Part shown: piece after piece, positions 1-64,000 of the stretch
Layout: each line of letters begins with the position of its first letter
How positions within the stretch are numbered: the stretch's first letter is position 1
NCBI RefSeq assembly: GCF_000473105.1
Contig: NZ_KI421498.1
Span: forward strand, 1,550,001 to 1,614,000
From: Phaeobacter inhibens DSM 16374
GTDB taxonomy: Bacteria; Pseudomonadota; Alphaproteobacteria; Rhodobacterales; Rhodobacteraceae
Reading direction: 5' to 3'
DNA length: 64,000 nucleotides
Notes under the pieces: model-generated
What the model was told of the DNA's origin: nothing
Database searches by the model: none
Seen by the model: the letters and a program-made list of their open reading frames with translations, nothing else
Made by a program: the position numbers and the translations under genes

Positions 1-56
1 CGTGGCCGCCGGCAGCGCAATCGCGGCGCGCCGCTAGCCTTAGCGCGGCCTACGGC

Positions 57-99
57 TTGACATTTGCGCCTGCGCACCCATTTAGTTATCATGATAACT
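57..99 (+). promoter_or_regulatory. Promoter with MarR-type palindromic operator
   Basis: A perfect 16-bp palindrome, AGTTATCATGATAACT, lies at 84-99. A TTGACA -35 hexamer at 57-62 places the likely -10 at about 80-86, so the palindrome overlaps the -10 and start region. MarR proteins bind palindromes of this kind as dimers, and a MarR gene is the second gene downstream. Autorepression of the two-gene unit is inferred. Confidence 0.7.
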
Positions 100-116
100 C
101 ATTAAGGAGCTTTTTC

Positions 117-410
117 ATGACAACGCAATTTCAGCTGATCGCCAAAATCACCCCGAAGCCTGAGCATATGCAGGACGTCCGTGACAGCCTGACCAGCATC
201 CTGGCCCCCACCCGCGCCGAACCTGGCTGCCTGAAATTCAACCTGCTTGAGGGCCGCAGCGGCGATTGTTTTTATCTGGATGAGGAATGGACCAGCGACG
301 ACGCCCTCGCTACCCACTACGAGATGGATTACATCAAACCGATCTTTGCCAAATATGAAAACTGGCTGGCCACACCAGCGGAAATCCACAAGATGACCGC
401 GCTGGCCTGA
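117..410 (+). CDS. Antibiotic biosynthesis monooxygenase (ABM) domain protein, putative quinol monooxygenase
   Basis: This 97-residue protein is a single ferredoxin-like ABM domain of the YgiN type: an N-terminal beta strand (FQLIAKITPKPEH), then a helix covering DVRDSLTSILAPTRAEPGC, then the strand around FYLDEEWTSDDALATHYE. Such proteins are cofactor-free dimers that oxidise quinols or aromatic compounds; the substrate cannot be read here. The ATG at 117 is chosen over an upstream in-frame start because AAGGAG lies at 104-109 and the operator palindrome would otherwise be inside the gene. It is followed 4 bp later by a MarR regulator, which suggests one transcription unit for response to quinone-like or electrophilic compounds (inference). 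Confidence 0.85.
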   Translation: MTTQFQLIAKITPKPEHMQDVRDSLTSILAPTRAEPGCLKFNLLEGRSGDCFYLDEEWTSDDALATHYEMDYIKPIFAKYENWLATPAEIHKMTALA

Positions 411-414
411 CCGC

Positions 415-858
415 TTGTTCTTCCTCAAGGACCTGCCCTCCCGTCAGATGGTCGAACGCTACGTAGAGGCCTATGGCAGTGACCCGGCGCTTATCAGCGA
501 TGCGCTGCTGATGATGCGCCGGGCCAGCCTGCTGATCCGCAAGCTGGAGACCTATTTCGCGGGTCACGGGCTGTCGCAGCTGCGGTTTCTTGTGCTGATC
601 GTGATCGACCGCGAACCGGATCGCCAATGGCTCAGCCCGAATGAGATCGCGCAGCGGATTGATGTCTCGAAACCGGTGATGACCCGCACGCTCCACGCCT
701 TGCAGGCAGACGGGCTGGTCCGCATCACCGCGAGCGAGACCGATGGCCGCTCAAAAGAGGTGACACTGACGCCCGACGGCCATACGCGATTGCAGGCCAC
801 CCTGCCCGAATACTACCAGATCCTGTCAAAGGAGATGGCGCAATCCCCGCCCGGGTAG
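415..858 (+). CDS. MarR-family transcriptional regulator
   Basis: The protein has 147 residues from a TTG start. A winged helix-turn-helix covers roughly residues 65-115 (LSPNEIAQRIDVSKPVMTRT, then the wing LVRITASETDGRSKEVTLTP), flanked by helices used for dimerisation. The TTG at 415 is preferred to the ATG at 448 because the intervening residues read as normal coding sequence and the gene lies only 4 bp after the monooxygenase, so translational coupling is plausible; there is no clear ribosome binding site for either start. It probably represses the operon through the palindrome at 84-99 and responds to a small aromatic or oxidant ligand (inference). Confidence 0.85.
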   Translation: MFFLKDLPSRQMVERYVEAYGSDPALISDALLMMRRASLLIRKLETYFAGHGLSQLRFLVLIVIDREPDRQWLSPNEIAQRIDVSKPVMTRTLHALQADGLVRITASETDGRSKEVTLTPDGHTRLQATLPEYYQILSKEMAQSPPG

Positions 859-861
859 ATA

Positions 862-2259
862 TCAGCCCTGCAGCTTTGCCACCTCGGCGATGAAATCCTC
901 GCCGCGTTGCTCGAAGTTGTCGTATTGATCAAAGCTCGCCGCCGCAGGGGCCAGCAGAACCGTATCGCCCGCCTCAGCCTCAGCGCTGGCGCGGGCGACG
1001 GCCTCGGCCATGGTGATGCAAACCTCTGCCTCGACGTCCAATTGCATGGCAAAGCCTGCCGCCTCGCGCCCGATCACATAGGCTTTGCGCACCTTGCCGG
1101 TCTGCCCGCGCAGGGCCTCCAGCCCGCCGTCTTTCTCCAGCCCGCCACAGATCCAGCGGATATTGTCAAAGGCGCTCAACGCCTTCACTGCGCTGTCCAG
1201 ATTGGTGGCCTTGCTGTCATTCACATAGCGCACCCCCTCATGGGTCGCGATGGTCTGGCTGCGATGCGGTAGCCCCGGATAGCTCGCCAGTGCGTCCTCG
1301 ATCAGGCGCGGTGCAAGACCCAGCGCCCGCGCCGCCGCATAGGCCGCACAGGCGTTCTGATGGTTATGCGCGCCCGGCAGCCCCTGCATCTGGCGCAGAT
1401 CAATCGACGCCGCCTGTCGGCCCTTGCGGTATTCGCTCAGGAACCCCTTGCGGGCAAAGACCTGCCAACCCGGTCCGGTCAGTTTCCGACTAGCAGAGAT
1501 GCGGATCACCCGGTCGTCGCTGGCCGCCTCCGACAACTGACCGGCCAGATACAGCCCCTCGTCCTCATCCACGCCAATGATTGCACGGTCTGGCCCGCCT
1601 TCGGCAAACAGCCGTCGCTTGGCCGCGAAATAGCCGCCCATGCCCGCGTGCCGGTCCAGATGATCGGGGCTGAGGTTGGTGAACACCGCCACATCCGGCG
1701 TCAGGGCGCGGGCCAGATCGGTCTGATAGCTCGACAGCTCCAGCACCACGATGCCGCCGGATCCCGGCGGATCAATGTCCAGCACACCACGCCCGATATT
1801 GCCCGCCAGCTGGCTTTCGCGTCCGGCCTCCTGCAGGATGTGGTGCAGCAGCGCCACCGTAGTGGATTTGCCGTTGGAGCCAGTGACCGCCACAATACGC
1901 GGCGCCTGATCGAACCGTTCCCAGCCCCGCGTCGCAACCGAGCGGAAGAACAGCCCGATGTCATTGTCCACCGGCACACCCGCCACTAGTGCCGCATGGA
2001 TCACCGGATTGGGTTTGGGATAGAGATGCGGAATACCCGGCGAGACAATCAGCGAGGCGATGTCATCAAACGCCCCGGATTTCAGCAGATCGCGGCAGGT
2101 GAGCCCCTCAACCTCGGCCCGCGCCCGCGCGCCGGGGTTGTCGTCCCAACAGACAGGCTCCGCTCCGCCTTCGCGCAGCGCCCGAGCGGTGGCAAATCCC
2201 GACCGGCCCAGCCCCAAAACGGCGACCTTTGCGCCCTCAAAACCTGTAACAGGGATCAT
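862..2259 (-). CDS. murD: UDP-N-acetylmuramoylalanine--D-glutamate ligase
   Basis: MurD adds D-glutamate to UDP-MurNAc-L-Ala in the cytoplasm, using ATP. The 465-residue protein shows the N-terminal Rossmann-like UDP-binding start ([11 protein letters not shown], residues 11-21), the Mur ligase P-loop GSNGKST (127-133), the central HLDRH region and a C-terminal domain with NDSKATN. The start at 2259 is preceded by GGGAGG and replaces an upstream in-frame extension that is not Mur-like. It is the last peptidoglycan precursor gene of the cluster, separated from mraY by a glutaminase gene on the opposite strand, so it probably has its own promoter. Confidence 0.97.
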
Positions 2260-2383
2260 TGCCCAACCTCCCGCAAAACCTTTGATCAAATCGCTAACCG
2301 ATCCATGGAACCAATGCCAGTCCCGTCGCGTTGACAAATGGTCCGGCACGTCTGAAACCTCTGCCAAAGGAAGGGAGTATCCA

Positions 2384-3298
2384 ATGGCTGCAAAGTTACA
2401 GCGCGTCCTTGACGAGATCAGCCAGCAGATGCGGGCCAGCACCGATTGGGGCGAGGTTGCCAGCTATATTCCCGAACTGGGCGAGGTGCGCCCCGATCAG
2501 TTTGCAATCAGCGTGGCAACGGCCGATGGCGGGCTGTTCAGCGCCGGTGATTTCCAGACACGGTTTTCCGCCCAAAGTATCACCAAAGTGTTCACCCTTG
2601 CCATTGCCTTGGGGCGCGCGGGGGATCAGCTGTGGCACCGGGTTGGCCGCGAACCCTCCGGCACGGCCTTCAACTCCATCGTGCAGCTGGAGCATGAACA
2701 GGGACGCCCGCGCAATCCCTTCGTCAATGCCGGTGCCATTGTCACCACAGATGAGGTGCTGGCCGGACGTGAACCGCGCGAGGCGCTGGCGGAATTTCTC
2801 GGCTTCGTGCGCGCCGCGGCAGAAGATGACGACATCCATATCAACGCCGATGTGGCGCGTTCGGAAACCGCCCATGGTCACCGCAACGCGGCCCATGCTC
2901 ATTTTCTGGCCTCCTTTGGCAACCTCAAGAACCCGCCGGAAAAGGTGCTGGGCACCTACTTCCATCATTGCGCCACCGAGATGACAACCCAGCAGCTGGC
3001 CAAGGCAGGCCGCTTCCTGATCGGCACCGGAAGTTATCCCCGGATGGTGTCCCTGGACCGGGTGCGACGGCTCAATGCGCTGATGCTGACCTGCGGACAT
3101 TATGATGGGTCCGGTGAATTTGCCTATCGCGTGGGCCTGCCCGCCAAAAGCGGCGTGGGCGGCGGCATCCTCGGCGTTGTGCCGGGACAGGCGAGCATCG
3201 CCGTCTGGTCGCCGGGATTGAACCGCAACGGCAATTCCAAACTGGGCACCGAAGCGATGGAGCAACTGGCCCGTGAAATGGGCTGGTCAGTCTTCTAG
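2384..3298 (+). CDS. glsA: Glutaminase
   Basis: GlsA hydrolyses L-glutamine to glutamate and ammonia. The 304-residue protein has the family's serine-hydrolase fold related to beta-lactamases: the nucleophile motif S-I-T-K is in [15 protein letters not shown] near residue 65, followed by the PSGTAFNS and NPFVNAGAI segments that build the active site, and KSGVGGGI near the C terminus. The ATG at 2384 has AAGGGAG upstream. The gene lies in the opposite direction between mraY and murD, and its presence there looks like a local insertion into an otherwise conserved gene order. It could feed glutamate to nearby MurD, but nothing in the sequence shows that. Confidence 0.95.
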
Positions 3299-3617
3299 GC
3301 GCGCGTTGCCGTCCCTGCGTTCGCAGCCCTTAGGATCCTTTCAGGTGACACCGCTAACCTAGCCCCGTTGCAACACAAAGATCAGGAGATCGCCCCCCAT
3401 TTTCAGCCCCACCAAGGCTGCGGGGGGTCCGCACAGGCCGACAGACGGAGATGACCCCTAGCAAAGGTCATCCAGCCTCCGCCCCTCCGGCGGCGCCGCC
3501 TTCTTTGCACTAAAAAATACCGCCCAAGGCATCCCTGCCCCAAGCGGTTTCAAATATCAGACCAGACCGGCTCACCGCCCCCGCAGGATAGCCTGCGCGG
3601 CGGCGATTCGGCGTGGA
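3299..3617. other. Convergent intergenic region between glsA and mraY
   Basis: No gene is supported here. The stretch holds a 7-bp stem-loop with GATGACC (3450-3456) and GGTCATC (3466-3472), lacking a T run, and a GGCGGCGCCGCC palindrome near 3490. These may help end convergent transcription, but neither is a standard terminator. Confidence 0.5.
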
Positions 3618-4700
3618 TCAGCGCACTTTCAGGGTCGCCAGACCAATCATCGCAAGGATCAGCGAGATGATCCAGAAACGGATCACGATGGTCGGCTCCG
3701 CCCAGCCCTTTTTCTCATAGTGGTGATGGATCGGTGCCATCAGGAACACCCGCTTGCCCGTGCGTTTGAAGTAGAGCACCTGAATGATCACCGACAGCGC
3801 CTCCACCACAAAAAGACCGCCGACAATTGCCAGCACCAGTTCGTGCTTGGTGACCACCGCGATGGCCCCCAGCGCGCCGCCCAGAGCCAATGACCCGGTA
3901 TCGCCCATGAACACCGCTGCCGGCGGCGCATTGTACCACAGGAAGCCAAGACCACCGCCGAACAGCGCCGCGGCAAAGATCAGGATTTCCCCGGTGCCAG
4001 GCACGTAATGCACATCCAGATATTCGGTGAAGTCGACGCGCCCCACCGCATAGGCGATCACGCCCAGGGTCGAGGTGGCAATCATAACCGGCATGATCGC
4101 CAACCCATCAAGACCATCTGTCAGGTTCACAGCATTGGCCGCACCGACGATCACGCAGATCGAAAACGGCACATAGAACAGGCCCAGATTGATCAGCGTG
4201 TCCTTGAACACCGGCAGTGCCAGCTGATTCTGCAACTCAACCGGATGATAGGCCGAGGCCCAGACGGCAGCGATCACCGCAATGGTGATCCCCAGCGCAA
4301 GCCGCAGCTTGCCCGGCACGCCGGCCGTGTTCTGCTTGGAGACCTTGGCATAATCATCGGCAAAGCCGATCAGCGCAAAGGATAATGTGACAAACAGCAC
4401 CAGCCAGACAAACGGGTTGTCCCAGCGCGCCCAGAGCAGCGTCGCGGTCATCAGCGCGCCGACGATCAGCAGCCCACCCATGGTGGGTGTGCCCGCCTTG
4501 GCCAGATGCCCCTCAGGCCCATCGTCGCGGATCGGCTGGCCCTTGCCCTGCTTGCGGCGCAGCACGTTGATCAGTGGTGGGCCAAACAGAAACCCAAACA
4601 GAAGCGCCGTCAAAAACGCCCCACCCGCGCGAAAGGTGATGTAGCGGAAGAGGTTGAAAAGATCCCCCCCATCCGACAGCGCGGTTAACCAATAGAGCAT
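3618..4700 (-). CDS. mraY: Phospho-N-acetylmuramoyl-pentapeptide-transferase
   Basis: MraY transfers phospho-MurNAc-pentapeptide from UDP to undecaprenyl phosphate at the inner membrane, forming lipid I. The 360-residue sequence has about ten hydrophobic segments. The conserved motifs are present: the aspartate pair in FADDYAKV (115-116), NLTDGLDGL (192-200) and the HHHYEKKGW loop (from residue 325). It lies 27 bp after murF on the same strand and is the last gene of the continuous mraZ-to-mraY run. Length and order are those of Rhodobacteraceae dcw clusters. Confidence 0.98.
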
Positions 4701-4727
4701 GTCAGCCGGTCCTCAGTTCATCAGAAT

Positions 4728-6137
4728 TTAGAAAGTGGCCTCGCCATGGCCCAATTCGCGGATGCCGTCAACAACCTTGGCCAGCGCCATGCTCAGCGAC
4801 CCCTTGGCCAGAACCACATCCCCCGCCGCGATCTGACCCGCCAGATCGGCGCAAGCGTCGGTGCTGGTGGCGTAGTGCCCGCCACGTTTGTTCGCAGGCA
4901 ATGCCGCGTGCAGCGCTCCCATCAGCGAACCGATGCAATGAATTTCATCCAAGGCCTGTACTGCATCCAGATTGGCCAGATCGCTGTGCAGTCGCTGTTC
5001 CTGCGCCCCCAGTTCCTTCATGTCACCCAGATAGGCAATGCGCCGCCCGGTGCAGGGCGTCGCCGCCAGCACCGCCAGCGCCGCCGCGACCGAGGTCGGA
5101 TTGGCGTTGTAACTGTCATCCAGCAGCAAAATTTCGCCCCGATCCGCACCGAGGCTAATGGTTTCACGCGCCCCGCGTCCGGTGACCGGCGACCAGAGCG
5201 ACAAGCTAAGAACCGCGCGCGCCAAATCCAGCCCCAGCGCATCCAGACAGGCCAATGCACCAAGGGCGTTCATCGCAAAATGCGCGCCAAGAGATTGGAC
5301 ACGCAGAGTAAGCGTCTGTTCCCGCGCCTGCACCTCGGCCTGTGTTTCTTCACCGCGCAGATCCATGGAGGTCAGGAGATAGTCGGACCGGCTGTCGCCA
5401 GTAGCACTGCCAAACCAGCGTGCCTCAATCCCCAGCGCCTGCGCAGCTGCGCGCAGCATATGCGCCTCGGCAATATCTGCATTCAGCACGGCAACACCGC
5501 CCAGCTCCAGCCCCTCCATGATGGCGGCCTTCTCGGTGGCGATGCCTTCGATCCCGTCAAAGGCCTCAAGATGCACCGGCGCCACGGTTGTCACCATCGC
5601 CACATGCGGACGCGCCTGTTTCGCAAGCGGGCTGATCTCACCGGGATGATTCATGCCGATCTCAATCACCGCAAATTCGGTGTCACGCGGCATCCGCGCC
5701 AGTGTCAGTGGCACGCCCCAATGGTTGTTATAGCTGGCAACAGCGGCATGGGTGCGGCCCTGATCCGACAGCATCCGCGCCAGCATTTCCTTGGTCGAGG
5801 TCTTCCCCACAGAGCCGGTGACCGCAATTACCCGCGCGTCTGTGCGCGCGCGACCTGCCCGGCCCAGAGCCTCAAGTGCGGTCTGCACGTCATCCACCAG
5901 CAAGAGCGGCGCATCTTCACTGACGCCCTCGGGCCGTCGCGAAACCAGCGCGGCACCAGCGCCTTTCTCCAGGGCTTGCGCCACGAAGTCATGGCCATCA
6001 CGCGCCGCCTTCAGCGCCACAAACAGATCGCCCGCGGCGATGCTGCGGGTGTCGATGGAAATACCGTCCACGCGCCAGTCGCCAACGGCCTGACCGCCGG
6101 TTGCTGCGGCGGCCTCCTCAGCTGTCCAAAGACTCAT
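4728..6137 (-). CDS. murF: UDP-N-acetylmuramoyl-tripeptide--D-alanyl-D-alanine ligase
   Basis: MurF joins D-Ala-D-Ala to the UDP-MurNAc tripeptide, the last cytoplasmic step of precursor synthesis. The 469-residue protein has the N-terminal substrate domain (ISIDTRSIAAGDLFVAL, about 27-42), the P-loop GSVGKTST (108-115), the NNHWGVPLTLAR stretch and a C-terminal domain with DDSYNANPTS, which is typical of MurF. Its start overlaps the end of murE by 4 bp, consistent with translational coupling. Confidence 0.98.
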   Translation of the reverse strand: MSLWTAEEAAAATGGQAVGDWRVDGISIDTRSIAAGDLFVALKAARDGHDFVAQALEKGAGAALVSRRPEGVSEDAPLLLVDDVQTALEALGRAGRARTDARVIAVTGSVGKTSTKEMLARMLSDQGRTHAAVASYNNHWGVPLTLARMPRDTEFAVIEIGMNHPGEISPLAKQARPHVAMVTTVAPVHLEAFDGIEGIATEKAAIMEGLELGGVAVLNADIAEAHMLRAAAQALGIEARWFGSATGDSRSDYLLTSMDLRGEETQAEVQAREQTLTLRVQSLGAHFAMNALGALACLDALGLDLARAVLSLSLWSPVTGRGARETISLGADRGEILLLDDSYNANPTSVAAALAVLAATPCTGRRIAYLGDMKELGAQEQRLHSDLANLDAVQALDEIHCIGSLMGALHAALPANKRGGHYATSTDACADLAGQIAAGDVVLAKGSLSMALAKVVDGIRELGHGEATF

Positions 6138-7618
6138 ACCAGCCTCCCGTCCAGCACCGCGACCGCCATGCTGGCCTGTTCCACATCATCAAAGGGCAAA
6201 ACATCACTGCCGACGATCTGACCCGTCTCATGCCCCTTGCCGCAGATCAGCAGCGCGTCACCCGCCCCCAGCGCATCCACACCACGCAGGATCGCCTCGG
6301 CCCGGTCGCCGACTTCCATCGCGTCCGGCGCGCCGCCCTTGACGGCGGCACGGATCACCGCCGGATCCTCGCTGCGCGGATTGTCATCAGTGACGATCAC
6401 TAGATCGGCGTTATTCTGCGCCGCCTGCCCCATCAGCGGACGTTTGGCGGCATCGCGATCACCACCGGCGCCGACAATGGCCACCAACCGGCCCAGCACA
6501 TGCGGGCGCAACGCCTTGATCGCGGTGGCCACGGCATCGGGGGTATGGGCGTAATCCACAAACACCGTCGCGCCATTTTCGCGCGTGGCCGCCAGCTGCA
6601 TCCGCCCGCGTACGGTCTGCAAATGCGGCAGCGTGTCAAACACCGCCTGCGGGTCCTCGCCGCTGGCAATCACCAGACCGCAGGCCAGAAGGATATTCTC
6701 CGCCTGAAACCCGCCAATCAAATTCAGCCGCGCCTGATAAGGTTTGTCGTGCCAGGTGAAGCGCATGTCCTGACCGGACGCATCATAGCGCGCACCGACA
6801 AGGCTCAGATCACCGAGACCGCGCCCGACGGAAATCACCTCATGCCCGCGCGCCGCAGCGACGGCGCGCATCTGCTCACCGCGGGGATCATCCATATTGA
6901 TGACGGCCACGCCATCATCCGGCAGCACCCGACGGAACAGGCCGGCCTTGGCGGTGAAATACGCCTCAAACGTCTCGTGGTAATCGAGGTGGTCCTGGGT
7001 GAAATTAGTGAACCCCGCCGCCGCCAGATGCACACCGTCCAGACGCCGCTGCTCCAGCCCGTGCGAAGAGGCCTCCATCGCCGCGTGGGTGACACCCGCA
7101 GCCGCCGCCTGCGCCAGCGCATCATGCAGGGTGACAGGTTCTGGTGTGGTGTGATTGAGCGGGTGGCTCCAGCTGCCTTCAACACCTGTGGTGCCGAGGT
7201 TCACCGCCTGATGGCCCAGCTCGACCCAGATCTGACGCACAAAGCTGGCCACCGAAGTTTTCCCATTGGTGCCGGTGACCGCCACCATGGTTTCCGGCTG
7301 CGCGCCGAACCACAGGGCCGCGGCATAGGCCAGCGCCTGACGCGGGTCTTCGACAACCACCAGAGCCACAGTCGACTCGCGCAGCAGCTCTGCTACGATC
7401 TGCGCCCCGGCCGCATCGGTCAGGATCGCCGCCGCCCCGTTGCCAAGTGCTGCGGGGGTGAATTTCGCCCCATGCACCTGACTGCCGGGAAGGGCTGCAA
7501 ACAGCCCGCCTTCGACCACCTTGCGGCTGTCAACGGCAATGCCCCGGATCATCGGATCGACACCGCCACGCGCGGTCAGCCCCAACTGGCTGAGAGGACG
7601 GTTTTCAATGGTGCTCAT
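6134..7618 (-). CDS. murE: UDP-N-acetylmuramoyl-L-alanyl-D-glutamate--2,6-diaminopimelate ligase
   Basis: MurE adds the third peptide residue. The motif DNPRSEDP (412-419) is the signature of enzymes that use meso-diaminopimelate rather than lysine, as expected for a Gram-negative cell. The 494-residue protein also has the N-terminal motif IAVDSRKV, the P-loop GTNGKTS (116-122) and the HTTPEP substrate segment. It lies 15 bp after ftsI and overlaps murF by 4 bp. Confidence 0.98.
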   Translation of the reverse strand: MSTIENRPLSQLGLTARGGVDPMIRGIAVDSRKVVEGGLFAALPGSQVHGAKFTPAALGNGAAAILTDAAGAQIVAELLRESTVALVVVEDPRQALAYAAALWFGAQPETMVAVTGTNGKTSVASFVRQIWVELGHQAVNLGTTGVEGSWSHPLNHTTPEPVTLHDALAQAAAAGVTHAAMEASSHGLEQRRLDGVHLAAAGFTNFTQDHLDYHETFEAYFTAKAGLFRRVLPDDGVAVINMDDPRGEQMRAVAAARGHEVISVGRGLGDLSLVGARYDASGQDMRFTWHDKPYQARLNLIGGFQAENILLACGLVIASGEDPQAVFDTLPHLQTVRGRMQLAATRENGATVFVDYAHTPDAVATAIKALRPHVLGRLVAIVGAGGDRDAAKRPLMGQAAQNNADLVIVTDDNPRSEDPAVIRAAVKGGAPDAMEVGDRAEAILRGVDALGAGDALLICGKGHETGQIVGSDVLPFDDVEQASMAVAVLDGRLV

Positions 7619-7633
7619 AGCAACCCCACCTGT

Positions 7634-9421
7634 TCAGTTTGAGGTGAGGGTTATAGCAGCAAGCCCATCGGGTTCAACTTGTGGCCTGAGCCCCAGTAGC
7701 GGCGCCACGCGGCCGATCATTTCACCCGCGACAGGCACGGCTGTCCAGCCTGCGGTGCGGCGCTCCTCACCATGGGCGATGACCGACGGTTCATCCAGCG
7801 TCACCACCAGCACATATTTCGGATCATGGGCCGGGAACATGGCGGCGAAGGTGGCGATCACCTTGCTCTCATAGTAACCACCACGGGGTTTGGGCTTGTC
7901 AGCGGTGCCGGTTTTGCCGCCCACCTGATAGCCGGGCACCTCGCCAAAACTGGCGGTACCGCTGGTAACAACCTTGCGCAGCATCGCGCGGGCCTGACCG
8001 GCGGCCTCCGGTGACATGATCCGGTGGCCCAGCTGTGGCCCTTTCTGGCGCAGGATGGTCGGGGCGACATACTGGCCGCCATTGGCAATCGCCGCATACC
8101 CCGCCGCAAGATGCATCGGGCTGGTGGACAGCCCATGCCCGTACGAAATCGTCACCGTGCTCAGCTCACCCCATTTGCGGGGTTTCAGAGGTTTGCCGCC
8201 TGCGGCCTCGGCGATCTCAATCGGAGTGGGTTCAAACATGCCCATCGCGCGCAGGAAATCCTGCTGACGCTGCGCGCCAATCTGCAAGGCCAGACGCCCG
8301 GTGCCCCGGTTGGAGCTGTTGACGATGATGTCGGCAACACTCAGCTTGCCGTAGTTCTTGTTGTGAAACTCACCAATCGGGAACCGCCCGATCCGCATTG
8401 GACCGGAGGTATCGATAATGGTCTCGGAATTCACAATCCCCAGATCAACGGCCTGTGCCGCCGTGAAAATCTTGAAGGTCGAGCCGAGTTCATAGACCCC
8501 CTGCACCGCGCGGTTGAACAGCGGGCTGGTAGAGGGATCAAAGCCGGAGGTGGGCGGACGCGGGCGGTCATTGGGATCAAAATCCGGCAGCGACACGACG
8601 GAGATCACCTCGCCGGTGTGGACGTCCATCAGGATCGACGTTGCCCCCTTGGCGTTCATCAGCTTCATACCGCCCAGAAGCACCCGTTCGGAAGCAGCCT
8701 GTACCGTGAGGTCCAGCGACAATTGAAGGGGACGCCCGCCATTGGCCGGGTCGCGCAGGTAGTCGTCAAACTGCTTTTCAACACCCGCCACGCCGATCAC
8801 CTCGGCGGCACTGACGCCTTCTTTCCCGAAACCGGCGCCGCCCAGCACATGTGCCGCGACGCTGCCATTGGGATAAAGACGCATCTCGCGGGGGCCGAAC
8901 AGCAGGCCGGGATCACCGATATCATGCACCGCCTGTTTCTGCTCGGGGCTGATTTTCTTCTTGATCCAAATGAACTTACGCTTGCCGGTGAAATCGCTGA
9001 CCAGCCGTTCCAGCTCCAGATCGGGGAAGATTTCAACCAAGCGCTGCGCCGCCCCTTCCGGGTCCACCATCTGCGGTGGCTGGGCATAGAGCGAATGGGT
9101 TTCAAAGTTGGTCGCCAGAATGCGGCCTTTGCGGTCGACGATATCAGCGCGCTGCATGGCAATGGCGCTGCCCGGCGCGCTGGCGATGGGTTCCACCGGT
9201 TCAGAGGTGGCCAGTGTCGCCATCCGCGCGCCAATCGCGGTAAAGGCGCAGAGGAAAAACATGCCCAGAACCAGCAGGCGCCCCTCGGCGCGCTGACGGG
9301 ATTGGGTCTGCATTTCCGCATGGCGCTGCCGCAGGTTTTCCCGCTCGATGGCGTCCGGGTTTTCGCCGCGCGCACGCGCTGTCAGGATCCGGGCCAAGGG
9401 GCGCAGCGGCGTACGGATCAT
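7634..9421 (-). CDS. ftsI: Septal peptidoglycan transpeptidase, penicillin-binding protein 3
   Basis: FtsI cross-links septal peptidoglycan and works with FtsW. The 595-residue protein has a basic cytoplasmic N terminus, one membrane anchor (about 48-70), a dimerisation domain, and the transpeptidase motifs STFK (314-317, serine nucleophile), SSN (369-371) and KTG (503-505). The N-terminal cytoplasmic part, near 47 residues, is rich in Arg and Gln. The start overlaps ftsL by 4 bp. All catalytic motifs are intact. Confidence 0.97.
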   Translation of the reverse strand: MIRTPLRPLARILTARARGENPDAIERENLRQRHAEMQTQSRQRAEGRLLVLGMFFLCAFTAIGARMATLATSEPVEPIASAPGSAIAMQRADIVDRKGRILATNFETHSLYAQPPQMVDPEGAAQRLVEIFPDLELERLVSDFTGKRKFIWIKKKISPEQKQAVHDIGDPGLLFGPREMRLYPNGSVAAHVLGGAGFGKEGVSAAEVIGVAGVEKQFDDYLRDPANGGRPLQLSLDLTVQAASERVLLGGMKLMNAKGATSILMDVHTGEVISVVSLPDFDPNDRPRPPTSGFDPSTSPLFNRAVQGVYELGSTFKIFTAAQAVDLGIVNSETIIDTSGPMRIGRFPIGEFHNKNYGKLSVADIIVNSSNRGTGRLALQIGAQRQQDFLRAMGMFEPTPIEIAEAAGGKPLKPRKWGELSTVTISYGHGLSTSPMHLAAGYAAIANGGQYVAPTILRQKGPQLGHRIMSPEAAGQARAMLRKVVTSGTASFGEVPGYQVGGKTGTADKPKPRGGYYESKVIATFAAMFPAHDPKYVLVVTLDEPSVIAHGEERRTAGWTAVPVAGEMIGRVAPLLGLRPQVEPDGLAAITLTSN

Positions 9422-9792
9422 GGCTGCGTCCCCGTTGCGGTCTGCCCATTGGCCCCAAGCGAGGAAACCTCAACCCCGTTGGTGAAATCCAACAGCTCAT
9501 CCTCCTGCGGAGGATAGGCGACCTCATCCACGCGGCCAAATTGTTCCGGGCGCAGCGGCAGCAGGCTGAGGCGGTCAAAGTTCAGCTCCGCCAGTTCACG
9601 CAGGCGATCCGGGCGGTTGAGATAGGCCCATTCGGCGCGCAACACGCTGAGCCGGACCTGCGAGGCACCGATCTGGCGTTGCAGGCTGCGGGTTTCCTTC
9701 AGCACCTGCTGAGTGGTGTAGTTCTCGCGGTAAGCCCAGAACGCCAACCCAAAGACAGCCAGGCAGGTGGCGATATACAGCAGCGTCTTCAT
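9418..9792 (-). CDS. ftsL: Cell division protein FtsL
   Basis: FtsL is a small bitopic divisome protein that links with FtsB and FtsQ and helps activate septal synthesis. This 124-residue protein has one membrane segment at about residues 4-20, then a heptad-like helix ([20 protein letters not shown], about 29-48) suited to a coiled coil, and a Pro/Gly/Thr-rich tail. It is recognised from this architecture and from its place between rsmH and ftsI, with 4-bp overlaps on both sides. Confidence 0.93.
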
Positions 9793-10796
9793 GAGCGTTT
9801 GTCTCTCCCCTGAGCCTGCTTCAGTTGGGGCATTCCGATATCTTTGGCGCTGATTTCAATTGGCGTGGCCTCTGTCCGGCGTCCGACCCGCAGCCGGGCG
9901 GAGCGGGAGCGCGGGTTTTCGGCCAGCTCCTCATCATCCGGGCCAACTGCCTTGCGGGTGACCAGCGCGAACTGCGAGGGGGTTTCCTCCACCTCGGGCG
10001 CGTAGCGGTTGGCACGGCCGGTCTTGCCTGCGCGATGCTGGAAAAAGCGTTTGACCATCCGATCCTCGATAGAGTGGAAGGTCACAACCGCCAGCAATCC
10101 GCCGGGTTTCAGCGCGCGTTCAGCGGCCAGAAGCCCCTCGAACAGCTCTTCATATTCGGCGTTTACTGCGATGCGCAGCCCCTGAAAGCTGCGGGTGGCC
10201 GGATGTGACTGGCCGGGTTTGGAGCGCGGCAGGCAATGTTCGATGATGCCTGCAAGCTGCAGTGTCGTGGTAATCGGCGCCTCGGTGCGGGCCTTGACGA
10301 TGGCGCGGGCAATACGACGGCTGGCGCGCTCCTCGCCAAAGAGGAACAGGATATCGGCCAGCGCCACCTCGTCCAGTTCCGCGACGAGATCGGCGGCGGA
10401 GGGGCCATCCTGCGACATCCGCATATCCAGCGGCCCGTCACGCATGAAGGAAAAACCACGTTCGGCCAGATCCAGCTGCATGGAGGAAACACCAAGATCG
10501 AGGACGACGCCGTCGAGATCCTGCGCATATTCATCCATGCGGGAGAACACACCCTGTTGCAGGGTCAGGCGGCCAGCATAGTCGCCGATCCAGCTTTCGG
10601 CCATTTCAAAGGCCAGCGGATCGCGGTCGACGCCAATCACGTGATCAGCGCCCGCCTCCAGCAGGCCCCGGCTATAGCCCCCGGCCCCGAATGTGCCATC
10701 AAGCCAGCGCCCGGAGACCGGCGCCACTGCTTTCAGCAGCGGACGCAGAAGAACCGGTACGTGAGGACCGGTTGAGGTTGGGCGGTCCGTTGTCAT
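9789..10796 (-). CDS. rsmH: 16S rRNA (cytosine1402-N4)-methyltransferase
   Basis: RsmH (MraW) methylates N4 of C1402 in the ribosomal P site, using S-adenosylmethionine. The 335-residue protein has the expected start HVPVLL, the SAM-binding loop [15 protein letters not shown] (about 34-48), [14 protein letters not shown], and [16 protein letters not shown], all diagnostic of the family. A C-terminal [14 protein letters not shown] patch also matches. It lies 3 bp after mraZ and overlaps ftsL by 4 bp. Confidence 0.98.
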
Positions 10797-10799
10797 GGA

Positions 10800-11303
10800 T
10801 CAAGCGCCTCCGGCGCCGTCGAGGAGTTCCATCGGGTCGAAGTCCTCGGGCAGATCATCCATCCACTCCTCGGATTTCGCCAGTTCTTCCTCATCATAGG
10901 TTTCAGGCTTCCAGATCTGGAATGTGTCGCCGGCAGCGATAAAGAACGCTTCGGCCTCCAGATCGATCTTGTTGCGCAGCTTGGCGGGCAGCACCAGGCG
11001 CCCGGTTTCATCCACATTGGTCGGGAAGGACTGACCGTGGAACATACGCTGCAGCATTTTGCGCGGCATTGAGCCCCGCGGCAAGGCATCAATTTTGGCG
11101 TCGACTTCCTCGATCGCCTCCATCGTATAACATTCCAGAAAATTGCGACGCTGATCACCGTAGACGATCACCAGTTCGGGATTGCTGCCGGATTGCCAGT
11201 TGGGATCGCCCGCTTCCAGAACACGGCGAAAGGAGGCCGGAATCGAGACCCGCCCCTTTGTATCCACCTTGTGGTGGCTTTCACCTCTGAACCTACGGCC
11301 CAA
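10800..11303 (-). CDS. mraZ: Transcriptional regulator MraZ
   Basis: MraZ is the DNA-binding regulator of the dcw operon and binds arrays of TGGG boxes. The protein has two AbrB-like swapped-hairpin domains, one around DTKGRVSIPASFR (about residues 14-26) and one around DETGRLVLPAKLR (about 95-107). Family members begin GRRFRGE, which here is directly preceded by TTG, not ATG. The TTG at 11303 has AAGGGA eight bases upstream, so the 168-residue TTG form is chosen; an upstream in-frame start would add 26 residues not seen in the family. The acidic C terminus (EEWMDDLPEDFDPMELLD) is an extension after the second domain. Confidence 0.93.
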   Translation of the reverse strand: MGRRFRGESHHKVDTKGRVSIPASFRRVLEAGDPNWQSGSNPELVIVYGDQRRNFLECYTMEAIEEVDAKIDALPRGSMPRKMLQRMFHGQSFPTNVDETGRLVLPAKLRNKIDLEAEAFFIAAGDTFQIWKPETYDEEELAKSEEWMDDLPEDFDPMELLDGAGGA

Positions 11304-11922
11304 TCTATCGTCCCTTTTTTCAGCGTCCCTCGTGCCGAAGCTATCCCCAGAAGCAAAAGGGGCGGGCTGATCTGCTGCCACTGATCAACCCGCCTCCCTA
11401 ATCCCGACATGCGGGGTGTCCGACTGCGCGCGCCACCTGGGGGGATGTCTGCTCGCTCGCGCGCCGGATCTCTCTATTTTCGATGAAAGCGAAGGCCTGT
11501 ATGAAACCTGCTTCTTAGTAGTCTTGGTTGGGGTCGTTTGGCGCCCCTGCTCTTCGTCTCATTCGATGAACTAGGGATACTATGGGAAAACGTGGGCCAC
11601 AACTGTTTTCTGTAGACCCTCTCGACGCATATCGATAATGCCGCGCCGATTCTACGGGCAAGAATCGATGATATTCCCAGTGGTAGATTAAGATATCGCA
11701 AAACCCACTACATATAGGTGCAATCTCGCGCTCCAAAAAAGTGCCATGATTTCCCAGAAATCTCAGACATCGATCCAGGGAATCGGCATGTTCATTATTC
11801 GTTCGCGAGCCGTGGACCATGCAGATCGCTCAAAACAGCCTGATTTGGCCAATACCGTCGGATAATCGCACCGTAATGGCACAGTGATTCGGGAGGGTGG
11901 CGGTACAGCGCGGTCACGCTGG
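11304..11922 (-). ncRNA. upsM: Extended 5-prime leader of mraZ, candidate UpsM-type sRNA region
   Basis: Between the TGGG-box array and the mraZ start lie about 620 bases without a supported gene and with a lower GC content than the neighbours. In Rhodobacter sphaeroides the dcw cluster is known to have an unusually long leader from which the sRNA UpsM is made by premature termination and processing. On the minus strand this leader has small stem-loops, for example GATTTC-TGG-GAAATC (11748-11762) followed seven bases later by six T, and CGATTCT/AGAATCG near 11647-11667. Homology to UpsM is inferred from position only; ends are not defined. Confidence 0.42.
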
Positions 11923-11993
11923 CCCATAAAATCCCACAGACCCCATGAAATCCCATGGCTCCCATAATTTCCCAGACGGCCCATGGTTTCCCA
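11923..11993 (-). promoter_or_regulatory. Array of eight MraZ-binding TGGG boxes
   Basis: Read on the minus strand, TGGG occurs eight times. The plus-strand CCCA positions begin at 11923, 11933, 11942, 11952, 11961, 11971, 11980 and 11990, spacings of 10, 9, 10, 9, 10, 9 and 10. MraZ is known to bind direct TGGGN repeats about one helical turn apart ahead of dcw operons. This is therefore the likely control site of the whole cluster although it lies over 600 bp from mraZ. Confidence 0.82.
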
Positions 11994-12048
11994 AAGCCTG
12001 TCAGGTGCTCGGGCCGGTGGAAGGCACCGCAAGCGGACCTACAGCTGA

Positions 12049-12071
12049 GACCGGCCTTCAGCAGGCCGGTC
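12049..12071. terminator. Strong hairpin after mrp
   Basis: GACCGGCC (12049-12056) and GGCCGGTC (12064-12071) form a perfect 8-bp stem with a 7-base loop, 22 bases past the mrp stop. There is no T run on either side, so it may be a weak or Rho-assisted terminator, or an insulator ahead of the MraZ boxes. Confidence 0.45.
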
Positions 12072-12092
12072 GCTGGGCGGTCAGGTACAGTG

Positions 12093-13163
12093 TCAGGCCA
12101 TACCGCCGCGGATCAGCCCTTCGGCCATTTGGGCGTAGGCCTGCGCCATGGCGCTGTCGCCCGCTGCAATGGGTGTACCACTGTCGCCGGCCAGTCGGGT
12201 ATCCAGATCAATCGGCAGCGCGCCAAGAAGTGGAACGCCAAGACGCTCGGCCTCGGCGGCAACCCCGCCATGGCCAAAGATGTGGTGCTCTCCGCCACAA
12301 TCCGGACAGGTGAAGAACGACATATTCTCAATCAGACCCAGCACCGGTGTCTTTAGCGTATTGAACATGTCGAGCGCCTTGCGTGCATCCAACAGCGCCA
12401 CATCCTGCGGCGTGGAGACAACGATGGCACCGGACAGCTCCGCCTTGGTGCAGAGGGTCAGCTGCACATCGCCGGTGCCGGGCGGCAGATCGACGATCAG
12501 CACGTCCAGTTCGCCCCAGTTCACCTGACCCAGCATCTGCTGCAACGCGCCCATCAGCATCGGCCCGCGCCAGACCACGGCCTTGGCCTCATCCACCATG
12601 AAGCCGATGGACATCAAGGTGACGCCATGGGCGTGCAGCGGTTCAATGATTTTGCCATCCGGGCTGGCGGGGCGGCCACTAGCCCCCATCATGCGTGGCT
12701 GGCTGGGTCCATATATGTCAGCGTCCAGCAGGCCCACCTTGCGGCCCTGACGCGTCAGGGCCACGGCGAGATTGGCGCTGACGGTGGATTTGCCGACCCC
12801 ACCCTTGCCCGAGCCAATTGCCAGGATGCGTTTGACGCCGCTGGGCTTCATCGGGCCTTGTTGTGGTTTTGGGTGACCGCCCAGTTTCAGGGTCGGCGCA
12901 GGTTTGGCGACCGCATCGGCATGTGCGGTCAACGCGGCGGAGACACTCTCTACACCCGGCAAGGCCAGAACAGTTGCCTCAGCCGCGCGGCGCAGCGGCT
13001 CCATCTGGGCCGCGATATGCGGATTGGGGGCCTCGATCACGAAACTGACGCGCCCGCCATCAACCATCACCGCGCGCAGCATGTCACGCGAAACCAGCGT
13101 GCCGCCATCGGGCAGCTGCAGCCGCGCAAGGGCGTCGCGAATCTCTTCCTGGGTGGGGGTCAT
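12093..13163 (-). CDS. mrp: Mrp/NBP35-family iron-sulfur carrier ATPase
   Basis: Mrp (ApbC) proteins carry and deliver Fe-S clusters in the cytoplasm. The 356-residue protein has an N-terminal MIP18-like (DUF59) domain (1-85), a linker rich in Pro and Lys, the deviant P-loop GKGGVGKS (119-126), the switch motif [14 protein letters not shown], and the cluster-binding pair CPDC (286-289). The ATG at 13163 follows a GAGGAG and gives the usual length; an upstream in-frame start would add a spurious hydrophobic tail. It is a single gene with a hairpin downstream. Confidence 0.95.
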
Positions 13164-13395
13164 GGCCGGTCTCCTCATGGTTTCCAGCCATATAAGACCT
13201 ACCGCGACCAAGCCCAAGGCCACATTGCGCTGTCAGGCAGAGCCGATTCCGAAAGATGCCATGGCGCGCCGGTTCATTCCTCGCCCGGTTTTTCAGCGCC
13301 CACCCCCTCCATGATGCATAACTCAGCAGGATCAACCCCGTTTCCCTTAGGAAACCCATGCATTTGCTGCATAGCAGAAATGCCCCTTTCAGGGA

Positions 13396-13424
13396 TTGTG
13401 CGCATGCAGCATTATCATATTTAT
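13396..13424 (+). promoter_or_regulatory. Candidate promoter of the DUF1127/CcsR locus
   Basis: TTGTGC at 13396-13401 is followed, after 15 to 17 bases, by the AT-rich ATATTTAT (13417-13424). This lies about 60 bp upstream of the DUF1127 start. In R. sphaeroides the equivalent locus is read by the alternative sigma factors RpoHI and RpoHII; the hexamers here cannot by themselves say which sigma factor is used. Confidence 0.35.
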
Positions 13425-13482
13425 GGGGTCAAGCGAGGCCGGGAACGGCCAGACACACACATAGACGTTAAGGACAACACCG

Positions 13483-13701
13483 ATGGCCGCTGTTGATAAT
13501 ATGACAACCCGTAAAGGCGCTTTGGCCTTCAGCCCGCGCGCAGTGTTTGACGAACTGAAAGGCAAGATTGCACGCTACCGCCTGTACCGCCAGACCATGA
13601 ATGAGCTGTCGACGCTCTCTGGTCGCGAGCTGGCGGATCTGGGGCTGAGCCGCTCCATGCTGCGTAGCGTTGCCTATGAGGCCGCCTACGGTACGAAATA
13701 A
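13483..13701 (+). CDS. ccaF1: DUF1127 small protein, CcaF1-like
   Basis: This basic 72-residue protein has the DUF1127 core (YRQTMNELSTLSGRELADLG, about 29-48), a short helix-turn-helix-like fold seen in small RNA-linked proteins of alphaproteobacteria. AAGGAC is upstream of the ATG. It is followed, after a few bases, by four CCUCCUCCC hairpins. That exact arrangement is known in Rhodobacter sphaeroides, where the DUF1127 protein CcaF1 (formerly RSP_6037) is co-transcribed with the sRNAs CcsR1-4 and acts as an RNA-binding protein under stress. The symbol is assigned from this gene order. Confidence 0.85.
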   Translation: MAAVDNMTTRKGALAFSPRAVFDELKGKIARYRLYRQTMNELSTLSGRELADLGLSRSMLRSVAYEAAYGTK

Positions 13702-13707
13702 AGAGTT

Positions 13708-13740
13708 CAGGCTCTCTTCTCCTCCTCCCTTGAGGGCCTG
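13708..13740 (+). ncRNA. ccsR1: CcsR-type sRNA, copy 1
   Basis: CAGGCTCTC (13708-13716) pairs with GAGGGCCTG (13732-13740) through nine pairs including one G-U. The loop carries CTCCTCCTCCC, the anti-Shine-Dalgarno-like motif of CcsR RNAs. It starts six bases after the DUF1127 stop, so it would be cut from the same transcript. Confidence 0.8.
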
Positions 13741-13745
13741 CAATC

Positions 13746-13779
13746 GCGGTGACATCCTCCTCCTCCCTGATGTCACCGC
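13746..13779 (+). ncRNA. ccsR2: CcsR-type sRNA, copy 2
   Basis: A perfect 11-bp stem joins GCGGTGACATC (13746-13756) and GATGTCACCGC (13769-13779). The 12-base loop is CTCCTCCTCCCT. The stem sequence differs completely from the other copies while the loop is kept, which means selection acts on loop sequence and on pairing. Confidence 0.85.
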
Positions 13780-13811
13780 ACCCTATACCGGCGTCATAGC
13801 CGGACCCTGAT

Positions 13812-13845
13812 ACACCTTGCCTTCTCCTCCCTTTTGGCCGGGTGT
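13812..13845 (+). ncRNA. ccsR3: CcsR-type sRNA, copy 3
   Basis: ACACCTTGCC (13812-13821) pairs with GGCCGGGTGT (13836-13845) with one mismatch and one G-U. The loop TTCTCCTCCCTTTT has the shortest CCUCC tract of the four. This is the most degenerate member of the array. Confidence 0.75.
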
Positions 13846-13853
13846 TGTACAGA

Positions 13854-13892
13854 ACGGCGGTGCCCTCCTCCTCCCTGGCACCGCCGTTTTTT
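13854..13892 (+). ncRNA. ccsR4: CcsR-type sRNA, copy 4, also the terminator of the array
   Basis: A perfect 11-bp stem joins ACGGCGGTGCC (13854-13864) and GGCACCGCCGT (13877-13887), with the loop CTCCTCCTCCCT and a run of six T at 13887-13892. The last hairpin therefore also works as an intrinsic terminator for the DUF1127-CcsR transcript. Confidence 0.87.
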
Positions 13893-13939
13893 GTGCCTGA
13901 TGGCCTGCACCGCAGCCCCTCCCATTGATGACAGGACGC

Positions 13940-13969
13940 AAAAAAGGCGCCGACATACTGTCGACGCCT
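13940..13969 (-). terminator. Intrinsic terminator of uvrD
   Basis: On the minus strand AGGCGTCGACA and TGTCGGCGCCT (one G-U) form an 11-bp stem with a 3-base loop, followed by six T (plus-strand A at 13940-13945). It lies about 110 bp after the uvrD stop. Confidence 0.85.
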
Positions 13970-14016
13970 GATCTGCTGTGCTTGCTATGACCGCCCATTC
14001 ATGACCGCGACACATA

Positions 14017-14062
14017 GGTATGATCTTTGGCTGTACGGCGGTATGATCTTTGGCTGTACGGC
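14017..14062. repeat. Tandem 23-bp direct repeat
   Basis: Two perfect adjacent copies of a 23-bp unit beginning GGTATGATCTTTGGCTGTAC occupy 14017-14039 and 14040-14062, between the uvrD stop and its terminator, so they fall in the uvrD 3-prime untranslated region. No function is known. Confidence 0.9.
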
Positions 14063-14079
14063 CCCCCCGCACGTCCGGG

Positions 14080-16443
14080 TTAAAAGGGCACGTCCTCCGC
14101 TGCGGTGACAAAGCGGGCCACGACTTTCTTCGTGCCAGCCTTCTCGAACTCAACCTCCAGCTTGTCGCCTTCGATACCGGTGATCGCGCCATAGCCAAAT
14201 TTCTGGTGGAACACGCGCTCCCCGACCATGAAGGCGGATGTGGCAGTGAGGTCGATGACGCTGGATTTGCTTTCCCTGGGCTGTGACAGACCACGCTCAC
14301 CGGCGCGGGACTGCATGCGTTTCCAGCCGGGCGAGTTGTAGCCGTCGGCAGCTGCCATGCGATCCTCAATCGTGGAGCGCACCGCCCCACTGCCACCGCC
14401 GGGGGCCGCAGCCCCGTAGCCGCCACCATAAAGACCGGGCGGGGTCAGCACCTCGACATTCTCTTCCGGCAGCTCATCAATAAACCGCGACGGCAGCTGT
14501 GACTGCCACTGCCCGAAGACGCGGCGATTGCCGGCAAAGGAGATGGTGCAGATTTCTTCCGCCCGTGTGATGCCGACATAGGCCAGACGGCGTTCCTCTT
14601 CGAGGCCCTTCAGGCCGCTTTCGTCCATGGATCGCTGCGAGGGGAACAGGCCATCCTCCCACCCCGGCAGGAAGACGGCAGGAAATTCCAGCCCCTTGGC
14701 GGCGTGCAGCGTCATGATCGACACCTTTTGGGCGGCGTCCTGTTTGTCATTGTCCATGATCAGGCTGACATGTTCGAGGAAGCCTTGCAGGTTTTCAAAC
14801 GCCTCCAGTGCCTTGACCAATTCCTTGAGGTTTTCCAGACGGCCCGGCGAATCCGGGTTTTTGTCGGTCTGCCACATGGTGGTATAACCGCTTTCATCCA
14901 GAATGATCTCGGCCAGTTCCATATGGGTGGTGTCTGCATCTCCGGCGAGCCGTCCCCACCGCGCCAGATCGGTGACCAGCTGGTGCAGGGCTTTGCCGCC
15001 CTTGCCCTTGATCTGGCCGCTCTCCACCGCAAGCCGCGCGCCTTCAACCAATGAGACGCCATTGCTGCGCGCCATGGTCTGGATGGTCTGCTGCGCCTTA
15101 TCGCCAAGACCACGTTTGGGCGTGTTCACGATCCGCTCAAACGCGAGATCATCGTCGGGGCTGATCACCTGGCGGAAATAAGCCATCGCGTCGCGAATTT
15201 CGAGCCGCTCATAGAAGCGCGGGCCGCCGATGACCCGGTACGGCAGACCAATGGTCAGAAACCGGTCCTCAAAGGCGCGCATCTGATGCGAGGCCCGCAC
15301 GAGGATCGCCATATTGTTGAGATCCACCGGCGCCAGACCACGGGTGCCGCGCTGCATCGCCTCAATCTCTTCGCCGATCCAGCGGGCCTCCTCCTCGCCG
15401 TCCCAATGACCGATCAGGCGCACCTTCTCACCACCGCGCGCCTCGGTCCAGAGCTCCTTGCCCAGACGGCCGGAATTGCCACGGATCACGCCAGAGGCGG
15501 CACTGAGAATATGCTCGGTAGAGCGATAGTTTTGTTCCAGCCGGACCACATTGGCGCCGGGAAAATCCTTTTCAAACCGCAGGATATTGCCCACCTCTGC
15601 GCCGCGCCAGCCATAGATCGACTGGTCATCGTCACCGACGCAGCAGATGTTCTTATGCGCGCCCGCGAGGAGCCGCAGCCAGAGATACTGGGCCACGTTG
15701 GTATCCTGATATTCGTCCACCATGATGAACCGGAACCAGCGTTGGTATTGCTCCAGCACATCCGGGTTGTCCTGAAAGATGGTGACCATATGCAGCAGGA
15801 GATCACCGAAATCGACCGCGTTCAGATCCTTCAGCCGGGCCTGATACTGCGCGTAGAAATCCACACCGCGGTGATTGTAGCCGCTGGCATCGGAGACCGG
15901 CACCTTGGAGGGCGTCAGCGCGCGGTTTTTCCAATCGTCAATGACGCCCGCCAGCATGCGCGCGGGCCAGCGTTTGTCATCGATGCCTTCCGCCTTGATC
16001 AGCTGTTTCAGCAGGCGGATCTGATCATCGGTATCCAGAATGGTGAAGTTTGATTTTAATCCGACCAGTTCGGCATGGCGGCGCAGCAATTTCACGCAGA
16101 TCGAGTGGAAGGTGCCAAGCCAGGGCATCCCCTCGACCGCCTGCCCCAACATGCCCGCGACACGCTCTTTCATCTCGCGCGCGGCCTTGTTGGTGAAGGT
16201 CACGGCGAGGATCTCGTTCGGTTTGGCCGTGCCGGTGGTCAGCAGATGCACAATCCGCGCGGTCAGCGCCTTGGTCTTGCCGGTGCCGGCCCCGGCCAGC
16301 ATCAGCACGGGACCCTCCAGACATTCAACAGCTGCGCGCTGCGCCGGGTTCAACCCGTCGAGATACGGCATCGGCCGCGCTGCCATGGCACGCGCGGACA
16401 GCGAGATCCCCTCATAGGGGTCGATATCGTCAAAACTGCTCAT
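14080..16443 (-). CDS. uvrD: UvrD/PcrA-type DNA helicase
   Basis: This superfamily 1A 3-prime to 5-prime helicase acts in nucleotide excision and mismatch repair. The 787-residue protein has Walker A GAGTGKT (51-57), motif Ia TFTNKAA, motif II VDEYQDTN (242-249), motif III GDDDQSIYGWRGA, motif IV EQNYRST and late motif LTMLHAAKGLEF-type residues (seen as MTLHAAKGLEFPAVFLPG). The C terminus (FHQKFGYGAITGIEGDKLEVEFEKAG) is the Tudor-like fold of PcrA/UvrD that contacts RNA polymerase. The ATG at 16443 is chosen over a GTG 48 bp upstream, because the extension would reach into the LexA box. Confidence 0.95.
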   Translation of the reverse strand: MSSFDDIDPYEGISLSARAMAARPMPYLDGLNPAQRAAVECLEGPVLMLAGAGTGKTKALTARIVHLLTTGTAKPNEILAVTFTNKAAREMKERVAGMLGQAVEGMPWLGTFHSICVKLLRRHAELVGLKSNFTILDTDDQIRLLKQLIKAEGIDDKRWPARMLAGVIDDWKNRALTPSKVPVSDASGYNHRGVDFYAQYQARLKDLNAVDFGDLLLHMVTIFQDNPDVLEQYQRWFRFIMVDEYQDTNVAQYLWLRLLAGAHKNICCVGDDDQSIYGWRGAEVGNILRFEKDFPGANVVRLEQNYRSTEHILSAASGVIRGNSGRLGKELWTEARGGEKVRLIGHWDGEEEARWIGEEIEAMQRGTRGLAPVDLNNMAILVRASHQMRAFEDRFLTIGLPYRVIGGPRFYERLEIRDAMAYFRQVISPDDDLAFERIVNTPKRGLGDKAQQTIQTMARSNGVSLVEGARLAVESGQIKGKGGKALHQLVTDLARWGRLAGDADTTHMELAEIILDESGYTTMWQTDKNPDSPGRLENLKELVKALEAFENLQGFLEHVSLIMDNDKQDAAQKVSIMTLHAAKGLEFPAVFLPGWEDGLFPSQRSMDESGLKGLEEERRLAYVGITRAEEICTISFAGNRRVFGQWQSQLPSRFIDELPEENVEVLTPPGLYGGGYGAAAPGGGSGAVRSTIEDRMAAADGYNSPGWKRMQSRAGERGLSQPRESKSSVIDLTATSAFMVGERVFHQKFGYGAITGIEGDKLEVEFEKAGTKKVVARFVTAAEDVPF

Positions 16444-16485
16444 GGGCCTGACATTAGCGCGATTCAATCCCGGCGAAAAGAGGGC

Positions 16486-16500
16486 GTTCACAGTCTGTTC
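16486..16500. promoter_or_regulatory. LexA (SOS) box of uvrD
   Basis: GTTCACAGTCTGTTC is an exact match to the alphaproteobacterial LexA operator GTTC-N7-GTTC. It lies 43-57 bp upstream of the chosen uvrD start, where a promoter would be, so uvrD is predicted to be DNA-damage inducible. Confidence 0.82.
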
Positions 16501-16705
16501 CGCTGATAGATACAGCAGCGTTCCAGTGTGAACCTAGCAAATTTTCAGCAGTTTAAATGCAGAAATCTCAAGAACTGCATTATCGCTTAACAGAATAGAA
16601 AACTCGGCAAGACACCATAATAAAATAGACTCTCCAAGGGTCAGACCAGGCTCGAGTCAAAGACGGCATAGAACAAATTTAATCAAGCAAGTGGTTACCG
16701 GCAGT

Positions 16706-18502
16706 ATGAAATCTGATCTCAAAACCAGTCTCGCCGAAAAAATTCGCAGCATGTCCCTGCTCTTTGTGCTGATTGCAGCGGCGGCAGGCTCGGTCTGGGC
16801 GGTGTTTGCAGTGCCTGGCCCCATCGTGGATCGCATGCTTGAAGCAGACGTGCGCAAGCAGGCAGAGTTATGGCAGCGCCGTATTGTCCTGCATATGGCG
16901 GATCCGGGTGTGTCGTTTGAGAACGGCACCGTTCAACCGCATGACGCGCATATGCTATCACTTTTCACCGAAGAGACGGATGTCTACAGATTTCGCCTTT
17001 TGACCAACTCTGGTGAAATATTCTGGTCCTCGCGGAGCGACGAAATTGGTGATTACGAGGCCAATACATTTTTCACCACCCAGGTCGCCAAGGGTAAGGT
17101 GTACTATATGCATGAGGTACTGCCCGCCTATGATGTCGACGGGCTCACCCTGCCAACCGGAGGCTTTGACGACACCATAACCCGAGAGGTTGCGCGGGTT
17201 TACATGCCCCTCATCCACAACGGTCATTTCGACGGAGCGATTGATTTTTACACGGATATCACAGATCTGCGGAACACCTTTATCAACCGGGTGCAACTGT
17301 CCCTTCTGGTCCTGACCTCGATTGCGCTGCTGGCCATGACGATTGCGGTCTACGTCGTGTTCAAAACAAACCGGTTCCGTATGAATCAGCTGCGTCAGCG
17401 CAATGAAACTGAACGTGAAATTCTGGATGAACAACTCCGGCTTGCCCGCGAAGTCCAGCTTCTGGGGGAGCTGAACGAATGGCTGCAGTCCAGCCGTTCG
17501 CTGGATGAACTGTTCGACATGGTTGCGCGCTTTATGACCCATATTCTGCCAACGGCCGAGGGCAGCGTTTATGTCTACTCAAACTCTCGCGATGTGCTGG
17601 ACGGTTGCGCCAGCTGGAATGGCGGCAGTCACAAGGACCATATCCACCCGGAAGAGTGCTGGGGGCTGCGCCGGGGGCGCACCTATGAATTCGGCTCCTC
17701 CGAGATTGATTTTGTCTGTGAACATGCCGAACCCCATGATGGTCGCGCCTATTACTGTTTCCCGATTCTCGCCCATGGGGAAACCGTTGGCCTGATGCAT
17801 CTGCGCGCCCTGAGTGACGCCACAGAAGAATTCATCAGCAGCAAGAAGCTGGCCCAGATGTGCGCAGAACAGATTTCCATGGCAATCGCCAATGTGCGGA
17901 TGCGCGACCAGTTGCATGACCAGTCCGTGCGCGACCCGCTGACCGGTCTGTTCAATCGCCGCCATATGACTGAAACGCTGCGCAAGAGCATTGGCAACAG
18001 TCAGAACTCCGGGACCCCACTCAGCATCATTGCGGTTGATGTGGATCACTTCAAGAAATTCAATGACAACCATGGTCATGACGCTGGTGACATGGTTCTG
18101 CGCGCCGTTGGCTCGGTGCTGGAGCAGGCCTGCGACGGGGACGAGGTTGCCTGCCGTCCCGGGGGCGAGGAGTTCACCCTGATCCTGCCCGGCGCCAGCC
18201 AGGAAGATGTGATGACCAAGGCCGAGCTGCTGCGTCAGGCCGTGGAGGCCATTGTCGTGCGCTATGGGGAAAAAGCGCTGCCGGGGATCTCGATCTCACT
18301 TGGGGTGGCGCATTACCCGCGTCACGGCACCATGCCACAGGATCTGCTGCGCGCGTCTGATGAGGCATTGTACGAAGCGAAAGCAAAAGGCCGCAATCAG
18401 GTCTGTGTCGCCTCCTCAGCCGAACAGGCCCCACGCGATCCGGGGGCGCAGAAGCACCGATCCACGCACCCAAAGCCCGACGGCCCGATCGCCGCCGAAT
18501 GA
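16706..18502 (+). CDS. Membrane diguanylate cyclase with GAF and GGDEF domains
   Basis: The enzyme should make cyclic di-GMP from two GTP. The 598-residue protein has a membrane segment at about 17-36, a periplasmic sensor region, a second membrane segment near 198-219, a coiled linker, a GAF domain (about 250-410, with the pattern PEECWGLRRGR and paired Cys/His residues), and a C-terminal GGDEF domain whose active site reads GGEEF (486-490). The product-inhibition site RxxD is CDGD here, so feedback control is probably lost. An in-frame GTG at 16691 is an alternative start; both have weak ribosome sites. It stands alone between uvrD and the hydroxy-acid dehydrogenase; the signal sensed is unknown. 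Confidence 0.93.
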   Translation: MKSDLKTSLAEKIRSMSLLFVLIAAAAGSVWAVFAVPGPIVDRMLEADVRKQAELWQRRIVLHMADPGVSFENGTVQPHDAHMLSLFTEETDVYRFRLLTNSGEIFWSSRSDEIGDYEANTFFTTQVAKGKVYYMHEVLPAYDVDGLTLPTGGFDDTITREVARVYMPLIHNGHFDGAIDFYTDITDLRNTFINRVQLSLLVLTSIALLAMTIAVYVVFKTNRFRMNQLRQRNETEREILDEQLRLAREVQLLGELNEWLQSSRSLDELFDMVARFMTHILPTAEGSVYVYSNSRDVLDGCASWNGGSHKDHIHPEECWGLRRGRTYEFGSSEIDFVCEHAEPHDGRAYYCFPILAHGETVGLMHLRALSDATEEFISSKKLAQMCAEQISMAIANVRMRDQLHDQSVRDPLTGLFNRRHMTETLRKSIGNSQNSGTPLSIIAVDVDHFKKFNDNHGHDAGDMVLRAVGSVLEQACDGDEVACRPGGEEFTLILPGASQEDVMTKAELLRQAVEAIVVRYGEKALPGISISLGVAHYPRHGTMPQDLLRASDEALYEAKAKGRNQVCVASSAEQAPRDPGAQKHRSTHPKPDGPIAAE

Positions 18503-19080
18503 GGCCGCGGCGCGGGGCTCAGGATGCGGGCCATCGCGTCGCCCATGCCCGCCAGCCAGCCAGCCAGTTTCCACCACGCAAGCCCTTCCGCGCGGATCCC
18601 GCTATCTGGCCCCTGCCACCAAGGTCCCGCAATCAGGGGCCCGCGCCCCAGGCGCTACCGTCCAGCGTCCGCCGCGCCTGTGCCACCGCCCTGCTCCCGA
18701 GGCACAAACGCTCTATGGAGTTACACTCCAGCAGCGGGCAGAGATTAACGGTGGCCTGAAGCCCCCCGGGGCAAAGGGGCCGCCTGTAACACTCTGACAG
18801 CTTCCTTGCGCAGGCCAACCTCGACGCCCGCGAGTACACACTCCGGCACGCCCCCACCGTCCCGGCCAGCCCAGCCCAGCCCGACACTTGCTGCGCGCGA
18901 ACGGTTTCACAAATACGAATGCCGGGAGGAAGGTGACAGCGGACCCGAATGGATGCGCGGTCGCATGGCATAGCACAGCCGCATGGAACGGAACCGCGCG
19001 GAACAGGCCCGGCACGAATAGTTACAAAATTGTTTCAAACCTGCACTCGGCACTAGACTTTTGCTGCAAGGCAGCAACAA
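18503..19080. other. Non-coding stretch before the hydroxy-acid dehydrogenase
   Basis: I see no supported gene in these 578 bases. The stretch is GC-rich and has short simple repeats, such as CCAG repeated four times near 18551-18570 and AGCCC repeats near 18865-18885. The last 60 bases are more AT-rich and are the likely promoter region of the next gene. Confidence 0.5.
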
Positions 19081-20286
19081 ATGCGCAACATGGATTTGCA
19101 CCAGCGTTATCCCGCTCTCAGTGACCTTCGCCAGCGCGCCCGGCGGCGCCTGCCGCGTTTCGTTTGGGAGTATCTGGACAGCGGCACCGGAACCGAGGCG
19201 ACCAAGGCCCGCAACCGTGCTGCGCTGGATCAACTGGGGTTTACCCCATCCATCCTGCATGGCCCGCAGACGCCGGATCTGAGCCGTCGCTTTCTGGGCA
19301 TTGACCGCCCGCTGCCCTTTGGTGTCGCGCCGGTTGGCATGTCCGGGCTGATCTGGCCGGATGCGGAACGGCTGCTCGCGCGCTGCGCTGCGGCACAGGG
19401 CCTGCCTTATTGCCTGTCCACCGTGGCCAGCCAGTCGCCCGAGGATCTGGCAGGTGATCTGGGGGCTGCGCCGTGGTTCCAGCTCTACCCGCCGAAGGAT
19501 CCAGACATGCGCCGCGATCTGCTGGCGCGCGCCAAAGCCGCCGGCTTTGCCGGGCTGGTGTTGACCGTGGATGTGCCTGTAGCCTCGCGCCGCGAGCGGC
19601 AAACGCGATCAGGTCTGACCCAGCCGCCGCGGCTGACACCCCGGCTGCTGGCACAGGTCGCCATGCGACCTGCCTGGGCGATGGGCATGGCGCGGCGTGG
19701 CCTGCCCCATATGCGGACGCTGGACAAATATGTTACCGGCCAGAGCGGCAGCCTATCGTCAACGGCACACGTCGGCTATCTGCTGCGCACCTCGCCAGAT
19801 TGGGACTATGTGAAGTGGTTGCGGGACCATTGGGATGGCCCGCTGATCATCAAGGGGGTGATGCGCGCCGAAGATTCAGCGCCGCTGGAGGCAATCGGTG
19901 CCGATGCGCTCTGGGTCTCTAACCATGCTGGGCGCCAGTTTGACGCTGCACCCTCCACGATCGAGGCTTTGCCGGGAATTCGCGCCGCCACCCGGTTGCC
20001 GCTGATTTTCGACAGCGGGATCGAGAGTGGGCTTGATATTCTGCGCGCACTGGCGCTGGGTGCGGACTATGTGATGCTGGGCCGCGCGTTCCATTTTGCG
20101 CTTGCCGCACTTGGATCGCGGGGGCCGGATCATTTGGTGGATATCCTGCGCAAGGATCTGGACGCCAATATGGGGCAACTGGGCCTTGAGACGCTATCCG
20201 CCCTGCCCCGGCCGCTGGGACTTGCGTCGTTTGCCAACCCGTTCACGACAGATAGGTCCGATACGGACATAAATGCACCGCCATAA
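19081..20286 (+). CDS. FMN-dependent alpha-hydroxy-acid dehydrogenase (L-lactate dehydrogenase type)
   Basis: This TIM-barrel flavoenzyme family oxidises L-2-hydroxy acids to keto acids. The 401-residue protein keeps the active-site residues: Tyr in FVWEYLDSGTG, Tyr in FQLYPPKD, Asp and Arg in LTVDVPVASRRER, Lys in IIKGVM and His/Arg in SNHAGRQFD, where the family usually has SNHGGRQ. FMN-binding DSGIESGLDILRALALGA follows. The start at 19081 has AAGG eight bases upstream; a second ATG is at 19090. LldD-type L-lactate or related substrates are most likely, since the next gene is pyruvate carboxylase, which could use the pyruvate formed (inference). Confidence 0.9.
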   Translation: MRNMDLHQRYPALSDLRQRARRRLPRFVWEYLDSGTGTEATKARNRAALDQLGFTPSILHGPQTPDLSRRFLGIDRPLPFGVAPVGMSGLIWPDAERLLARCAAAQGLPYCLSTVASQSPEDLAGDLGAAPWFQLYPPKDPDMRRDLLARAKAAGFAGLVLTVDVPVASRRERQTRSGLTQPPRLTPRLLAQVAMRPAWAMGMARRGLPHMRTLDKYVTGQSGSLSSTAHVGYLLRTSPDWDYVKWLRDHWDGPLIIKGVMRAEDSAPLEAIGADALWVSNHAGRQFDAAPSTIEALPGIRAATRLPLIFDSGIESGLDILRALALGADYVMLGRAFHFALAALGSRGPDHLVDILRKDLDANMGQLGLETLSALPRPLGLASFANPFTTDRSDTDINAPP

Positions 20287-20412
20287 ATGCGAATTTTGCC
20301 GGTTTCTGGCCTCAGGTCAGCGCTATCACGCTGGCCATACCCAGAACTACGTCTATACCGGACCCTAATTTGCGCTTATCACTTCGCCAAACTGCACGAC
20401 CCCGAGGACGCC

Positions 20413-23400
20413 ATGACCGACTTCAAGAAAATCCTGATCGCCAACCGCGGCGAGATCGCCATCCGCGTCATGCGGGCAGCCAATGAGATGGGCAAGAAGA
20501 CGGTGGCCGTCTATGCCGAAGAGGACAAGCTGGGCCTGCACCGGTTCAAGGCGGATGAAGCCTACCGGATCGGCGAAGGCATGGGGCCGGTTGCGGCCTA
20601 TCTGTCGATTGACGAAATCATCCGCGTCGCCAAGGAATGCGGCGCCGATGCGATCCACCCCGGCTATGGCCTGCTGTCGGAGAACCCGGATTTTGTGGAT
20701 GCCTGCGCGCGCAACGGCATCACCTTCATCGGGCCAAAGGCGGAAACCATGCGCGCCCTTGGCGACAAGGCAAGCGCCCGCCGCGTCGCGATCGAGGCCG
20801 ATGTGCCAGTGATCCCGGCCACCGAAGTTTTGGGCAACGATATGGACGCGATCCGCAAGGAAGCGGCCGAGGTCGGCTATCCCTTGATGCTGAAGGCGTC
20901 CTGGGGTGGTGGTGGTCGTGGCATGCGCCCGATCCACAGCGAAGATGAGCTGGAAGAGAAAGTGCTGGAAGGCCGCCGCGAAGCCGAAGCCGCCTTTGGC
21001 AATGGCGAGGGCTATCTGGAGAAGATGATCACCCGCGCCCGCCACGTTGAGGTGCAGATCCTCGGCGACAAGCATGGTGAAATCTACCACCTTTATGAGC
21101 GGGACTGCTCGGTCCAGCGCCGCAATCAGAAGGTGGTTGAGCGTGCGCCCGCCCCCTATCTGACCGAGGAACAACGCACCGAGATCTGCGATCTGGGCCG
21201 CAAGATCTGCCAGCATGTGAACTATGAATGCGCGGGCACCGTCGAATTCCTGATGGATATGAACGACGGCAAATTCTATTTCATCGAGGTGAACCCCCGC
21301 GTTCAGGTGGAACATACCGTCACCGAGGAAGTCACCGGCATCGATATCGTGCAGGCGCAGATCCTGATTGCCGAAGGTAAGACCATTGCCGAGGCCACTG
21401 GCAAGGCGTCGCAGGACGAGATCCAGCTCAATGGTCATGCGCTACAGACCCGGGTGACCACTGAGGACCCGCTCAACAACTTCATCCCTGACTACGGCCG
21501 CATCACCGCCTATCGCTCGGCCACAGGTATGGGCATTCGTCTGGACGGCGGCACAGCCTATGCCGGCGGCGTGATCACACGCTATTACGATTCATTGCTG
21601 ACCAAGGTCACCGCCAAGGCGCCAACACCGGAAAAAGCCATTGCCCGCATGGACCGCGCCTTGCGTGAATTCCGGGTGCGCGGTGTCAGCACCAATATCG
21701 CCTTTGTCGAGAACCTGCTGAAGCACCCGACCTTTCTGTCGAATGAATACACCACCAAATTCATCGACGAGACGCCGGAGCTGTTCCAGTTTGCCAAGCG
21801 TCGCGACCGCGGCACCAAGGTGCTGACCTATATCGCCGATATTTCGGTCAACGGGCATCCCGAAACCGAAGGCCGCGCTGCGCCCCATGCCGATCTGAAA
21901 GAGCCGCGCGCGCCAAAGGCCGATGCCGCGACGCAACCCTACGGCACCCGCAACCTGTTGGAGCAAAAGGGCGCGCAGGCGGTGGCCGACTGGATGAAGG
22001 CACAGCGCCAACTGCTGCTGACTGATACCACCATGCGCGATGGTCACCAGTCGCTGCTGGCCACCCGGATGCGCAGCCATGATATGATCAAGGTGGCGCC
22101 GGCCTATGCCCAGAACCTCAGCCAGCTGTTCTCGGTTGAGTGCTGGGGTGGTGCGACATTTGATGTGGCCTATCGCTTCTTGCAGGAATGCCCCTGGCAA
22201 CGTCTGCGCGACCTGCGCGAGCGGATGCCGAACCTGATGACCCAGATGCTGCTGCGCGCCTCAAACGGGGTTGGCTACACCAACTATCCCGACAATGTGG
22301 TGCAGAGCTTTGTGAAGCAGGCCGCCACCGGCGTTGATGTGTTCCGCGTCTTTGACTCGCTGAACTGGGTTGAAAACATGCGTGTTGCGATGGATGCAGT
22401 CGTCGAGAGCGGCAAGATCTGCGAAGGCACCATTTGCTACACCGGCGATATCCTCGATCCCAACCGGGCCAAATACGACCTCAAATATTATGTCGGCATG
22501 GCCAAGGAGCTGGAAGCCGCAGGCGCGCATATCCTGGGCCTGAAAGACATGGCGGGCCTGTTGAAGCCTGCCGCTGCCCGCCAGCTGGTCAAGGCGCTGA
22601 AAGAAGAAGTCGGCCTGCCGGTCCATTTCCACACCCATGATACCTCTGGTGTGGCCGGCGCCACCATTCTGGCAGCAGCGGACGCGGGTGTAGATGCTGT
22701 GGATGCAGCTATGGATGCCTTCAGTGGCGGCACCTCGCAGCCCTGCCTTGGCTCCATCGTCGAAGCGCTGCGCAACACCGACCGCGACACCGGCATCGAC
22801 ATCGCCGCGGTGCGCGAAATCTCCGGTTATTGGGAGCAGGTGCGGGCCCATTATGTGGCCTTCGAAAGCGGTCTCGCCGCGCCTGCGTCCGAGGTTTATC
22901 TGCATGAGATGCCCGGCGGCCAGTTTACCAACCTCAAGGCACAGGCCCGGTCGCTGGGTCTGGAAGAGAAATGGTCCGACGTGGCGCAGACCTATGCCGA
23001 CGTGAACCAGATGTTCGGCGACATCGTGAAGGTCACGCCGTCGTCCAAGGTGGTTGGCGATATGGCACTGATGATGGTGTCCCAAGGGCTGACCCGTGAC
23101 GATGTCGAGGATCCGAAGAGTGATGTGGCCTTCCCCGACTCGGTGGTCGACATGATGCGTGGCAATCTGGGCCAGCCTCCGGGCGGCTTCCCCGAGGGGA
23201 TCGTGTCCAAGGTGCTGAAAGGCGATGCCCCCAATCTGGAACGCCCCGGTGCCCATCTCGCCCCCGTGGATCTGGAAGCGACCCGCGCCGAACTCTCCAA
23301 GGAGCTGGAAGGCAAAGAGGTCGATGACGAGGATCTGAACGGCTACCTGATGTATCCCAAGGTCTTCCTCGACTACATGGGCCGCCATCGCCAATATGGC

Positions 23401-23853
23401 CCGGTCCGCAGCCTGCCCACCCGCACCTTCTTCTACGGGATGGAACCGGGCGAGGAGATCACCGCCGAAATCGACCCCGGCAAGACGCTGGAAATCCGCC
23501 TGCAGGCCATCGGCGACACCGATGACAAGGGGGAGGTCAAAGTTTTCTTTGAACTGAACGGCCAGCCACGGGTGATCCGGGTGCCGAACCGTTTGGTCAA
23601 GGCCACCACCCAGGCCAACCCCAAGGCCGAGCAGGGCAACCCCAACCACATCGGCGCGCCGATGCCGGGTGTTGTGGCCTCCGTTGCGGTGCAGGTCGGT
23701 CAGCCAGTGCATGAGGGCGATATGCTGCTGACCATCGAGGCGATGAAGATGGAGACCGGCATCCACGCCGAACGCGATGCCGTGGTGAAAGCCGTGCATG
23801 TCCAACCCGGTGGTCAGATCGACGCCAAGGATCTGCTGATCGAACTGGAGTGA
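20413..23853 (+). CDS. pyc: Pyruvate carboxylase
   Basis: This biotin enzyme carboxylates pyruvate to oxaloacetate and refills the citric acid cycle. The single 1146-residue chain has all domains in order: biotin carboxylase with ATP-grasp (about 1-450; KILIANRGEIAIR at the start), carboxyltransferase (about 530-800; TDTTMRDGHQSLLATR and the metal-site HFHTHD), a linker, and the C-terminal biotin carrier with the attachment motif EAMKM (biotinyl lysine near 1112). The ATG at 20413, preceded by GAGGAC, gives the usual length and discards a 42-residue in-frame extension. It depends on biotin, whose full operon lies 20 kb away. A strong terminator follows. Confidence 0.98.
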   Translation: MTDFKKILIANRGEIAIRVMRAANEMGKKTVAVYAEEDKLGLHRFKADEAYRIGEGMGPVAAYLSIDEIIRVAKECGADAIHPGYGLLSENPDFVDACARNGITFIGPKAETMRALGDKASARRVAIEADVPVIPATEVLGNDMDAIRKEAAEVGYPLMLKASWGGGGRGMRPIHSEDELEEKVLEGRREAEAAFGNGEGYLEKMITRARHVEVQILGDKHGEIYHLYERDCSVQRRNQKVVERAPAPYLTEEQRTEICDLGRKICQHVNYECAGTVEFLMDMNDGKFYFIEVNPRVQVEHTVTEEVTGIDIVQAQILIAEGKTIAEATGKASQDEIQLNGHALQTRVTTEDPLNNFIPDYGRITAYRSATGMGIRLDGGTAYAGGVITRYYDSLLTKVTAKAPTPEKAIARMDRALREFRVRGVSTNIAFVENLLKHPTFLSNEYTTKFIDETPELFQFAKRRDRGTKVLTYIADISVNGHPETEGRAAPHADLKEPRAPKADAATQPYGTRNLLEQKGAQAVADWMKAQRQLLLTDTTMRDGHQSLLATRMRSHDMIKVAPAYAQNLSQLFSVECWGGATFDVAYRFLQECPWQRLRDLRERMPNLMTQMLLRASNGVGYTNYPDNVVQSFVKQAATGVDVFRVFDSLNWVENMRVAMDAVVESGKICEGTICYTGDILDPNRAKYDLKYYVGMAKELEAAGAHILGLKDMAGLLKPAAARQLVKALKEEVGLPVHFHTHDTSGVAGATILAAADAGVDAVDAAMDAFSGGTSQPCLGSIVEALRNTDRDTGIDIAAVREISGYWEQVRAHYVAFESGLAAPASEVYLHEMPGGQFTNLKAQARSLGLEEKWSDVAQTYADVNQMFGDIVKVTPSSKVVGDMALMMVSQGLTRDDVEDPKSDVAFPDSVVDMMRGNLGQPPGGFPEGIVSKVLKGDAPNLERPGAHLAPVDLEATRAELSKELEGKEVDDEDLNGYLMYPKVFLDYMGRHRQYGPVRSLPTRTFFYGMEPGEEITAEIDPGKTLEIRLQAIGDTDDKGEVKVFFELNGQPRVIRVPNRLVKATTQANPKAEQGNPNHIGAPMPGVVASVAVQVGQPVHEGDMLLTIEAMKMETGIHAERDAVVKAVHVQPGGQIDAKDLLIELE

Positions 23854-23902
23854 TCGCAGCCAGCGCCTGTCACGGATGGCAGGCACTGCGAATATCATAT
23901 GA

Positions 23903-23933
23903 AGGCGTCCCCGCCGATCGGGGGCGCCTTTTT
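23903..23933 (+). terminator. Intrinsic terminator of pyc
   Basis: AGGCGTCCCCG (23903-23913) pairs with CGGGGGCGCCT (23919-23929), 11 pairs with one G-U and a 5-base loop, followed by five T. Confidence 0.92.
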
Positions 23934-23968
23934 CTGTCAGGTGGCGCGTTCTGCCAGATACGCGAAGG

Positions 23969-24175
23969 TCAGATCAACACCTGTGTCTCGATCTGTGGTG
24001 GCATCATCACCGGGGCCTCGGCGGAATGAAGACCCGCAGCCTGCCCACCCGTGGTGAGTTTGACGCCGATCGCCAGACCAATGGCGGCGGTCAGACCGAG
24101 AATACGCACTGTATCCAGACGGTCGTCCAAGGATGTGCCCAGCCGGTCACGCAGCGGTGTGCTTAGCAGTGTCAT
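23969..24175 (-). CDS. Small hypothetical protein with one membrane segment
   Basis: I do not recognise this 68-residue protein. It has a charged N terminus (RDRLGTSLDDRLDTVR) and one weakly hydrophobic helix (ILGLTAAIGLAIGVKL, about 25-40), then a short tail. The ATG at 24175 is preceded by GGGAG at a good distance, which is the main support for it being real. It lies convergent to pyc, just past the terminator. Its role is unknown. Confidence 0.55.
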   Translation of the reverse strand: MTLLSTPLRDRLGTSLDDRLDTVRILGLTAAIGLAIGVKLTTGGQAAGLHSAEAPVMMPPQIETQVLI

Positions 24176-24409
24176 CAAGCAGCTCCCTTTCGGTTTCGCA
24201 GATCTGTCTGCGGGTTGGCCCGGCTCATTGGCGCGCTGTGCTCGGGGTCATTTCGGCCAGGCTCATGGTGTCATCATAGAGGTAAAACGCAGCCGTCAGC
24301 AGGTTCCGTCGCTCAAATCGCCGTGACGGTCATTTTTTGCCGACCGCTTTGCGTTTTTCGCTTGCAGCCCTGCCAGCGAATGACTAAATCCCCCTCACCG
24401 AATGGCAGC

Positions 24410-24484
24410 GCGGGCGTAGCTCAGGGGTAGAGCATAACCTTGCCAAGGTTAGGGTCGGGCGTTCGAATCGCCTCGCCCGCTCCA
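24410..24484 (+). tRNA. tRNA-Gly(GCC), copy 1
   Basis: The 75-base gene includes an encoded CCA. The acceptor GCGGGCG pairs with CGCCCGC, the D stem is GCTC/GAGC, the anticodon loop is TTGCCAA (anticodon GCC) on a TAACC/GGTTA stem, and the T loop is TTCGAAT. Two further copies at 26708 and 26997 are identical. Confidence 0.98.
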
Positions 24485-24496
24485 TTTGGACAGCAG

Positions 24497-24533
24497 AAAG
24501 GCCACCGCTTGCAGACGCAACGGTGGCCTTTTG
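24497..24533 (+). terminator. Terminator after tRNA-Gly copy 1
   Basis: AAAGGCCACCG (24497-24507) and CGGTGGCCTTT (24521-24531) form an 11-bp stem with a 13-base loop, ending in four T. Confidence 0.85.
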
Positions 24534-24641
24534 TGTTTCTGAAATCCGGCGTAGCCTCTGGCTTGCGCGGAATCATTTCAGCGCCTAAGAACAGAGCGGG
24601 AACAGCTGCAACAGCAGCACGAGAACAGGTGATACGGCAGC

Positions 24642-25616
24642 ATGCTCACATCGGTAGAACTCTGCGCAGGGGCAGGCGGTCAGGCACTGGGGCTTGAGAA
24701 GGCCGGATTTGACCACACCGCGCTGGTTGAAATCGACAAACACTGCTGCGCCACCCTGCGCCACAATCGCCCCCAGTGGAACGTGCTGGAGGAGGATGTG
24801 CGCGCCTTCAAGGAGGAGGCCGACGCCTATCACGGCATCGACCTTCTGGCCGGCGGCCTGCCCTGCCCCCCATTTTCCGTCGCGGGCAAACAGCTCGGCG
24901 AAAAAGACGAGCGCAACCTCTTTGACGATGCCATCGAAATCGTCGCCGCCACCCGCCCCCGCGCGGTGATGATCGAAAACGTACGTGGCTTCCTTGATGC
25001 GGTGTTCCATGATTACCGCGAGAAGCTGAAGACGCAGCTCGCCAAGCTTGGGTATGAAACCGACTGGCGGCTGCTGAATGCCTCTGATTATGGCGTGCCG
25101 CAGCTGCGCCCACGGGTCGCCATCGTCGCCCTGCGCAAGGAATTTTCCGGCCAGTTCAACTGGCCTGATCCCCTGCCGCATAATCCGCGCACGGTGGGCG
25201 AAACGCTACTCGACCTGATGAAGGAACGCGGCTGGCGCGGGGCGGAAGACTGGGCTGCCAAGGCCGATGAAATCGCCCCGACCATTGTCGGCGGATCCAA
25301 GAAACACGGCGGGCCGGATCTGGGTCCCACACGGGCGCGGCGCGCCTGGGCAGCCCTCGGCGTCGAGGGGCGCACCATCGCCTATGAGGCGCCGGACCCC
25401 TTCCACAACGACATGCCACGCCTCACCGTGCGGATGGTGGCGCGCATTCAAGGCTTCCCCGACAGCTGGCATTTCACCGGCGCCAAGACCAATGCCTATC
25501 GACAGGTCGGCAATGCGTTCCCGCCCCCGGTAGCGGAGGCAGTGGCCCGCCAGATCCGCCAGGCCATTGCACGCCCCAGCCTGAAGGTTGTCACCGCGCC
25601 CGCCGCCGGGCGCTGA
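24642..25616 (+). CDS. DNA (cytosine-5-)-methyltransferase, Dcm family
   Basis: The enzyme methylates C5 of cytosine in a short target. The 324-residue protein has the ordered motifs: SAM-binding LCAGAGG (7-13), catalytic PCPPFS (74-79, Cys75), ENVRGF (112-117), QLRPRVAIVA, and the C-terminal QVGNAFPPPVA. The target recognition region lies between about residues 170 and 280 and has no tell-tale motif. The gene begins 158 bp after tRNA-Gly copy 1 and is followed after 112 bp by a NaeI-family endonuclease on the same strand, so it is read as the protecting half of a type II restriction-modification pair. If the pair matches NaeI, the site would be GCCGGC (inference). Confidence 0.93.
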   Translation: MLTSVELCAGAGGQALGLEKAGFDHTALVEIDKHCCATLRHNRPQWNVLEEDVRAFKEEADAYHGIDLLAGGLPCPPFSVAGKQLGEKDERNLFDDAIEIVAATRPRAVMIENVRGFLDAVFHDYREKLKTQLAKLGYETDWRLLNASDYGVPQLRPRVAIVALRKEFSGQFNWPDPLPHNPRTVGETLLDLMKERGWRGAEDWAAKADEIAPTIVGGSKKHGGPDLGPTRARRAWAALGVEGRTIAYEAPDPFHNDMPRLTVRMVARIQGFPDSWHFTGAKTNAYRQVGNAFPPPVAEAVARQIRQAIARPSLKVVTAPAAGR

Positions 25617-25671
25617 GGTGCATTGAGATGCCGGGCCTGATTCCCGTCTGCTCCGATAGGCAGCGCCTTGC

Positions 25672-25695
25672 CCTGTCACCTTTCCAAAAATACTC
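25672..25695 (-). repeat. Dispersed 24-bp motif, copy 1
   Basis: Read on the minus strand this is GAGTATTTTTGGAAAG followed by GTGACAGG. A second copy at 30783-30806 matches 22 of 24 bases. It sits between the methyltransferase and endonuclease genes. Confidence 0.65.
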
Positions 25696-25728
25696 ATCCC
25701 GCCGCTGCGGATCAGCACAGGGCGCGCG

Positions 25729-26640
25729 ATGAAACAAAAGTTGCCGCCCAGCCAGGTCAGCCCCGGTCACGCCGATCACGCACTTCTGGCCGCATTGGCG
25801 CAGGACATCACCACCCGCGCGGGTGGGCTGATGGAACTGACCCGCAGCGTTCCCGCAATGCTGCGCGATTGCATCGACGATGTGATCCTGACCGCCAAGA
25901 CCGGCCGACGCGCCTATGAGGATCTGGAGAAAACCGAGAAGACCTATATCGGCACGCGGGTAGAGATTGAGTTGCGCGCGCTGCTGCGCCTGCCGAAGGG
26001 GCGGCTGGATACCGAAATCCTCGGCCATGACGTGGATATCAAACACACGATGGGCAGCAACTGGATGATCCCAACCGAGGCGGTTGATCAGCCCTGCATT
26101 CTGGTGGCGGCAGATGAGCCGCGCGCGCGCTGTTATCTTGGCCTGATTGTGGCACGGCGCGATTACCTGACCGCCGGTCAGAACAAGGACGCCAAACGGT
26201 CGATCTCGGCGCAGGGGTTTGAGAATATCCTCTGGCTGCTGTGCGATCAGCCATACCCGGCCAATTTCTGGCGCCTGCTGCCAGAGGCCACGGTGGAGGA
26301 CATCTTTGCCGGGGACAGCGGCAATGCGCGGATGGCGACCCTGTTCCGGACAGTGCAGCGCCAGCCGATCCCGCGGGATGTCGTGGAGGCGGTGGCCGCG
26401 CAGAAGGATTTCATGCGGCGGATCCGCTCGGACGGCGGCCATGGCACCCGCGATCTGCTGGCCCGCGATGGCATCGTGATCCTTGAGGGACGCAAGGACG
26501 CACAGCTGATCCGCGCGCTCGACCTGCCCCATTGCAGCGCATCCGAATTCATCTCCGCGCAGCTGACCACCCTGGCAGAGGCCCGGCTGGCGGCGAGCGC
26601 CGGCCACGCAGGGTGTGAAGATTTTTTCAGCCAGCCGTAA
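25729..26640 (+). CDS. NaeI-family type II restriction endonuclease
   Basis: This 303-residue protein aligns by eye with NaeI, which cuts GCCGGC and needs two sites. The core KTEKTYIGTRVEIEL (68-82) matches NaeI KTEKTHMGTLVEINL, and LDTEILGHDVDIKH matches the NaeI catalytic stretch, so the equivalents of NaeI Glu70, Asp86, Asp95 and Lys97 are Glu79, Asp94, Asp103 and Lys105, all kept. The downstream NWMIPTEAV, FMRRIRSDGG and the effector-like C-terminal half also follow NaeI order. The short ligase-like LYDG motif for which NaeI is known is not preserved (VILTAKTGR here). It follows the methyltransferase gene and, with it, sits between two identical tRNA-Gly genes. Activity looks intact; exact specificity is inferred. 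Confidence 0.88.
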   Translation: MKQKLPPSQVSPGHADHALLAALAQDITTRAGGLMELTRSVPAMLRDCIDDVILTAKTGRRAYEDLEKTEKTYIGTRVEIELRALLRLPKGRLDTEILGHDVDIKHTMGSNWMIPTEAVDQPCILVAADEPRARCYLGLIVARRDYLTAGQNKDAKRSISAQGFENILWLLCDQPYPANFWRLLPEATVEDIFAGDSGNARMATLFRTVQRQPIPRDVVEAVAAQKDFMRRIRSDGGHGTRDLLARDGIVILEGRKDAQLIRALDLPHCSASEFISAQLTTLAEARLAASAGHAGCEDFFSQP

Positions 26641-26707
26641 AAAGCCGCTGTTTTCCTATTGCAGCCCTGCGCGCAATTGCCTATTCACCGCTTCACCGGA
26701 TGGCAGC

Positions 26708-26782
26708 GCGGGCGTAGCTCAGGGGTAGAGCATAACCTTGCCAAGGTTAGGGTCGGGCGTTCGAATCGCCTCGCCCGCTCCA
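26708..26782 (+). tRNA. tRNA-Gly(GCC), copy 2
   Basis: This copy is identical over 75 bases to copies 1 and 3, including encoded CCA and anticodon GCC. The flanks ATGGCAGC before and TCCAT after are also shared, so the repeated unit is longer than the tRNA itself. Confidence 0.98.
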
Positions 26783-26790
26783 TCAGGACA

Positions 26791-26819
26791 GAAAGGCCGC
26801 TCATCTGAGCGGCTTTTTC
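26791..26819 (+). terminator. Terminator after tRNA-Gly copy 2
   Basis: GCCGCTCA (26796-26803) and TGAGCGGC (26806-26813) form a stem followed by five T. The loop is tight, so the top pair probably opens. Confidence 0.85.
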
Positions 26820-26996
26820 TTTGTCTAATAAAAACATCGGATTAGAAGATATCCGCCGGATCAGCTCTGGCGCCGAAACGCAGGCCTGCCAGCGCGCGTG
26901 CTCTGTCTGGTTTTGCTATTTTCTGCGATGGCGGGTCATTTTCCCTCTTGCGGGGGCTGCGGCAATTTCCTAAATACCGCCTCACCAAATGGCAGC

Positions 26997-27071
26997 GCGG
27001 GCGTAGCTCAGGGGTAGAGCATAACCTTGCCAAGGTTAGGGTCGGGCGTTCGAATCGCCTCGCCCGCTCCA
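26997..27071 (+). tRNA. tRNA-Gly(GCC), copy 3
   Basis: Third identical 75-base copy, 214 bp after copy 2. Copies 2 and 3 lie close together, whereas copies 1 and 2 are separated by 2.2 kb holding the restriction-modification genes. Confidence 0.98.
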
Positions 27072-27081
27072 TTTGGACTGC

Positions 27082-27107
27082 AAAGGCCGCTCTTCGGAGC
27101 GGCCTTT
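27082..27107 (+). terminator. Terminator after tRNA-Gly copy 3
   Basis: AAAGGCCGCTC (27082-27092) and GAGCGGCCTTT close on a stable TTCG tetraloop and end in four T. All three tRNA-Gly copies thus have different terminators. Confidence 0.88.
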
Positions 27108-27284
27108 TGCGTTTCCGCCTTCGACTGCGCACCTCATGCGGCCTGCGCGGAATTGGCGCAAAGATTTGATCAAATTCCTTTGACGCGACTCTCAAAACCC
27201 GCCAATGCTGTGGCTCAAGGGGGTGCAAACCCCATCGCCGATATGCCGCCACCGCGGCACCCCTGCTCAGGAGGACAACAGCCC

Positions 27285-28637
27285 ATGGCCCCGGTCATCT
27301 ATCCCACCACCAATTTCACCGCCACCGAACAGCTCTGTCTTGAGCGGGGCGAAGGCATCTATGTGTTCGACAGCGACGGGCGTAAATATATAGAAGGGCT
27401 GGCGGGTCTCTGGTGTACCTCTCTGGGCTACAGCAACACCGAGGTGATGGATGCGATCACCGAGCAGCTGCACAAGCTGCCATTCTCCCACACCTTTGGC
27501 GGCAAGACGCATCAGCCGATTCAGGATCTCGCCGACAAGCTGGCGGCGATGGTGCCGGTGGAGGATGCCTATATCTTCTTCGGCAACTCCGGCTCGGACG
27601 CCAATGACACGCATTACAAGATGCTGCGCTATTACTTCAACGCCATCGGCAAGCCGGAAAAGCGCAAGATCATCACCCGCGAGCGCGGCTATCACGGGGT
27701 CACGGTTGCAGCCGGTTCGCTGACCTCTCTGCCCGCGAACCTGGCGCATTTCGACGCACCGCTGGAGGCGCTGAGCATCCTGCGCGCCGACTCGCCGCAT
27801 TACTACACCGCCCGTCAGGGCAATGAGACCGAGGCACAGTTTGTCGAGCGGATCCTGCAAAACCTTGAGGATCAGATCCTTGCTGAGGATCCCGACACGA
27901 TTGCCGCGATGATCGTGGAGCCGATCACCGGTGCCTCGGGCGTGATCGTGCCGCCGGATGGGTATTATGAGGGGCTGCAGGCGCTTTTGCGCAAATACAG
28001 CATTCTGATCTGGGCGGATGAGGTGATCTGCGGTTTTGGCCGCACCGGCGCCGATTTCGGTTGCACCACCATGGGTATCACGCCGGATCTGATGACCTTC
28101 GCCAAGCAGCTCTCGTCCGCCTATTTCCCGATCTCCGCCTCGGTCATTCCGGGCTGGATGTATGAGGCGATGGTGGATCAGACCAATGAGGTGGGCGTCT
28201 TCGGTCACGGCTATACCTACTCCGGCCACCCCGCCGCCTGTGCGGCAGCGCTGAAGACACTGGAGATTTACGAGCGTGACAACCTGTTTGACCATGCCGC
28301 CGAGGTGGGCAGCTATTTGCAGACGCAGCTGCGCGAGATTTTCACCGACCATCCGCTGGTGGGCGAAGTGCGTGGCAAGGGCCTGATCGCGGCGCTGGAA
28401 CTGGTGTCGAACAAAACCACCGGCGCGAGTTTTGACGAAGGGCGTGCCGGGGCAACCGCGCAGCGGCTGTGTCAGGACAATGGGCTGATCCTGCGGGCGG
28501 TGGCCGGCAATGCCGTGGCGCTATGCCCGCCGCTGATCATCACCCGCGAGGAGGTCGACGATATGCTGAACCGCTTAAAGACGGCGATTGATGCCAGCTA
28601 CGAGGAGCTGAAGGCCGGTGGTCACCTGGCGCACTGA
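27285..28637 (+). CDS. Class III aminotransferase (omega-amino acid--pyruvate type)
   Basis: This PLP-dependent enzyme moves an amino group from an amine or omega-amino acid to pyruvate. The 450-residue protein has the fold-type I motifs: GNSGSDANDT (phosphate binding, 100-109), RGYHGVT (134-140), Asp245 in WADEVICGFGRTG and the PLP lysine at residue 274 in MTFAKQLSS. The Trp/Ser-rich N terminus (TTNFTATEQ, GLWCTSLGY) is usual in marine Rhodobacteraceae omega-transaminases. CAGGAGG precedes the ATG at 27285; in-frame sequence upstream runs back into tRNA-Gly copy 3 and is not coding. The true donor (for example taurine, beta-alanine or a polyamine product) cannot be read. Confidence 0.92.
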   Translation: MAPVIYPTTNFTATEQLCLERGEGIYVFDSDGRKYIEGLAGLWCTSLGYSNTEVMDAITEQLHKLPFSHTFGGKTHQPIQDLADKLAAMVPVEDAYIFFGNSGSDANDTHYKMLRYYFNAIGKPEKRKIITRERGYHGVTVAAGSLTSLPANLAHFDAPLEALSILRADSPHYYTARQGNETEAQFVERILQNLEDQILAEDPDTIAAMIVEPITGASGVIVPPDGYYEGLQALLRKYSILIWADEVICGFGRTGADFGCTTMGITPDLMTFAKQLSSAYFPISASVIPGWMYEAMVDQTNEVGVFGHGYTYSGHPAACAAALKTLEIYERDNLFDHAAEVGSYLQTQLREIFTDHPLVGEVRGKGLIAALELVSNKTTGASFDEGRAGATAQRLCQDNGLILRAVAGNAVALCPPLIITREEVDDMLNRLKTAIDASYEELKAGGHLAH

Positions 28638-29049
28638 CGCGAAGAAGCGCGGCAATTAAGACTGTGAAATCCACGGCAGCGTCAGATTATGGCGCCGCTT
28701 TTTCGTGGCCAGCAGGTCCGTCGGAGTGGGCCGCCAGAAGACCCATGAGGTCAGCAATGTCACAATCCTGCGGTTTTTCCCCGTGAACGGAACGTAAATC
28801 CCTGCGAGGCTTATCCTATTCCAAAGGTGTTCCAAGCCTGCATTTCAGCACCAGTTGATTTTGTGATCCCACACGGCTCTGCGGTCAGATGGTTTCGGGG
28901 GGAACCAGAAGGTCCTGGACCTGTGGGATACAGAGCGCCAGTGGATCCGGGGACCACTGTATCCGGTAGGTCGGGGAAACCGGGGCAAGGGAGATGGCGT
29001 GGTACGGACCCGCGCCACTCCCCCCGCTGCCCCGAAACACTATGGCAGA
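28638..29049. other. Convergent intergenic region
   Basis: No gene is supported in this stretch between the aminotransferase and the Lrp-like gene. There is a small stem CAGTGG/CCACTG near 28940-28960. Open frames here have no ribosome site and lack recognisable features. Confidence 0.5.
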
Positions 29050-29289
29050 TCAGAACACCTTGAAGGTCATTGTGGTCAGCGACCGCTCAATCCCCTCGAT
29101 GACCAAGAGCTGATCATTGATATATTTGCCAACGTCCTGATCGGTGGGAATATAAAGCTTCATCAACAGATCGTAGTCACCGCTGGTGGAATAGAGTTCA
29201 GAATGAATTTCACGCAGCGCAATCTCTTCGGCGACCTTGTAGGTGGTGCCGGGTTTGCAGCGGATCTGGATAAAGACGCAGGTGGACAT
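29050..29289 (-). CDS. Stand-alone Lrp/AsnC ligand-binding (RAM) domain protein
   Basis: At 79 residues this is only the alpha/beta ligand-binding domain of Lrp/AsnC regulators, without the DNA-binding part: CVFIQIRCKPG, then REIHSELYSTSGDYDLLMKLY, then the final strand RSLTTMTFKVF. Such stand-alone domains form oligomers that bind amino acids and may modulate full-length Lrp proteins. The ATG at 29289 follows GAGGGG. It diverges from hisB with about 200 bp between. Confidence 0.85.
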   Translation of the reverse strand: MSTCVFIQIRCKPGTTYKVAEEIALREIHSELYSTSGDYDLLMKLYIPTDQDVGKYINDQLLVIEGIERSLTTMTFKVF

Positions 29290-29491
29290 GGTGCCCCTCA
29301 ACTGTTTGGGAATGCGGTATTTGGCCGCCAAGCTGACATGCAGACGCGGCGGAGGCAATCCCCGGCGCGGCATCCCGCAAGGCCTTCGCGGTCGAATGGC
29401 GCAACAGTTTTGCGCCAATTGCTGCGGCAGGCTTGAGCGCGCCCCCGCCCTGCCCCTATAAGCGGCGCAGGATATCAAGGACATGCCGACC

Positions 29492-30079
29492 ATGCGTAGC
29501 GCTCAGATCACCCGCAAGACCGCCGAAACCGAGATCACTGTCGAGATCAACCTCGACGGGACCGGTGCCTATGACAACCAGACCGGCGTCGGCTTTTTCG
29601 ACCATATGCTGGACCAGCTGTCGCGCCATTCGCTGATCGATATGACCATCCGTGCCAAGGGGGATTATCACATTGATGATCACCACACGGTCGAGGATAC
29701 CGGCATCGCGCTGGGTCAGGCGCTGGTTGCGGCCCTTGGCGACAAGAAGGGCATCAACCGCTACGGCGAATGCCATCTGCCGATGGATGATGCGCAGGTG
29801 CGCTGCGCGCTGGACCTGTCGGCGCGCCCGTTTCTGATCTGGAATGTGAATCTTCCGACCCAGAAGATCGGCACTTTCGACACCGAACTGGTGCGCGAGT
29901 TCTTTCAGGCTCTGAGCACCCATGGCGGCATCACTCTGCACATTGATCAGCTGCATGGCTTCAACAGCCACCACATCGCCGAAGCGGCATTCAAGGCTGT
30001 GGCCCGCGCGTTGCGCACCGCCGTGGAGACAGATCCGCGCAAAGGCGATGCCATCCCATCGACCAAAGGCGCGCTGTAA
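29492..30079 (+). CDS. hisB: Imidazoleglycerol-phosphate dehydratase
   Basis: HisB dehydrates imidazole glycerol phosphate to imidazole acetol phosphate. The 195-residue monofunctional enzyme has both His-rich metal motifs, [12 protein letters not shown] and [14 protein letters not shown], plus [13 protein letters not shown]. The ATG at 29492 is chosen over one at 29483 because AAGGA then lies at a normal distance. hisH follows 1 bp after the stop. Confidence 0.96.
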
Positions 30080-30080
30080 G

Positions 30081-30719
30081 ATGCTGACCGCGATTATCGA
30101 CTATGAATCCGGCAATCTTCACTCTGCCGAGAAAGCCTTTCAGCGCATGGCACGGGAGGTGGATGGTGGCGAGGTCGTGGTGACGTCGGATGCAGATGTG
30201 GTGGCGCGGGCCGACCGGCTGGTGCTGCCCGGCGACGGTGCCTTTCCGGCCTGCGCGGAGGAGCTGCGCGGCCATCGCGGCATCTATGAGGCCATGGTGG
30301 AAGCGGTCGAACAGAACGGTCGCCCCTTTCTGGGGATCTGCGTTGGCATGCAGCTGATGGCCACCACCGGTCATGAATACCGCGACACACCGGGGCTTGG
30401 CTGGGTTCAGGGTGACGTGGTCAAGATCACGCCCAGCGACAGCGCATTGAAGGTGCCGCATATGGGCTGGAACAATCTGGTGATCGACCATGACCATACG
30501 ATTTTTGACGGCATCACATCCGGTGATCACTGCTATTTTGTGCATTCCTACCATTTCCGGGTGAACGACCCGGCCGAACGGCTGGCGCATGTGGATTACG
30601 GCGGCGATGTCACCGCTGTCATTGGCCGTGACACCATGGTGGGAATGCAGTTCCACCCGGAGAAAAGCCAGGATATCGGCCTGCGGATGATCGGGAACTT
30701 CCTGACCTGGACACCGTAA
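30081..30719 (+). CDS. hisH: Imidazole glycerol phosphate synthase, glutaminase subunit
   Basis: HisH hydrolyses glutamine and passes ammonia to HisF. The 212-residue class I glutamine amidotransferase has the nucleophile Cys87 in GICVGMQ, the oxyanion region PGDGAF and the His-Glu pair in QFHPEKSQ. It begins 1 bp after hisB. Its partner hisF lies 4.6 kb downstream rather than next to it. Confidence 0.97.
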   Translation: MLTAIIDYESGNLHSAEKAFQRMAREVDGGEVVVTSDADVVARADRLVLPGDGAFPACAEELRGHRGIYEAMVEAVEQNGRPFLGICVGMQLMATTGHEYRDTPGLGWVQGDVVKITPSDSALKVPHMGWNNLVIDHDHTIFDGITSGDHCYFVHSYHFRVNDPAERLAHVDYGGDVTAVIGRDTMVGMQFHPEKSQDIGLRMIGNFLTWTP

Positions 30720-30748
30720 CGCAGCCATCGGCATATCACGACATCTGG

Positions 30749-30776
30749 AAAGCCGCCTGCTGCGCAGGTGGCTTTT
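30749..30776 (+). terminator. Intrinsic terminator of hisBH
   Basis: AAAGCCGCCTGC (30749-30760) pairs with GCAGGTGGCTTT (30764-30775) with one G-U and a 3-base loop, followed by T. Confidence 0.88.
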
Positions 30777-30782
30777 GTATTT

Positions 30783-30806
30783 GAGTATTTATGGAAAGAT
30801 GACAGG
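30783..30806 (+). repeat. Dispersed 24-bp motif, copy 2
   Basis: GAGTATTTATGGAAAG followed by ATGACAGG lies just after the hisBH terminator and before the convergent AraC gene. It matches the minus-strand copy at 25672-25695 in 22 of 24 positions. Confidence 0.65.
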
Positions 30807-30817
30807 CGCGGCGACGG

Positions 30818-31549
30818 TCAGGCAGTAGCCATGCGCAGGGACATCGGCGCCACGCCATAGGCCTTGCGAAAGGCACGGCTGAAACCTTCGGGGCTGCTAT
30901 AGGCGTAGCGTCGGGCCACGGCATCGACCCGATCACCGCGCGACAGATCCTGATGCGCGAGAATCAGCCGCCAGCGGCGCAGGTATCCGATGGGGGTTTC
31001 TCCTACCTCCGCGGCGAAAACTTCGGCAAAACGCGACAGCGATAGTCCCGCGACCTCCGCCAGATCGGCATTGCTCCAGAGGCGGCCCGGGTGATCATGC
31101 ATGGCGACAATCGCCCGGCTGAGCCGTGGGTCCGCCAGCCCGGCCAGCAGCCCCGGCTCGGTCGCACCATTCTGAAGCTGATTGCGCAGCAGATGCACCA
31201 TCAGCACCTCCCCCAGCCGGTTGATCACCGATTGCGCCCCACAGCGCCCGGCCTCTGCCTCCCCCCGCATTGCACGCACCAGGGCCTGCACCTCCGGGGC
31301 GCCGGAGATGTCATAATCAACCTGCGCCGGAAGCGCGGCCAGAAACGGGTTGCGGCGGCCAGACCACTCCACCCGCGCCGCCCACATCACCGCAGCAGAG
31401 GTGCGCATCGGCGAACTCTCAGTCGTATAATAGCGGATACGCACAGGCTCCCGCTCGGGACCCGCAAGGGCGATAAGGTTCGCCTCCCCCGGCTCTGCGG
31501 CGCACACGCTGAGCTGAAAACGATCCATCAATGTGGTCAGTCGGTCCAT
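30818..31549 (-). CDS. AraC-family transcriptional regulator with cupin-type sensor domain
   Basis: The 243-residue protein has an N-terminal cupin-like domain of the type found in AraC regulators with a short sensor (MDRLTTLMDRFQLSVCAAEPG; then AAVMWAARVEWSGRRNPFLAALP), and a C-terminal pair of helix-turn-helix motifs (WSNADLAEVAGLSLSRFAEV and AVARRYAYSSPEGFSRAFRK). The ATG at 31549 is chosen from domain start; its ribosome site is weak. It is divergent from a peroxiredoxin-like gene with a 100-bp shared control region, so it probably regulates that gene. Confidence 0.9.
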   Translation of the reverse strand: MDRLTTLMDRFQLSVCAAEPGEANLIALAGPEREPVRIRYYTTESSPMRTSAAVMWAARVEWSGRRNPFLAALPAQVDYDISGAPEVQALVRAMRGEAEAGRCGAQSVINRLGEVLMVHLLRNQLQNGATEPGLLAGLADPRLSRAIVAMHDHPGRLWSNADLAEVAGLSLSRFAEVFAAEVGETPIGYLRRWRLILAHQDLSRGDRVDAVARRYAYSSPEGFSRAFRKAYGVAPMSLRMATA

Positions 31550-31650
31550 GAAATCGGATTTACCATCATGTTTTTCGGATTTAGATGATCCTAATATGCG
31601 CAAAGGTGGAAAACAAGTCACCACATTGCTAGCTGACAAGGACCCTGCTC

Positions 31651-32187
31651 ATGCTAATGCCACGCCAAAAGACACCAGATCTGACCCTACCGACACTGGA
31701 CCACGGCACCTTCGACCTCTCGTCAGAGGATGCGACACGGGGCACCGTGATCTGCTTTTATCGCGGATTGCACTGCCCGATCTGTGCCAACTATCTGACC
31801 GAACTGGAAAAGCGGGTTGGTGATTTTGCCAGCCGGGGCGTGGCCTGTATCGCCGTCAGCAGTGACGGCGAGGAGCGGACCCGTGCAATGGCCGACAAGA
31901 TCGGCGCTGAGGCGCTGCGGTTCGGCTATGACCTGTCGCTGAATGTCGCCCGCCAGTGGGGGCTGTATCTGTCCACGTCGCGCGGGAAGACCTCGATCGG
32001 GATTGAGGAACCAGCGCTGTTTTCCGAACCCGGGCTGTTCATGGTGACGCCTGAGCAGACGCTCTATTACGGATCGGTTCAGACCATGCCGTTCGTGCGC
32101 CCGCATTTCTCGGAACTGGTCTCGGCACTGGATTTTGCCATCGCCAATGACTACCCCGCACGCGGCGAATACGACGGCGACGTCTGA
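31651..32187 (+). CDS. Peroxiredoxin-like (AhpC/TSA) protein
   Basis: The 178-residue thioredoxin-fold protein has the active-site pattern FYRGLHCPICANYL with Cys42 and Cys45, a CxxC rather than the single peroxidatic Cys of classic AhpC. This form is annotated as peroxiredoxin-like and may reduce organic peroxides or act as a thiol oxidoreductase. AAGGA lies eight bases before the ATG. Divergent pairing with an AraC regulator suggests induction by a specific small molecule. Confidence 0.87.
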   Translation: MLMPRQKTPDLTLPTLDHGTFDLSSEDATRGTVICFYRGLHCPICANYLTELEKRVGDFASRGVACIAVSSDGEERTRAMADKIGAEALRFGYDLSLNVARQWGLYLSTSRGKTSIGIEEPALFSEPGLFMVTPEQTLYYGSVQTMPFVRPHFSELVSALDFAIANDYPARGEYDGDV

Positions 32188-32363
32188 TCACGGGCATCAG
32201 ATCAATGACGGGAAGGCATCTGGCCGCAGGGGGCTGTGGCCAGATGGCAACCGGACGCCACATGGCAATGTGAAATCCGCGCGAGAATGGATGGACAGTG
32301 GGGACGCACACGGGCATACACCGCAAACCCAGATATCCCCAGTCTTTTGCAGGTCGCGGCCCG

Positions 32364-32615
32364 GTGCAGATCCGTCTCGAAAAATTCGACTATATTGAAG
32401 GTCAACACCGCTATTGCGTGCTGAACCTGAGCCAGACCCTGTTCGGGGAGTGGTGTGTCGAACAGACCAACGGCCCGCTGGGAGAGGCCGGGGGTCAACA
32501 GCGGCGCAGCTACTACACATCCCAGGAAACCGCCCTGGCAGCTGCCGAGAAACATCGCGATCGCCAGATCAAACGCGGCTTCGTGCCGATCCCGGTGCAG
32601 CTGGGGCTGTTCTAG
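32364..32615 (+). CDS. WGR-domain protein
   Basis: The 83-residue product is a single WGR domain, named for a Trp-Gly-Arg motif that is degenerate here: VQIRLEKFDYIEGQHRYCVL, then GEWCVEQTNGPLGEAGG and a final helix TALAAAEKHRDRQIKRG. WGR domains occur in PARPs and as small bacterial proteins of unclear function, possibly binding nucleic acid. I place the start at the GTG at 32364, where the domain begins; a GTG at 32298 would add 22 unrelated residues. Confidence 0.75.
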   Translation: MQIRLEKFDYIEGQHRYCVLNLSQTLFGEWCVEQTNGPLGEAGGQQRRSYYTSQETALAAAEKHRDRQIKRGFVPIPVQLGLF

Positions 32616-32647
32616 GGCCCTGCCCCCAGTATCCGCCCACCGATCAC

Positions 32648-32679
32648 AAAAAAAGGGCGCCGACCTGATGTCGCCGCCC
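32648..32679 (-). terminator. Intrinsic terminator of the DUF2147 gene
   Basis: On the minus strand GGGCGGCGAC pairs with GTCGGCGCCC (one mismatch), followed by seven T (plus-strand A at 32648-32654). Confidence 0.82.
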
Positions 32680-32720
32680 CCTGATGTCCCGATCATCTCG
32701 TGTGATCTTGAAAAGCGCGC

Positions 32721-33107
32721 TTACTTCACCCGGCTCCAGGTCTGTTTGGAGCAGATCAGACCGCCTGCCACGCAGCCCCGCAAGGCCAGCGATTTGCCGG
32801 ACAGGTTCATCTTGCCTGTATAGATCTTGTTGTTGGAGGGGCGCCAGACCTTGCCCGCGTAAGACCCATCGCCATTCGCCACCATGTCAATCACCAGCGT
32901 TTTGCCGATATTGGGCGATTTATACTCCCCCTCAGCATTGAACGTCCGGCTGATCTTGCCGCAAACGGCTGCGCCACAGGGCGCCATGGTGACATGGGCA
33001 TATGAGCCGTCATCAGGCTGCGTTTTCCAGGTGCCCAGCACCGGATCAGCTGAGGCCATGCCCGCCAGACCCAATGCACAGGCGATACCAAGTGCCAGTT
33101 TTTTCAT
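32721..33107 (-). CDS. DUF2147 secreted protein
   Basis: The 128-residue protein has a signal peptide (MKKLALGIACALGLAGMASA, cut before DPVLG) and a DUF2147 domain: GTWKTQPDDGSYAHV, then CGAAVCGKI, then GKVWRPSNNKIYTGKM and LRGCVAGGLICSKQTWSR. These are small periplasmic beta-barrel-like proteins with disulfides (four Cys after the signal) and unknown role. GGGAGGA precedes the ATG at 33107. It diverges from hisA. Confidence 0.9.
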   Translation of the reverse strand: MKKLALGIACALGLAGMASADPVLGTWKTQPDDGSYAHVTMAPCGAAVCGKISRTFNAEGEYKSPNIGKTLVIDMVANGDGSYAGKVWRPSNNKIYTGKMNLSGKSLALRGCVAGGLICSKQTWSRVK

Positions 33108-33239
33108 GTGTCATCCTCCCTTTTGCAGCCAGTCTGGCCGCCAAGAGGCAATTCAGGCAAGCTTGACCTCGGGTCGCGTTGCAATCCGGCGTGGCCTTGT
33201 GCAAAAGAGGCCAGCTTAGTTTTATGAAGGACCGGCCAG

Positions 33240-33962
33240 ATGATCCTCTACCCCGCAATCGACCTCAAAGATGGCCAGGCCGTTCGCCTGCTGCATGGTG
33301 ATATGGAGAAGACCACCGTCTTCAACGATGACCCCGCAGCGCAGGCGCTGGAGTTTGTCGAGGCAGGCTGTGACTGGCTGCATCTGGTGGATCTGAACGG
33401 GGCCTTCGCGGGTGAGCCGGTCAATGCGGCCCCGGTCGAGGAAATCCTGAAGCGCTGCAAGGTTCCGGCCCAGCTGGGCGGCGGCATTCGGGATATGGCC
33501 ACCATCGAACGCTGGATCGACAAAGGTCTGGCGCGGGTGATCCTGGGCACCGTCGCGGTGGAGAACCCCGATCTGGTCCGAGAGGCGGCGCGCGCTTTCC
33601 CCGGCAAGGTCGCTGTCGGTATTGATGCCCGCAATGGCCGCGTTGCCACCAAGGGCTGGGCCGAAGAGACCGATGTCATGGTAACGGATCTGGCAAAATC
33701 CTTCGAGGATGCCGGTGTTGCCGCGATCATCTACACTGATATTCTGCGCGATGGCGCCATGAAAGGCCCGAATGTCGAGGCCACAGCGGCGCTGGCCAAT
33801 GCCGTGAGCATTCCGGTGATCGCCTCCGGCGGGGTTTCGTCACTGGCGGATCTGCAGGCGCTCAAATCCTGCGGCGCGCCTTTGAACGGCGCGATCTCCG
33901 GCCGGGCGCTTTATGATGGTGCGATTGACCTCGGCGAGGCCTTAAAGATCCTGAAGAGCTGA
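33240..33962 (+). CDS. hisA: Phosphoribosylformimino-5-aminoimidazole carboxamide ribotide isomerase
   Basis: HisA carries out the Amadori rearrangement of ProFAR to PRFAR, the substrate of HisF/HisH. The 240-residue half-symmetrical TIM barrel has the catalytic Asp8 in AIDLKDG, GGGIRD, and the second aspartate region [14 protein letters not shown]. The two phosphate-binding glycine motifs (GGGIR and ASGGVSS) are clear. It sits 2.5 kb after hisH and 1.3 kb before hisF. Confidence 0.97.
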
Positions 33963-34009
33963 TCGTCACCTTCTGGCTGAAAACACCCCGGGGGTGAGCA
34001 GCCACTGAG

Positions 34010-34056
34010 AAACCGTCCAGCGGACGGTTTCGCCTGCGAAGGGGGCAAGTGCCCCC
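34010..34056 (+). terminator. Two hairpins after hisA
   Basis: AAACCGTCC (34010-34018) pairs with GGACGGTTT (34022-34030), and ten bases later GGGGGCA (34041-34047) pairs with TGCCCCC (34050-34056). A weak T-rich stretch follows. Together they probably end hisA transcription and may also serve the convergent DUF302 gene. Confidence 0.65.
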
Positions 34057-34106
34057 TTGCCCTCATTTTAGACGCCTGCCGAAGCAAGGGACAGCCCGCG
34101 ACGTGT

Positions 34107-34553
34107 CTACTCCGTGGCCGCCGCCGTCAGCTTGCCAATCGCGCCCTGCATCTTTGCCACGGCCTCCGCATCGGCGGGAACATCCAGCCCCGCAAGCATC
34201 TCTGCCGGATCTTCATAGGTCAGCCAGACCTGCCCCTCTGCGTCCTGATACGCGAGGACTTTCAGCGGCAGGAACAGCCCGGCGCGCAGATCCGCCTGCA
34301 TCACAGGGGTACCCAGTTTGGGATTGCCAAAGATCAGCAGCTGCGCATCGTTGAGTGACAGATCCACCTTCTGCGCCCCGGCGGCATGATCCACACGGGC
34401 AAACACCGTGGCGCCAGCCCCCTCTACGGCGGCCTGCAGCGCATCCATGGTCTCAATCACCGGTTTCTGGCTTGGTATTTTGATCAGGTCAGCAGCGGCG
34501 GGAATAGCGGACATAACAGCAATGACTCCGGCGAGGGCAAGGGATTTGATCAT
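34107..34553 (-). CDS. DUF302 secreted protein
   Basis: The 148-residue protein starts with a signal peptide (MIKSLALAGVIAVMSAIPAAA) followed by a DUF302 domain: ETMDALQAAVEGAGATVFARVDH, LLIFGNPKLGTPVMQ, LPLKVLAYQDAEGQVWLTYEDP. DUF302 proteins are small alpha/beta proteins often linked to stress or metal functions; their activity is unknown. The ATG at 34553 gives a proper signal peptide and has GGAG upstream. It is convergent with hisA. Confidence 0.9.
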   Translation of the reverse strand: MIKSLALAGVIAVMSAIPAAADLIKIPSQKPVIETMDALQAAVEGAGATVFARVDHAAGAQKVDLSLNDAQLLIFGNPKLGTPVMQADLRAGLFLPLKVLAYQDAEGQVWLTYEDPAEMLAGLDVPADAEAVAKMQGAIGKLTAAATE

Positions 34554-34778
34554 AACGACAGCTCCGAATTGGGGAATGAATGCCCCAAGAACAAGCCAGC
34601 ACAGTCCTGTGTACAATTCACATCTTTGGCATCGGCAAGCCTGCGCCACAGGATCAAGGCCGACACTCCGGGCCCTGCGGCACCGCGCCCGCTTTCCATC
34701 TGTCGCAAATTGACGTTTATTGCGCCGCAATAGTGCCGTTGATCTCTCCGGTGCCAAGACCACAATGGAACTCAGCCT

Positions 34779-35261
34779 ATGCCCCGCGTCCGCAAGACCC
34801 GCCTCCCCGACAGCGCCCGTTTGTGGCAGATGGTCTCGCCCGGCGATTTCATCGACGGCTATGCGGTTGAAAGCCCACTGTCCCCGCGGGAAGCGGCCGA
34901 TATTGGTCTGTCGATGCCAGGATGGGCATCAGCGCTCTTGCGCCTGCGCAACGCGATTGTGCGCCCGCTGGGACTGAAAACCGAGGTGAGTGACACCGGC
35001 GAGGGCGCGATCTTTCCCGTCACCTTTGAAGACAGTCGCGAGTTGATCCTGGGCGCAGATGACAGTCATCTGGATTTCCGCATCACCGTCTTACGCCATG
35101 ACGGGCAGATTTACATGGCCACCTGGGTTCACCGGCATAATCTCCTCGGGCGCATCTATCTGGCGCTGGTGATGCCGTTTCACATCCTGATTGTACGGGA
35201 CAGCATGCGCCGCATCGCGCGGCACAGCCCCGCGATTGCATCCCAACCACCCGCGCAGTAA
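34779..35261 (+). CDS. DUF2867 family protein
   Basis: The 160-residue protein matches the START-like DUF2867 family by eye: FIDGYAV, then [20 protein letters not shown], then [27 protein letters not shown] and the C-terminal amphipathic helix [25 protein letters not shown]. Related proteins are annotated as lipid-binding or unknown. It is followed 34 bp later by hisF and may be read with it. No function is claimed. Confidence 0.82.
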
Positions 35262-35295
35262 GACAGGGCCAACCCCATCGGCAAAGGGATCCTCC

Positions 35296-36057
35296 ATGCT
35301 GAAAACCCGCATTATCCCCTGTCTCGACGTGGCTGATGGCCGCGTGGTCAAAGGTGTGAACTTCGTTGGCCTGCGCGACGCCGGTGATCCGGTTGAGGCG
35401 GCCAAAGCCTATGACGCTGCCGGCGCGGATGAGATCTGCTTTCTGGATATTCATGCCACCCATGAAAACCGTGGTACCATGTTCGATATGGTGCGGCGCA
35501 CGGCGGAGCAGTGTTTCGTGCCGCTCACCGTCGGCGGCGGGGTGCGCACCAAAGAAGACGTTCGCGCGTTGCTCTTGGCCGGGGCCGATAAGGTCTCGTT
35601 CAATTCCGCAGCGGTGGCCAACCCGGATGTGATCCGCGAGGCGGCCGAGCAGTTCGGCAGTCAGTGCATTGTCTGCGCCATCGACGCCAAGACGGTGGCC
35701 CCCGGCAAATGGGAAATCTTCACCCACGGCGGCCGCCGCGAAACCGGCATTGATGCGGTTGAATTTGCCCGGCTCGTGGTGGCCAAAGGTGCGGGAGAGA
35801 TCCTGCTGACCTCAATGGACCGCGACGGCACCAAATCAGGTTTCAACCTGCCGCTGACCCGCGCCATTTCGGATGCTGTCGATGTGCCCGTGATCGCCTC
35901 TGGCGGCGTCGGCACACTGGATCATCTGGTAGAGGGTGTCACCGAAGGCGGCGCCAGCGCGGTTCTGGCGGCCTCGATCTTTCACTTTGGCGAATTCACC
36001 GTACAGGAGGCCAAACAGCATATGGCCGCTGCCGGCATCCCGATGAGGCTGACATGA
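35296..36057 (+). CDS. hisF: Imidazole glycerol phosphate synthase, cyclase subunit
   Basis: HisF uses ammonia from HisH to turn PRFAR into imidazole glycerol phosphate and AICAR. The 253-residue TIM barrel has Asp11 in [12 protein letters not shown], the second catalytic aspartate in AIDAKTV, plus TVGGGVRT and SGGVGT phosphate loops. The ATG at 35296 is chosen because the family starts [11 protein letters not shown]. It overlaps hisE by 4 bp. Confidence 0.97.
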
Positions 36058-36371
36058 CCCTGCTGCACGATCTTGAGACCACTATTCTGTCCCGCAAGGG
36101 GGCTGATCCGGACAGCAGCTGGACCGCCAAACTGCTCGCCAAAGGGCCGGAGAAATGCGCCGAGAAATTCGGTGAGGAGGCCATTGAGGCCATCATTGAG
36201 GCGGTGAAGGATAACAAGACCGGACTCGCCTCCGAAGGCGCGGATGTGCTCTATCATTTTCTGGTGATGCTGGCCGCACGCGATGTGGCGCTGGATGATG
36301 TGCTTCAGGTGCTGGCAGATCGTCAGGGCCTGAGCGGCATTGCCGAGAAGGCCGCCCGCCCCAAGGGCTGA
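36054..36371 (+). CDS. hisE: Phosphoribosyl-ATP diphosphatase
   Basis: HisE hydrolyses PR-ATP to PR-AMP, an early step of histidine synthesis. The 105-residue MazG-like helical protein has the metal-binding [10 protein letters not shown] and [13 protein letters not shown] motifs. Start and hisF stop overlap as ATGA, so the two are translationally coupled. hisI, hisG and hisD are not in the window. Confidence 0.96.
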
Positions 36372-36390
36372 CATCCAGGTCATGCGGCGG

Positions 36391-36583
36391 GTCAAGGGAG
36401 GCGCAGCCTCCGCGCGGCACGCGCGGCTTGCCCTTGACGCGCGAAGAACCATTACAATCGACAAGGCCCTTTAAGGGCAGGCCTGCCCCTAAAGGGCATC
36501 TCAGCACATCTTCTGCGCCGCGCAGCGGCGCCCGGCCCAACCGTGGAGGCCGTCCTTTAGGACGGCAGCAGCGGGCGGGAGCC
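36391..36583. repeat. Cluster of nested palindromes after hisE
   Basis: Three structures lie side by side. First, GTCAAGGG (36391-36398) and CCCTTGAC (36431-36438) enclose two hairpins with GCA loops, GGAGGC/GCCTCC and CGCGCG/CGCGCG. Second, GCCCTTTA (36466-36473) and TAAAGGGC (36490-36497) enclose the palindrome GGGCAGGCCTGCCC. Third, GCGCCGC-GCA-GCGGCGC (36515-36531), GGCCCAAC, CCGTCC-TTTA-GGACGG (36550-36565) and GGGCGGGAGCC (36573-36583). The third has a relative at 61481-61556. Confidence 0.85.
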
Positions 36584-36609
36584 CCCTGTCGCGATAGTTC
36601 CTTACGAAC

Positions 36610-37080
36610 CTACAGCTTGGACGAAATGATCCCGGTGGCAAAACCGCCCATGCGCAGCTCTCCGAACAGGCGCTGATATTCGATCTTCGGGCAGCGGTTC
36701 TGGATCACCGTGAGACCTGCAGCCTCCGCCTTTGCTGCGGCCTCGGCATGCTCTACGCCGATCTGCATCCAGATCGTCTGCAACCCTTTGCAGACCTCCA
36801 GCGCCTCCTCCACGATGGGGGGCACCGCCTCAGAGCGACGAAAGATGTCGACCATATCAACCGGCTCCTGAATATCACTCAGGCTGGCGTGAATGGTCTG
36901 ACCAAACAGGGACTTTCCCGCATAACCCGGGTTCACCGGCAGTACCCGGTAGCCCTTGAGGCCGAGATACCGCGCCACGTAATAGCTGGGACGGACCGGA
37001 TTGGTGGAGACACCAACCACCGCGATGGTCTTGTTGCGTGTCAGCACATCTTTCAGATGCTGGTCGGTATAGTCTGGCAT
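36610..37080 (-). CDS. CoA-binding domain protein (YccU-like)
   Basis: The 156-residue protein is a single Rossmann-like CoA-binding domain: KTIAVVGVSTNPVRPSYYVA (about residues 17-36), LKGYRVLPVNPGYAG, then DMVDIFRRSEAVPPIVEEA and the C-terminal VIQNRCPKIEYQRL. It resembles the nucleotide-binding part of succinyl-CoA synthetase, but has no catalytic partner domain. GGGGGAGCG precedes the ATG at 37080. Function unknown. Confidence 0.9.
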   Translation of the reverse strand: MPDYTDQHLKDVLTRNKTIAVVGVSTNPVRPSYYVARYLGLKGYRVLPVNPGYAGKSLFGQTIHASLSDIQEPVDMVDIFRRSEAVPPIVEEALEVCKGLQTIWMQIGVEHAEAAAKAEAAGLTVIQNRCPKIEYQRLFGELRMGGFATGIISSKL

Positions 37081-37231
37081 CGCTCCCCCGTCTGCGCTGG
37101 TCTCAAATCGCTCTGCCACAGTGGTCTGACGAGCGTTGTGCCAGTCCTGACCGTATCGCGTGGCGCATTGCGTGCAAGGCCAATTGCGTCCCGTAGGTCA
37201 ATCAGAAATCGCGCCCGCCCTACGACGCAAG

Positions 37232-37261
37232 AAAAAAGCGCCCGGGATCAGGCCCGGGCGC
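37232..37261 (-). terminator. Intrinsic terminator on the minus strand
   Basis: GCGCCCGGG (37238-37246) and CCCGGGCGC (37253-37261) form a 9-bp stem, followed on the minus strand by six T. It lies 210 bp past the YHS-domain gene, so it probably ends that transcript before the CoA-binding gene. Confidence 0.8.
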
Positions 37262-37387
37262 AAGGTATGGAACGAGGGACAGTGAAAAAGATCTGCGAAG
37301 GTTCCAATTCGCAGTCTGTTAATAATATGGGGTGAGCCGTCGATTTTGAAAGGGAACCTCTCAAATTCGTGACATTTCTCTCGCGTG

Positions 37388-37419
37388 GCCAGTCACATAC
37401 GGAGCCAGTCACATACGGA
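37388..37419. repeat. Tandem 16-bp direct repeat
   Basis: GCCAGTCACATACGGA occurs twice in direct succession (37388-37403 and 37404-37419) in the 3-prime untranslated region of the YHS-domain gene. No function is known. Confidence 0.88.
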
Positions 37420-37472
37420 TCTGCCAGGGCAATTCTGTGCCGCAGGCTCAGGCGCGGGGCCGCGTCTGCGGA

Positions 37473-37970
37473 TCACTTTCGCAGGATCTTGGGCCAACGC
37501 CCTTCAGCGGCGGATATCAGTGCTTGCCGCTCGGCCTCCCAGGCAGCCAGCGCGCTTGGATTGTTCAGCAGATAGAGCCGACCGTCGGCAATCACCCAGA
37601 GCGTGGGATCGCCGGGCGCCAGATACCCTTTGGAGAGCGCATAGGCGCAATAGCCCCCAAACCGGGGCGCATAGGCACGGGGATTAAGCTCAAACCGCTC
37701 CTGATTCTGCGAGGAGGCAAAGCGCCAGACGGCCCCGTGCCACAAGATCGCGTGGGTCTGCTGGCCCAGCACGGCCGTCCCGTCCTGAAAAAACGCCACC
37801 ACATCATGGCCACCAACGGCCACCCCTCTTGGTGCGGAGACTAGCGTCGGATCGGCGCGGGCCGTCTCAGGCATCAGCGTTGCCGCCATGGCAACCACAC
37901 TGCCAAGCCCCAGTACAGCCACCATTGACCTAAGGGCAGCCCCCAAACGCCGGGACGCCAGCCCACCCAT
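37473..37970 (-). CDS. YHS-domain protein, exported
   Basis: From the ATG at 37970 the protein has 165 residues: a signal peptide (SRRLGAALRSMVAVLGLG to ETARA), then a YHS-type domain with GVAVGGHDVVAFFQDGTAVLG, AILWHGAVWRFASSQNQERFELNP and FGGYCAYALSKGYLAPGDP, the last being the usual YHS pattern. The arginine pair in the signal may indicate Tat export. An ATG at 38018 would add 16 residues ahead of the signal; neither start has a clear ribosome site. YHS domains often bind metals such as copper; this one has a single Cys. Confidence 0.82.
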   Translation of the reverse strand: MGGLASRRLGAALRSMVAVLGLGSVVAMAATLMPETARADPTLVSAPRGVAVGGHDVVAFFQDGTAVLGQQTHAILWHGAVWRFASSQNQERFELNPRAYAPRFGGYCAYALSKGYLAPGDPTLWVIADGRLYLLNNPSALAAWEAERQALISAAEGRWPKILRK

Positions 37971-38234
37971 GTGCGGTACGCAGGTCTTCAGGATCTGGCG
38001 ATATTCTTGGCTGAGCATGGCAAGGCGGCTGGTCACGGGCAGGCGGGGTCCTTCATCGGGGGCCGTTCAGGCTTGGGTGCAGACGGGCACATGCCCGCGA
38101 CGATTTCACGACAAGTCTGCCCGGCAGACAGGCCCCTGCAAAGGGAGGATACGCATTTGTGATAGGCCTGTGAGGGCGCTCTGACATTGTCAGGATGGAC
38201 CTCTCACAGGCCAGTTCGGGGTCGCTGGCGCCAA

Positions 38235-39011
38235 TTAGCGAGGCAACGACGCGTAAAGCGCAATCGCCGCCGCATTGGAAACATTCAGCGAGCCAAAGCC
38301 ACCGGCGGCATCGATCTTGACCAGATGATCCACGGTTTCCTTGGTTTTTTGCCGCAGACCCGGCCCCTCTGCTCCGAGGACCAGCGCCACGGGATCGCCT
38401 TTGCGCCCGTCCAGAACCGCCTCGATGGTCTGCTCTGCCTCGCCATCAAGGCCCAGCACCAGAAAGCCCATCCGCTGCAATTCGACGATTGTGTCTGCAA
38501 GGTTGCGCATGCGCAGATAGGGCTGGCGCTCAAGCGCACCGCTGGCGGTTTTGGCAAGCGCGCCGGTCTCTGGTGCGGAATTGTGTCGTGTGCCGATGAC
38601 TGCGCTGGCGCCCAGCACCTCTGCCGAGCGCAGGATTGCGCCGACGTTATGAGGATCCGTCACCCGGTCCAGCAGCAATACGCGCGGAACCTCCGCGCCG
38701 ATGCAGTTCTCGTCCAGCCCGCCCCAATTCAGCGGCTTCACTTCGAGTGCGGCGCCCTGATGAACCGATTGCTTGTCGATTGGTGGGTTGAATTTGCGCG
38801 GGTCGATCACTTCAGCCTCAACCCCGGACTGGGCTATGGCATCGGCCAGTTTTGCCTCGGCGTTCTGGGTCACCATCAGACGCAGCTTTTCGCGCTTGGG
38901 ATTGAGCAGCGCATCGCGCACCGCATGCAGACCAAACAACCATACCGTTTCCGCCGAGGCTGCCTTTTTGGACTGCTCTTTTTCGACGACCCATTTGGGT
39001 TTTTTAGACAT
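38235..39011 (-). CDS. rlmB: 23S rRNA (guanosine-2-prime-O-)-methyltransferase RlmB
   Basis: RlmB is a SPOUT methyltransferase that modifies G2251 in the ribosomal P loop. The 258-residue protein has a basic N terminus, the substrate-binding domain (about 20-95) starting VWLFGLHAVRDALLNP, and the catalytic knot with LLLDRVTDPHNVGAILRSA, LVLGAEGPGL and GSLNVSNAAAIALY. GGAGAG precedes the ATG at 39011, and the upstream extension is not conserved in type. It diverges from tRNA-Tyr. Confidence 0.95.
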   Translation of the reverse strand: MSKKPKWVVEKEQSKKAASAETVWLFGLHAVRDALLNPKREKLRLMVTQNAEAKLADAIAQSGVEAEVIDPRKFNPPIDKQSVHQGAALEVKPLNWGGLDENCIGAEVPRVLLLDRVTDPHNVGAILRSAEVLGASAVIGTRHNSAPETGALAKTASGALERQPYLRMRNLADTIVELQRMGFLVLGLDGEAEQTIEAVLDGRKGDPVALVLGAEGPGLRQKTKETVDHLVKIDAAGGFGSLNVSNAAAIALYASLPR

Positions 39012-39130
39012 ATTGCTCTCCAGCAGAAAGAAATCAGGACCCGCGTGAAAAACTTGCGTTTTTCCGGTTGACGCCCCTTTGGCCTGCTTGTAATCACGCC
39101 TCCACATCAGGTGCAACACGCAACTGATTG

Positions 39131-39215
39131 TGGGCGACAGGCCGCAAGGTGTGGCAGGGGACTGTAACTCCCTCGCGGAGACGCACGCCTGGTTCGATTC
39201 CAGGGTCGCCCACCA
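39131..39215 (+). tRNA. tRNA-Tyr(GTA)
   Basis: The 85-base class II tRNA has acceptor TGGGCGA/TCGCCCA with encoded CCA, a long variable arm, anticodon loop CTGTAAC (anticodon GTA) and T loop TTCGATT. Its 3-prime CCA is part of a larger inverted repeat (39210-39254). Confidence 0.97.
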
Positions 39216-39254
39216 TCTTCTCTCTTTCAGCAGTGCTAAGCAAGAAGATGGTGG
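39210..39254. repeat. Inverted repeat overlapping the tRNA-Tyr 3-prime end
   Basis: CCACCATCTTCT (39210-39221) is repeated in inverted form as AGAAGATGGTGG (39243-39254), a perfect 12-bp stem with a 21-base loop. The left arm contains the last residues of tRNA-Tyr including CCA. There is no T run. Confidence 0.85.
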
Positions 39255-39378
39255 CAGCAGTCGTCAGGCTGAAATCCGCATTCAACCGCCTGATTTATAA
39301 TGCAATTCCTTATTGCGCGTCTCGTTTTCTTGCGTCTGCGCATGGTGCCCTTTGACATCAGCTGCGGCGGGTCAGCCC

Positions 39379-39408
39379 AAAAAACCGGCGCGGTATCCCG
39401 CACCGGTT
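39379..39408 (-). terminator. Intrinsic terminator of the DUF2478 gene
   Basis: On the minus strand ACCGGTGCGG pairs with CCGCGCCGGT (one mismatch) followed by six T (plus-strand A at 39379-39384). It lies 32 bp past the stop of the DUF2478 gene. Confidence 0.82.
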
Positions 39409-39439
39409 GGTCAGATCTGTCACTCGATCAAGGACGGTC

Positions 39440-39967
39440 TCAGCCCTCTTTCGCAGCCTCTGCAACGGCGGAATGGACCCAGTTCACGAGTGCATCAAGA
39501 TCAGGCTCAGCCTCCTGCGCCAGCCCGTCACAGAAGCTCTGAAACGCCTCGACATTCATCCGGTTGACGCCGGAGACCACAACCGCGCCCCGCGCCAGCG
39601 CCTCGCCGATAACAGGGCGCATTCCCCGCCCGTCCGCTTCATGTTTGCCGAATTTATTCACCAGCAGAACCTGTGGTGCGGGGTCCTGCCCCAACGCCGC
39701 CGTGACCTGCCCCACCGCGCGCTCCAGCGCGTCGGGGTTCAATCGACAGCCGCGGGCCTCTGGGCCGAGGGATTGCGAAATCCGAATGGTTTCACCGGCC
39801 GGCAACACCCGCACATCCATGTCGCACAGCGCATTGTCATAGCATTCCGTATTGGTCTGCACGATCCCGGCCAGCCGCAGCCCGTCACCCTGCAGCCGCT
39901 CGGCAAGAGCGGTCAGCAGCTTGTCGGTGGCGCCGCGTTCTTGGGTCATAACATAGGACAGATGCAT
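39440..39967 (-). CDS. DUF2478 family protein
   Basis: The 175-residue protein resembles DUF2478 proteins, which occur near molybdenum transport genes in alphaproteobacteria: MHLSYVMTQERGATDKLLTAL, GLRLAGIVQTN, MDVRVLPAGETIRISQSLGPEARGCRLNP and VLLVNKFGKHEADGRGMRPVIGEAL. The KFGKxEA and the N-terminal RGATDKLL suggest a nucleotide- or phosphate-binding fold. No molybdenum gene is in the window, so a link to molybdate is only suggested by the family. Confidence 0.78.
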   Translation of the reverse strand: MHLSYVMTQERGATDKLLTALAERLQGDGLRLAGIVQTNTECYDNALCDMDVRVLPAGETIRISQSLGPEARGCRLNPDALERAVGQVTAALGQDPAPQVLLVNKFGKHEADGRGMRPVIGEALARGAVVVSGVNRMNVEAFQSFCDGLAQEAEPDLDALVNWVHSAVAEAAKEG

Positions 39968-40072
39968 TGCGGCCTCTTATTCTTTGATTTCCGGCCACAG
40001 GCTAGCGGCAAAGCCGCGCAACTGCCAGAGGCGCAATTGCCGCGCGGCATGCGACTTTGGCCGCAGACGTAT

Positions 40073-40861
40073 TCAGACGCGTCGCGCCAGCATCAGCACC
40101 GGATCATAGGTGAGACGCACGCCACCCTGATGGGGAAAGCGGCTGCGATAGGCATCTTCAAACGCCTGCAGCCTGCCACGGCTCCAACCGCCACGCGATT
40201 GGCCGTTTACGCCGGTGTCCCGCAGGTGGCGCAACACCGCGCGCGGGCTGTCGAACCCGAGGACGATAGGCGCCTGTCGCAACTCGATCAGCTGCAGCCC
40301 CTCCGGCAGCACCCCCGCCCATTGGTCATGATCCATGTAATTTGGTGCCGCAGCATCAGAGCCGAGTGCGACCAACTCGTGAAAATGCGCCGAGCCGAAA
40401 CCGGAGAGTGCAAGCCAGCCACCGGGGCACAGCGCGGACTCAAACCGGCGCAAAAGGAATGGCAGGTCGCTGATCCACTGCACGACAGAGGCCGCCGCAA
40501 TCAGGTCGAGGGTATCGGGCAGGCTGATGTCTTCAATCCGCCCCGGCAGAAAGCTTGCGGATTGCCCATGTGCCTTCATGATCGGCACCAAACCGGCCTC
40601 CGCGTCAGGCACCAGATCGTTGAGCGTGAGGCGCACAACCGACAGATCGCGCAGCAGCGCATCCGTCAGATGGCCAGTTCCCGCCCCGAATTCAAACAGA
40701 TGCGAAAACGGTGTCTGCCCCACGTGCTTGGCCAGAAGCGCCGACAGCTCCGCAGCTATCTGCGCCTGCGCAGAAGCAGCCCCGTGATAACTGCCGAGCC
40801 CCCGGCGAAAGGCGCGCGCCACGCGGGCGGTATCCACGGCTGGGGGTGTCAGATCCTTCAT
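40073..40861 (-). CDS. bioC: Malonyl-[acyl-carrier protein] O-methyltransferase
   Basis: BioC methylates the free carboxyl of malonyl-ACP (or malonyl-CoA) so that fatty acid synthesis can extend it to pimelate. The 262-residue class I SAM methyltransferase has the N-terminal AFRRGLGSYHGAASAQ, the SAM loop LFEFGAGTGHLTDAL (about 55-69), ASVVQWISDLPFLLRR and LALSGFG. It is the last gene of the biotin operon and overlaps bioG by 4 bp, which supports the specific call over a generic methyltransferase. Confidence 0.93.
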   Translation of the reverse strand: MKDLTPPAVDTARVARAFRRGLGSYHGAASAQAQIAAELSALLAKHVGQTPFSHLFEFGAGTGHLTDALLRDLSVVRLTLNDLVPDAEAGLVPIMKAHGQSASFLPGRIEDISLPDTLDLIAAASVVQWISDLPFLLRRFESALCPGGWLALSGFGSAHFHELVALGSDAAAPNYMDHDQWAGVLPEGLQLIELRQAPIVLGFDSPRAVLRHLRDTGVNGQSRGGWSRGRLQAFEDAYRSRFPHQGGVRLTYDPVLMLARRV

Positions 40862-41478
40862 GAGATCAGCGCCTGCCAGCTGTCGAAGTGATCAAACGGC
40901 GCATGGGCCGCTGCGGGCAGCTCCCGGATTGTCGCGCCCGCCCAGGCCCGGCGCTGATTTTCGGGTGGAAAAATTCGATCCCGCCCGGCGATCCAGACCT
41001 GATCGAATGCCACAACAGGCGCCGTTCCGCGCGCCGCAACCGCGTGCAGTTCGGCGCGGCGGGCATCGATGTCGACCGCATGTGAGGGCTGCGGGGCATT
41101 GAAGGTCCGGCGCAGGAACTGGGCCAAGCTCTGTTCGCTCAGCCCCTCTGCAGTCTTGACCATTACCGCTGGCGGGATACCGCGCGTCTCATCCACCGGC
41201 GTAAGGGTTCCATTGACTGCGACCTTGCGGTCGAAGGGGTCGGCGCGCCCCTCCTGCCAATGGGCATAGGCTGCAACGCCAAAGGACCACGCCAGCAGAG
41301 TGACATGGTCGTAGCCGGACAGATCGGGAAGATCGGCATCAAGGCTGCGGTAATCGTTCACGAATACAAGATCCTGCGCGCCCGCAAGATGATCAAAGAC
41401 GCCCGGCCCGACGGCCCATCCGCCAAAGATCACGATGGCCTCGCCTGCTTGCTTCCGTTTGAGCCAGCGGAACTCCAT
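40858..41478 (-). CDS. bioG: Pimeloyl-ACP methyl ester esterase BioG (DUF452)
   Basis: BioG removes the methyl group added by BioC once the pimeloyl chain is complete. The 206-residue alpha/beta hydrolase has the nucleophile in LLAWSFGVAAYA (Ser65), the N-terminal IVIFGGWAVG, and FDQVWIAGRDRIFPPENQRRAW near the C terminus with a final His in AAAHAPFDHFDSW. This is the DUF452/BioG form rather than BioH. It lies between bioC (4-bp overlap) and bioA (3 bp gap). Confidence 0.93.
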   Translation of the reverse strand: MEFRWLKRKQAGEAIVIFGGWAVGPGVFDHLAGAQDLVFVNDYRSLDADLPDLSGYDHVTLLAWSFGVAAYAHWQEGRADPFDRKVAVNGTLTPVDETRGIPPAVMVKTAEGLSEQSLAQFLRRTFNAPQPSHAVDIDARRAELHAVAARGTAPVVAFDQVWIAGRDRIFPPENQRRAWAGATIRELPAAAHAPFDHFDSWQALIS

Positions 41479-41481
41479 GGC

Positions 41482-42780
41482 TCAGAGCTCCCGCGCCAGC
41501 CGCAGCATGCCTGCGGTGATCTGGCTCAGCTGATCCGGCGTCGTGATGAAGGGCGGCATGGTATAGATGTTCTTACCAAAGGGACGCAGGAAGACGCCCA
41601 TATCATGGGCACGGGCGTGCGCCTCATCTGCGGACACCGCGTGCTTCATCTCGATAACACCAATGGCGCCCAAAACCCGCACATCCGCCACATTGGGCAG
41701 CTCGCGCGCCGTTGCCAGTTCAGACTGCATCTGCTCTGCAATCCCCGAGACAGTTCCGCGCCAGTCTTGCCCGGTCAGCAGATCCAGCGAGGCCTTGGCC
41801 GCAGCGCAGGCCAGCGGATTGGCCATATAGGTCGGCCCATGCATGAAGATGCCCGGGTTTCCGCCACCCACACCCTCGGCGACGCGGTCGTTCGTCATGG
41901 TGCAGGCAAAGGAGATATGGCCGCCGGTCAGCCCCTTGCCCAAACAGATGATATCCGGTTCCGCGTCGCAGAAATTGGTGGCAAACAGCGCGCCGGTGCG
42001 GCCGAAACCGGTGGCGATCTCGTCGAAGATCAGCAGGATACCCAGTTCATCGCACAGCGCACGCGCCTGGTTCAGGTATTCCGGGTGGTAGAAATACATG
42101 CCGCCAGTGCCCTGCACTACGGGTTCCAGAATGAAGGCGGCGATCTTGTCCTGCCCGGCCTCCAGCACCGCGCGCAGCTCGCCCAGCCCGTTTTGGGCCG
42201 GATCATCGCTCCAATCCTCATGGATACGGACCGGCGGGCGGGAGACGAAATGCTGCACGCTCAGTGCGCCCTGGAACAGGTGGTGCATGCCGGTGTCCGG
42301 GTCGCAGACGCTCATCGCCTTCCAGGTATCGCCGTGATAGCCAGAGCGGATGGTGGCAAACTCCTTGCGCTCTGGCTGGCCGATGGCGTGCTGATACTGC
42401 ACCGCCATCTTCATCGCTACCTCGACCGAGACCGAACCGCTGTCGCAATAAAAGATCCGCGTCAGACTTTCGGGGGTGATCTCCAGCAGCTTGCGGCCCA
42501 GGTCGATGGCCGGATCGTGGGTCAGCCCGCCGAACATCACATGCGGCAGGGTGTCGAGCTGGGCGTGAATGGCCGATGTGATCGCCGGGTTCCTGTGACC
42601 GTGCATCATGCACCACCACGACGACATCGCGTCGATCAACCGGGTGCCGTCGTCGAGCGTGATGTGGACGCCTTCGCTTGCCTTCACCACAAAGGTCGGG
42701 CCGGGTTTGGCGACATTGGTGTAAGGATGCCAGAGGTGCCGCTGGTCGAATTCCAGCTGGGTGAGGTCTGCGGTGCTCAT
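41482..42780 (-). CDS. bioA: Adenosylmethionine--8-amino-7-oxononanoate aminotransferase
   Basis: BioA converts KAPA to DAPA, with S-adenosylmethionine as the amino donor. The 432-residue class III aminotransferase has HLWHPYT (about 15-21), MSSWWCMMHGH (52-62) which is typical of BioA, YCDSGSVSVEVAMKMA, the PLP aspartate in IFDEIATGFGRTG and the PLP lysine near 282 in CLGKGLTGG. It overlaps bioD by 4 bp. Confidence 0.97.
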   Translation of the reverse strand: MSTADLTQLEFDQRHLWHPYTNVAKPGPTFVVKASEGVHITLDDGTRLIDAMSSWWCMMHGHRNPAITSAIHAQLDTLPHVMFGGLTHDPAIDLGRKLLEITPESLTRIFYCDSGSVSVEVAMKMAVQYQHAIGQPERKEFATIRSGYHGDTWKAMSVCDPDTGMHHLFQGALSVQHFVSRPPVRIHEDWSDDPAQNGLGELRAVLEAGQDKIAAFILEPVVQGTGGMYFYHPEYLNQARALCDELGILLIFDEIATGFGRTGALFATNFCDAEPDIICLGKGLTGGHISFACTMTNDRVAEGVGGGNPGIFMHGPTYMANPLACAAAKASLDLLTGQDWRGTVSGIAEQMQSELATARELPNVADVRVLGAIGVIEMKHAVSADEAHARAHDMGVFLRPFGKNIYTMPPFITTPDQLSQITAGMLRLAREL

Positions 42781-43418
42781 GCCGCCTCTCCTTGGGCCAA
42801 TGCCTCCCTGATCAGATCCACGCGGATGCTGGCCTGAAAGGCCACCGCCAGCGCGTCAGAGGTCAGCTCACCCAGCACCGGCAACCGCCCCAAATGCGCC
42901 ACCTTGCCGAATTGGCAGATGGTTTCCTCCACCTCCGGCTCGGCGTCGCCTATGAAGGCCACGCCCACAACCAGACAGCCCGCATCGCGCAGGGCTTTCA
43001 GCGACAAAAGCGTGTGATTGATCGTGCCCAGCTGTGTGCGTGCACACAGGATCACCGGCGCGCCCCAGCGGGCAAACAGGTCGAGATACAGAACCTTGCG
43101 GTTCAAGGGCACCATCAGCCCGCCGGCCCCCTCGGCCACCAGCACACCGTCCACTTTGGGCAAGGCCAGCGCATTGGGGTCAATCTCCACGCCCTCAGCC
43201 TCTGCCGACAGATGCGGCGAGGCAGGCAATTGCAGCAGGTACCCCTCCGGCAGCGCCGGGCGGCCTGACAGTCGTGCAACAGTCTGGCTGTCGGTCTCCT
43301 CCTCCATTCCGGATTGCACCGGCTTCCAATAGGTCGCATCCAGCGCCTGCACCAACCCGGCCGAAAAAATGGTCTTGCCAATGCCGGTATCGGTTCCAGT
43401 GACGATCAGCGCGCTCAT
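42777..43418 (-). CDS. bioD: Dethiobiotin synthetase
   Basis: BioD closes the ureido ring of dethiobiotin from DAPA, CO2 and ATP. The 213-residue protein has the modified P-loop GTDTGIGKT (8-16), the KPVQSG motif near residue 33 and EGAGGLMVPLN. It overlaps bioA and bioF by 4 bp on either side. Confidence 0.97.
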   Translation of the reverse strand: MSALIVTGTDTGIGKTIFSAGLVQALDATYWKPVQSGMEEETDSQTVARLSGRPALPEGYLLQLPASPHLSAEAEGVEIDPNALALPKVDGVLVAEGAGGLMVPLNRKVLYLDLFARWGAPVILCARTQLGTINHTLLSLKALRDAGCLVVGVAFIGDAEPEVEETICQFGKVAHLGRLPVLGELTSDALAVAFQASIRVDLIREALAQGEAA

Positions 43419-44554
43419 GGCCTTGTCTCCATTTCCCGGGCGAGGTTTTCGAACATCCGGGTGATGACCTGTGCCCCCGTGTTCAACGTGATCGACAGCC
43501 GCAGCCGCGAGGTGCCGCGGGGCACCGTTGGCGGGCGGATGCCGCGGATGTCATAGCCGTAGCCTTGCATCGCTGCTGCCAGCGCCATGGTGCGTTTGTC
43601 GTCACCGATCACCACCGGCAGGATCTGGCTGTGATAGCCGTCCAACCCGCAGAGGCGTTTGGCCTCTGCTTGCGCATGGGTGATCCCCTGCCACGCCTGT
43701 TCGCGGCAGCCCGTGTTCTGTTGCAGCTCAGCCAGGGCTGCCCGTACCAGTGCGGCGTTCAGCGGTGACGGGGCGGTGGCAAAGATGAACCCGCGCGCCT
43801 TGTTGATCAGTGTCTCGATCAGTACCCGCTGACCGCAGATCAGCGCGCCAGAGGCCCCCAGCGCCTTGCCGCAGGTGTGCAGGGACAGGACGTTGGGACG
43901 GTGCGCGATTTCATGCGCCAGCCCGCGGCCCAGATCGCCAAACACGCCTGTGGAATGCGCCTCATCCACCACCAACACCGTGCCGTCCGCATCCGCAAGC
44001 GCCATCAATGCATCCAGCGGGGCCAGGTCGCCGTCCATCGAATAGACCGCCTCAACCGCGATCCAGACCTGGCCTATGCCGCCCTCGGCACGCCAAGCCT
44101 TCAGCACCCGCGAAGCGTCTTCCACGTCGCCATGGGCAAAACTGCGGGTTTCTGCCCGGCCCAGCCGCATCCCGTCATGGGTGCTGGCATGGATCAGCGC
44201 ATCATAGAGCACCAGATCGCCCTGCTGCGGCAGAGTGGAAAAGATTGCTTGATTGGCAGTGAAGCCGCCGCCCATGAACAGCGCCGCCTCGGTGCCGAAA
44301 AACGCGGCCGCTTCCGCCTCCAGCAACTGATGTTCTGCGTCATTGCCGCGCAGCAGGCGCGAACCGCCTGCGCCCACCGGCACCCCGCGCGCCAGCGCAT
44401 CGGCGGCAGCGGTGCGCAGCACATCGCTGCCCGCCAGCCCCAGATAGTCGTTGGAAGCAAAATCATGCCCGTCCCGTGGCATCAGCTGCCGGTAGCGTCC
44501 GCGCGTGCGCAGCGCGTCCAGCGATGTTTCATGCCTCGGGAAGGCGCCCGCCAT
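43415..44554 (-). CDS. bioF: 8-amino-7-oxononanoate synthase
   Basis: BioF condenses pimeloyl thioester with L-alanine. The 379-residue PLP enzyme of the alpha-oxoamine synthase family has SNDYLGLAG (34-42), GAGGSRLLRGN, VVDEAHSTGVFG and the PLP lysine near residue 230 in HTCGKALGASG. Its ATG overlaps the bioB stop by one base (TGATG). Confidence 0.97.
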   Translation of the reverse strand: MAGAFPRHETSLDALRTRGRYRQLMPRDGHDFASNDYLGLAGSDVLRTAAADALARGVPVGAGGSRLLRGNDAEHQLLEAEAAAFFGTEAALFMGGGFTANQAIFSTLPQQGDLVLYDALIHASTHDGMRLGRAETRSFAHGDVEDASRVLKAWRAEGGIGQVWIAVEAVYSMDGDLAPLDALMALADADGTVLVVDEAHSTGVFGDLGRGLAHEIAHRPNVLSLHTCGKALGASGALICGQRVLIETLINKARGFIFATAPSPLNAALVRAALAELQQNTGCREQAWQGITHAQAEAKRLCGLDGYHSQILPVVIGDDKRTMALAAAMQGYGYDIRGIRPPTVPRGTSRLRLSITLNTGAQVITRMFENLAREMETRP

Positions 44555-45531
44555 CAGCGGCTGCCGTCACATCCCACCGCCATCGCGGTGATGCCCAGAC
44601 GGTCGAACAGCTGCTGGTCCTTGTCCTCTTCGGGGTTGTCGGCGGTCAGCAGCGTGTCACCGACAAAGATCGAGTTGGCACCGGCAAAGAAGCACATCGC
44701 CTGCATCTCGTCCGACATATCGGTGCGGCCTGCGGACAGGCGCACGTGGGATTTCGGCATCAGGATGCGGGCCAGCGCCACCGAGCGGACAAATTCGATC
44801 GGATCCAGCTTCTCGACATTGGCCAGCGGCGTATCGGCAATCGGGATCAGCATGTTCACCGGCACCGAGTCGGGATGCACCTCCAGCGTTGCCAGCGCCA
44901 GCATCATGTCGATGCGGTCCAGCTGCTGCTCACCCATGCCGACAATACCGCCGGAACAGACTTTGATGCCCGCCTCGCGCACCCGGTTCAGGGTGTCGAT
45001 CCGGTCGGCAAAGGTGCGGGTGGTGATGATCTCGGAGTAATACCGCTCGGAGGTGTCGATATTGTGGTTGTAATAATCCAACCCCGCATCGCGCAGACGG
45101 AACACCTGGTCTTCCTCCAGCATGCCCAAGGTCATGCAGGTCTCCATGCCGAGATCCTTGACGCCCTGCACCATGGCTTCCAGTGCGGCCATGTCGCGGT
45201 CCTTGGGCGAGCGCCAGGCAGCCCCCATGCAATAGCGCGTCGCGCCGCCTTCCTTGGCTTTCCTGGCTTCGGCAATCACCCGCTGCACCTCGATCAGCTT
45301 GGAGGCCGAGAGCTGCGCGCCGTTGCGGGCCGACTGCGAGCAATAGGCGCAATCCTCGGCGCAGCCGCCGGTCTTGATGCTGAGAAGCTTGGATTTCTGC
45401 ACCTGGTTCGGGTCGAAATACTGCCGGTGTACGGTGTGTGCCTGAAACAGCAGGTCCATGAAAGGCGTGTTGTAAATCGCTTCCGCTTCCTCGCGGGTCC
45501 AATCGGTGCGGATGGGTGCAGCGTCCAGCAT
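44554..45531 (-). CDS. bioB: Biotin synthase
   Basis: BioB inserts sulfur into dethiobiotin. The 325-residue radical SAM enzyme has the cluster motif CAEDCAYC (Cys57, Cys61, Cys64), [16 protein letters not shown] near the N terminus and the GGIVGMGE and [10 protein letters not shown] motifs. GGAG precedes the ATG at 45531. It is first in the operon bioB-F-D-A-G-C, behind a promoter covered by a BioR box. Confidence 0.97.
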
Positions 45532-45582
45532 GCTGTCTCCTGTTCTCTCTACCTGATGGCCATACGCGGATGGCGTTATTGT

Positions 45583-45612
45583 TTTATAGATAACTTGACG
45601 GGTCACGATCAA
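45583..45612 (-). promoter_or_regulatory. bioB promoter with BioR operator
   Basis: On the minus strand TTGATC (plus 45607-45612) and TATAAA (plus 45583-45588) are 18 bp apart and form a good promoter 50-80 bp before bioB. The sequence TTATAGATAA at 45584-45593 is an exact match to the BioR box TTATMKATAA of alphaproteobacteria and covers the -10, so BioR (GntR family, not in this window) should repress the operon when biotin is sufficient. Confidence 0.85.
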
Positions 45613-45745
45613 GCATAAAGCTGCAGTGCAGCGAATTCACTCCACCTCTGAACTATTATCAATTCATATTACTGTTATTTAACGATAATAATAATCTATA
45701 AAATAAGACATTGACGGGGAGACCATATCTCCCCTACCCCTAAAG

Positions 45746-45858
45746 CACGCAGGGGAGTCCCGCCAAGGGGACTGAGAGGCGTTTAGGTGCGGGACATTCC
45801 GGACCGGCGGCGCGACCCTTTGAACCTGACCCAGTTGATACTGGCGTAGGAAGCTAGG
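45746..45858 (+). promoter_or_regulatory. TPP riboswitch (THI element) of the thiamine operon
   Basis: The conserved parts are in order: GGGGAGTCC, then CTGAGAGG (about 45772-45779), then ACCCTTTGAACCTGA (about 45815-45829), CAGTTGATACTGGCGTAGGAA. This is the standard TPP aptamer. About 135 bases separate it from the thiC start, including a GC-rich imperfect hairpin around 45912-45935 (GGGGGTCGTACGCCCTC) that could be the expression platform. Confidence 0.95.
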
Positions 45859-45973
45859 CGCGCATGGCTGCGGGAATTGTACACTCCCTGACGTCTTGCG
45901 TTGACTGAACAAGGGGGTCGTACGCCCTCTGTTTCCCGAGCCAAACCTCATCTGGTGTCTTTTCCAAGTCTAG

Positions 45974-48771
<2,798 letters not shown>

Positions 48772-48940
48772 GCTGCGCGCTGGCACCCTCGACGAGGCTC
48801 TGCAACAGCTCGGCTATGCCCAGTCCGCAGTTGCAACCGCCGTCAACGGGCAGTTCGTGGCCCGCGCCGCCCGTCCCGGGATTCAACTGGCGGACGGAGA
48901 TCGGCTGGAGATCCTGACGCCGATGCAGGGAGGCTGAGCA

Positions 48941-49708
48941 GTGCAACTCTATGGACAGAACATCACCTCCCGCCTGCTGCTGGGGACGGCGCAATACCCC
49001 TCTCCCAGGGTACTGAATGCAGCAATCAAAAGCAGCGCCAGCGAGATCATCACGGTGTCGCTGCGGCGGGAAACGGCGGAGGGCACCGGTGCCGGGTTCT
49101 GGGATCAGCTACGCGCATTGGACTGTCGCATCCTGCCCAATACGGCCGGTTGCCATTCCGTGCAGGAGGCTGTGACCACCGCCCATATGGCGCGCGAGCT
49201 ATTCGACACCCCATGGATCAAACTGGAGGTGATCGGCCATTCCGACACACTGCAGCCGGATGTCTTTGCGCTGGTGGAGGCTGCGCGCGTGCTGTCTGAC
49301 GACGGATTTCAGGTATTTCCCTACACGACCGACGATCTTGTCGTGGGCGAAAAACTGCTCGAGGCCGGTTGCGAAGTGCTGATGCCCTGGGGCGCGCCAA
49401 TAGGGTCCGGCCAGGGCCTGCGCAACCCAGATGCCCTGCGCGCGATGCGGGCGCATTTCCCCGACGTGCCGCTGATCGTGGATGCGGGCATCGGCCGTCC
49501 CTCAGATGCCACTCAGGCGATGGAACTGGGAATGGACGCGGTGCTGTTGAACACCGCAGTTGCGAAGGCTGGAGACCCTGCCGGAATGGCCCGTGCCGTC
49601 GCGCTGGCCATTGAGGCTGGCCGCGCGGGATATCTGGCTGATCCGATGGAACGGCGCGATATGGCCGTGCCCTCCACCCCTGTTCTTGGCCTCGCCGCGC
49701 TGAGCTGA
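48941..49708 (+). CDS. thiG: Thiazole synthase
   Basis: ThiG builds the thiazole phosphate ring from DXP, dehydroglycine and ThiS thiocarboxylate. The 255-residue TIM barrel begins with GTG at 48941, behind AGGGAGG. It shows [12 protein letters not shown], the Schiff-base lysine near residue 94 in [22 protein letters not shown] and [11 protein letters not shown]. It lies 3 bp after thiS. Confidence 0.97.
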
Positions 49709-49731
49709 GCGCCCTCAATTTGGAGACGACA

Positions 49732-50325
49732 ATGGAGCGTTTTTACCTGATCGTTGGCCATGTCAGCCAACTGGAACTACTGGTGCCGCATGGCGTGCGA
49801 CTGGTGCAGCTGCGGCTGAAGGATCGGCCAGAGCAGGAGATCCGCCGCCAGATTGCGCGGGCGCGGGATTTCTGCGCGGTGCATGGTGCACAGCTGGTGG
49901 TCAATGACCATTGGCAGGTCGCGCTGGATCTGAATTGCGGATTTATACATCTGGGGCAAGAAGACATGGACAGTGCCGACTTTGCCGCCCTGCGTCGCAA
50001 GGGCGTAAGGTTTGGCCTGTCGACCCACGATGAGGCGGAGCTGGAGCGCGCCCTGTCCCACGCGCCGGACTATGTCGCGCTTGGCCCAGTGTATGAAACC
50101 CTGCTGAAGAAGATGAAATGGGCACCACAAGGTGTGGATCGCGTGCGGCGCTGGAAGGAGATGGCAGGCAGAACCCCTCTGGTTGCCATTGGCGGGCTGA
50201 CCCCCGAGCGCCTGCCCGGTGTCTTTGCCGCTGGCGCAGACAGCGCCGCTGTGGTCACCGATATCCTCCAGGCCACTGATCCGGAGGCGCGCACGCGCGA
50301 ATGGATCAAGGCCTGCGCCTCATGA
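49732..50325 (+). CDS. thiE: Thiamine-phosphate synthase
   Basis: ThiE couples HMP-pyrophosphate and thiazole phosphate. The 197-residue barrel is a divergent member: VQLRLKD replaces the usual QLR-KD block, LVVNDHWQVALDLNCGFIHLGQED holds the substrate loop, and YVALGPVYETLLKK replaces the more common GPIFPTxTK. IGGLTPERLPGVFAAGADSAAVV gives the phosphate loop. The ATG at 49732 with GGAG upstream is used rather than the TTG at 49720. It overlaps thiF as ATGA. Confidence 0.92.
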   Translation: MERFYLIVGHVSQLELLVPHGVRLVQLRLKDRPEQEIRRQIARARDFCAVHGAQLVVNDHWQVALDLNCGFIHLGQEDMDSADFAALRRKGVRFGLSTHDEAELERALSHAPDYVALGPVYETLLKKMKWAPQGVDRVRRWKEMAGRTPLVAIGGLTPERLPGVFAAGADSAAVVTDILQATDPEARTREWIKACAS

Positions 50326-51290
50326 GTCGCTTTGACCGCCAGATTGCCCTGCCCGAGGTGGGAGCGGAGGGACAGGCAAAGCTCGCTGCCGCCCATGTTC
50401 TGGTGGTTGGGGCTGGTGGGTTAGGCAGTCCTGTCCTGCAATATCTTGCCGGGGCCGGAATTGGCGAAATCACGGTGATGGATGGCGACAGTGTGGAAGC
50501 CACGAACCTGCCGCGCCAACCCCTGTATACACCCGCAGATATCGGCCGCTACAAAGTTGACGCAGCCCGCGAAAGGCTGTGCGCCATGGCGCCGGAACTG
50601 CGCCTGCATCCCCATGCGCGTGATCTGACACCTGATAATGTCATGGCTGCCGTCACGCCGGTGGATCTGGTGATTGATGCCGCCGACAGCCATGCAGTGT
50701 CTTATACCCTGTCAGATTGTTGCCAGCGGCTCGGGCGGGATCTGATCTCTGGCTCGGCATTGGCGCAATCGGGATATGTCGGCGTGTTCTGCGGCGGCGG
50801 TCCGTCGCTGCGCGCCGTATTCCCTGACCCGCCCGGCAGTGCCGCCACCTGCGCCACCTCCGGGATCATGGGTCCGGTTGTCGGCGTGATTGGCGCCTGG
50901 CAGGCGCAGCTGGCGTTGAAGCTGTTGCTCAACCATCAGCCGACCCCGCGCGGGCGCATCTTCAGCGTGGATTTCGCAGGGCTGCAAATGGGTGGTTTTG
51001 ATTTCAGCACCGCAAGGGAGCCAGCCCGCCCCCTCCCCTTCATCGGGTTGAACGCGATCACCGATGAGGACTACGTGGTTGAGTTGCGCCCCGAGCAAGA
51101 GGCCCCGACACCCGCTGTCCGAACCGCTGTTCGTATTCTGCCGGAGGCCTTGCAGGCGAGAGATCTGCCCGGTGATCGCCGCGTGGTGCTGGCCTGTCAC
51201 AGTGGCCTGCGCGCCTGGCGCACGGCGGCTGAGATTGCCCCGGATTTCGCTGGAGAACTTGTCCTGCTAGCCGCGGGCCAACCCAGATGA
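50322..51290 (+). CDS. thiF: ThiF-type adenylyltransferase with C-terminal rhodanese-like extension
   Basis: ThiF adenylates the C terminus of ThiS. The 322-residue protein has the ATP-binding motif VVGAGGLGSP (28-37), DGDSVEATNLPRQ, the adenylation region, and ATCATSGIMGPVVGVIG. The MoeB/ThiF zinc motif, usually CYRC before the FPEP-like block, reads PSLRAVFPDP here, so these cysteines are missing. About 80 residues follow the core and end in a rhodanese-like loop CHSGLR (Cys292) and AAEIAPDFAGELVLLAAG. The fusion suggests that sulfur may be passed directly to ThiS-adenylate (inference). Confidence 0.9.
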   Translation: MSRFDRQIALPEVGAEGQAKLAAAHVLVVGAGGLGSPVLQYLAGAGIGEITVMDGDSVEATNLPRQPLYTPADIGRYKVDAARERLCAMAPELRLHPHARDLTPDNVMAAVTPVDLVIDAADSHAVSYTLSDCCQRLGRDLISGSALAQSGYVGVFCGGGPSLRAVFPDPPGSAATCATSGIMGPVVGVIGAWQAQLALKLLLNHQPTPRGRIFSVDFAGLQMGGFDFSTAREPARPLPFIGLNAITDEDYVVELRPEQEAPTPAVRTAVRILPEALQARDLPGDRRVVLACHSGLRAWRTAAEIAPDFAGELVLLAAGQPR

Positions 51291-52084
51291 CCACGCTTCT
51301 GATCATCGCGGGGACAGACAGCAGCGGCGGTGCAGGGCTGACCCGCGATGTCGCTGCGGCCACTGCAATGGCCCAGCTGCTTCCGCAATTTGCACAGCGC
51401 TCGCTCTCGTTGCGACCGGTGGTGACGGCGGTAACCGTGCAGACAGATGCGGCCCTGGAGGAGATCCACCCGACGCGGCCCGAGGTCATTCAGAGCCAGA
51501 TACGCGCAGCCGCCGCGACCGGGCCGATTTCTGCGGTGAAAATTGGTATGGTCGGCAGCGCAATGGCCGCCGAAAGCATTGCCAAGGCGCTGGCTCTTTC
51601 GGTGCCCGACACATGCCCGGTCGTACTGGACCCAGTGCTGCGCAGCAGTTCCGGTGGCCGGTTGATGCAGGCCTCAGACCTCAAGCCCCTGATTACACGG
51701 GCCAATCTCATCACCCCCAATGTGCAAGAGGCCGCTCAGCTTGCCCCCTGCCTGAGCGACCGGCAACTCGACAGCCCTGACGCACCCGGTAACGCATCGC
51801 AGACCCGTCGGTTGCAGCAGGCTCGTCAGTTGCAGGATGCGGGCGCCGATGCGGTGCTGATCAAAGGCGGGCACGGAGGTGGGGCACTGTCGGTTGACCA
51901 CCTCTTCTTCGGTGACGCGCATATTCGCTACGAGAGACCACGTCTGCCGCGCGGCAGGCGTGGCACCGGCTGCACCCTCGCCACGGCAATTGCTGTTCAG
52001 CTGATGGCGGGCCGGGGCTTGGATCAGGCTTGCGCCAATGCCGGTGATTACGTGCATGAATGGCTGAAGGAGGCCGCAACCTGA
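51287..52084 (+). CDS. thiD: Hydroxymethylpyrimidine/phosphomethylpyrimidine kinase
   Basis: ThiD phosphorylates HMP and HMP-phosphate. The 265-residue ribokinase-like protein has IAGTDSSGGAGLTRDV (7-22), AVTVQTD, KIGMVGS, VVLDPVLRSSSGGRLM, LITPNVQEAAQL, DAVLIKGGHGGG and GRRGTGCTLATAIA, covering substrate and anion-hole motifs. It overlaps thiF by 4 bp and is last in the operon. Terminator at 52258. Confidence 0.95.
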   Translation: MTTLLIIAGTDSSGGAGLTRDVAAATAMAQLLPQFAQRSLSLRPVVTAVTVQTDAALEEIHPTRPEVIQSQIRAAAATGPISAVKIGMVGSAMAAESIAKALALSVPDTCPVVLDPVLRSSSGGRLMQASDLKPLITRANLITPNVQEAAQLAPCLSDRQLDSPDAPGNASQTRRLQQARQLQDAGADAVLIKGGHGGGALSVDHLFFGDAHIRYERPRLPRGRRGTGCTLATAIAVQLMAGRGLDQACANAGDYVHEWLKEAAT

Positions 52085-52257
52085 GCAGCGCCGCCCAGTC
52101 CGAGCAAGCGATCGCAGCCAGATCTCGCTTTGGACTCGCAGTGAAACGGCCTGTGAGGGGGACCGTTTGGCGCGTCTTTACCTCGGCGTGCCTTTGCGGC
52201 TCGGACAACGCTGTTCTCAGCCGGAAGGCAAATCTGCCGGAGGGGCGGAAGGGAAAA

Positions 52258-52283
52258 ACCGCGCCGGACTGGTCCGGCGCGGT
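52258..52283. terminator. Bidirectional terminator between thiD and the chemoreceptor gene
   Basis: ACCGCGCCGGA (52258-52268) pairs perfectly with TCCGGCGCGGT (52273-52283), an 11-bp stem with CTGG loop. Five A precede it and a T-rich GTCTTT follows, so it can serve both convergent genes. Confidence 0.88.
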
Positions 52284-52355
52284 GTCTTTGTGGTCAGCCC
52301 CATTCCTGGCCTGACTTAGCCTGATTTGGCTTGGGGTTGGGGGCGTTTGGCGGGA

Positions 52356-54290
52356 TCAGAAATCCTGCCAGATGTCCTTGGCGGCATTGCCGCTGGTGCT
52401 GGCTGCTGCGGGGGCTGGCTGTGGTGTGACAGCCTCAAGGTCCCAATCATCGCCATGGGCACTGGGGGCGGCCGGTGTGGCCTCCTGCGTGGCAACCGCC
52501 CTCCGGGTTGGCGCTGTGGACACTGCGGGTTTACGGGCCGGGGCCTGCCCGCCGCCTGCTGCGACACGGAAATGGGCGACCAGCTCCGCCAGCTTGCTGG
52601 CATCAGCGTTCAACATGTGACCGGCGGCGGTGGCCTCTTCAACCATGGCGGCATTCTGCTGGGTGACCTGATCCAGCTGGGTCACGCCGGTGTTGATCTC
52701 ATGCAGGCCAGTGGACTGTTCGCTGGCCCCGGTCGCAATGCCGGACACCAGTTGCGAGATATGACTGACCCGTTCGACAATGCCCTGAAGCGCATCACCA
52801 GTTTTTCCAACCAGATCCACGCCACGCTCCACCTGTTTGGTGCTGTCGCCGATCAGTGTCTTGATCTCCATCGCGGCATCCGAGGAGCGCTGCGCCAGCG
52901 CCCGCACCTCACTGGCGACCACGGCAAAGCCCTTGCCCGCCTCGCCAGCGCGTGCGGCTTCCACCCCGGCGTTGAGCGCCAGAAGGTTGGTCTGAAAGGC
53001 AATGTCATCAATCACACTGATGATCTGAGAGATATGGGTCGAGGATTGTTCGATCTCGGTCATGGCAGAGACCGCGCTCTGGACCACTTCGCCGCTGGTT
53101 TCGGCCTCCTGTTTGGCCTCCTGCATGATGCTTTCGACGCTGCGCGCCCCTTCGGCGGCGGATTTCACGCTTGCCGTCATCTCATCCAGAGCGGCGGCGG
53201 TCTCCTCCAGCGTGGCGGCCTGGCTTTCGGTGCGGTTCGACAGATCGTCAGACGCCTGGCTGATTTCATTTGCCCCACTGCGGATGCTCTCGGCTGTGTC
53301 AATCACCTGAGTGACCGTGGAGCCCAGGGTCTCCGCCGTGCGGTTGAAGTCACGCTGCAGCTGGGCGTAGTCCTCAGGCAGGTTTTCATTGATGCGAACG
53401 GTCAGGTCCCCCTGCGACAGTGCCGCCAGACGGCTGGAGATGACCTGGACGACATCAGCACGCTCTGCGTCGCGGGCCTGTTGATGACCTTTCATCGCCT
53501 CCTGCTGCTCCAATTTCTCGCGGAACGCTTCCAGCGTGCGGGCCATTTCGCCGATTTCGCTACGGGCCTGCGTATAGGGAACATCGGCATGGGTTTCGCC
53601 CTCCGCCATGGAAGCCATCCGCGCCTTCAGCCCATTGATCGGCCCCGTCACACTGCGCAACAGGACGGTCGAGGCGATCATCAGCAGAATAAGACTCACG
53701 CCAAGAGTAATCATCGATTCGATCCGCATCTGGGCGAGGTCCGCCTGGATGTCGGAGACATAAGAGCCGGTGCCGATGATCCAGCCCCAGGGTTCAAACG
53801 CCTGCACATAGCCGATTTTCTGTTCCGGCGTGGTCTGCCCCGGTTTCTGGAACCAATAGCGGACCGATCCGGCGCCGTCGCTTGCGGCGACCTTGCCCAG
53901 TTCCTGAAAAACCTTCATGCCCTTCACATCTTCGAAACCGGACCGATCTGTGCCGACCCAATCGGGCACCATCGGATGCGCCCGCACAATCATATTCTGA
54001 TCGAAGGCAAAGAGATATCCGGACGTCTCGAAGCGGATTTTTTCAATCACTTCACGCCCCTGGGCGCGCGCCTCATCGGCGGTAAGGTCACCCGACTGCA
54101 CCTGAGCCTCAAGATCAGCAAGCAGGCTGATGGACGTGTCGATGATGTTGTTTAGTTCACGGTCACGCATGGCATAGGCATTATCGACGGCACGCGACAG
54201 CAGCAGGACGGTCAACAGCACGGAAAGTGCGAGCGCCATCGCCACCACTGCGTAAATACGGATGGGAAGACGAAAGAATATGGACGGCAT
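52356..54290 (-). CDS. Methyl-accepting chemotaxis protein with single Cache domain
   Basis: The 644-residue receptor has a membrane helix at about 10-32, a periplasmic sCache_2-type domain (about 40-190, with YLFAFDQNMIVRAHPMVPDWVGTD and EPWGWIIGTGSYV), a second helix near 193-212, HAMP segments (about 213-330), and the signalling domain with the highly conserved tip IDDIAFQTNLLALNAGVEAARAG. The last five residues, IWQDF, resemble the NWETF-type pentapeptide that tethers CheR/CheB in other receptors. sCache_2 receptors often bind small organic acids; the ligand here is unknown. No other che genes are near. Confidence 0.93.
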   Translation of the reverse strand: MPSIFFRLPIRIYAVVAMALALSVLLTVLLLSRAVDNAYAMRDRELNNIIDTSISLLADLEAQVQSGDLTADEARAQGREVIEKIRFETSGYLFAFDQNMIVRAHPMVPDWVGTDRSGFEDVKGMKVFQELGKVAASDGAGSVRYWFQKPGQTTPEQKIGYVQAFEPWGWIIGTGSYVSDIQADLAQMRIESMITLGVSLILLMIASTVLLRSVTGPINGLKARMASMAEGETHADVPYTQARSEIGEMARTLEAFREKLEQQEAMKGHQQARDAERADVVQVISSRLAALSQGDLTVRINENLPEDYAQLQRDFNRTAETLGSTVTQVIDTAESIRSGANEISQASDDLSNRTESQAATLEETAAALDEMTASVKSAAEGARSVESIMQEAKQEAETSGEVVQSAVSAMTEIEQSSTHISQIISVIDDIAFQTNLLALNAGVEAARAGEAGKGFAVVASEVRALAQRSSDAAMEIKTLIGDSTKQVERGVDLVGKTGDALQGIVERVSHISQLVSGIATGASEQSTGLHEINTGVTQLDQVTQQNAAMVEEATAAGHMLNADASKLAELVAHFRVAAGGGQAPARKPAVSTAPTRRAVATQEATPAAPSAHGDDWDLEAVTPQPAPAAASTSGNAAKDIWQDF

Positions 54291-54493
54291 CGGTCACTTG
54301 GTCCTTTGAGGAATTACATCCTCCGACACTATGCCTCCGCCCCCTAACAAACCGTTAGGTGCGCACCCTCAATTGCCTGTTTCGCAACATTATTACGTAG
54401 AGTTTCGATCTGTTATCTTAAGGCGTTTGAAACCCGCCAAGGCTAAGGCCCTGCGCGGTGTTCCCGCGATTCCGCCAATATCCTGCCCAGAAA

Positions 54494-54522
54494 CGAAAAA
54501 CGGCCCCGCTGCGGGGCCGTTT
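54494..54522 (-). terminator. Intrinsic terminator of rpoH
   Basis: CGGCCCCG (54501-54508) and CGGGGCCG (54512-54519) with flanking A and T pairs form a stem with a CTG loop; on the minus strand it is followed by five T. It lies about 30 bp past rpoH. Confidence 0.85.
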
Positions 54523-54552
54523 CATCCATGTCGCGGTATATCTATGCTTGTG

Positions 54553-55449
54553 TCACTGGACCGACAGCATACCCTTCTCGGACGCCAGTTCTCGCATCTT
54601 CTTCTGCAGCTTTTCAAAGGCGCGCACTTCGATCTGGCGGATCCGCTCCCGGCTAACGCCATATTGGGTGCTAAGGTCCTCAAGCGTCTTCGCCTGATCG
54701 GCCAAACGACGCTGGGTCAGGATATCCTTCTCACGGTCATTCAACACCTCAAGCGCACTGGCCAGAAGTTCACGCCGGGCCTCAAGCTCATCCCGCGCCT
54801 CATAATCGCCGGCCTGATCGGCATCCTCATCTTCAAGCCAATCCTGCCACTGCATAGTGCCTTCGCCCTCGCTGCCAACAGTGGCATTGAGCGACGCGTC
54901 CCCACCGGACATACGCCGGTTCATGGAGATAACCTCAGTTTCGGTCACCCCAAGATCGGTGGCGATTTTCTTGACGCTGTCGGGGTGCAGATCGCCCTCC
55001 TCCAGCGCGCCGATACGAGCCTTGGCCTTGCGCAGGTTGAAAAACAGTTTCTTCTGCGCCGAGGTCGTGCCCAGCTTCACCAGCGACCAGGAACGCAGGA
55101 TATATTCCTGAATAGATGCACGGATCCACCACATGGCATAAGTCGCGAGGCGAAAGCCCTTCTCGGGGTCAAACCGTTTGACCGCCTGCATCAGGCCGAC
55201 ATTGGCCTCAGAAATCACCTCGGCCTGTGGCAGGCCGTAGCCGCGATATCCCATCGCGATTTTTGCTGCCAGACGCAGGTGCGATGTCACCATCTTATGG
55301 GCAGAGGCACTGTCCTGCTCTTCCACCCAGCGCTTGGCCAGCATGTATTCTTCTTCCGGTTCCAGCAGCGGGAACTTGCGGATTTCCTGAAGGTACCGAT
55401 TCAGCCCGCCTTCGGGTGTTGGTGCGGGCAGGTTTGCATAATTCGCCAT
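54553..55449 (-). CDS. rpoH: RNA polymerase sigma-32 (heat-shock) factor
   Basis: The 298-residue sigma factor has region 2 (HLRLAAKIAMGYRGYGLPQAEVISEANVGLMQA, FRLATYAMWWIRASIQEYIL), the RpoH box AQKKLFFNLRK (about 127-137), and region 4 (LEDLSTQYGVSRERIRQIEV). The RpoH box identifies it as sigma-32 rather than RpoD. The ATG at 55449 is downstream of GGAGGG. It is next to rluD, as for rpoHI of Rhodobacter. In that genus RpoHI/RpoHII also read the CcsR locus. Confidence 0.96.
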   Translation of the reverse strand: MANYANLPAPTPEGGLNRYLQEIRKFPLLEPEEEYMLAKRWVEEQDSASAHKMVTSHLRLAAKIAMGYRGYGLPQAEVISEANVGLMQAVKRFDPEKGFRLATYAMWWIRASIQEYILRSWSLVKLGTTSAQKKLFFNLRKAKARIGALEEGDLHPDSVKKIATDLGVTETEVISMNRRMSGGDASLNATVGSEGEGTMQWQDWLEDEDADQAGDYEARDELEARRELLASALEVLNDREKDILTQRRLADQAKTLEDLSTQYGVSRERIRQIEVRAFEKLQKKMRELASEKGMLSVQ

Positions 55450-55490
55450 TCTTTGTGTCCCTCCCAATGTATAAGGACTTAACATCGTTC

Positions 55491-55520
55491 TATATGGGTT
55501 AACGCATAGCCCCGTTCAAG
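55491..55520 (-). promoter_or_regulatory. RpoH-type promoter upstream of rpoH
   Basis: On the minus strand CTTGAA (plus 55515-55520) and CCCATATA (plus 55491-55498) are 16 bp apart and match the sigma-32 consensus CTTGAA / CCCATnT. They lie 42-71 bp upstream of the rpoH start, which suggests autoregulation. Confidence 0.65.
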
Positions 55521-55669
55521 AGTTGCCAAGTTTATCTCTTATAGGAATCGTAAGAAAAGCGGTCTGTGACGCAGTTCACAAGGATTTGCACAACAAACGT
55601 CGCGCAGTCACATCAGCTGCACGGGAAATCGCCCCAATAATTCATAAGGTTACCAACCAAGAGGCGGAA

Positions 55670-56704
55670 TTATATGCCCGCAGCTCCGAGCTTTTGCAGC
55701 AAATGCGCCATATCTTCCGGCAAGGGGGCCTCAAACCGCATAGCGTCGCCAGTGACCGGGTGAATGAACCCCAGAACCGCTGCATGCAGCGCCTGACGCG
55801 GGAAGGCCTGGATGGCAGCGGCGGTGTCTTCCGGCAGCGATTTTGCCGCCAATTTGCGCTTGCCACCATAAACCGGATCCCCCACCAGCCCGTGACCCGC
55901 ATGGGCCATATGCACGCGAATCTGATGGGTGCGCCCGGTTTCCAGCCAACATTCGATCAGGGCGACAACAGGCGGCGTACCAAAACTGTCGACGATGCGG
56001 GCGCGGGTGATGGCGTGGCGACCGCCTTGAAACAGGACGGCCTGACGCTGCCGGTCGGTTTTGTGCCGCGCCAGCTGGGTCGTCAGTTTCAAGATATTTC
56101 CGGGTTCGAAACTGGTGCCTTTGACCCCGCGCAGGCGCGGATCATTGGCATCAGGAACACCATAGCAGATCGCGCGATAATAGCGTTCTACCGTGTGTTT
56201 CTCGAATTGGGCCGCCAACCCCTGATGCGCCACGTCGGATTTAGCGACCACCAGCAGGCCACTGGTTTCTTTGTCAATGCGATGCACAATACCGGGACGT
56301 TTCACCCCGCCGACACCAGAGAGGTTATCGCCACAATGATGCAGCAGCGCGTTTACCAGCGTCCCCGACGGCGTACCGGGCGCCGGATGCACGACCATGC
56401 CAGTAGGCTTGTTGATGACAATCAGATCGTCATCCTCGTAAATCACCTCAAGCGGGATATCTTCGGGACCAATATGGCTGTCTTCGGCCTCTTCGATTGT
56501 GATCTCAATCAGCGCGCCCTCGTCAACCTTGGCTTTGGCATCACTGACCACGGTTCCATTGACCTGGAGCTGGCCTGCTTCGATCAATCGGGCAAGCCGG
56601 GTGCGCGATAGGGTGGCTTCCTCTGGCACATCACGCGAAACCGCTTTATCAAGCCGTTTAGGCGGGTTTTCCGCAATGACAAACTCGATCCGGCGGCGGG
56701 CCAT
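55670..56704 (-). CDS. rluD: 23S rRNA pseudouridine synthase, RluA/RluD family
   Basis: The enzyme isomerises uridines in 23S rRNA (positions 1911/1915/1917 for RluD). The 344-residue protein has an N-terminal S4 domain (about 17-75, RLDKAVSRDVPEEATLSRTRLARLIEAG), and the catalytic motif HRIDKETSGLLVV with Asp144, plus GRTHQIRVHMAHAGHGLVGDPVYG. The start codon shares bases with that of the divergent gene at 56703. Confidence 0.94.
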   Translation of the reverse strand: MARRRIEFVIAENPPKRLDKAVSRDVPEEATLSRTRLARLIEAGQLQVNGTVVSDAKAKVDEGALIEITIEEAEDSHIGPEDIPLEVIYEDDDLIVINKPTGMVVHPAPGTPSGTLVNALLHHCGDNLSGVGGVKRPGIVHRIDKETSGLLVVAKSDVAHQGLAAQFEKHTVERYYRAICYGVPDANDPRLRGVKGTSFEPGNILKLTTQLARHKTDRQRQAVLFQGGRHAITRARIVDSFGTPPVVALIECWLETGRTHQIRVHMAHAGHGLVGDPVYGGKRKLAAKSLPEDTAAAIQAFPRQALHAAVLGFIHPVTGDAMRFEAPLPEDMAHLLQKLGAAGI

Positions 56705-57017
56705 GACACATCCTTCTGAAACAGATAATCAAAGTGAACCGCCCCAGCTGGTGTTCCTGCGGCGGATGGTGACCACGTTGACGGTGATCATGATTTGCGG
56801 GTTCTTAGTGGTTCTGACCTTGCTTGTCATCCGTTTGTCTGCATCCGGTCCAAACCTGCCCGAAACTGTCTCCCTGCCGGACGGGGTCAGCGCCCGCGCC
56901 GTGACCTTTGGCGACGGCTGGATTGCGGTGGTGACCGATGGGGACGAAATCCTGATCCTGAACAGCCTGGGCGGCGCAATTGAGCAGCGGCTGGTCATCC
57001 AGCCCACAGGCAACTGA
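56703..57017 (+). CDS. Small membrane protein, DUF6476-like
   Basis: This 104-residue protein has a hydrophilic N terminus, one membrane helix (VTTLTVIMICGFLVVLTLLVIRL, about 23-45) and a small periplasmic domain of beta strands (GDGWIAVVTDGDEILILNSLGG). The composition fits the Rhodobacteraceae DUF6476 family as I remember it. Its ATG at 56703 overlaps the rluD start codon in the opposite direction (CATG). Function unknown. Confidence 0.82.
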   Translation: MTHPSETDNQSEPPQLVFLRRMVTTLTVIMICGFLVVLTLLVIRLSASGPNLPETVSLPDGVSARAVTFGDGWIAVVTDGDEILILNSLGGAIEQRLVIQPTGN

Positions 57018-57159
57018 CGCAAGACAACTGACACAAATCGACCAGCCGAGACACTAAAGGTTAGGGAAAACCCTGAATTCACACAATAAAAGGTGAAATT
57101 GGCGCAGTCGCGCTGGAACCTGTTTCGGTCCCTGTAGAGATTTTCCAAGGATTGAAGAG

Positions 57160-57236
57160 TGGTACCACCTCCCCGGCTCGAACGGGGGACCTCCTGATCC
57201 ACAATCAGGCGCTCTAACCTACTGAGCTAAGGCGGC
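57160..57236 (-). tRNA. tRNA-His(GTG)
   Basis: The 77-base gene on the minus strand has acceptor GCCGCCT/AGGTGGT (with G-U pairs), encoded CCA, anticodon loop TTGTGGA (anticodon GTG), and T loop TTCGAGC. Discriminator base is A73. The base before position 1 is T, so no G-1 is encoded. This is the known form of tRNA-His in many alphaproteobacteria. Confidence 0.97.
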
Positions 57237-57441
57237 ACTACGGGCGATTTAATACAGGGGCGATGAGAGCGCAAGAGGAAAGCCGCAAGTTTTTTACCCT
57301 CAATGTGCAGAGATGTGCCGCCAATCGGACGGGTCACGCGCGCGCCTGACATGCTCCGTCTGGCGGCGGCGGGTCCTTGCCTTTAGAGTGGCGGCAGGCT
57401 AGCAGAACCAGTCAACGCAAGCCCTACGACAGGAGAGCCGC

Positions 57442-57630
57442 ATGAGCATCAACACCGAGCGCGACATCGAAGCCAACATGCAGATCGGCCCCACCGATGC
57501 TGGCATGGTGCGTATTTTCATCGAAGCGGACGGCATCGAGATCCCGATGGATTTCGACCCGGAAGAAGCCAATGAAATTGCCGAAGAGATCATGGCAGCC
57601 GCTCAGGCCGCGCGCAGCCTCAATACCTGA
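57442..57630 (+). CDS. Small acidic protein, DUF6324-like
   Basis: The 62-residue acidic protein (MSINTERDIEANMQIGPTDA, then EADGIEIPMDFDPEEANEIAEEI) matches a conserved small Rhodobacteraceae family of unknown function, probably DUF6324. AGGAGA precedes the ATG at 57442. No membrane segment or known domain. It is convergent with mmcB. Confidence 0.85.
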   Translation: MSINTERDIEANMQIGPTDAGMVRIFIEADGIEIPMDFDPEEANEIAEEIMAAAQAARSLNT

Positions 57631-57649
57631 CCCCGGACCTAATCGACCC

Positions 57650-58105
57650 TCAGATACCCCAACTCCCAGCCGCACCCGGCTGGGGATCACGCAGCCGATG
57701 CAGGCGACTGGCCGCATCCATGGCGAATTTCTGAATCAGCTTCTTGCGGCGGGCGGCGGGCAGCTTTTGTTCCGGCGCCATGCGGATGATCTCTGCGTCG
57801 TAGTCATCTGCAATGATCAGCCCGCTGCCATCCGGCAACAGCTCATTTGGAAACGTCAGATTCACGGCCCAGAAATAGCGGTCGCACCACTCCAGATAAC
57901 CCTGCCATTTGCTGTCGGACTGAAAATCGGCGCGGCTGGATTTGCACTCTACAACCCACAGCTCCCCCTTGGGGCCAAGCGCCATCACATCGACCCGCAG
58001 GCCGCGTGCCGGGACGAATTCCTCGACCGTGACAAAGCCAAGCGCTGCCATATGGCGCGCAACACCACGTGCAAGACGCTGGCCGGGAGTGAGTTCCTGC
58101 ATCAT
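57650..58105 (-). CDS. mmcB: MmcB-family DNA repair protein
   Basis: MmcB is a small alphaproteobacterial protein with a PD-(D/E)xK nuclease-like fold that is induced by DNA damage and works with the ImuABC mutasome pathway. The 151-residue protein has RVDVMALGPKGELWVVECKSS (about 37-57), where the Asp and the ExK of the nuclease-like core are visible, and YLEWCDRYFWAV. It follows an exact LexA box (58117-58131). imuA, imuB and dnaE2 are not in the window. Confidence 0.92.
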   Translation of the reverse strand: MMQELTPGQRLARGVARHMAALGFVTVEEFVPARGLRVDVMALGPKGELWVVECKSSRADFQSDSKWQGYLEWCDRYFWAVNLTFPNELLPDGSGLIIADDYDAEIIRMAPEQKLPAARRKKLIQKFAMDAASRLHRLRDPQPGAAGSWGI

Positions 58106-58116
58106 GTATTCAATAT

Positions 58117-58131
58117 GAACAATACGGGAAC
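58117..58131. promoter_or_regulatory. LexA (SOS) box of mmcB
   Basis: On the minus strand GTTCCCGTATTGTTC is an exact GTTC-N7-GTTC match, 12-26 bp upstream of the mmcB start. This is consistent with mmcB being part of the SOS regulon in Caulobacter. Confidence 0.88.
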
Positions 58132-58531
58132 AAATGACAAGCGGTCTCCTTGTTGGCCAGCCTGAAAATTGATGGCCGGACCGTCCGCAGCCCTCGTGTC
58201 GAAATCCCCGCCGAAAAGAGTTTCATCCAGACCCTTGTCTCGCCCTGCCGCGCCCCCTAGTTAGAGCGGAGGCGGGTTCTGCCCTTCTCGTGACAGGTAG
58301 CATTCCAGTGGCCTTAAGCAATTCCGAGGGAGCTGGCTCTGTTCGGACCCTGGTCCTTTTATCTGGCGCCCACCTGTACATACAGGTCCTCGGGAATCAA
58401 AACCGCACGGTTGACTGGTGGTCCCGCCGCATTCCACCACTGTTCGAGCTGACAAAAGAAAAGCCGCGCCTGATGGGCACGGCTGACTAAGGGCTTGTTG
58501 GTCTGGACGGTTTTATGTCCCGGGCTGAGGA
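58132..58531. other. Intergenic region upstream of mmcB
   Basis: No gene is supported in these 400 bases. Short open frames of about 65 codons on both strands lack ribosome sites. The region lies between divergent mmcB and the end of the next minus-strand gene. Confidence 0.45.
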
Positions 58532-58861
58532 TCAGCGACGCGGCAGCTGCCGAGAGGCTTTCCTGGCCGGAACCCGGACCGGGATCATCTCACCTGTCAC
58601 ATCTGGCGTGATCCGCATCCCACCGCGCGGGTCTTCATCCTTACCCGCGAGGGACATCACCGCATAGCCGAACTGCACCCCGGCAAAAACGATCCCGTTC
58701 ATGAACCACAGTAGCGCGACCGCCAGCAATCCGCTGTCCGATGTGCTGACCAGATGCCACAGGTTCATAACATTGAACCACAAAAGCATCCCGACAAAGG
58801 CCCCGGCGATGGCAAAGCCGATCACCACATTCCGAATATAGAGTTTTACCAGCTTCGGCAT
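58532..58861 (-). CDS. Small integral membrane protein of unknown function
   Basis: The 109-residue protein has two strong hydrophobic helices, VVIGFAIAGAFVGMLLWFNV (about 12-31) and LLAVALLWFMNGIVFAGVQF (about 42-61), and a basic C-terminal tail (VRVPARKASRQLPRR). AGGAGGG precedes the ATG at 58861. I do not recognise the family. It lies 230 bp after the nusB stop on the same strand. Confidence 0.8.
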   Translation of the reverse strand: MPKLVKLYIRNVVIGFAIAGAFVGMLLWFNVMNLWHLVSTSDSGLLAVALLWFMNGIVFAGVQFGYAVMSLAGKDEDPRGGMRITPDVTGEMIPVRVPARKASRQLPRR

Positions 58862-59093
58862 AAAACGCCCTCCTGCTACAGCAAAAACGGTAGCATTCTT
58901 TGCTAGGGCGTCCAGCGGCAAATCGCGGATCGGCGGAATTTGACGCATGTTGGCGGATCTTTGACGATCACCCAATGGCGCGAAATCAAAAAAGCGCGCC
59001 ATCAGGGCACGCTTTCTGACTGTCTTCACATAATTTCTATCTTCACCTGGCTTTACTGCCCTCCACCGAGCAGCGTGAACTGCCAAGAGGGCC

Positions 59094-59585
59094 TCAAAAA
59101 GCTTCCGGCGCTGCCTCGCGGGCCATGTGATCCAGCACGGCGTTCACGAATTTCGGCTCTTTGCCCTCGGGGAAGAAGGCGCGCGCGATATCAACAAACT
59201 CGTTGATCACAACCTTGGGCGGGGTTTTACCCGCCAGAAACTCAGCACCTGCCGCACGGAACAAGGCGCGCAGCGTTGGATCGATACGGGCAATCGGCCA
59301 TTTGGCCACCAGCGCACGGTCGGTCATCTGGTCAATCTTGGCCTGCTCATTGACCGCGCCCTCAATCAGCTTGCGAAAGCTCTTGGTGTCGCCCTCAGCC
59401 ATTTCATCGCCATCATAGACCGCACCAAAACGGTGGTCTTCGAATTCGACGATGACCTTGTCAAAGGTCAGATTGCTATGTTCCATCTGAAACAGCGCCT
59501 GCACGGCATAAAGCCGGGACGCTGATTTCATTTTGTGCTTGTCACTGCCCTTGCGAGCGGCGCCTTGGCTGTCCGAGGTGGTCAT
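59094..59585 (-). CDS. nusB: Transcription antitermination protein NusB
   Basis: NusB works with NusE (S10) at boxA during rRNA transcription. The 163-residue helical protein has SRLYAVQALFQME (about 23-35), ARIDPTLRALFRAAGAEFL and PKVVINEFVDIARAFFPEGKEPKFVNAVLDHMAREA, the standard C-terminal block. It overlaps ribH by 4 bp, a common arrangement. Confidence 0.96.
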   Translation of the reverse strand: MTTSDSQGAARKGSDKHKMKSASRLYAVQALFQMEHSNLTFDKVIVEFEDHRFGAVYDGDEMAEGDTKSFRKLIEGAVNEQAKIDQMTDRALVAKWPIARIDPTLRALFRAAGAEFLAGKTPPKVVINEFVDIARAFFPEGKEPKFVNAVLDHMAREAAPEAF

Positions 59586-60133
59586 GCGGTGGTGGGTCCA
59601 TTATCTGAGTCGGCCAGTCTGATGGCCTCGGAAGGGGCTTTAAAGCCGACTCCCTTGGTTTGGGCGCCCCATTTACGCGTCAGCGCGATCAGATGCAAGG
59701 CCGCAGCGGCAGCGCCGCCACCCTTGTTCTGATCCTTGGTATCTGCGCGGACCTCTGCCTGCTTGCGATTTTCCACGGTCAGGATGCCGTTGCCGATGCA
59801 CAGCCCCTGCAACCCCATCAACTGAATTGCGCGACTGCTGTCATTGCAGACGGTTTCATAATGGGTGGTTTCGCCCCGGATCACGCAGCCCAGCGCCACA
59901 TAGCCATCAAAGTTTGAGCTGCGATCGGCAATCGCGATGGCGGTGGGCACTTCCAAGGCGCCGGGCACCTCGATCAGCTCGCAGGTGCCGCCTGCGGCCT
60001 CAATCTCCGCCTGCGCCCCGGCAACCAGATTGTCGGCGATGTCCTTGTAATAAGGAGCAACAACGATCAGCAGCTTCACCGGCTTGTCGAATGTCGGGCG
60101 GTCCAGCGTGTAGTGGGTTTCATGTGCAGCCAT
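59582..60133 (-). CDS. ribH: 6,7-dimethyl-8-ribityllumazine synthase
   Basis: RibH joins the DHBP from RibB with the pyrimidine to form lumazine. The 183-residue protein has VVAPYYKDIADNLVAGA (about 26-42), VPGALEVPTAI, GCVIRGETTHYETV and GNGILTVENRKQA, all in order. The last residues form a tail rich in charged and polar residues. It lies 1 bp after ribBX and overlaps nusB. Confidence 0.97.
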   Translation of the reverse strand: MAAHETHYTLDRPTFDKPVKLLIVVAPYYKDIADNLVAGAQAEIEAAGGTCELIEVPGALEVPTAIAIADRSSNFDGYVALGCVIRGETTHYETVCNDSSRAIQLMGLQGLCIGNGILTVENRKQAEVRADTKDQNKGGGAAAAALHLIALTRKWGAQTKGVGFKAPSEAIRLADSDNGPTTA

Positions 60134-60134
60134 A

Positions 60135-61256
60135 TCAAGCGTCCTTCAGCAGAGGTTTGGTGCCAACGATGGTCAGCCCATAGGCGTCCAGTCCAACATA
60201 GGTGGTGGAGGGCGAATCTGTCAGCAGCACCAGTTCTTGCAGCCCCAACTTGGACAGGATCTGCGCGCCCAGACCGGTCTGTTTGATGGTGCGCGGGCCC
60301 TCGTCGTCCTGCGCATATAGCGCGCTGCGGGGCTCCCGGAACAGGCAGACCACGCCGCGCCCTTCCGCAGCAATCAACTCCATTGCGCGGGGCAGCTGGC
60401 GGGCTGATTTGGGACCAAGCCCCAGCAGATCGGTCGCTTCATGCAAAGCGTGGGTACGGGTCAGCACAGGTTCTGGCGTGGTGATATCCCCTTTGATCAT
60501 CACCACATGTTCGATGCCATGGGTCTGATCGGTGAACAGGCGCATTTCCCAGTCACCGCCAATCTCAGCGGTCACAGTCTCGCGCGAGGTTTCAACCACC
60601 AGATTGTCATTGCGCGCCCGGTAAGCGATCAGATCACTGATGGTGCCAATCTTCAGCCCATGGGTCTTGCCAAAGGTGACCAGCTCCGGCAGCCGCGACA
60701 TGGTGCCGTCATCGTTCATGATCTCACAGATCACCCCCGATGGGTTCAGCCCGGCGAGGCGCGAGATATCAACGGCCGCCTCGGTATGACCGGCGCGCAC
60801 CAGCACGCCGCCGCGCTTGGCCCGCAGCGGGAAGACATGGCCCGGTGTCGCGAGCGATGCCATCGTATTGTTCTCGTTAATGGCCTCTGCCACGGTCAGC
60901 GCCCGGTCGGCTGCTGAAATCCCGGTCGAGACACCCTCGCGCGCTTCAATCGATACGGTGAAGGCTGTTTCATGACGCGAGGAATTGTTCACCGCCATCA
61001 TCGGCAGACCCAGCGCATCAACCCGTTCTGCGGTCATCGGCAGGCAAATCAGCCCCCGCCCATGGGTCGCCATAAAGTTGATTGCAGCCGCATCGGCAAA
61101 TTCGGCCGCGATGACAAGATCACCCTCGTTTTCACGATCCTCGTGATCGACCAGGATGAACATCCGCCCCTGACGGGCCTCTTCGATGATCTCTTCGATC
61201 GGGCTGATTGCATCGCGCAACTGGGCTTCAATCGGCCCCGGTGTTTCAAAGCTCAT
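60135..61256 (-). CDS. ribB: 3,4-dihydroxy-2-butanone-4-phosphate synthase with degenerate GTP cyclohydrolase II-like domain (RibBX)
   Basis: The N-terminal 215 residues are RibB, which forms DHBP from ribulose 5-phosphate; [10 protein letters not shown] (39-48), [12 protein letters not shown] and [13 protein letters not shown] hold its active site. The C-terminal part resembles RibA, but the zinc cysteines (normally SECLTGD and RCDCG) are absent: [20 protein letters not shown] stands there, and the GTP-binding block is shortened. The domain is therefore probably inactive as a cyclohydrolase and fits the RibBX type. GTP cyclohydrolase II activity should come from another gene. ribE lies upstream and ribH-nusB downstream. 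Confidence 0.9.
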
Positions 61257-61480
61257 TCAGGCAACCTTTCGGTGGGCAGTCGTGGACAGCGGTCTATGCG
61301 ACCCCCACAGCCCCGAGCAAGGCCGTGGATACCCCAGCGGGATAGACCAGCCGTCCCGCAAATACCAGCCCTGCATGCGGCAGACCATAGCCCGGACGCG
61401 GCGTCCAAGAGCAGGCCACCATGTAGCGCTGACCAATATCGACGTTCCTTTCGACACTGTTGTGCAATTTTCCAGTGAAC

Positions 61481-61556
61481 CGCGCCGCCCCTGCGGCGCG
61501 CCTGGCCCAACGCCTTGTGTCGCATCTGTGATGCGGCGCACAAGGGGGCGGGAGCC
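61481..61556. repeat. Palindromic dispersed element, second copy
   Basis: CGCGCCGC-CCCT-GCGGCGCG (61481-61500), GGCCCAAC, a longer stem CCTTGTG (61513-61519)/CACAAGG (61539-61545) with inner CGCAT/ATGCG, and GGGCGGGAGCC (61546-61556). The order of parts is the same as at 36515-36583, with stem sequences changed and the two single-stranded boxes kept. It is in the intergenic region between ribE and ribBX; I see no gene in 61257-61612. Confidence 0.8.
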
Positions 61557-61612
61557 TTAGCGGCTTTTGCTTGGCAACGGTCTGAAGGCGCGGCTTACCG
61601 CGCCGCCCGATC

Positions 61613-62206
61613 TCAACTCGCCTCGTGCAGCCGTGCTACATAGCGCGCAAGCGTATCTATCTCGAGGTTCACCGCATTGCCCACCGCAACATCCCCCCAG
61701 GTTGTAACCTCTTTGGTGTGCGGGATGAAATTGATACCAAAGTCACATCCTTCGACATCGTTCACCGTGAGCGAGGTGCCATTCAACGCAACCGACCCCT
61801 TCGGCGCGATGAAGCGTGCCAGATCCTCTGGTGCGCGCAGGGTGACACGGGTGCTGTCGCCCTCATCACGGATGTCAACAACCTCGGCCACACCATCGAC
61901 ATGTCCCGACACGATATGGCCACCCAGTTCGTCGCCAACCTTCAGCGCGCGTTCCAGATTGACGCGCTTGCCAACGGTCCAGCCATTGCCGCCGATATTG
62001 GTCTTGGACACCGTCTCGGCCGAGATCTGTACATCGTACCAATCGTCCCCCAGCGCGATCACGGTCAGGCAGACGCCATCGGAGGCAATCGAGGCGCCAA
62101 TATCGATGGTCGCAGTGTCATAGCCGGTCCGGATCCGCGCCCGCAGGTCGCCCTGCTGCTCCAGCTCGGTGATGATGCCGATATCGGTGACGATGCCTGT
62201 AAACAT
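61613..62206 (-). CDS. ribE: Riboflavin synthase, alpha subunit
   Basis: RibE dismutates two lumazines into riboflavin. The 197-residue protein has two lumazine-binding barrels: MFTGIVTDIG start, SIASDGVCLTVI and HIVSGHVDGVAEV in the first part, GSVALNGTSLTVND and HTKEVTTWGDVAVGNAVNLEIDTLARY in the second. CAGGAG is before the ATG at 62206, and an upstream in-frame extension is not family-like. ribD, often adjacent, is not in the window. Confidence 0.97.
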   Translation of the reverse strand: MFTGIVTDIGIITELEQQGDLRARIRTGYDTATIDIGASIASDGVCLTVIALGDDWYDVQISAETVSKTNIGGNGWTVGKRVNLERALKVGDELGGHIVSGHVDGVAEVVDIRDEGDSTRVTLRAPEDLARFIAPKGSVALNGTSLTVNDVEGCDFGINFIPHTKEVTTWGDVAVGNAVNLEIDTLARYVARLHEAS

Positions 62207-62391
62207 GGGCGGGCTCCTGCAAATGCGGTTGTGGCCGTATTGATCGGCCGGCGCCTCTCTGGTAGCCACTGGACCGCCGCGCGGCAAGCCCCGCTGTTGC
62301 CGGATGAACCCGCCCCGCCCTGCAATTGCCCGGAACCGATGGCCGCTCTTGCCTTGCGCCATTCCGGCGCCCTACCCTAGCCCGCAAATAT

Positions 62392-62417
62392 GGTTAAGCC
62401 GAATTAGCGGTTAAGCC
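62392..62417 (+). repeat. Direct repeat GGTTAAGCC before the capsule gene
   Basis: GGTTAAGCC occurs at 62392-62400 and 62409-62417, an interval of 17 bp, 35-60 bp before the start of the capsule gene. TTAA half-sites of this kind recall CtrA binding sequences, but the spacing is not the standard TTAA-N7-TTAA. A regulatory role is possible only. Confidence 0.4.
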
Positions 62418-62451
62418 ATTGTTTGTACAATCGGGATATATTTGGTCCATT

Positions 62452-63744
62452 ATGCACAAGACCGACGATCCACAGCGCGCTTTCCTGTTCCTGCAAGGGC
62501 CACACGGTCCGTTCTTTGCCAGTCTGGCAGAGATGCTGCAGGCGGCTGGTTGCGCTGTCTGGCGCGTCGGTTTCAATGCGGGTGATCAGGCCTTCTGGCG
62601 CGATAAGTCCCGCTACCTGCCCTATCGCGGCACGCCGGAGGACTGGCCTGCACATCTCGAACAGGTGTTGGGCGATCATCAGATTACCGATTTGGTACTT
62701 TATGGCGACACCCGTCCGATCCATGCGACAGCTGTGTCCGCCGCGCGCGCGCGCGGCATCCGGGTGCATGTGTTTGAGGAAGGCTATCTGCGGCCCTATT
62801 GGGTCACCTATGAACGGGAGGGATCCAACGGGAATTCCCGGCTGATGGACATGCCGGTGGCAGAAATGACCACGGCCCTTGCCCTTTCCGATATGGAGGC
62901 GCCACTGCCGCCGTCCCATTGGGGTGATACCCGGCAGCATGTCTTTTACGGCGCGCTCTATCATGGCTTTGTCATGCTGCTCAATCGTGGCTACCGCCAG
63001 TTCCGCCCCCATCGCACGCTGCCGGTCACCCGCGAATTTCAACTTTATCTGCGCCGCCTGCTGCTGATGCCGTTCCAGGCGCTTGAGCGCCGGCTCGCCA
63101 CCCGGCGTATCCGCAATGGGGGCTTCCCCTATCACCTGGCCCTGCTGCAACTGGAACATGACAGTGCCTTTCAGGAGCATTCACCCTTTGCCAGTCTGAC
63201 GGATTTCCTGACTGACGTGTTTCAAGGCTTCGCTGAGGGCGCTCCACGTCATCACCACCTCGTGGTCAAGGCGCATCCGCTTGAGGATGGTCGGGTTCCG
63301 ATCCGGCGCACCGTCCGCCAGCTGGCCAAACGCTATGGGCTGGAACATCGCGTGCATTACGTGCGTGGCGGCAAACTGGCTGCCCTGCTGAATGAGGCCC
63401 GCACGGCCGTTACCGTGAATTCAACCGCAGGTCAGCAGGTGCTCTGGCGCGGTATCCCGCTGAAGGTGTTCGGCAAGGCAGTCTATGACAAGCCTGAGTT
63501 TGTTTCGACCCAGCCACTGGCAGAGTTCTTTGCCGCCCCCGCAAGGCCGGATAACCGTGCCTACAAGGACTATCGCCGCTATCTTCTGGAAACCTCGCAA
63601 CTCCCCGGTGGCTTCTATTCCCGCAAGGGTCGCCGCCAACTGCTACGGCAGGTGGTGGATATGATGCTCGCCTCGGAGGACCCCTATCAGGCGCTCATGC
63701 AGGGGACAGCGGCACCGCGGCAACAGTTGCGTGTGGTGAGCTGA
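62452..63744 (+). CDS. Capsule polysaccharide biosynthesis/export protein, KpsS-like
   Basis: KpsS/LipB-type proteins add Kdo linkers to the lipid end of capsule polysaccharide, in the cytoplasm at the membrane. The 430-residue protein has FLFLQGPHGPFFASLAEMLQ (about 11-30), DLVLYGDTRPIHA, VHVFEEGYLRPYWVTYEREG, VVKAHPLEDGR and VNSTAGQQVLWRGIPLKVFG, the last being typical of this GT99/Kdo-transferase-like family. The ATG at 62452 has a weak ribosome site; a TTG at 62419 is an alternative. It is followed by a polysaccharide export gene. Confidence 0.9.
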   Translation: MHKTDDPQRAFLFLQGPHGPFFASLAEMLQAAGCAVWRVGFNAGDQAFWRDKSRYLPYRGTPEDWPAHLEQVLGDHQITDLVLYGDTRPIHATAVSAARARGIRVHVFEEGYLRPYWVTYEREGSNGNSRLMDMPVAEMTTALALSDMEAPLPPSHWGDTRQHVFYGALYHGFVMLLNRGYRQFRPHRTLPVTREFQLYLRRLLLMPFQALERRLATRRIRNGGFPYHLALLQLEHDSAFQEHSPFASLTDFLTDVFQGFAEGAPRHHHLVVKAHPLEDGRVPIRRTVRQLAKRYGLEHRVHYVRGGKLAALLNEARTAVTVNSTAGQQVLWRGIPLKVFGKAVYDKPEFVSTQPLAEFFAAPARPDNRAYKDYRRYLLETSQLPGGFYSRKGRRQLLRQVVDMMLASEDPYQALMQGTAAPRQQLRVVS

Positions 63745-63840
63745 GACGCCACATCTCTAAGGCTGGATTTTTTCAAGACGCTGCGCTAGCTTGACCCCAA
63801 AACTTGAGGCAAAACAATAATAGGTCGAGGAGACCGAGCA

Positions 63841-64000
63841 GTGAAAACCGTTCCCTTTCAATGGGCGCGACCGGTTGCGATTCTGGCCGCAGTCTCGCTG
63901 GCAGCATCCTGTGGCCTTCCCCAGGTCGGCCCGAACAAGCGTCAGATCTACGCCGGTTCCGTGCAAAAAGAAGGCGATGCCTTCATCGTCTCGGTCAATG
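63841..64000 (+). CDS. Polysaccharide export outer-membrane lipoprotein, partial
   Basis: The 5-prime 53 codons are present before the window ends. A GTG start at 63841 follows GAGGAG. The N terminus is a lipoprotein signal (hydrophobic VAILAAVSLAASCGLP with the lipobox Cys), then VGPNKRQIYAGSVQKEGDAFIVSVN, which fits a Wza/KpsD-like polysaccharide export protein. Together with the KpsS-like gene it marks a capsule or exopolysaccharide locus. The rest is outside the window. Confidence 0.75.
   Translation, partial: MKTVPFQWARPVAILAAVSLAASCGLPQVGPNKRQIYAGSVQKEGDAFIVSVN

Follow-up and report, generated by a model that had tools for sequence, protein, structure and literature searches.

A ccaF1-CcsR type hairpin array in Rhodobacterales and a predicted promoter link to the storage regulator PhaR

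A short DUF1127 gene followed by stem-loops with a shared CCUCC-type loop raises the question of whether it represents the ccaF1-CcsR1-4 locus of R. sphaeroides, how many small RNAs its hairpins stand for and what its promoter responds to. The locus lies in a 64-kb stretch of DNA, the whole of which was analysed and is called the window here (Table 1). It is very probably the orthologue of R. sphaeroides ccaF1-CcsR (CIN1) in identity and general working; the part played by PhaR, the regulator of polyhydroxybutyrate (PHB) storage, is a separate claim. The locus itself is already known, and the points made here are the hairpin pair as a unit, the spread in array size and the link of the promoter to PhaR.

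Table 1. Positions in the window of the gene, promoter and hairpin features of the locus
Feature	Position	Strand	Basis
mrp/apbC-type NUBPL P-loop ATPase gene, divergent neighbour	12093..13163	-	Pfam ParA/NUBPL, 324 bits
Element A, CTGCATAGCAG, predicted PhaR operator	13367..13377	.	Published site; matrix score 19.5
Element B, ATTGTGCGCATGCAGCAT, -35 TTGTGC plus GCAGCAT half-site, conservation tracks PhaR	13395..13412	+	Alignments
Possible -10 ATATTT, RpoH-like spacing from TTG	13417..13422	+	Alignments; RpoH rules (PMC3441632, excerpt)
Probable ccaF1 orthologue, DUF1127 ORF, 72 aa, predicted small RNA-binding protein	13483..13701	+	PF06568
CcsR unit 1, two hairpins	13704..13784	+	RF02791, 47.9 bits, E 1.8e-10, below gathering
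Hairpin 1, loop CTCCTCCTCCC at 13719-13729	13708..13740	+	Folding, motif count, covariation
Hairpin 2, loop CTCCTCCTCCC at 13757-13767	13746..13779	+	Folding, motif count, covariation
Plain spacer hairpin between doublets, without loop motif	13788..13803	+	Folding; double-sided changes in 2 of 5 pairs
CcsR unit 2, two hairpins	13802..13892	+	RF02791, 36.5 bits, E 4.1e-7, below gathering
Hairpin 3, loop CTCCTCCC at 13824-13831	13812..13845	+	Folding, motif count, covariation
Hairpin 4, loop CTCCTCCTCCC at 13865-13875, plus U6 13887-13892 as intrinsic terminator	13851..13892	+	Folding, covariation

The DUF1127 gene and its hairpins

The ORF at 13483-13701, which the initial annotation had named as a DUF1127 gene preceding the hairpins, scores 51 bits against PF06568 in the Pfam search (cut-off 23.3). 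A ccaF1-CcsR locus is expected to have a DUF1127 gene of ~71 aa directly upstream, and the present gene has 72. The divergent mrp neighbour marks orthologous loci. Its likely start (MTPTQEE) is at 13163, with the open frame reaching a GTG at 13223, and in a tblastn search 37 of 40 related loci are flanked by mrp, those of C. johrii and L. azotoformans among them. The window locus has mrp in its upstream flank, the orthologous position.

The loop motif CCUCCUCCC is present in three hairpins in the form CTCCTCCTCCC, as first described, and these are the only copies in the window when both strands are searched (shuffle mean 0.01). In hairpin 3 the loop is limited to TTCTCCTCCC, within the shorter CTCCTCCC; among the six other genomes of the genus this loop has the long form in four and the short form in two. 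The 8-mer CTCCTCCC alone is not rare, with four copies in the window and 2.3 expected. Hairpins 1-4 fold with the motif in the loop at -14.6, -19.2, -12.6 and -25.0 kcal/mol (z-scores -2.7, -6.6, -1.7 and -7.5), and the entire 196-nt region has a fold z of -8.0. Hairpin 3 is weak by itself, since 13 of 200 shuffles fold as well, and it has double-sided changes in three of its 14 pairs. The first hairpin begins 6 nt past the DUF1127 stop codon, and the last ends in six T (13887-13892), which bears out its earlier description as a hairpin that doubles as terminator.

All seven genomes of the genus (the window's own and six others) have four hairpins, and an alignment of the seven supports the pairing through covariation. 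Paired cells make up 97.2% of it, against 93.6 when shuffled, and 10 of 51 pairs show double-sided changes, against 2.7 when shuffled and with none of 500 shuffles as high; versions of the alignment slid by 1-3 columns have 0-2 such pairs. The claim that the stems differ while they keep pairing is upheld by these 10 pairs, none of which lies in helix 2, where all seven genomes are invariant. The cuckoo/CIN1 pattern of a conserved loop motif on stems that change yet pair is found both in these pairs and in the 837 hairpins of related loci described below.

The initial annotation counted exactly four stem-loops. That number is right for hairpins with a motif loop and leaves out a fifth, the plain GC hairpin at 13788-13803, which possibly marks processing borders. 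Similar plain inverted repeats between doublets were seen by eye in another locus (L061).

A second DUF1127 gene of the same genome (L309, G000:C6:3101800-3103600; also L084) has a single downstream hairpin with a CTCCTCCC loop (-20.3 kcal/mol). L026 in G002, a relative of the L309 locus, has two such hairpins.

The CcsR unit and the size of the array

Rfam at the gathering threshold gives four tRNAs and a TPP riboswitch as the sole matches in the whole window. The covariance-model search proposed with the initial annotation gave a mixed outcome: RF02791 (CcsR1) matches both doublets at a relaxed threshold, and neither match reaches the gathering score of 65.3. The model describes an 83-nt RNA with two hairpins, and RS0680a of R. 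sphaeroides likewise has two stem-loops with the motif in each (PMC3927594, excerpt). Since one CcsR RNA is two hairpins, the four motif hairpins of the window amount to two CcsR units. The spacing agrees with a two-hairpin unit, with 38 and 41 nt inside the doublets and 67 nt between them.

Eight hairpins and four CcsR1 matches each are found at the loci of C. johrii (L086) and L. azotoformans (L087); their DUF1127 proteins share 99% and 94% identity with the query protein from G133. The C. johrii units score 106.2, 46.6, 43.6 and 39.4 bits against RF02791, and in both species only the first of the four is over the gathering score (106.2 bits), with the rest at 39-54. Four CcsR equivalents in the window were considered and rejected, as its four hairpins and two matches are half of what C. 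johrii and L. azotoformans have; this comparison rests on two close relatives, the RF02791 model and the excerpt of PMC3927594, R. sphaeroides being absent among the 80 named matches listed. The supposed agreement with R. sphaeroides in copy number therefore fails, with two units in the window and four in the two named relatives, and since CcsR RNAs are hairpin pairs, the number of sRNAs differs from that of hairpins. Four units are not treated as defining, since array size varies widely in the family. The assignment to the ccaF1-CcsR type holds on the two RF02791 matches, the mrp flank and the shared promoter block.

RF02791 matches at E<=0.001 in 271 of the 292 genomes of the order, nine of them over the cut-off, and in one of 14 control genomes (Thermus composti). 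The association of DUF1127 with CcsR-like RNAs is often found in alphaproteobacteria and has been named CIN1 (PMC10253847, excerpt). Given 271 matching genomes and a published arrangement, the locus cannot be presented as a second lineage, as had been proposed.

The loci compared numbered 114 from 113 genomes, with G013 counted twice (L010 and L024 are the same 8-hairpin array). After nine were dropped, 105 loci of 104 genomes with at least two hairpins beside a DUF1127 gene were retained. They have 2-24 hairpins, most commonly 8 (23 loci) or 4 (15 loci), and these sizes lean towards strong matches, since the loci are the best-scoring ones and not a random draw. Among the 80 named loci listed, 58 have at least two hairpins beside the gene, with 2 to 15 hairpins. 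The spacings in the 105 loci are bimodal (mainly 35-49 and 60-79), the hairpin number is even in 80, and the first loop lies 16-28 nt past the stop codon in most array loci. L231 (G189, 24 hairpins) and L062 (G133, 14 hairpins) contain near-identical tandem blocks, which point to recent tandem duplication, and L080 (G224) has 20 hairpins in a regular spacing pattern. The spread from 2 to 24 hairpins raises the question of whether dose or target range is under selection.

The hairpin search required a core of TTCCTCC or CTCCTCC, so the evidence for a fixed loop comes from the neighbouring bases. Across the 837 hairpins of the 105 loci, C opens the core in 832, directly follows it in 827 and directly precedes it in 794, and the stem positions hold little sequence information. 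A run of at least four U follows the last hairpin in 78 of the 105 loci and other hairpins in 12 of 732.

These data bear on two explanations that need no small RNAs. Chance or low-complexity CU tracts in a GC-rich genome would account for the short CTCCTCCC, which is common (2.3 expected per window), and would have to produce three 11-mers where 0.01 are expected, a fold z of -8.0, covariation and four hairpins in 7 of 7 genomes of the genus, so this explanation has practically no probability and was rejected. Of the two other copies of CTCCTCCTCCC in the genome (C1:278313, C6:3188646), both inside long open frames, one gives a poor fold (-8.9 kcal/mol, 17-nt loop) and the other none. The hairpins could also act only in cis, as 3' UTR stabilisers and the terminator of the DUF1127 mRNA; the start of the first hairpin 6 nt past the stop codon and the terminator in the last are what this would predict. 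It is nonetheless improbable, since a stabiliser would not require loop bases outside the searched core to be fixed on variable stems, U-runs are nearly confined to the last hairpin (78/105 against 12/732), and published accounts available in excerpt describe action in trans on mRNAs for related RNAs of R. sphaeroides and S. meliloti.

Promoter elements and the regulator PhaR

In 36 of 40 loci the start codon is preceded, at roughly -68 to -145, by a common promoter block that contains element A (TTGCTGCATGGCAGCATTG-like) and element B (ATTGTGCAnnTGCAGCAT). The TTG of element B fits the -35 rules for RpoHI/RpoHII (PMC3441632, excerpt). The -10 of C. johrii is CCATGT; the candidate -10 of the window is ATATTT and not CCATnT, though the -35 TTG is kept, and the promoter may belong to the RpoH class or to another sigma factor class. 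A second palindrome overlaps element A, with CATGC-N7-GCATA at 13357-13373 in the window and CATGC-N7-GCATG in many relatives.

The binding sequence of R. sphaeroides PhaR is 5'-CTGCNNNGCAG-3' (PMC12542648, excerpt), and this regulon motif is found in the promoter as CTGCATAGCAG at 13367-13377. The genome of the window has a PhaR gene with both Pfam domains. The 11-mer of element A is identical to a site in the same genome that has a PHB depolymerase gene (PF06850, 291 bits) on one side and phaC (PF07167, 251 bits) on the other, and two more PhaR sites precede a phasin-like gene (Phasin_2, 19.9 bits, under the cut-off) adjoining phaR. The exact palindrome occurs in 22 of 40 upstream regions, where 0.8 are expected and 200 draws gave at most 4; in C. 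johrii and L. azotoformans it is off by one base. The half-sites of element B are four bases apart, against three in the published PhaR site.

A PhaR matrix was built from the best-scoring 60 PhaR loci. One or more sites are present in 55 of them, and the 60 loci average 1.93 where 0.10 would be expected; 82 of 116 sites were kept by an AT-rich flank filter of the author's own, and the matrix was symmetrised. It places 84 of 100 CcsR promoters of PhaR-containing genomes above the 95th percentile of shuffles and the three PhaR-less ones below it. Promoters of G001 and G002 (the window's genus), the Cereibacter-like G325 and G133 also fall below that percentile, yet have element B. The best places for the matrix in the 64-kb window are 19059 (21.1), 13362 (19.5) and 45616 (17.1), and the next scores 7.6.

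The first of these, 19059-19079 (TTTTGCTGCAAGGCAGCAACA), lies just before a lactate-dehydrogenase-like gene at 19081-20286 (below NCBIfam cut-offs), which is followed by a pyruvate carboxylase gene at 20287-23853 (1822 bits); this site suggests PhaR control of anaplerosis. The third, 45616-45636, is at the start of a gene on the minus strand (44554-45612) with radical SAM and BATS domains, which we take to be biotin-synthase-like, and is upstream of the TPP riboswitch at 45741-45869. Near 45616-45636 there is also TTATAGATAA, which presumably resembles a BioR box. Outside the order, TGCTGCAATGCAGCA-like palindromes lie upstream of three-hairpin DUF1127 loci in Phyllobacterium (Rhizobiales); L149 has CTGCN3GCAG exactly, and L154 and L158 each differ from it at one position. 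The link to PhaR may therefore not be confined to Rhodobacterales.

Genomes that lack PhaR allow the promoter elements to be compared with its presence. PF07879 (PhaR) is absent in G009 and G283 (2 of 54) and in G120 (1 of 60), and the 292-genome draw of the order gave G120 and G283 again (2 of 292). The fourth PhaR-less genome is G329, of genus g79, and all four are rated 99-100% complete. The comparison covers 103 loci, one per genome, whose upstream sequence was long enough; L010 and L231 were dropped. Element B has at most three mismatches in 96 of 100 PhaR-containing loci and 4-5 in the remaining four; the three PhaR-less loci have 6-7, where shuffles have 4-8. Element A has at most two mismatches in 62 of 100 and 5-7 in 16 of 100, with 6-7 in the three PhaR-less loci. 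It separates the two groups poorly and is noisier than element B.

Within genus g79, PhaR is present in four of seven genomes. All four keep element B at 1-2 mismatches and element A at 1-2, and the PhaR-less G283, G120 and G329 have 6-7 mismatches in B and 5-7 in A with ATTGTGC intact; G283 and G120 are counted in the 103-locus set as well. G009 keeps TTGTG and TATGC-N7-GCATA. Element B is thus kept with PhaR and lost without it (kept in 0 of 4 PhaR-less genomes), the pattern being weak for element A. Independent losses are few: the genomes without PhaR come from two genera and may reflect two events. In a tree of Mrp 7 of 10 inner branches stayed open, and it did not yield a number of loss events.

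From these sequences PhaR probably controls the window locus. A different regulator, lost along with the PHB pathway, could bind elements A and B instead, or both could be mere parts of an RpoH-type promoter. Several observations fit this: conservation of the exact CTGCN3GCAG is incomplete (22 of 40), the half-site spacing of element B differs from that of the published site, and element A alone gives no clean split between genomes with and without PhaR. The overlapping CATGC-N7-GCATG also persists in the PhaR-less g79 genomes, so another factor may bind there as well. Such a reading is unlikely, with an appreciable probability still left to it, since genomes without PhaR have lost, among other parts, the match to the published site and the half-site GCAGCA, yet still have ATTGTGC (all three in g79) or TTGTG (G009). 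The same 11-mer precedes phaC in the window's genome, and a matrix learned from PhaR loci alone finds the site.

Proposed working and related systems

The gene, hairpins, terminator, orthology, promoter block and association with PhaR are read from the sequence; co-transcription, RNase E cutting, CcaF1 binding, stress induction and action on mRNAs are carried over from R. sphaeroides papers available in excerpt. The locus would be transcribed as one RNA that starts at the TTGTGC promoter, spans ccaF1 and the array and stops at the terminator (13887-13892). By analogy, RNase E and the CcaF1 protein would cut this transcript into the ccaF1 mRNA and the CcsR RNAs, and the two CCUCC-type loops of each CcsR may pair with G-rich ribosome-binding sites and block or destabilise the mRNAs. 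The promoter would also carry PhaR-dependent operator elements occupied by PhaR, which would couple output to PHB storage besides the stress sigma factors.

For the order as a whole, the balance leans towards ccaF1-CcsR being a member of the PhaR regulon across Rhodobacterales. PhaR, a PHB-sensing repressor, would act on elements A and B, with B over the -35, and release or tune an anti-Shine-Dalgarno array whose number of hairpins has expanded and shrunk (2-24) as an evolvable dose. The direction of its action, repression relieved by PHB, is a guess from the phasin genes. If true, a carbon-storage signal sets a broad damper on translation initiation; the prediction ties a storage-polymer regulator to a stress-induced sRNA cluster and an RNA-binding protein in a large bacterial order. 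No link of PhaR to CcsR or CcaF1 was recognised in the literature searched, a partial coverage without the main CcsR papers, and prior publication is possible. Among the papers listed, PMC10986841 contains both terms, and its title points to synthetic biology.

ccaF1-CcsR1-4 of R. sphaeroides, compared through C. johrii and L. azotoformans, is alike in its DUF1127 gene, tandem two-hairpin RNAs with CCUCC loops, mrp flank and promoter block. The Cereibacter-group loci have four units and eight hairpins, against two and four in the window; the first CcsR unit of the window scores lower in Rfam than theirs, and the -10 box differs. The CIN1/cuckoo family (Reinkensmeier and Giegerich 2015) likewise combines a short DUF1127 gene with neighbouring hairpins whose loop is conserved and whose stem is free (PMC10253847 and PMC4504443, excerpts). 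Its motif is described as 2-4 hairpins (PMC4504443, same excerpt), whereas the Rhodobacterales arrays have up to 24. The alpha-r14/NfeR1 sRNA of Sinorhizobium (RF02344) has the same loop motif and scores 45.8 bits over 13701-13808, under its gathering score of 58.8; unlike the window array, it has three hairpins and its own sigma-70 promoter (PMC7143759, excerpt). PhaR/AniA and MmgR of S. meliloti are similar in having a putative PhaR site at an sRNA promoter (PMC12542648, excerpt). MmgR is another sRNA, while the PhaR target in the window would be the CcsR array together with the gene for an RNA-binding protein.
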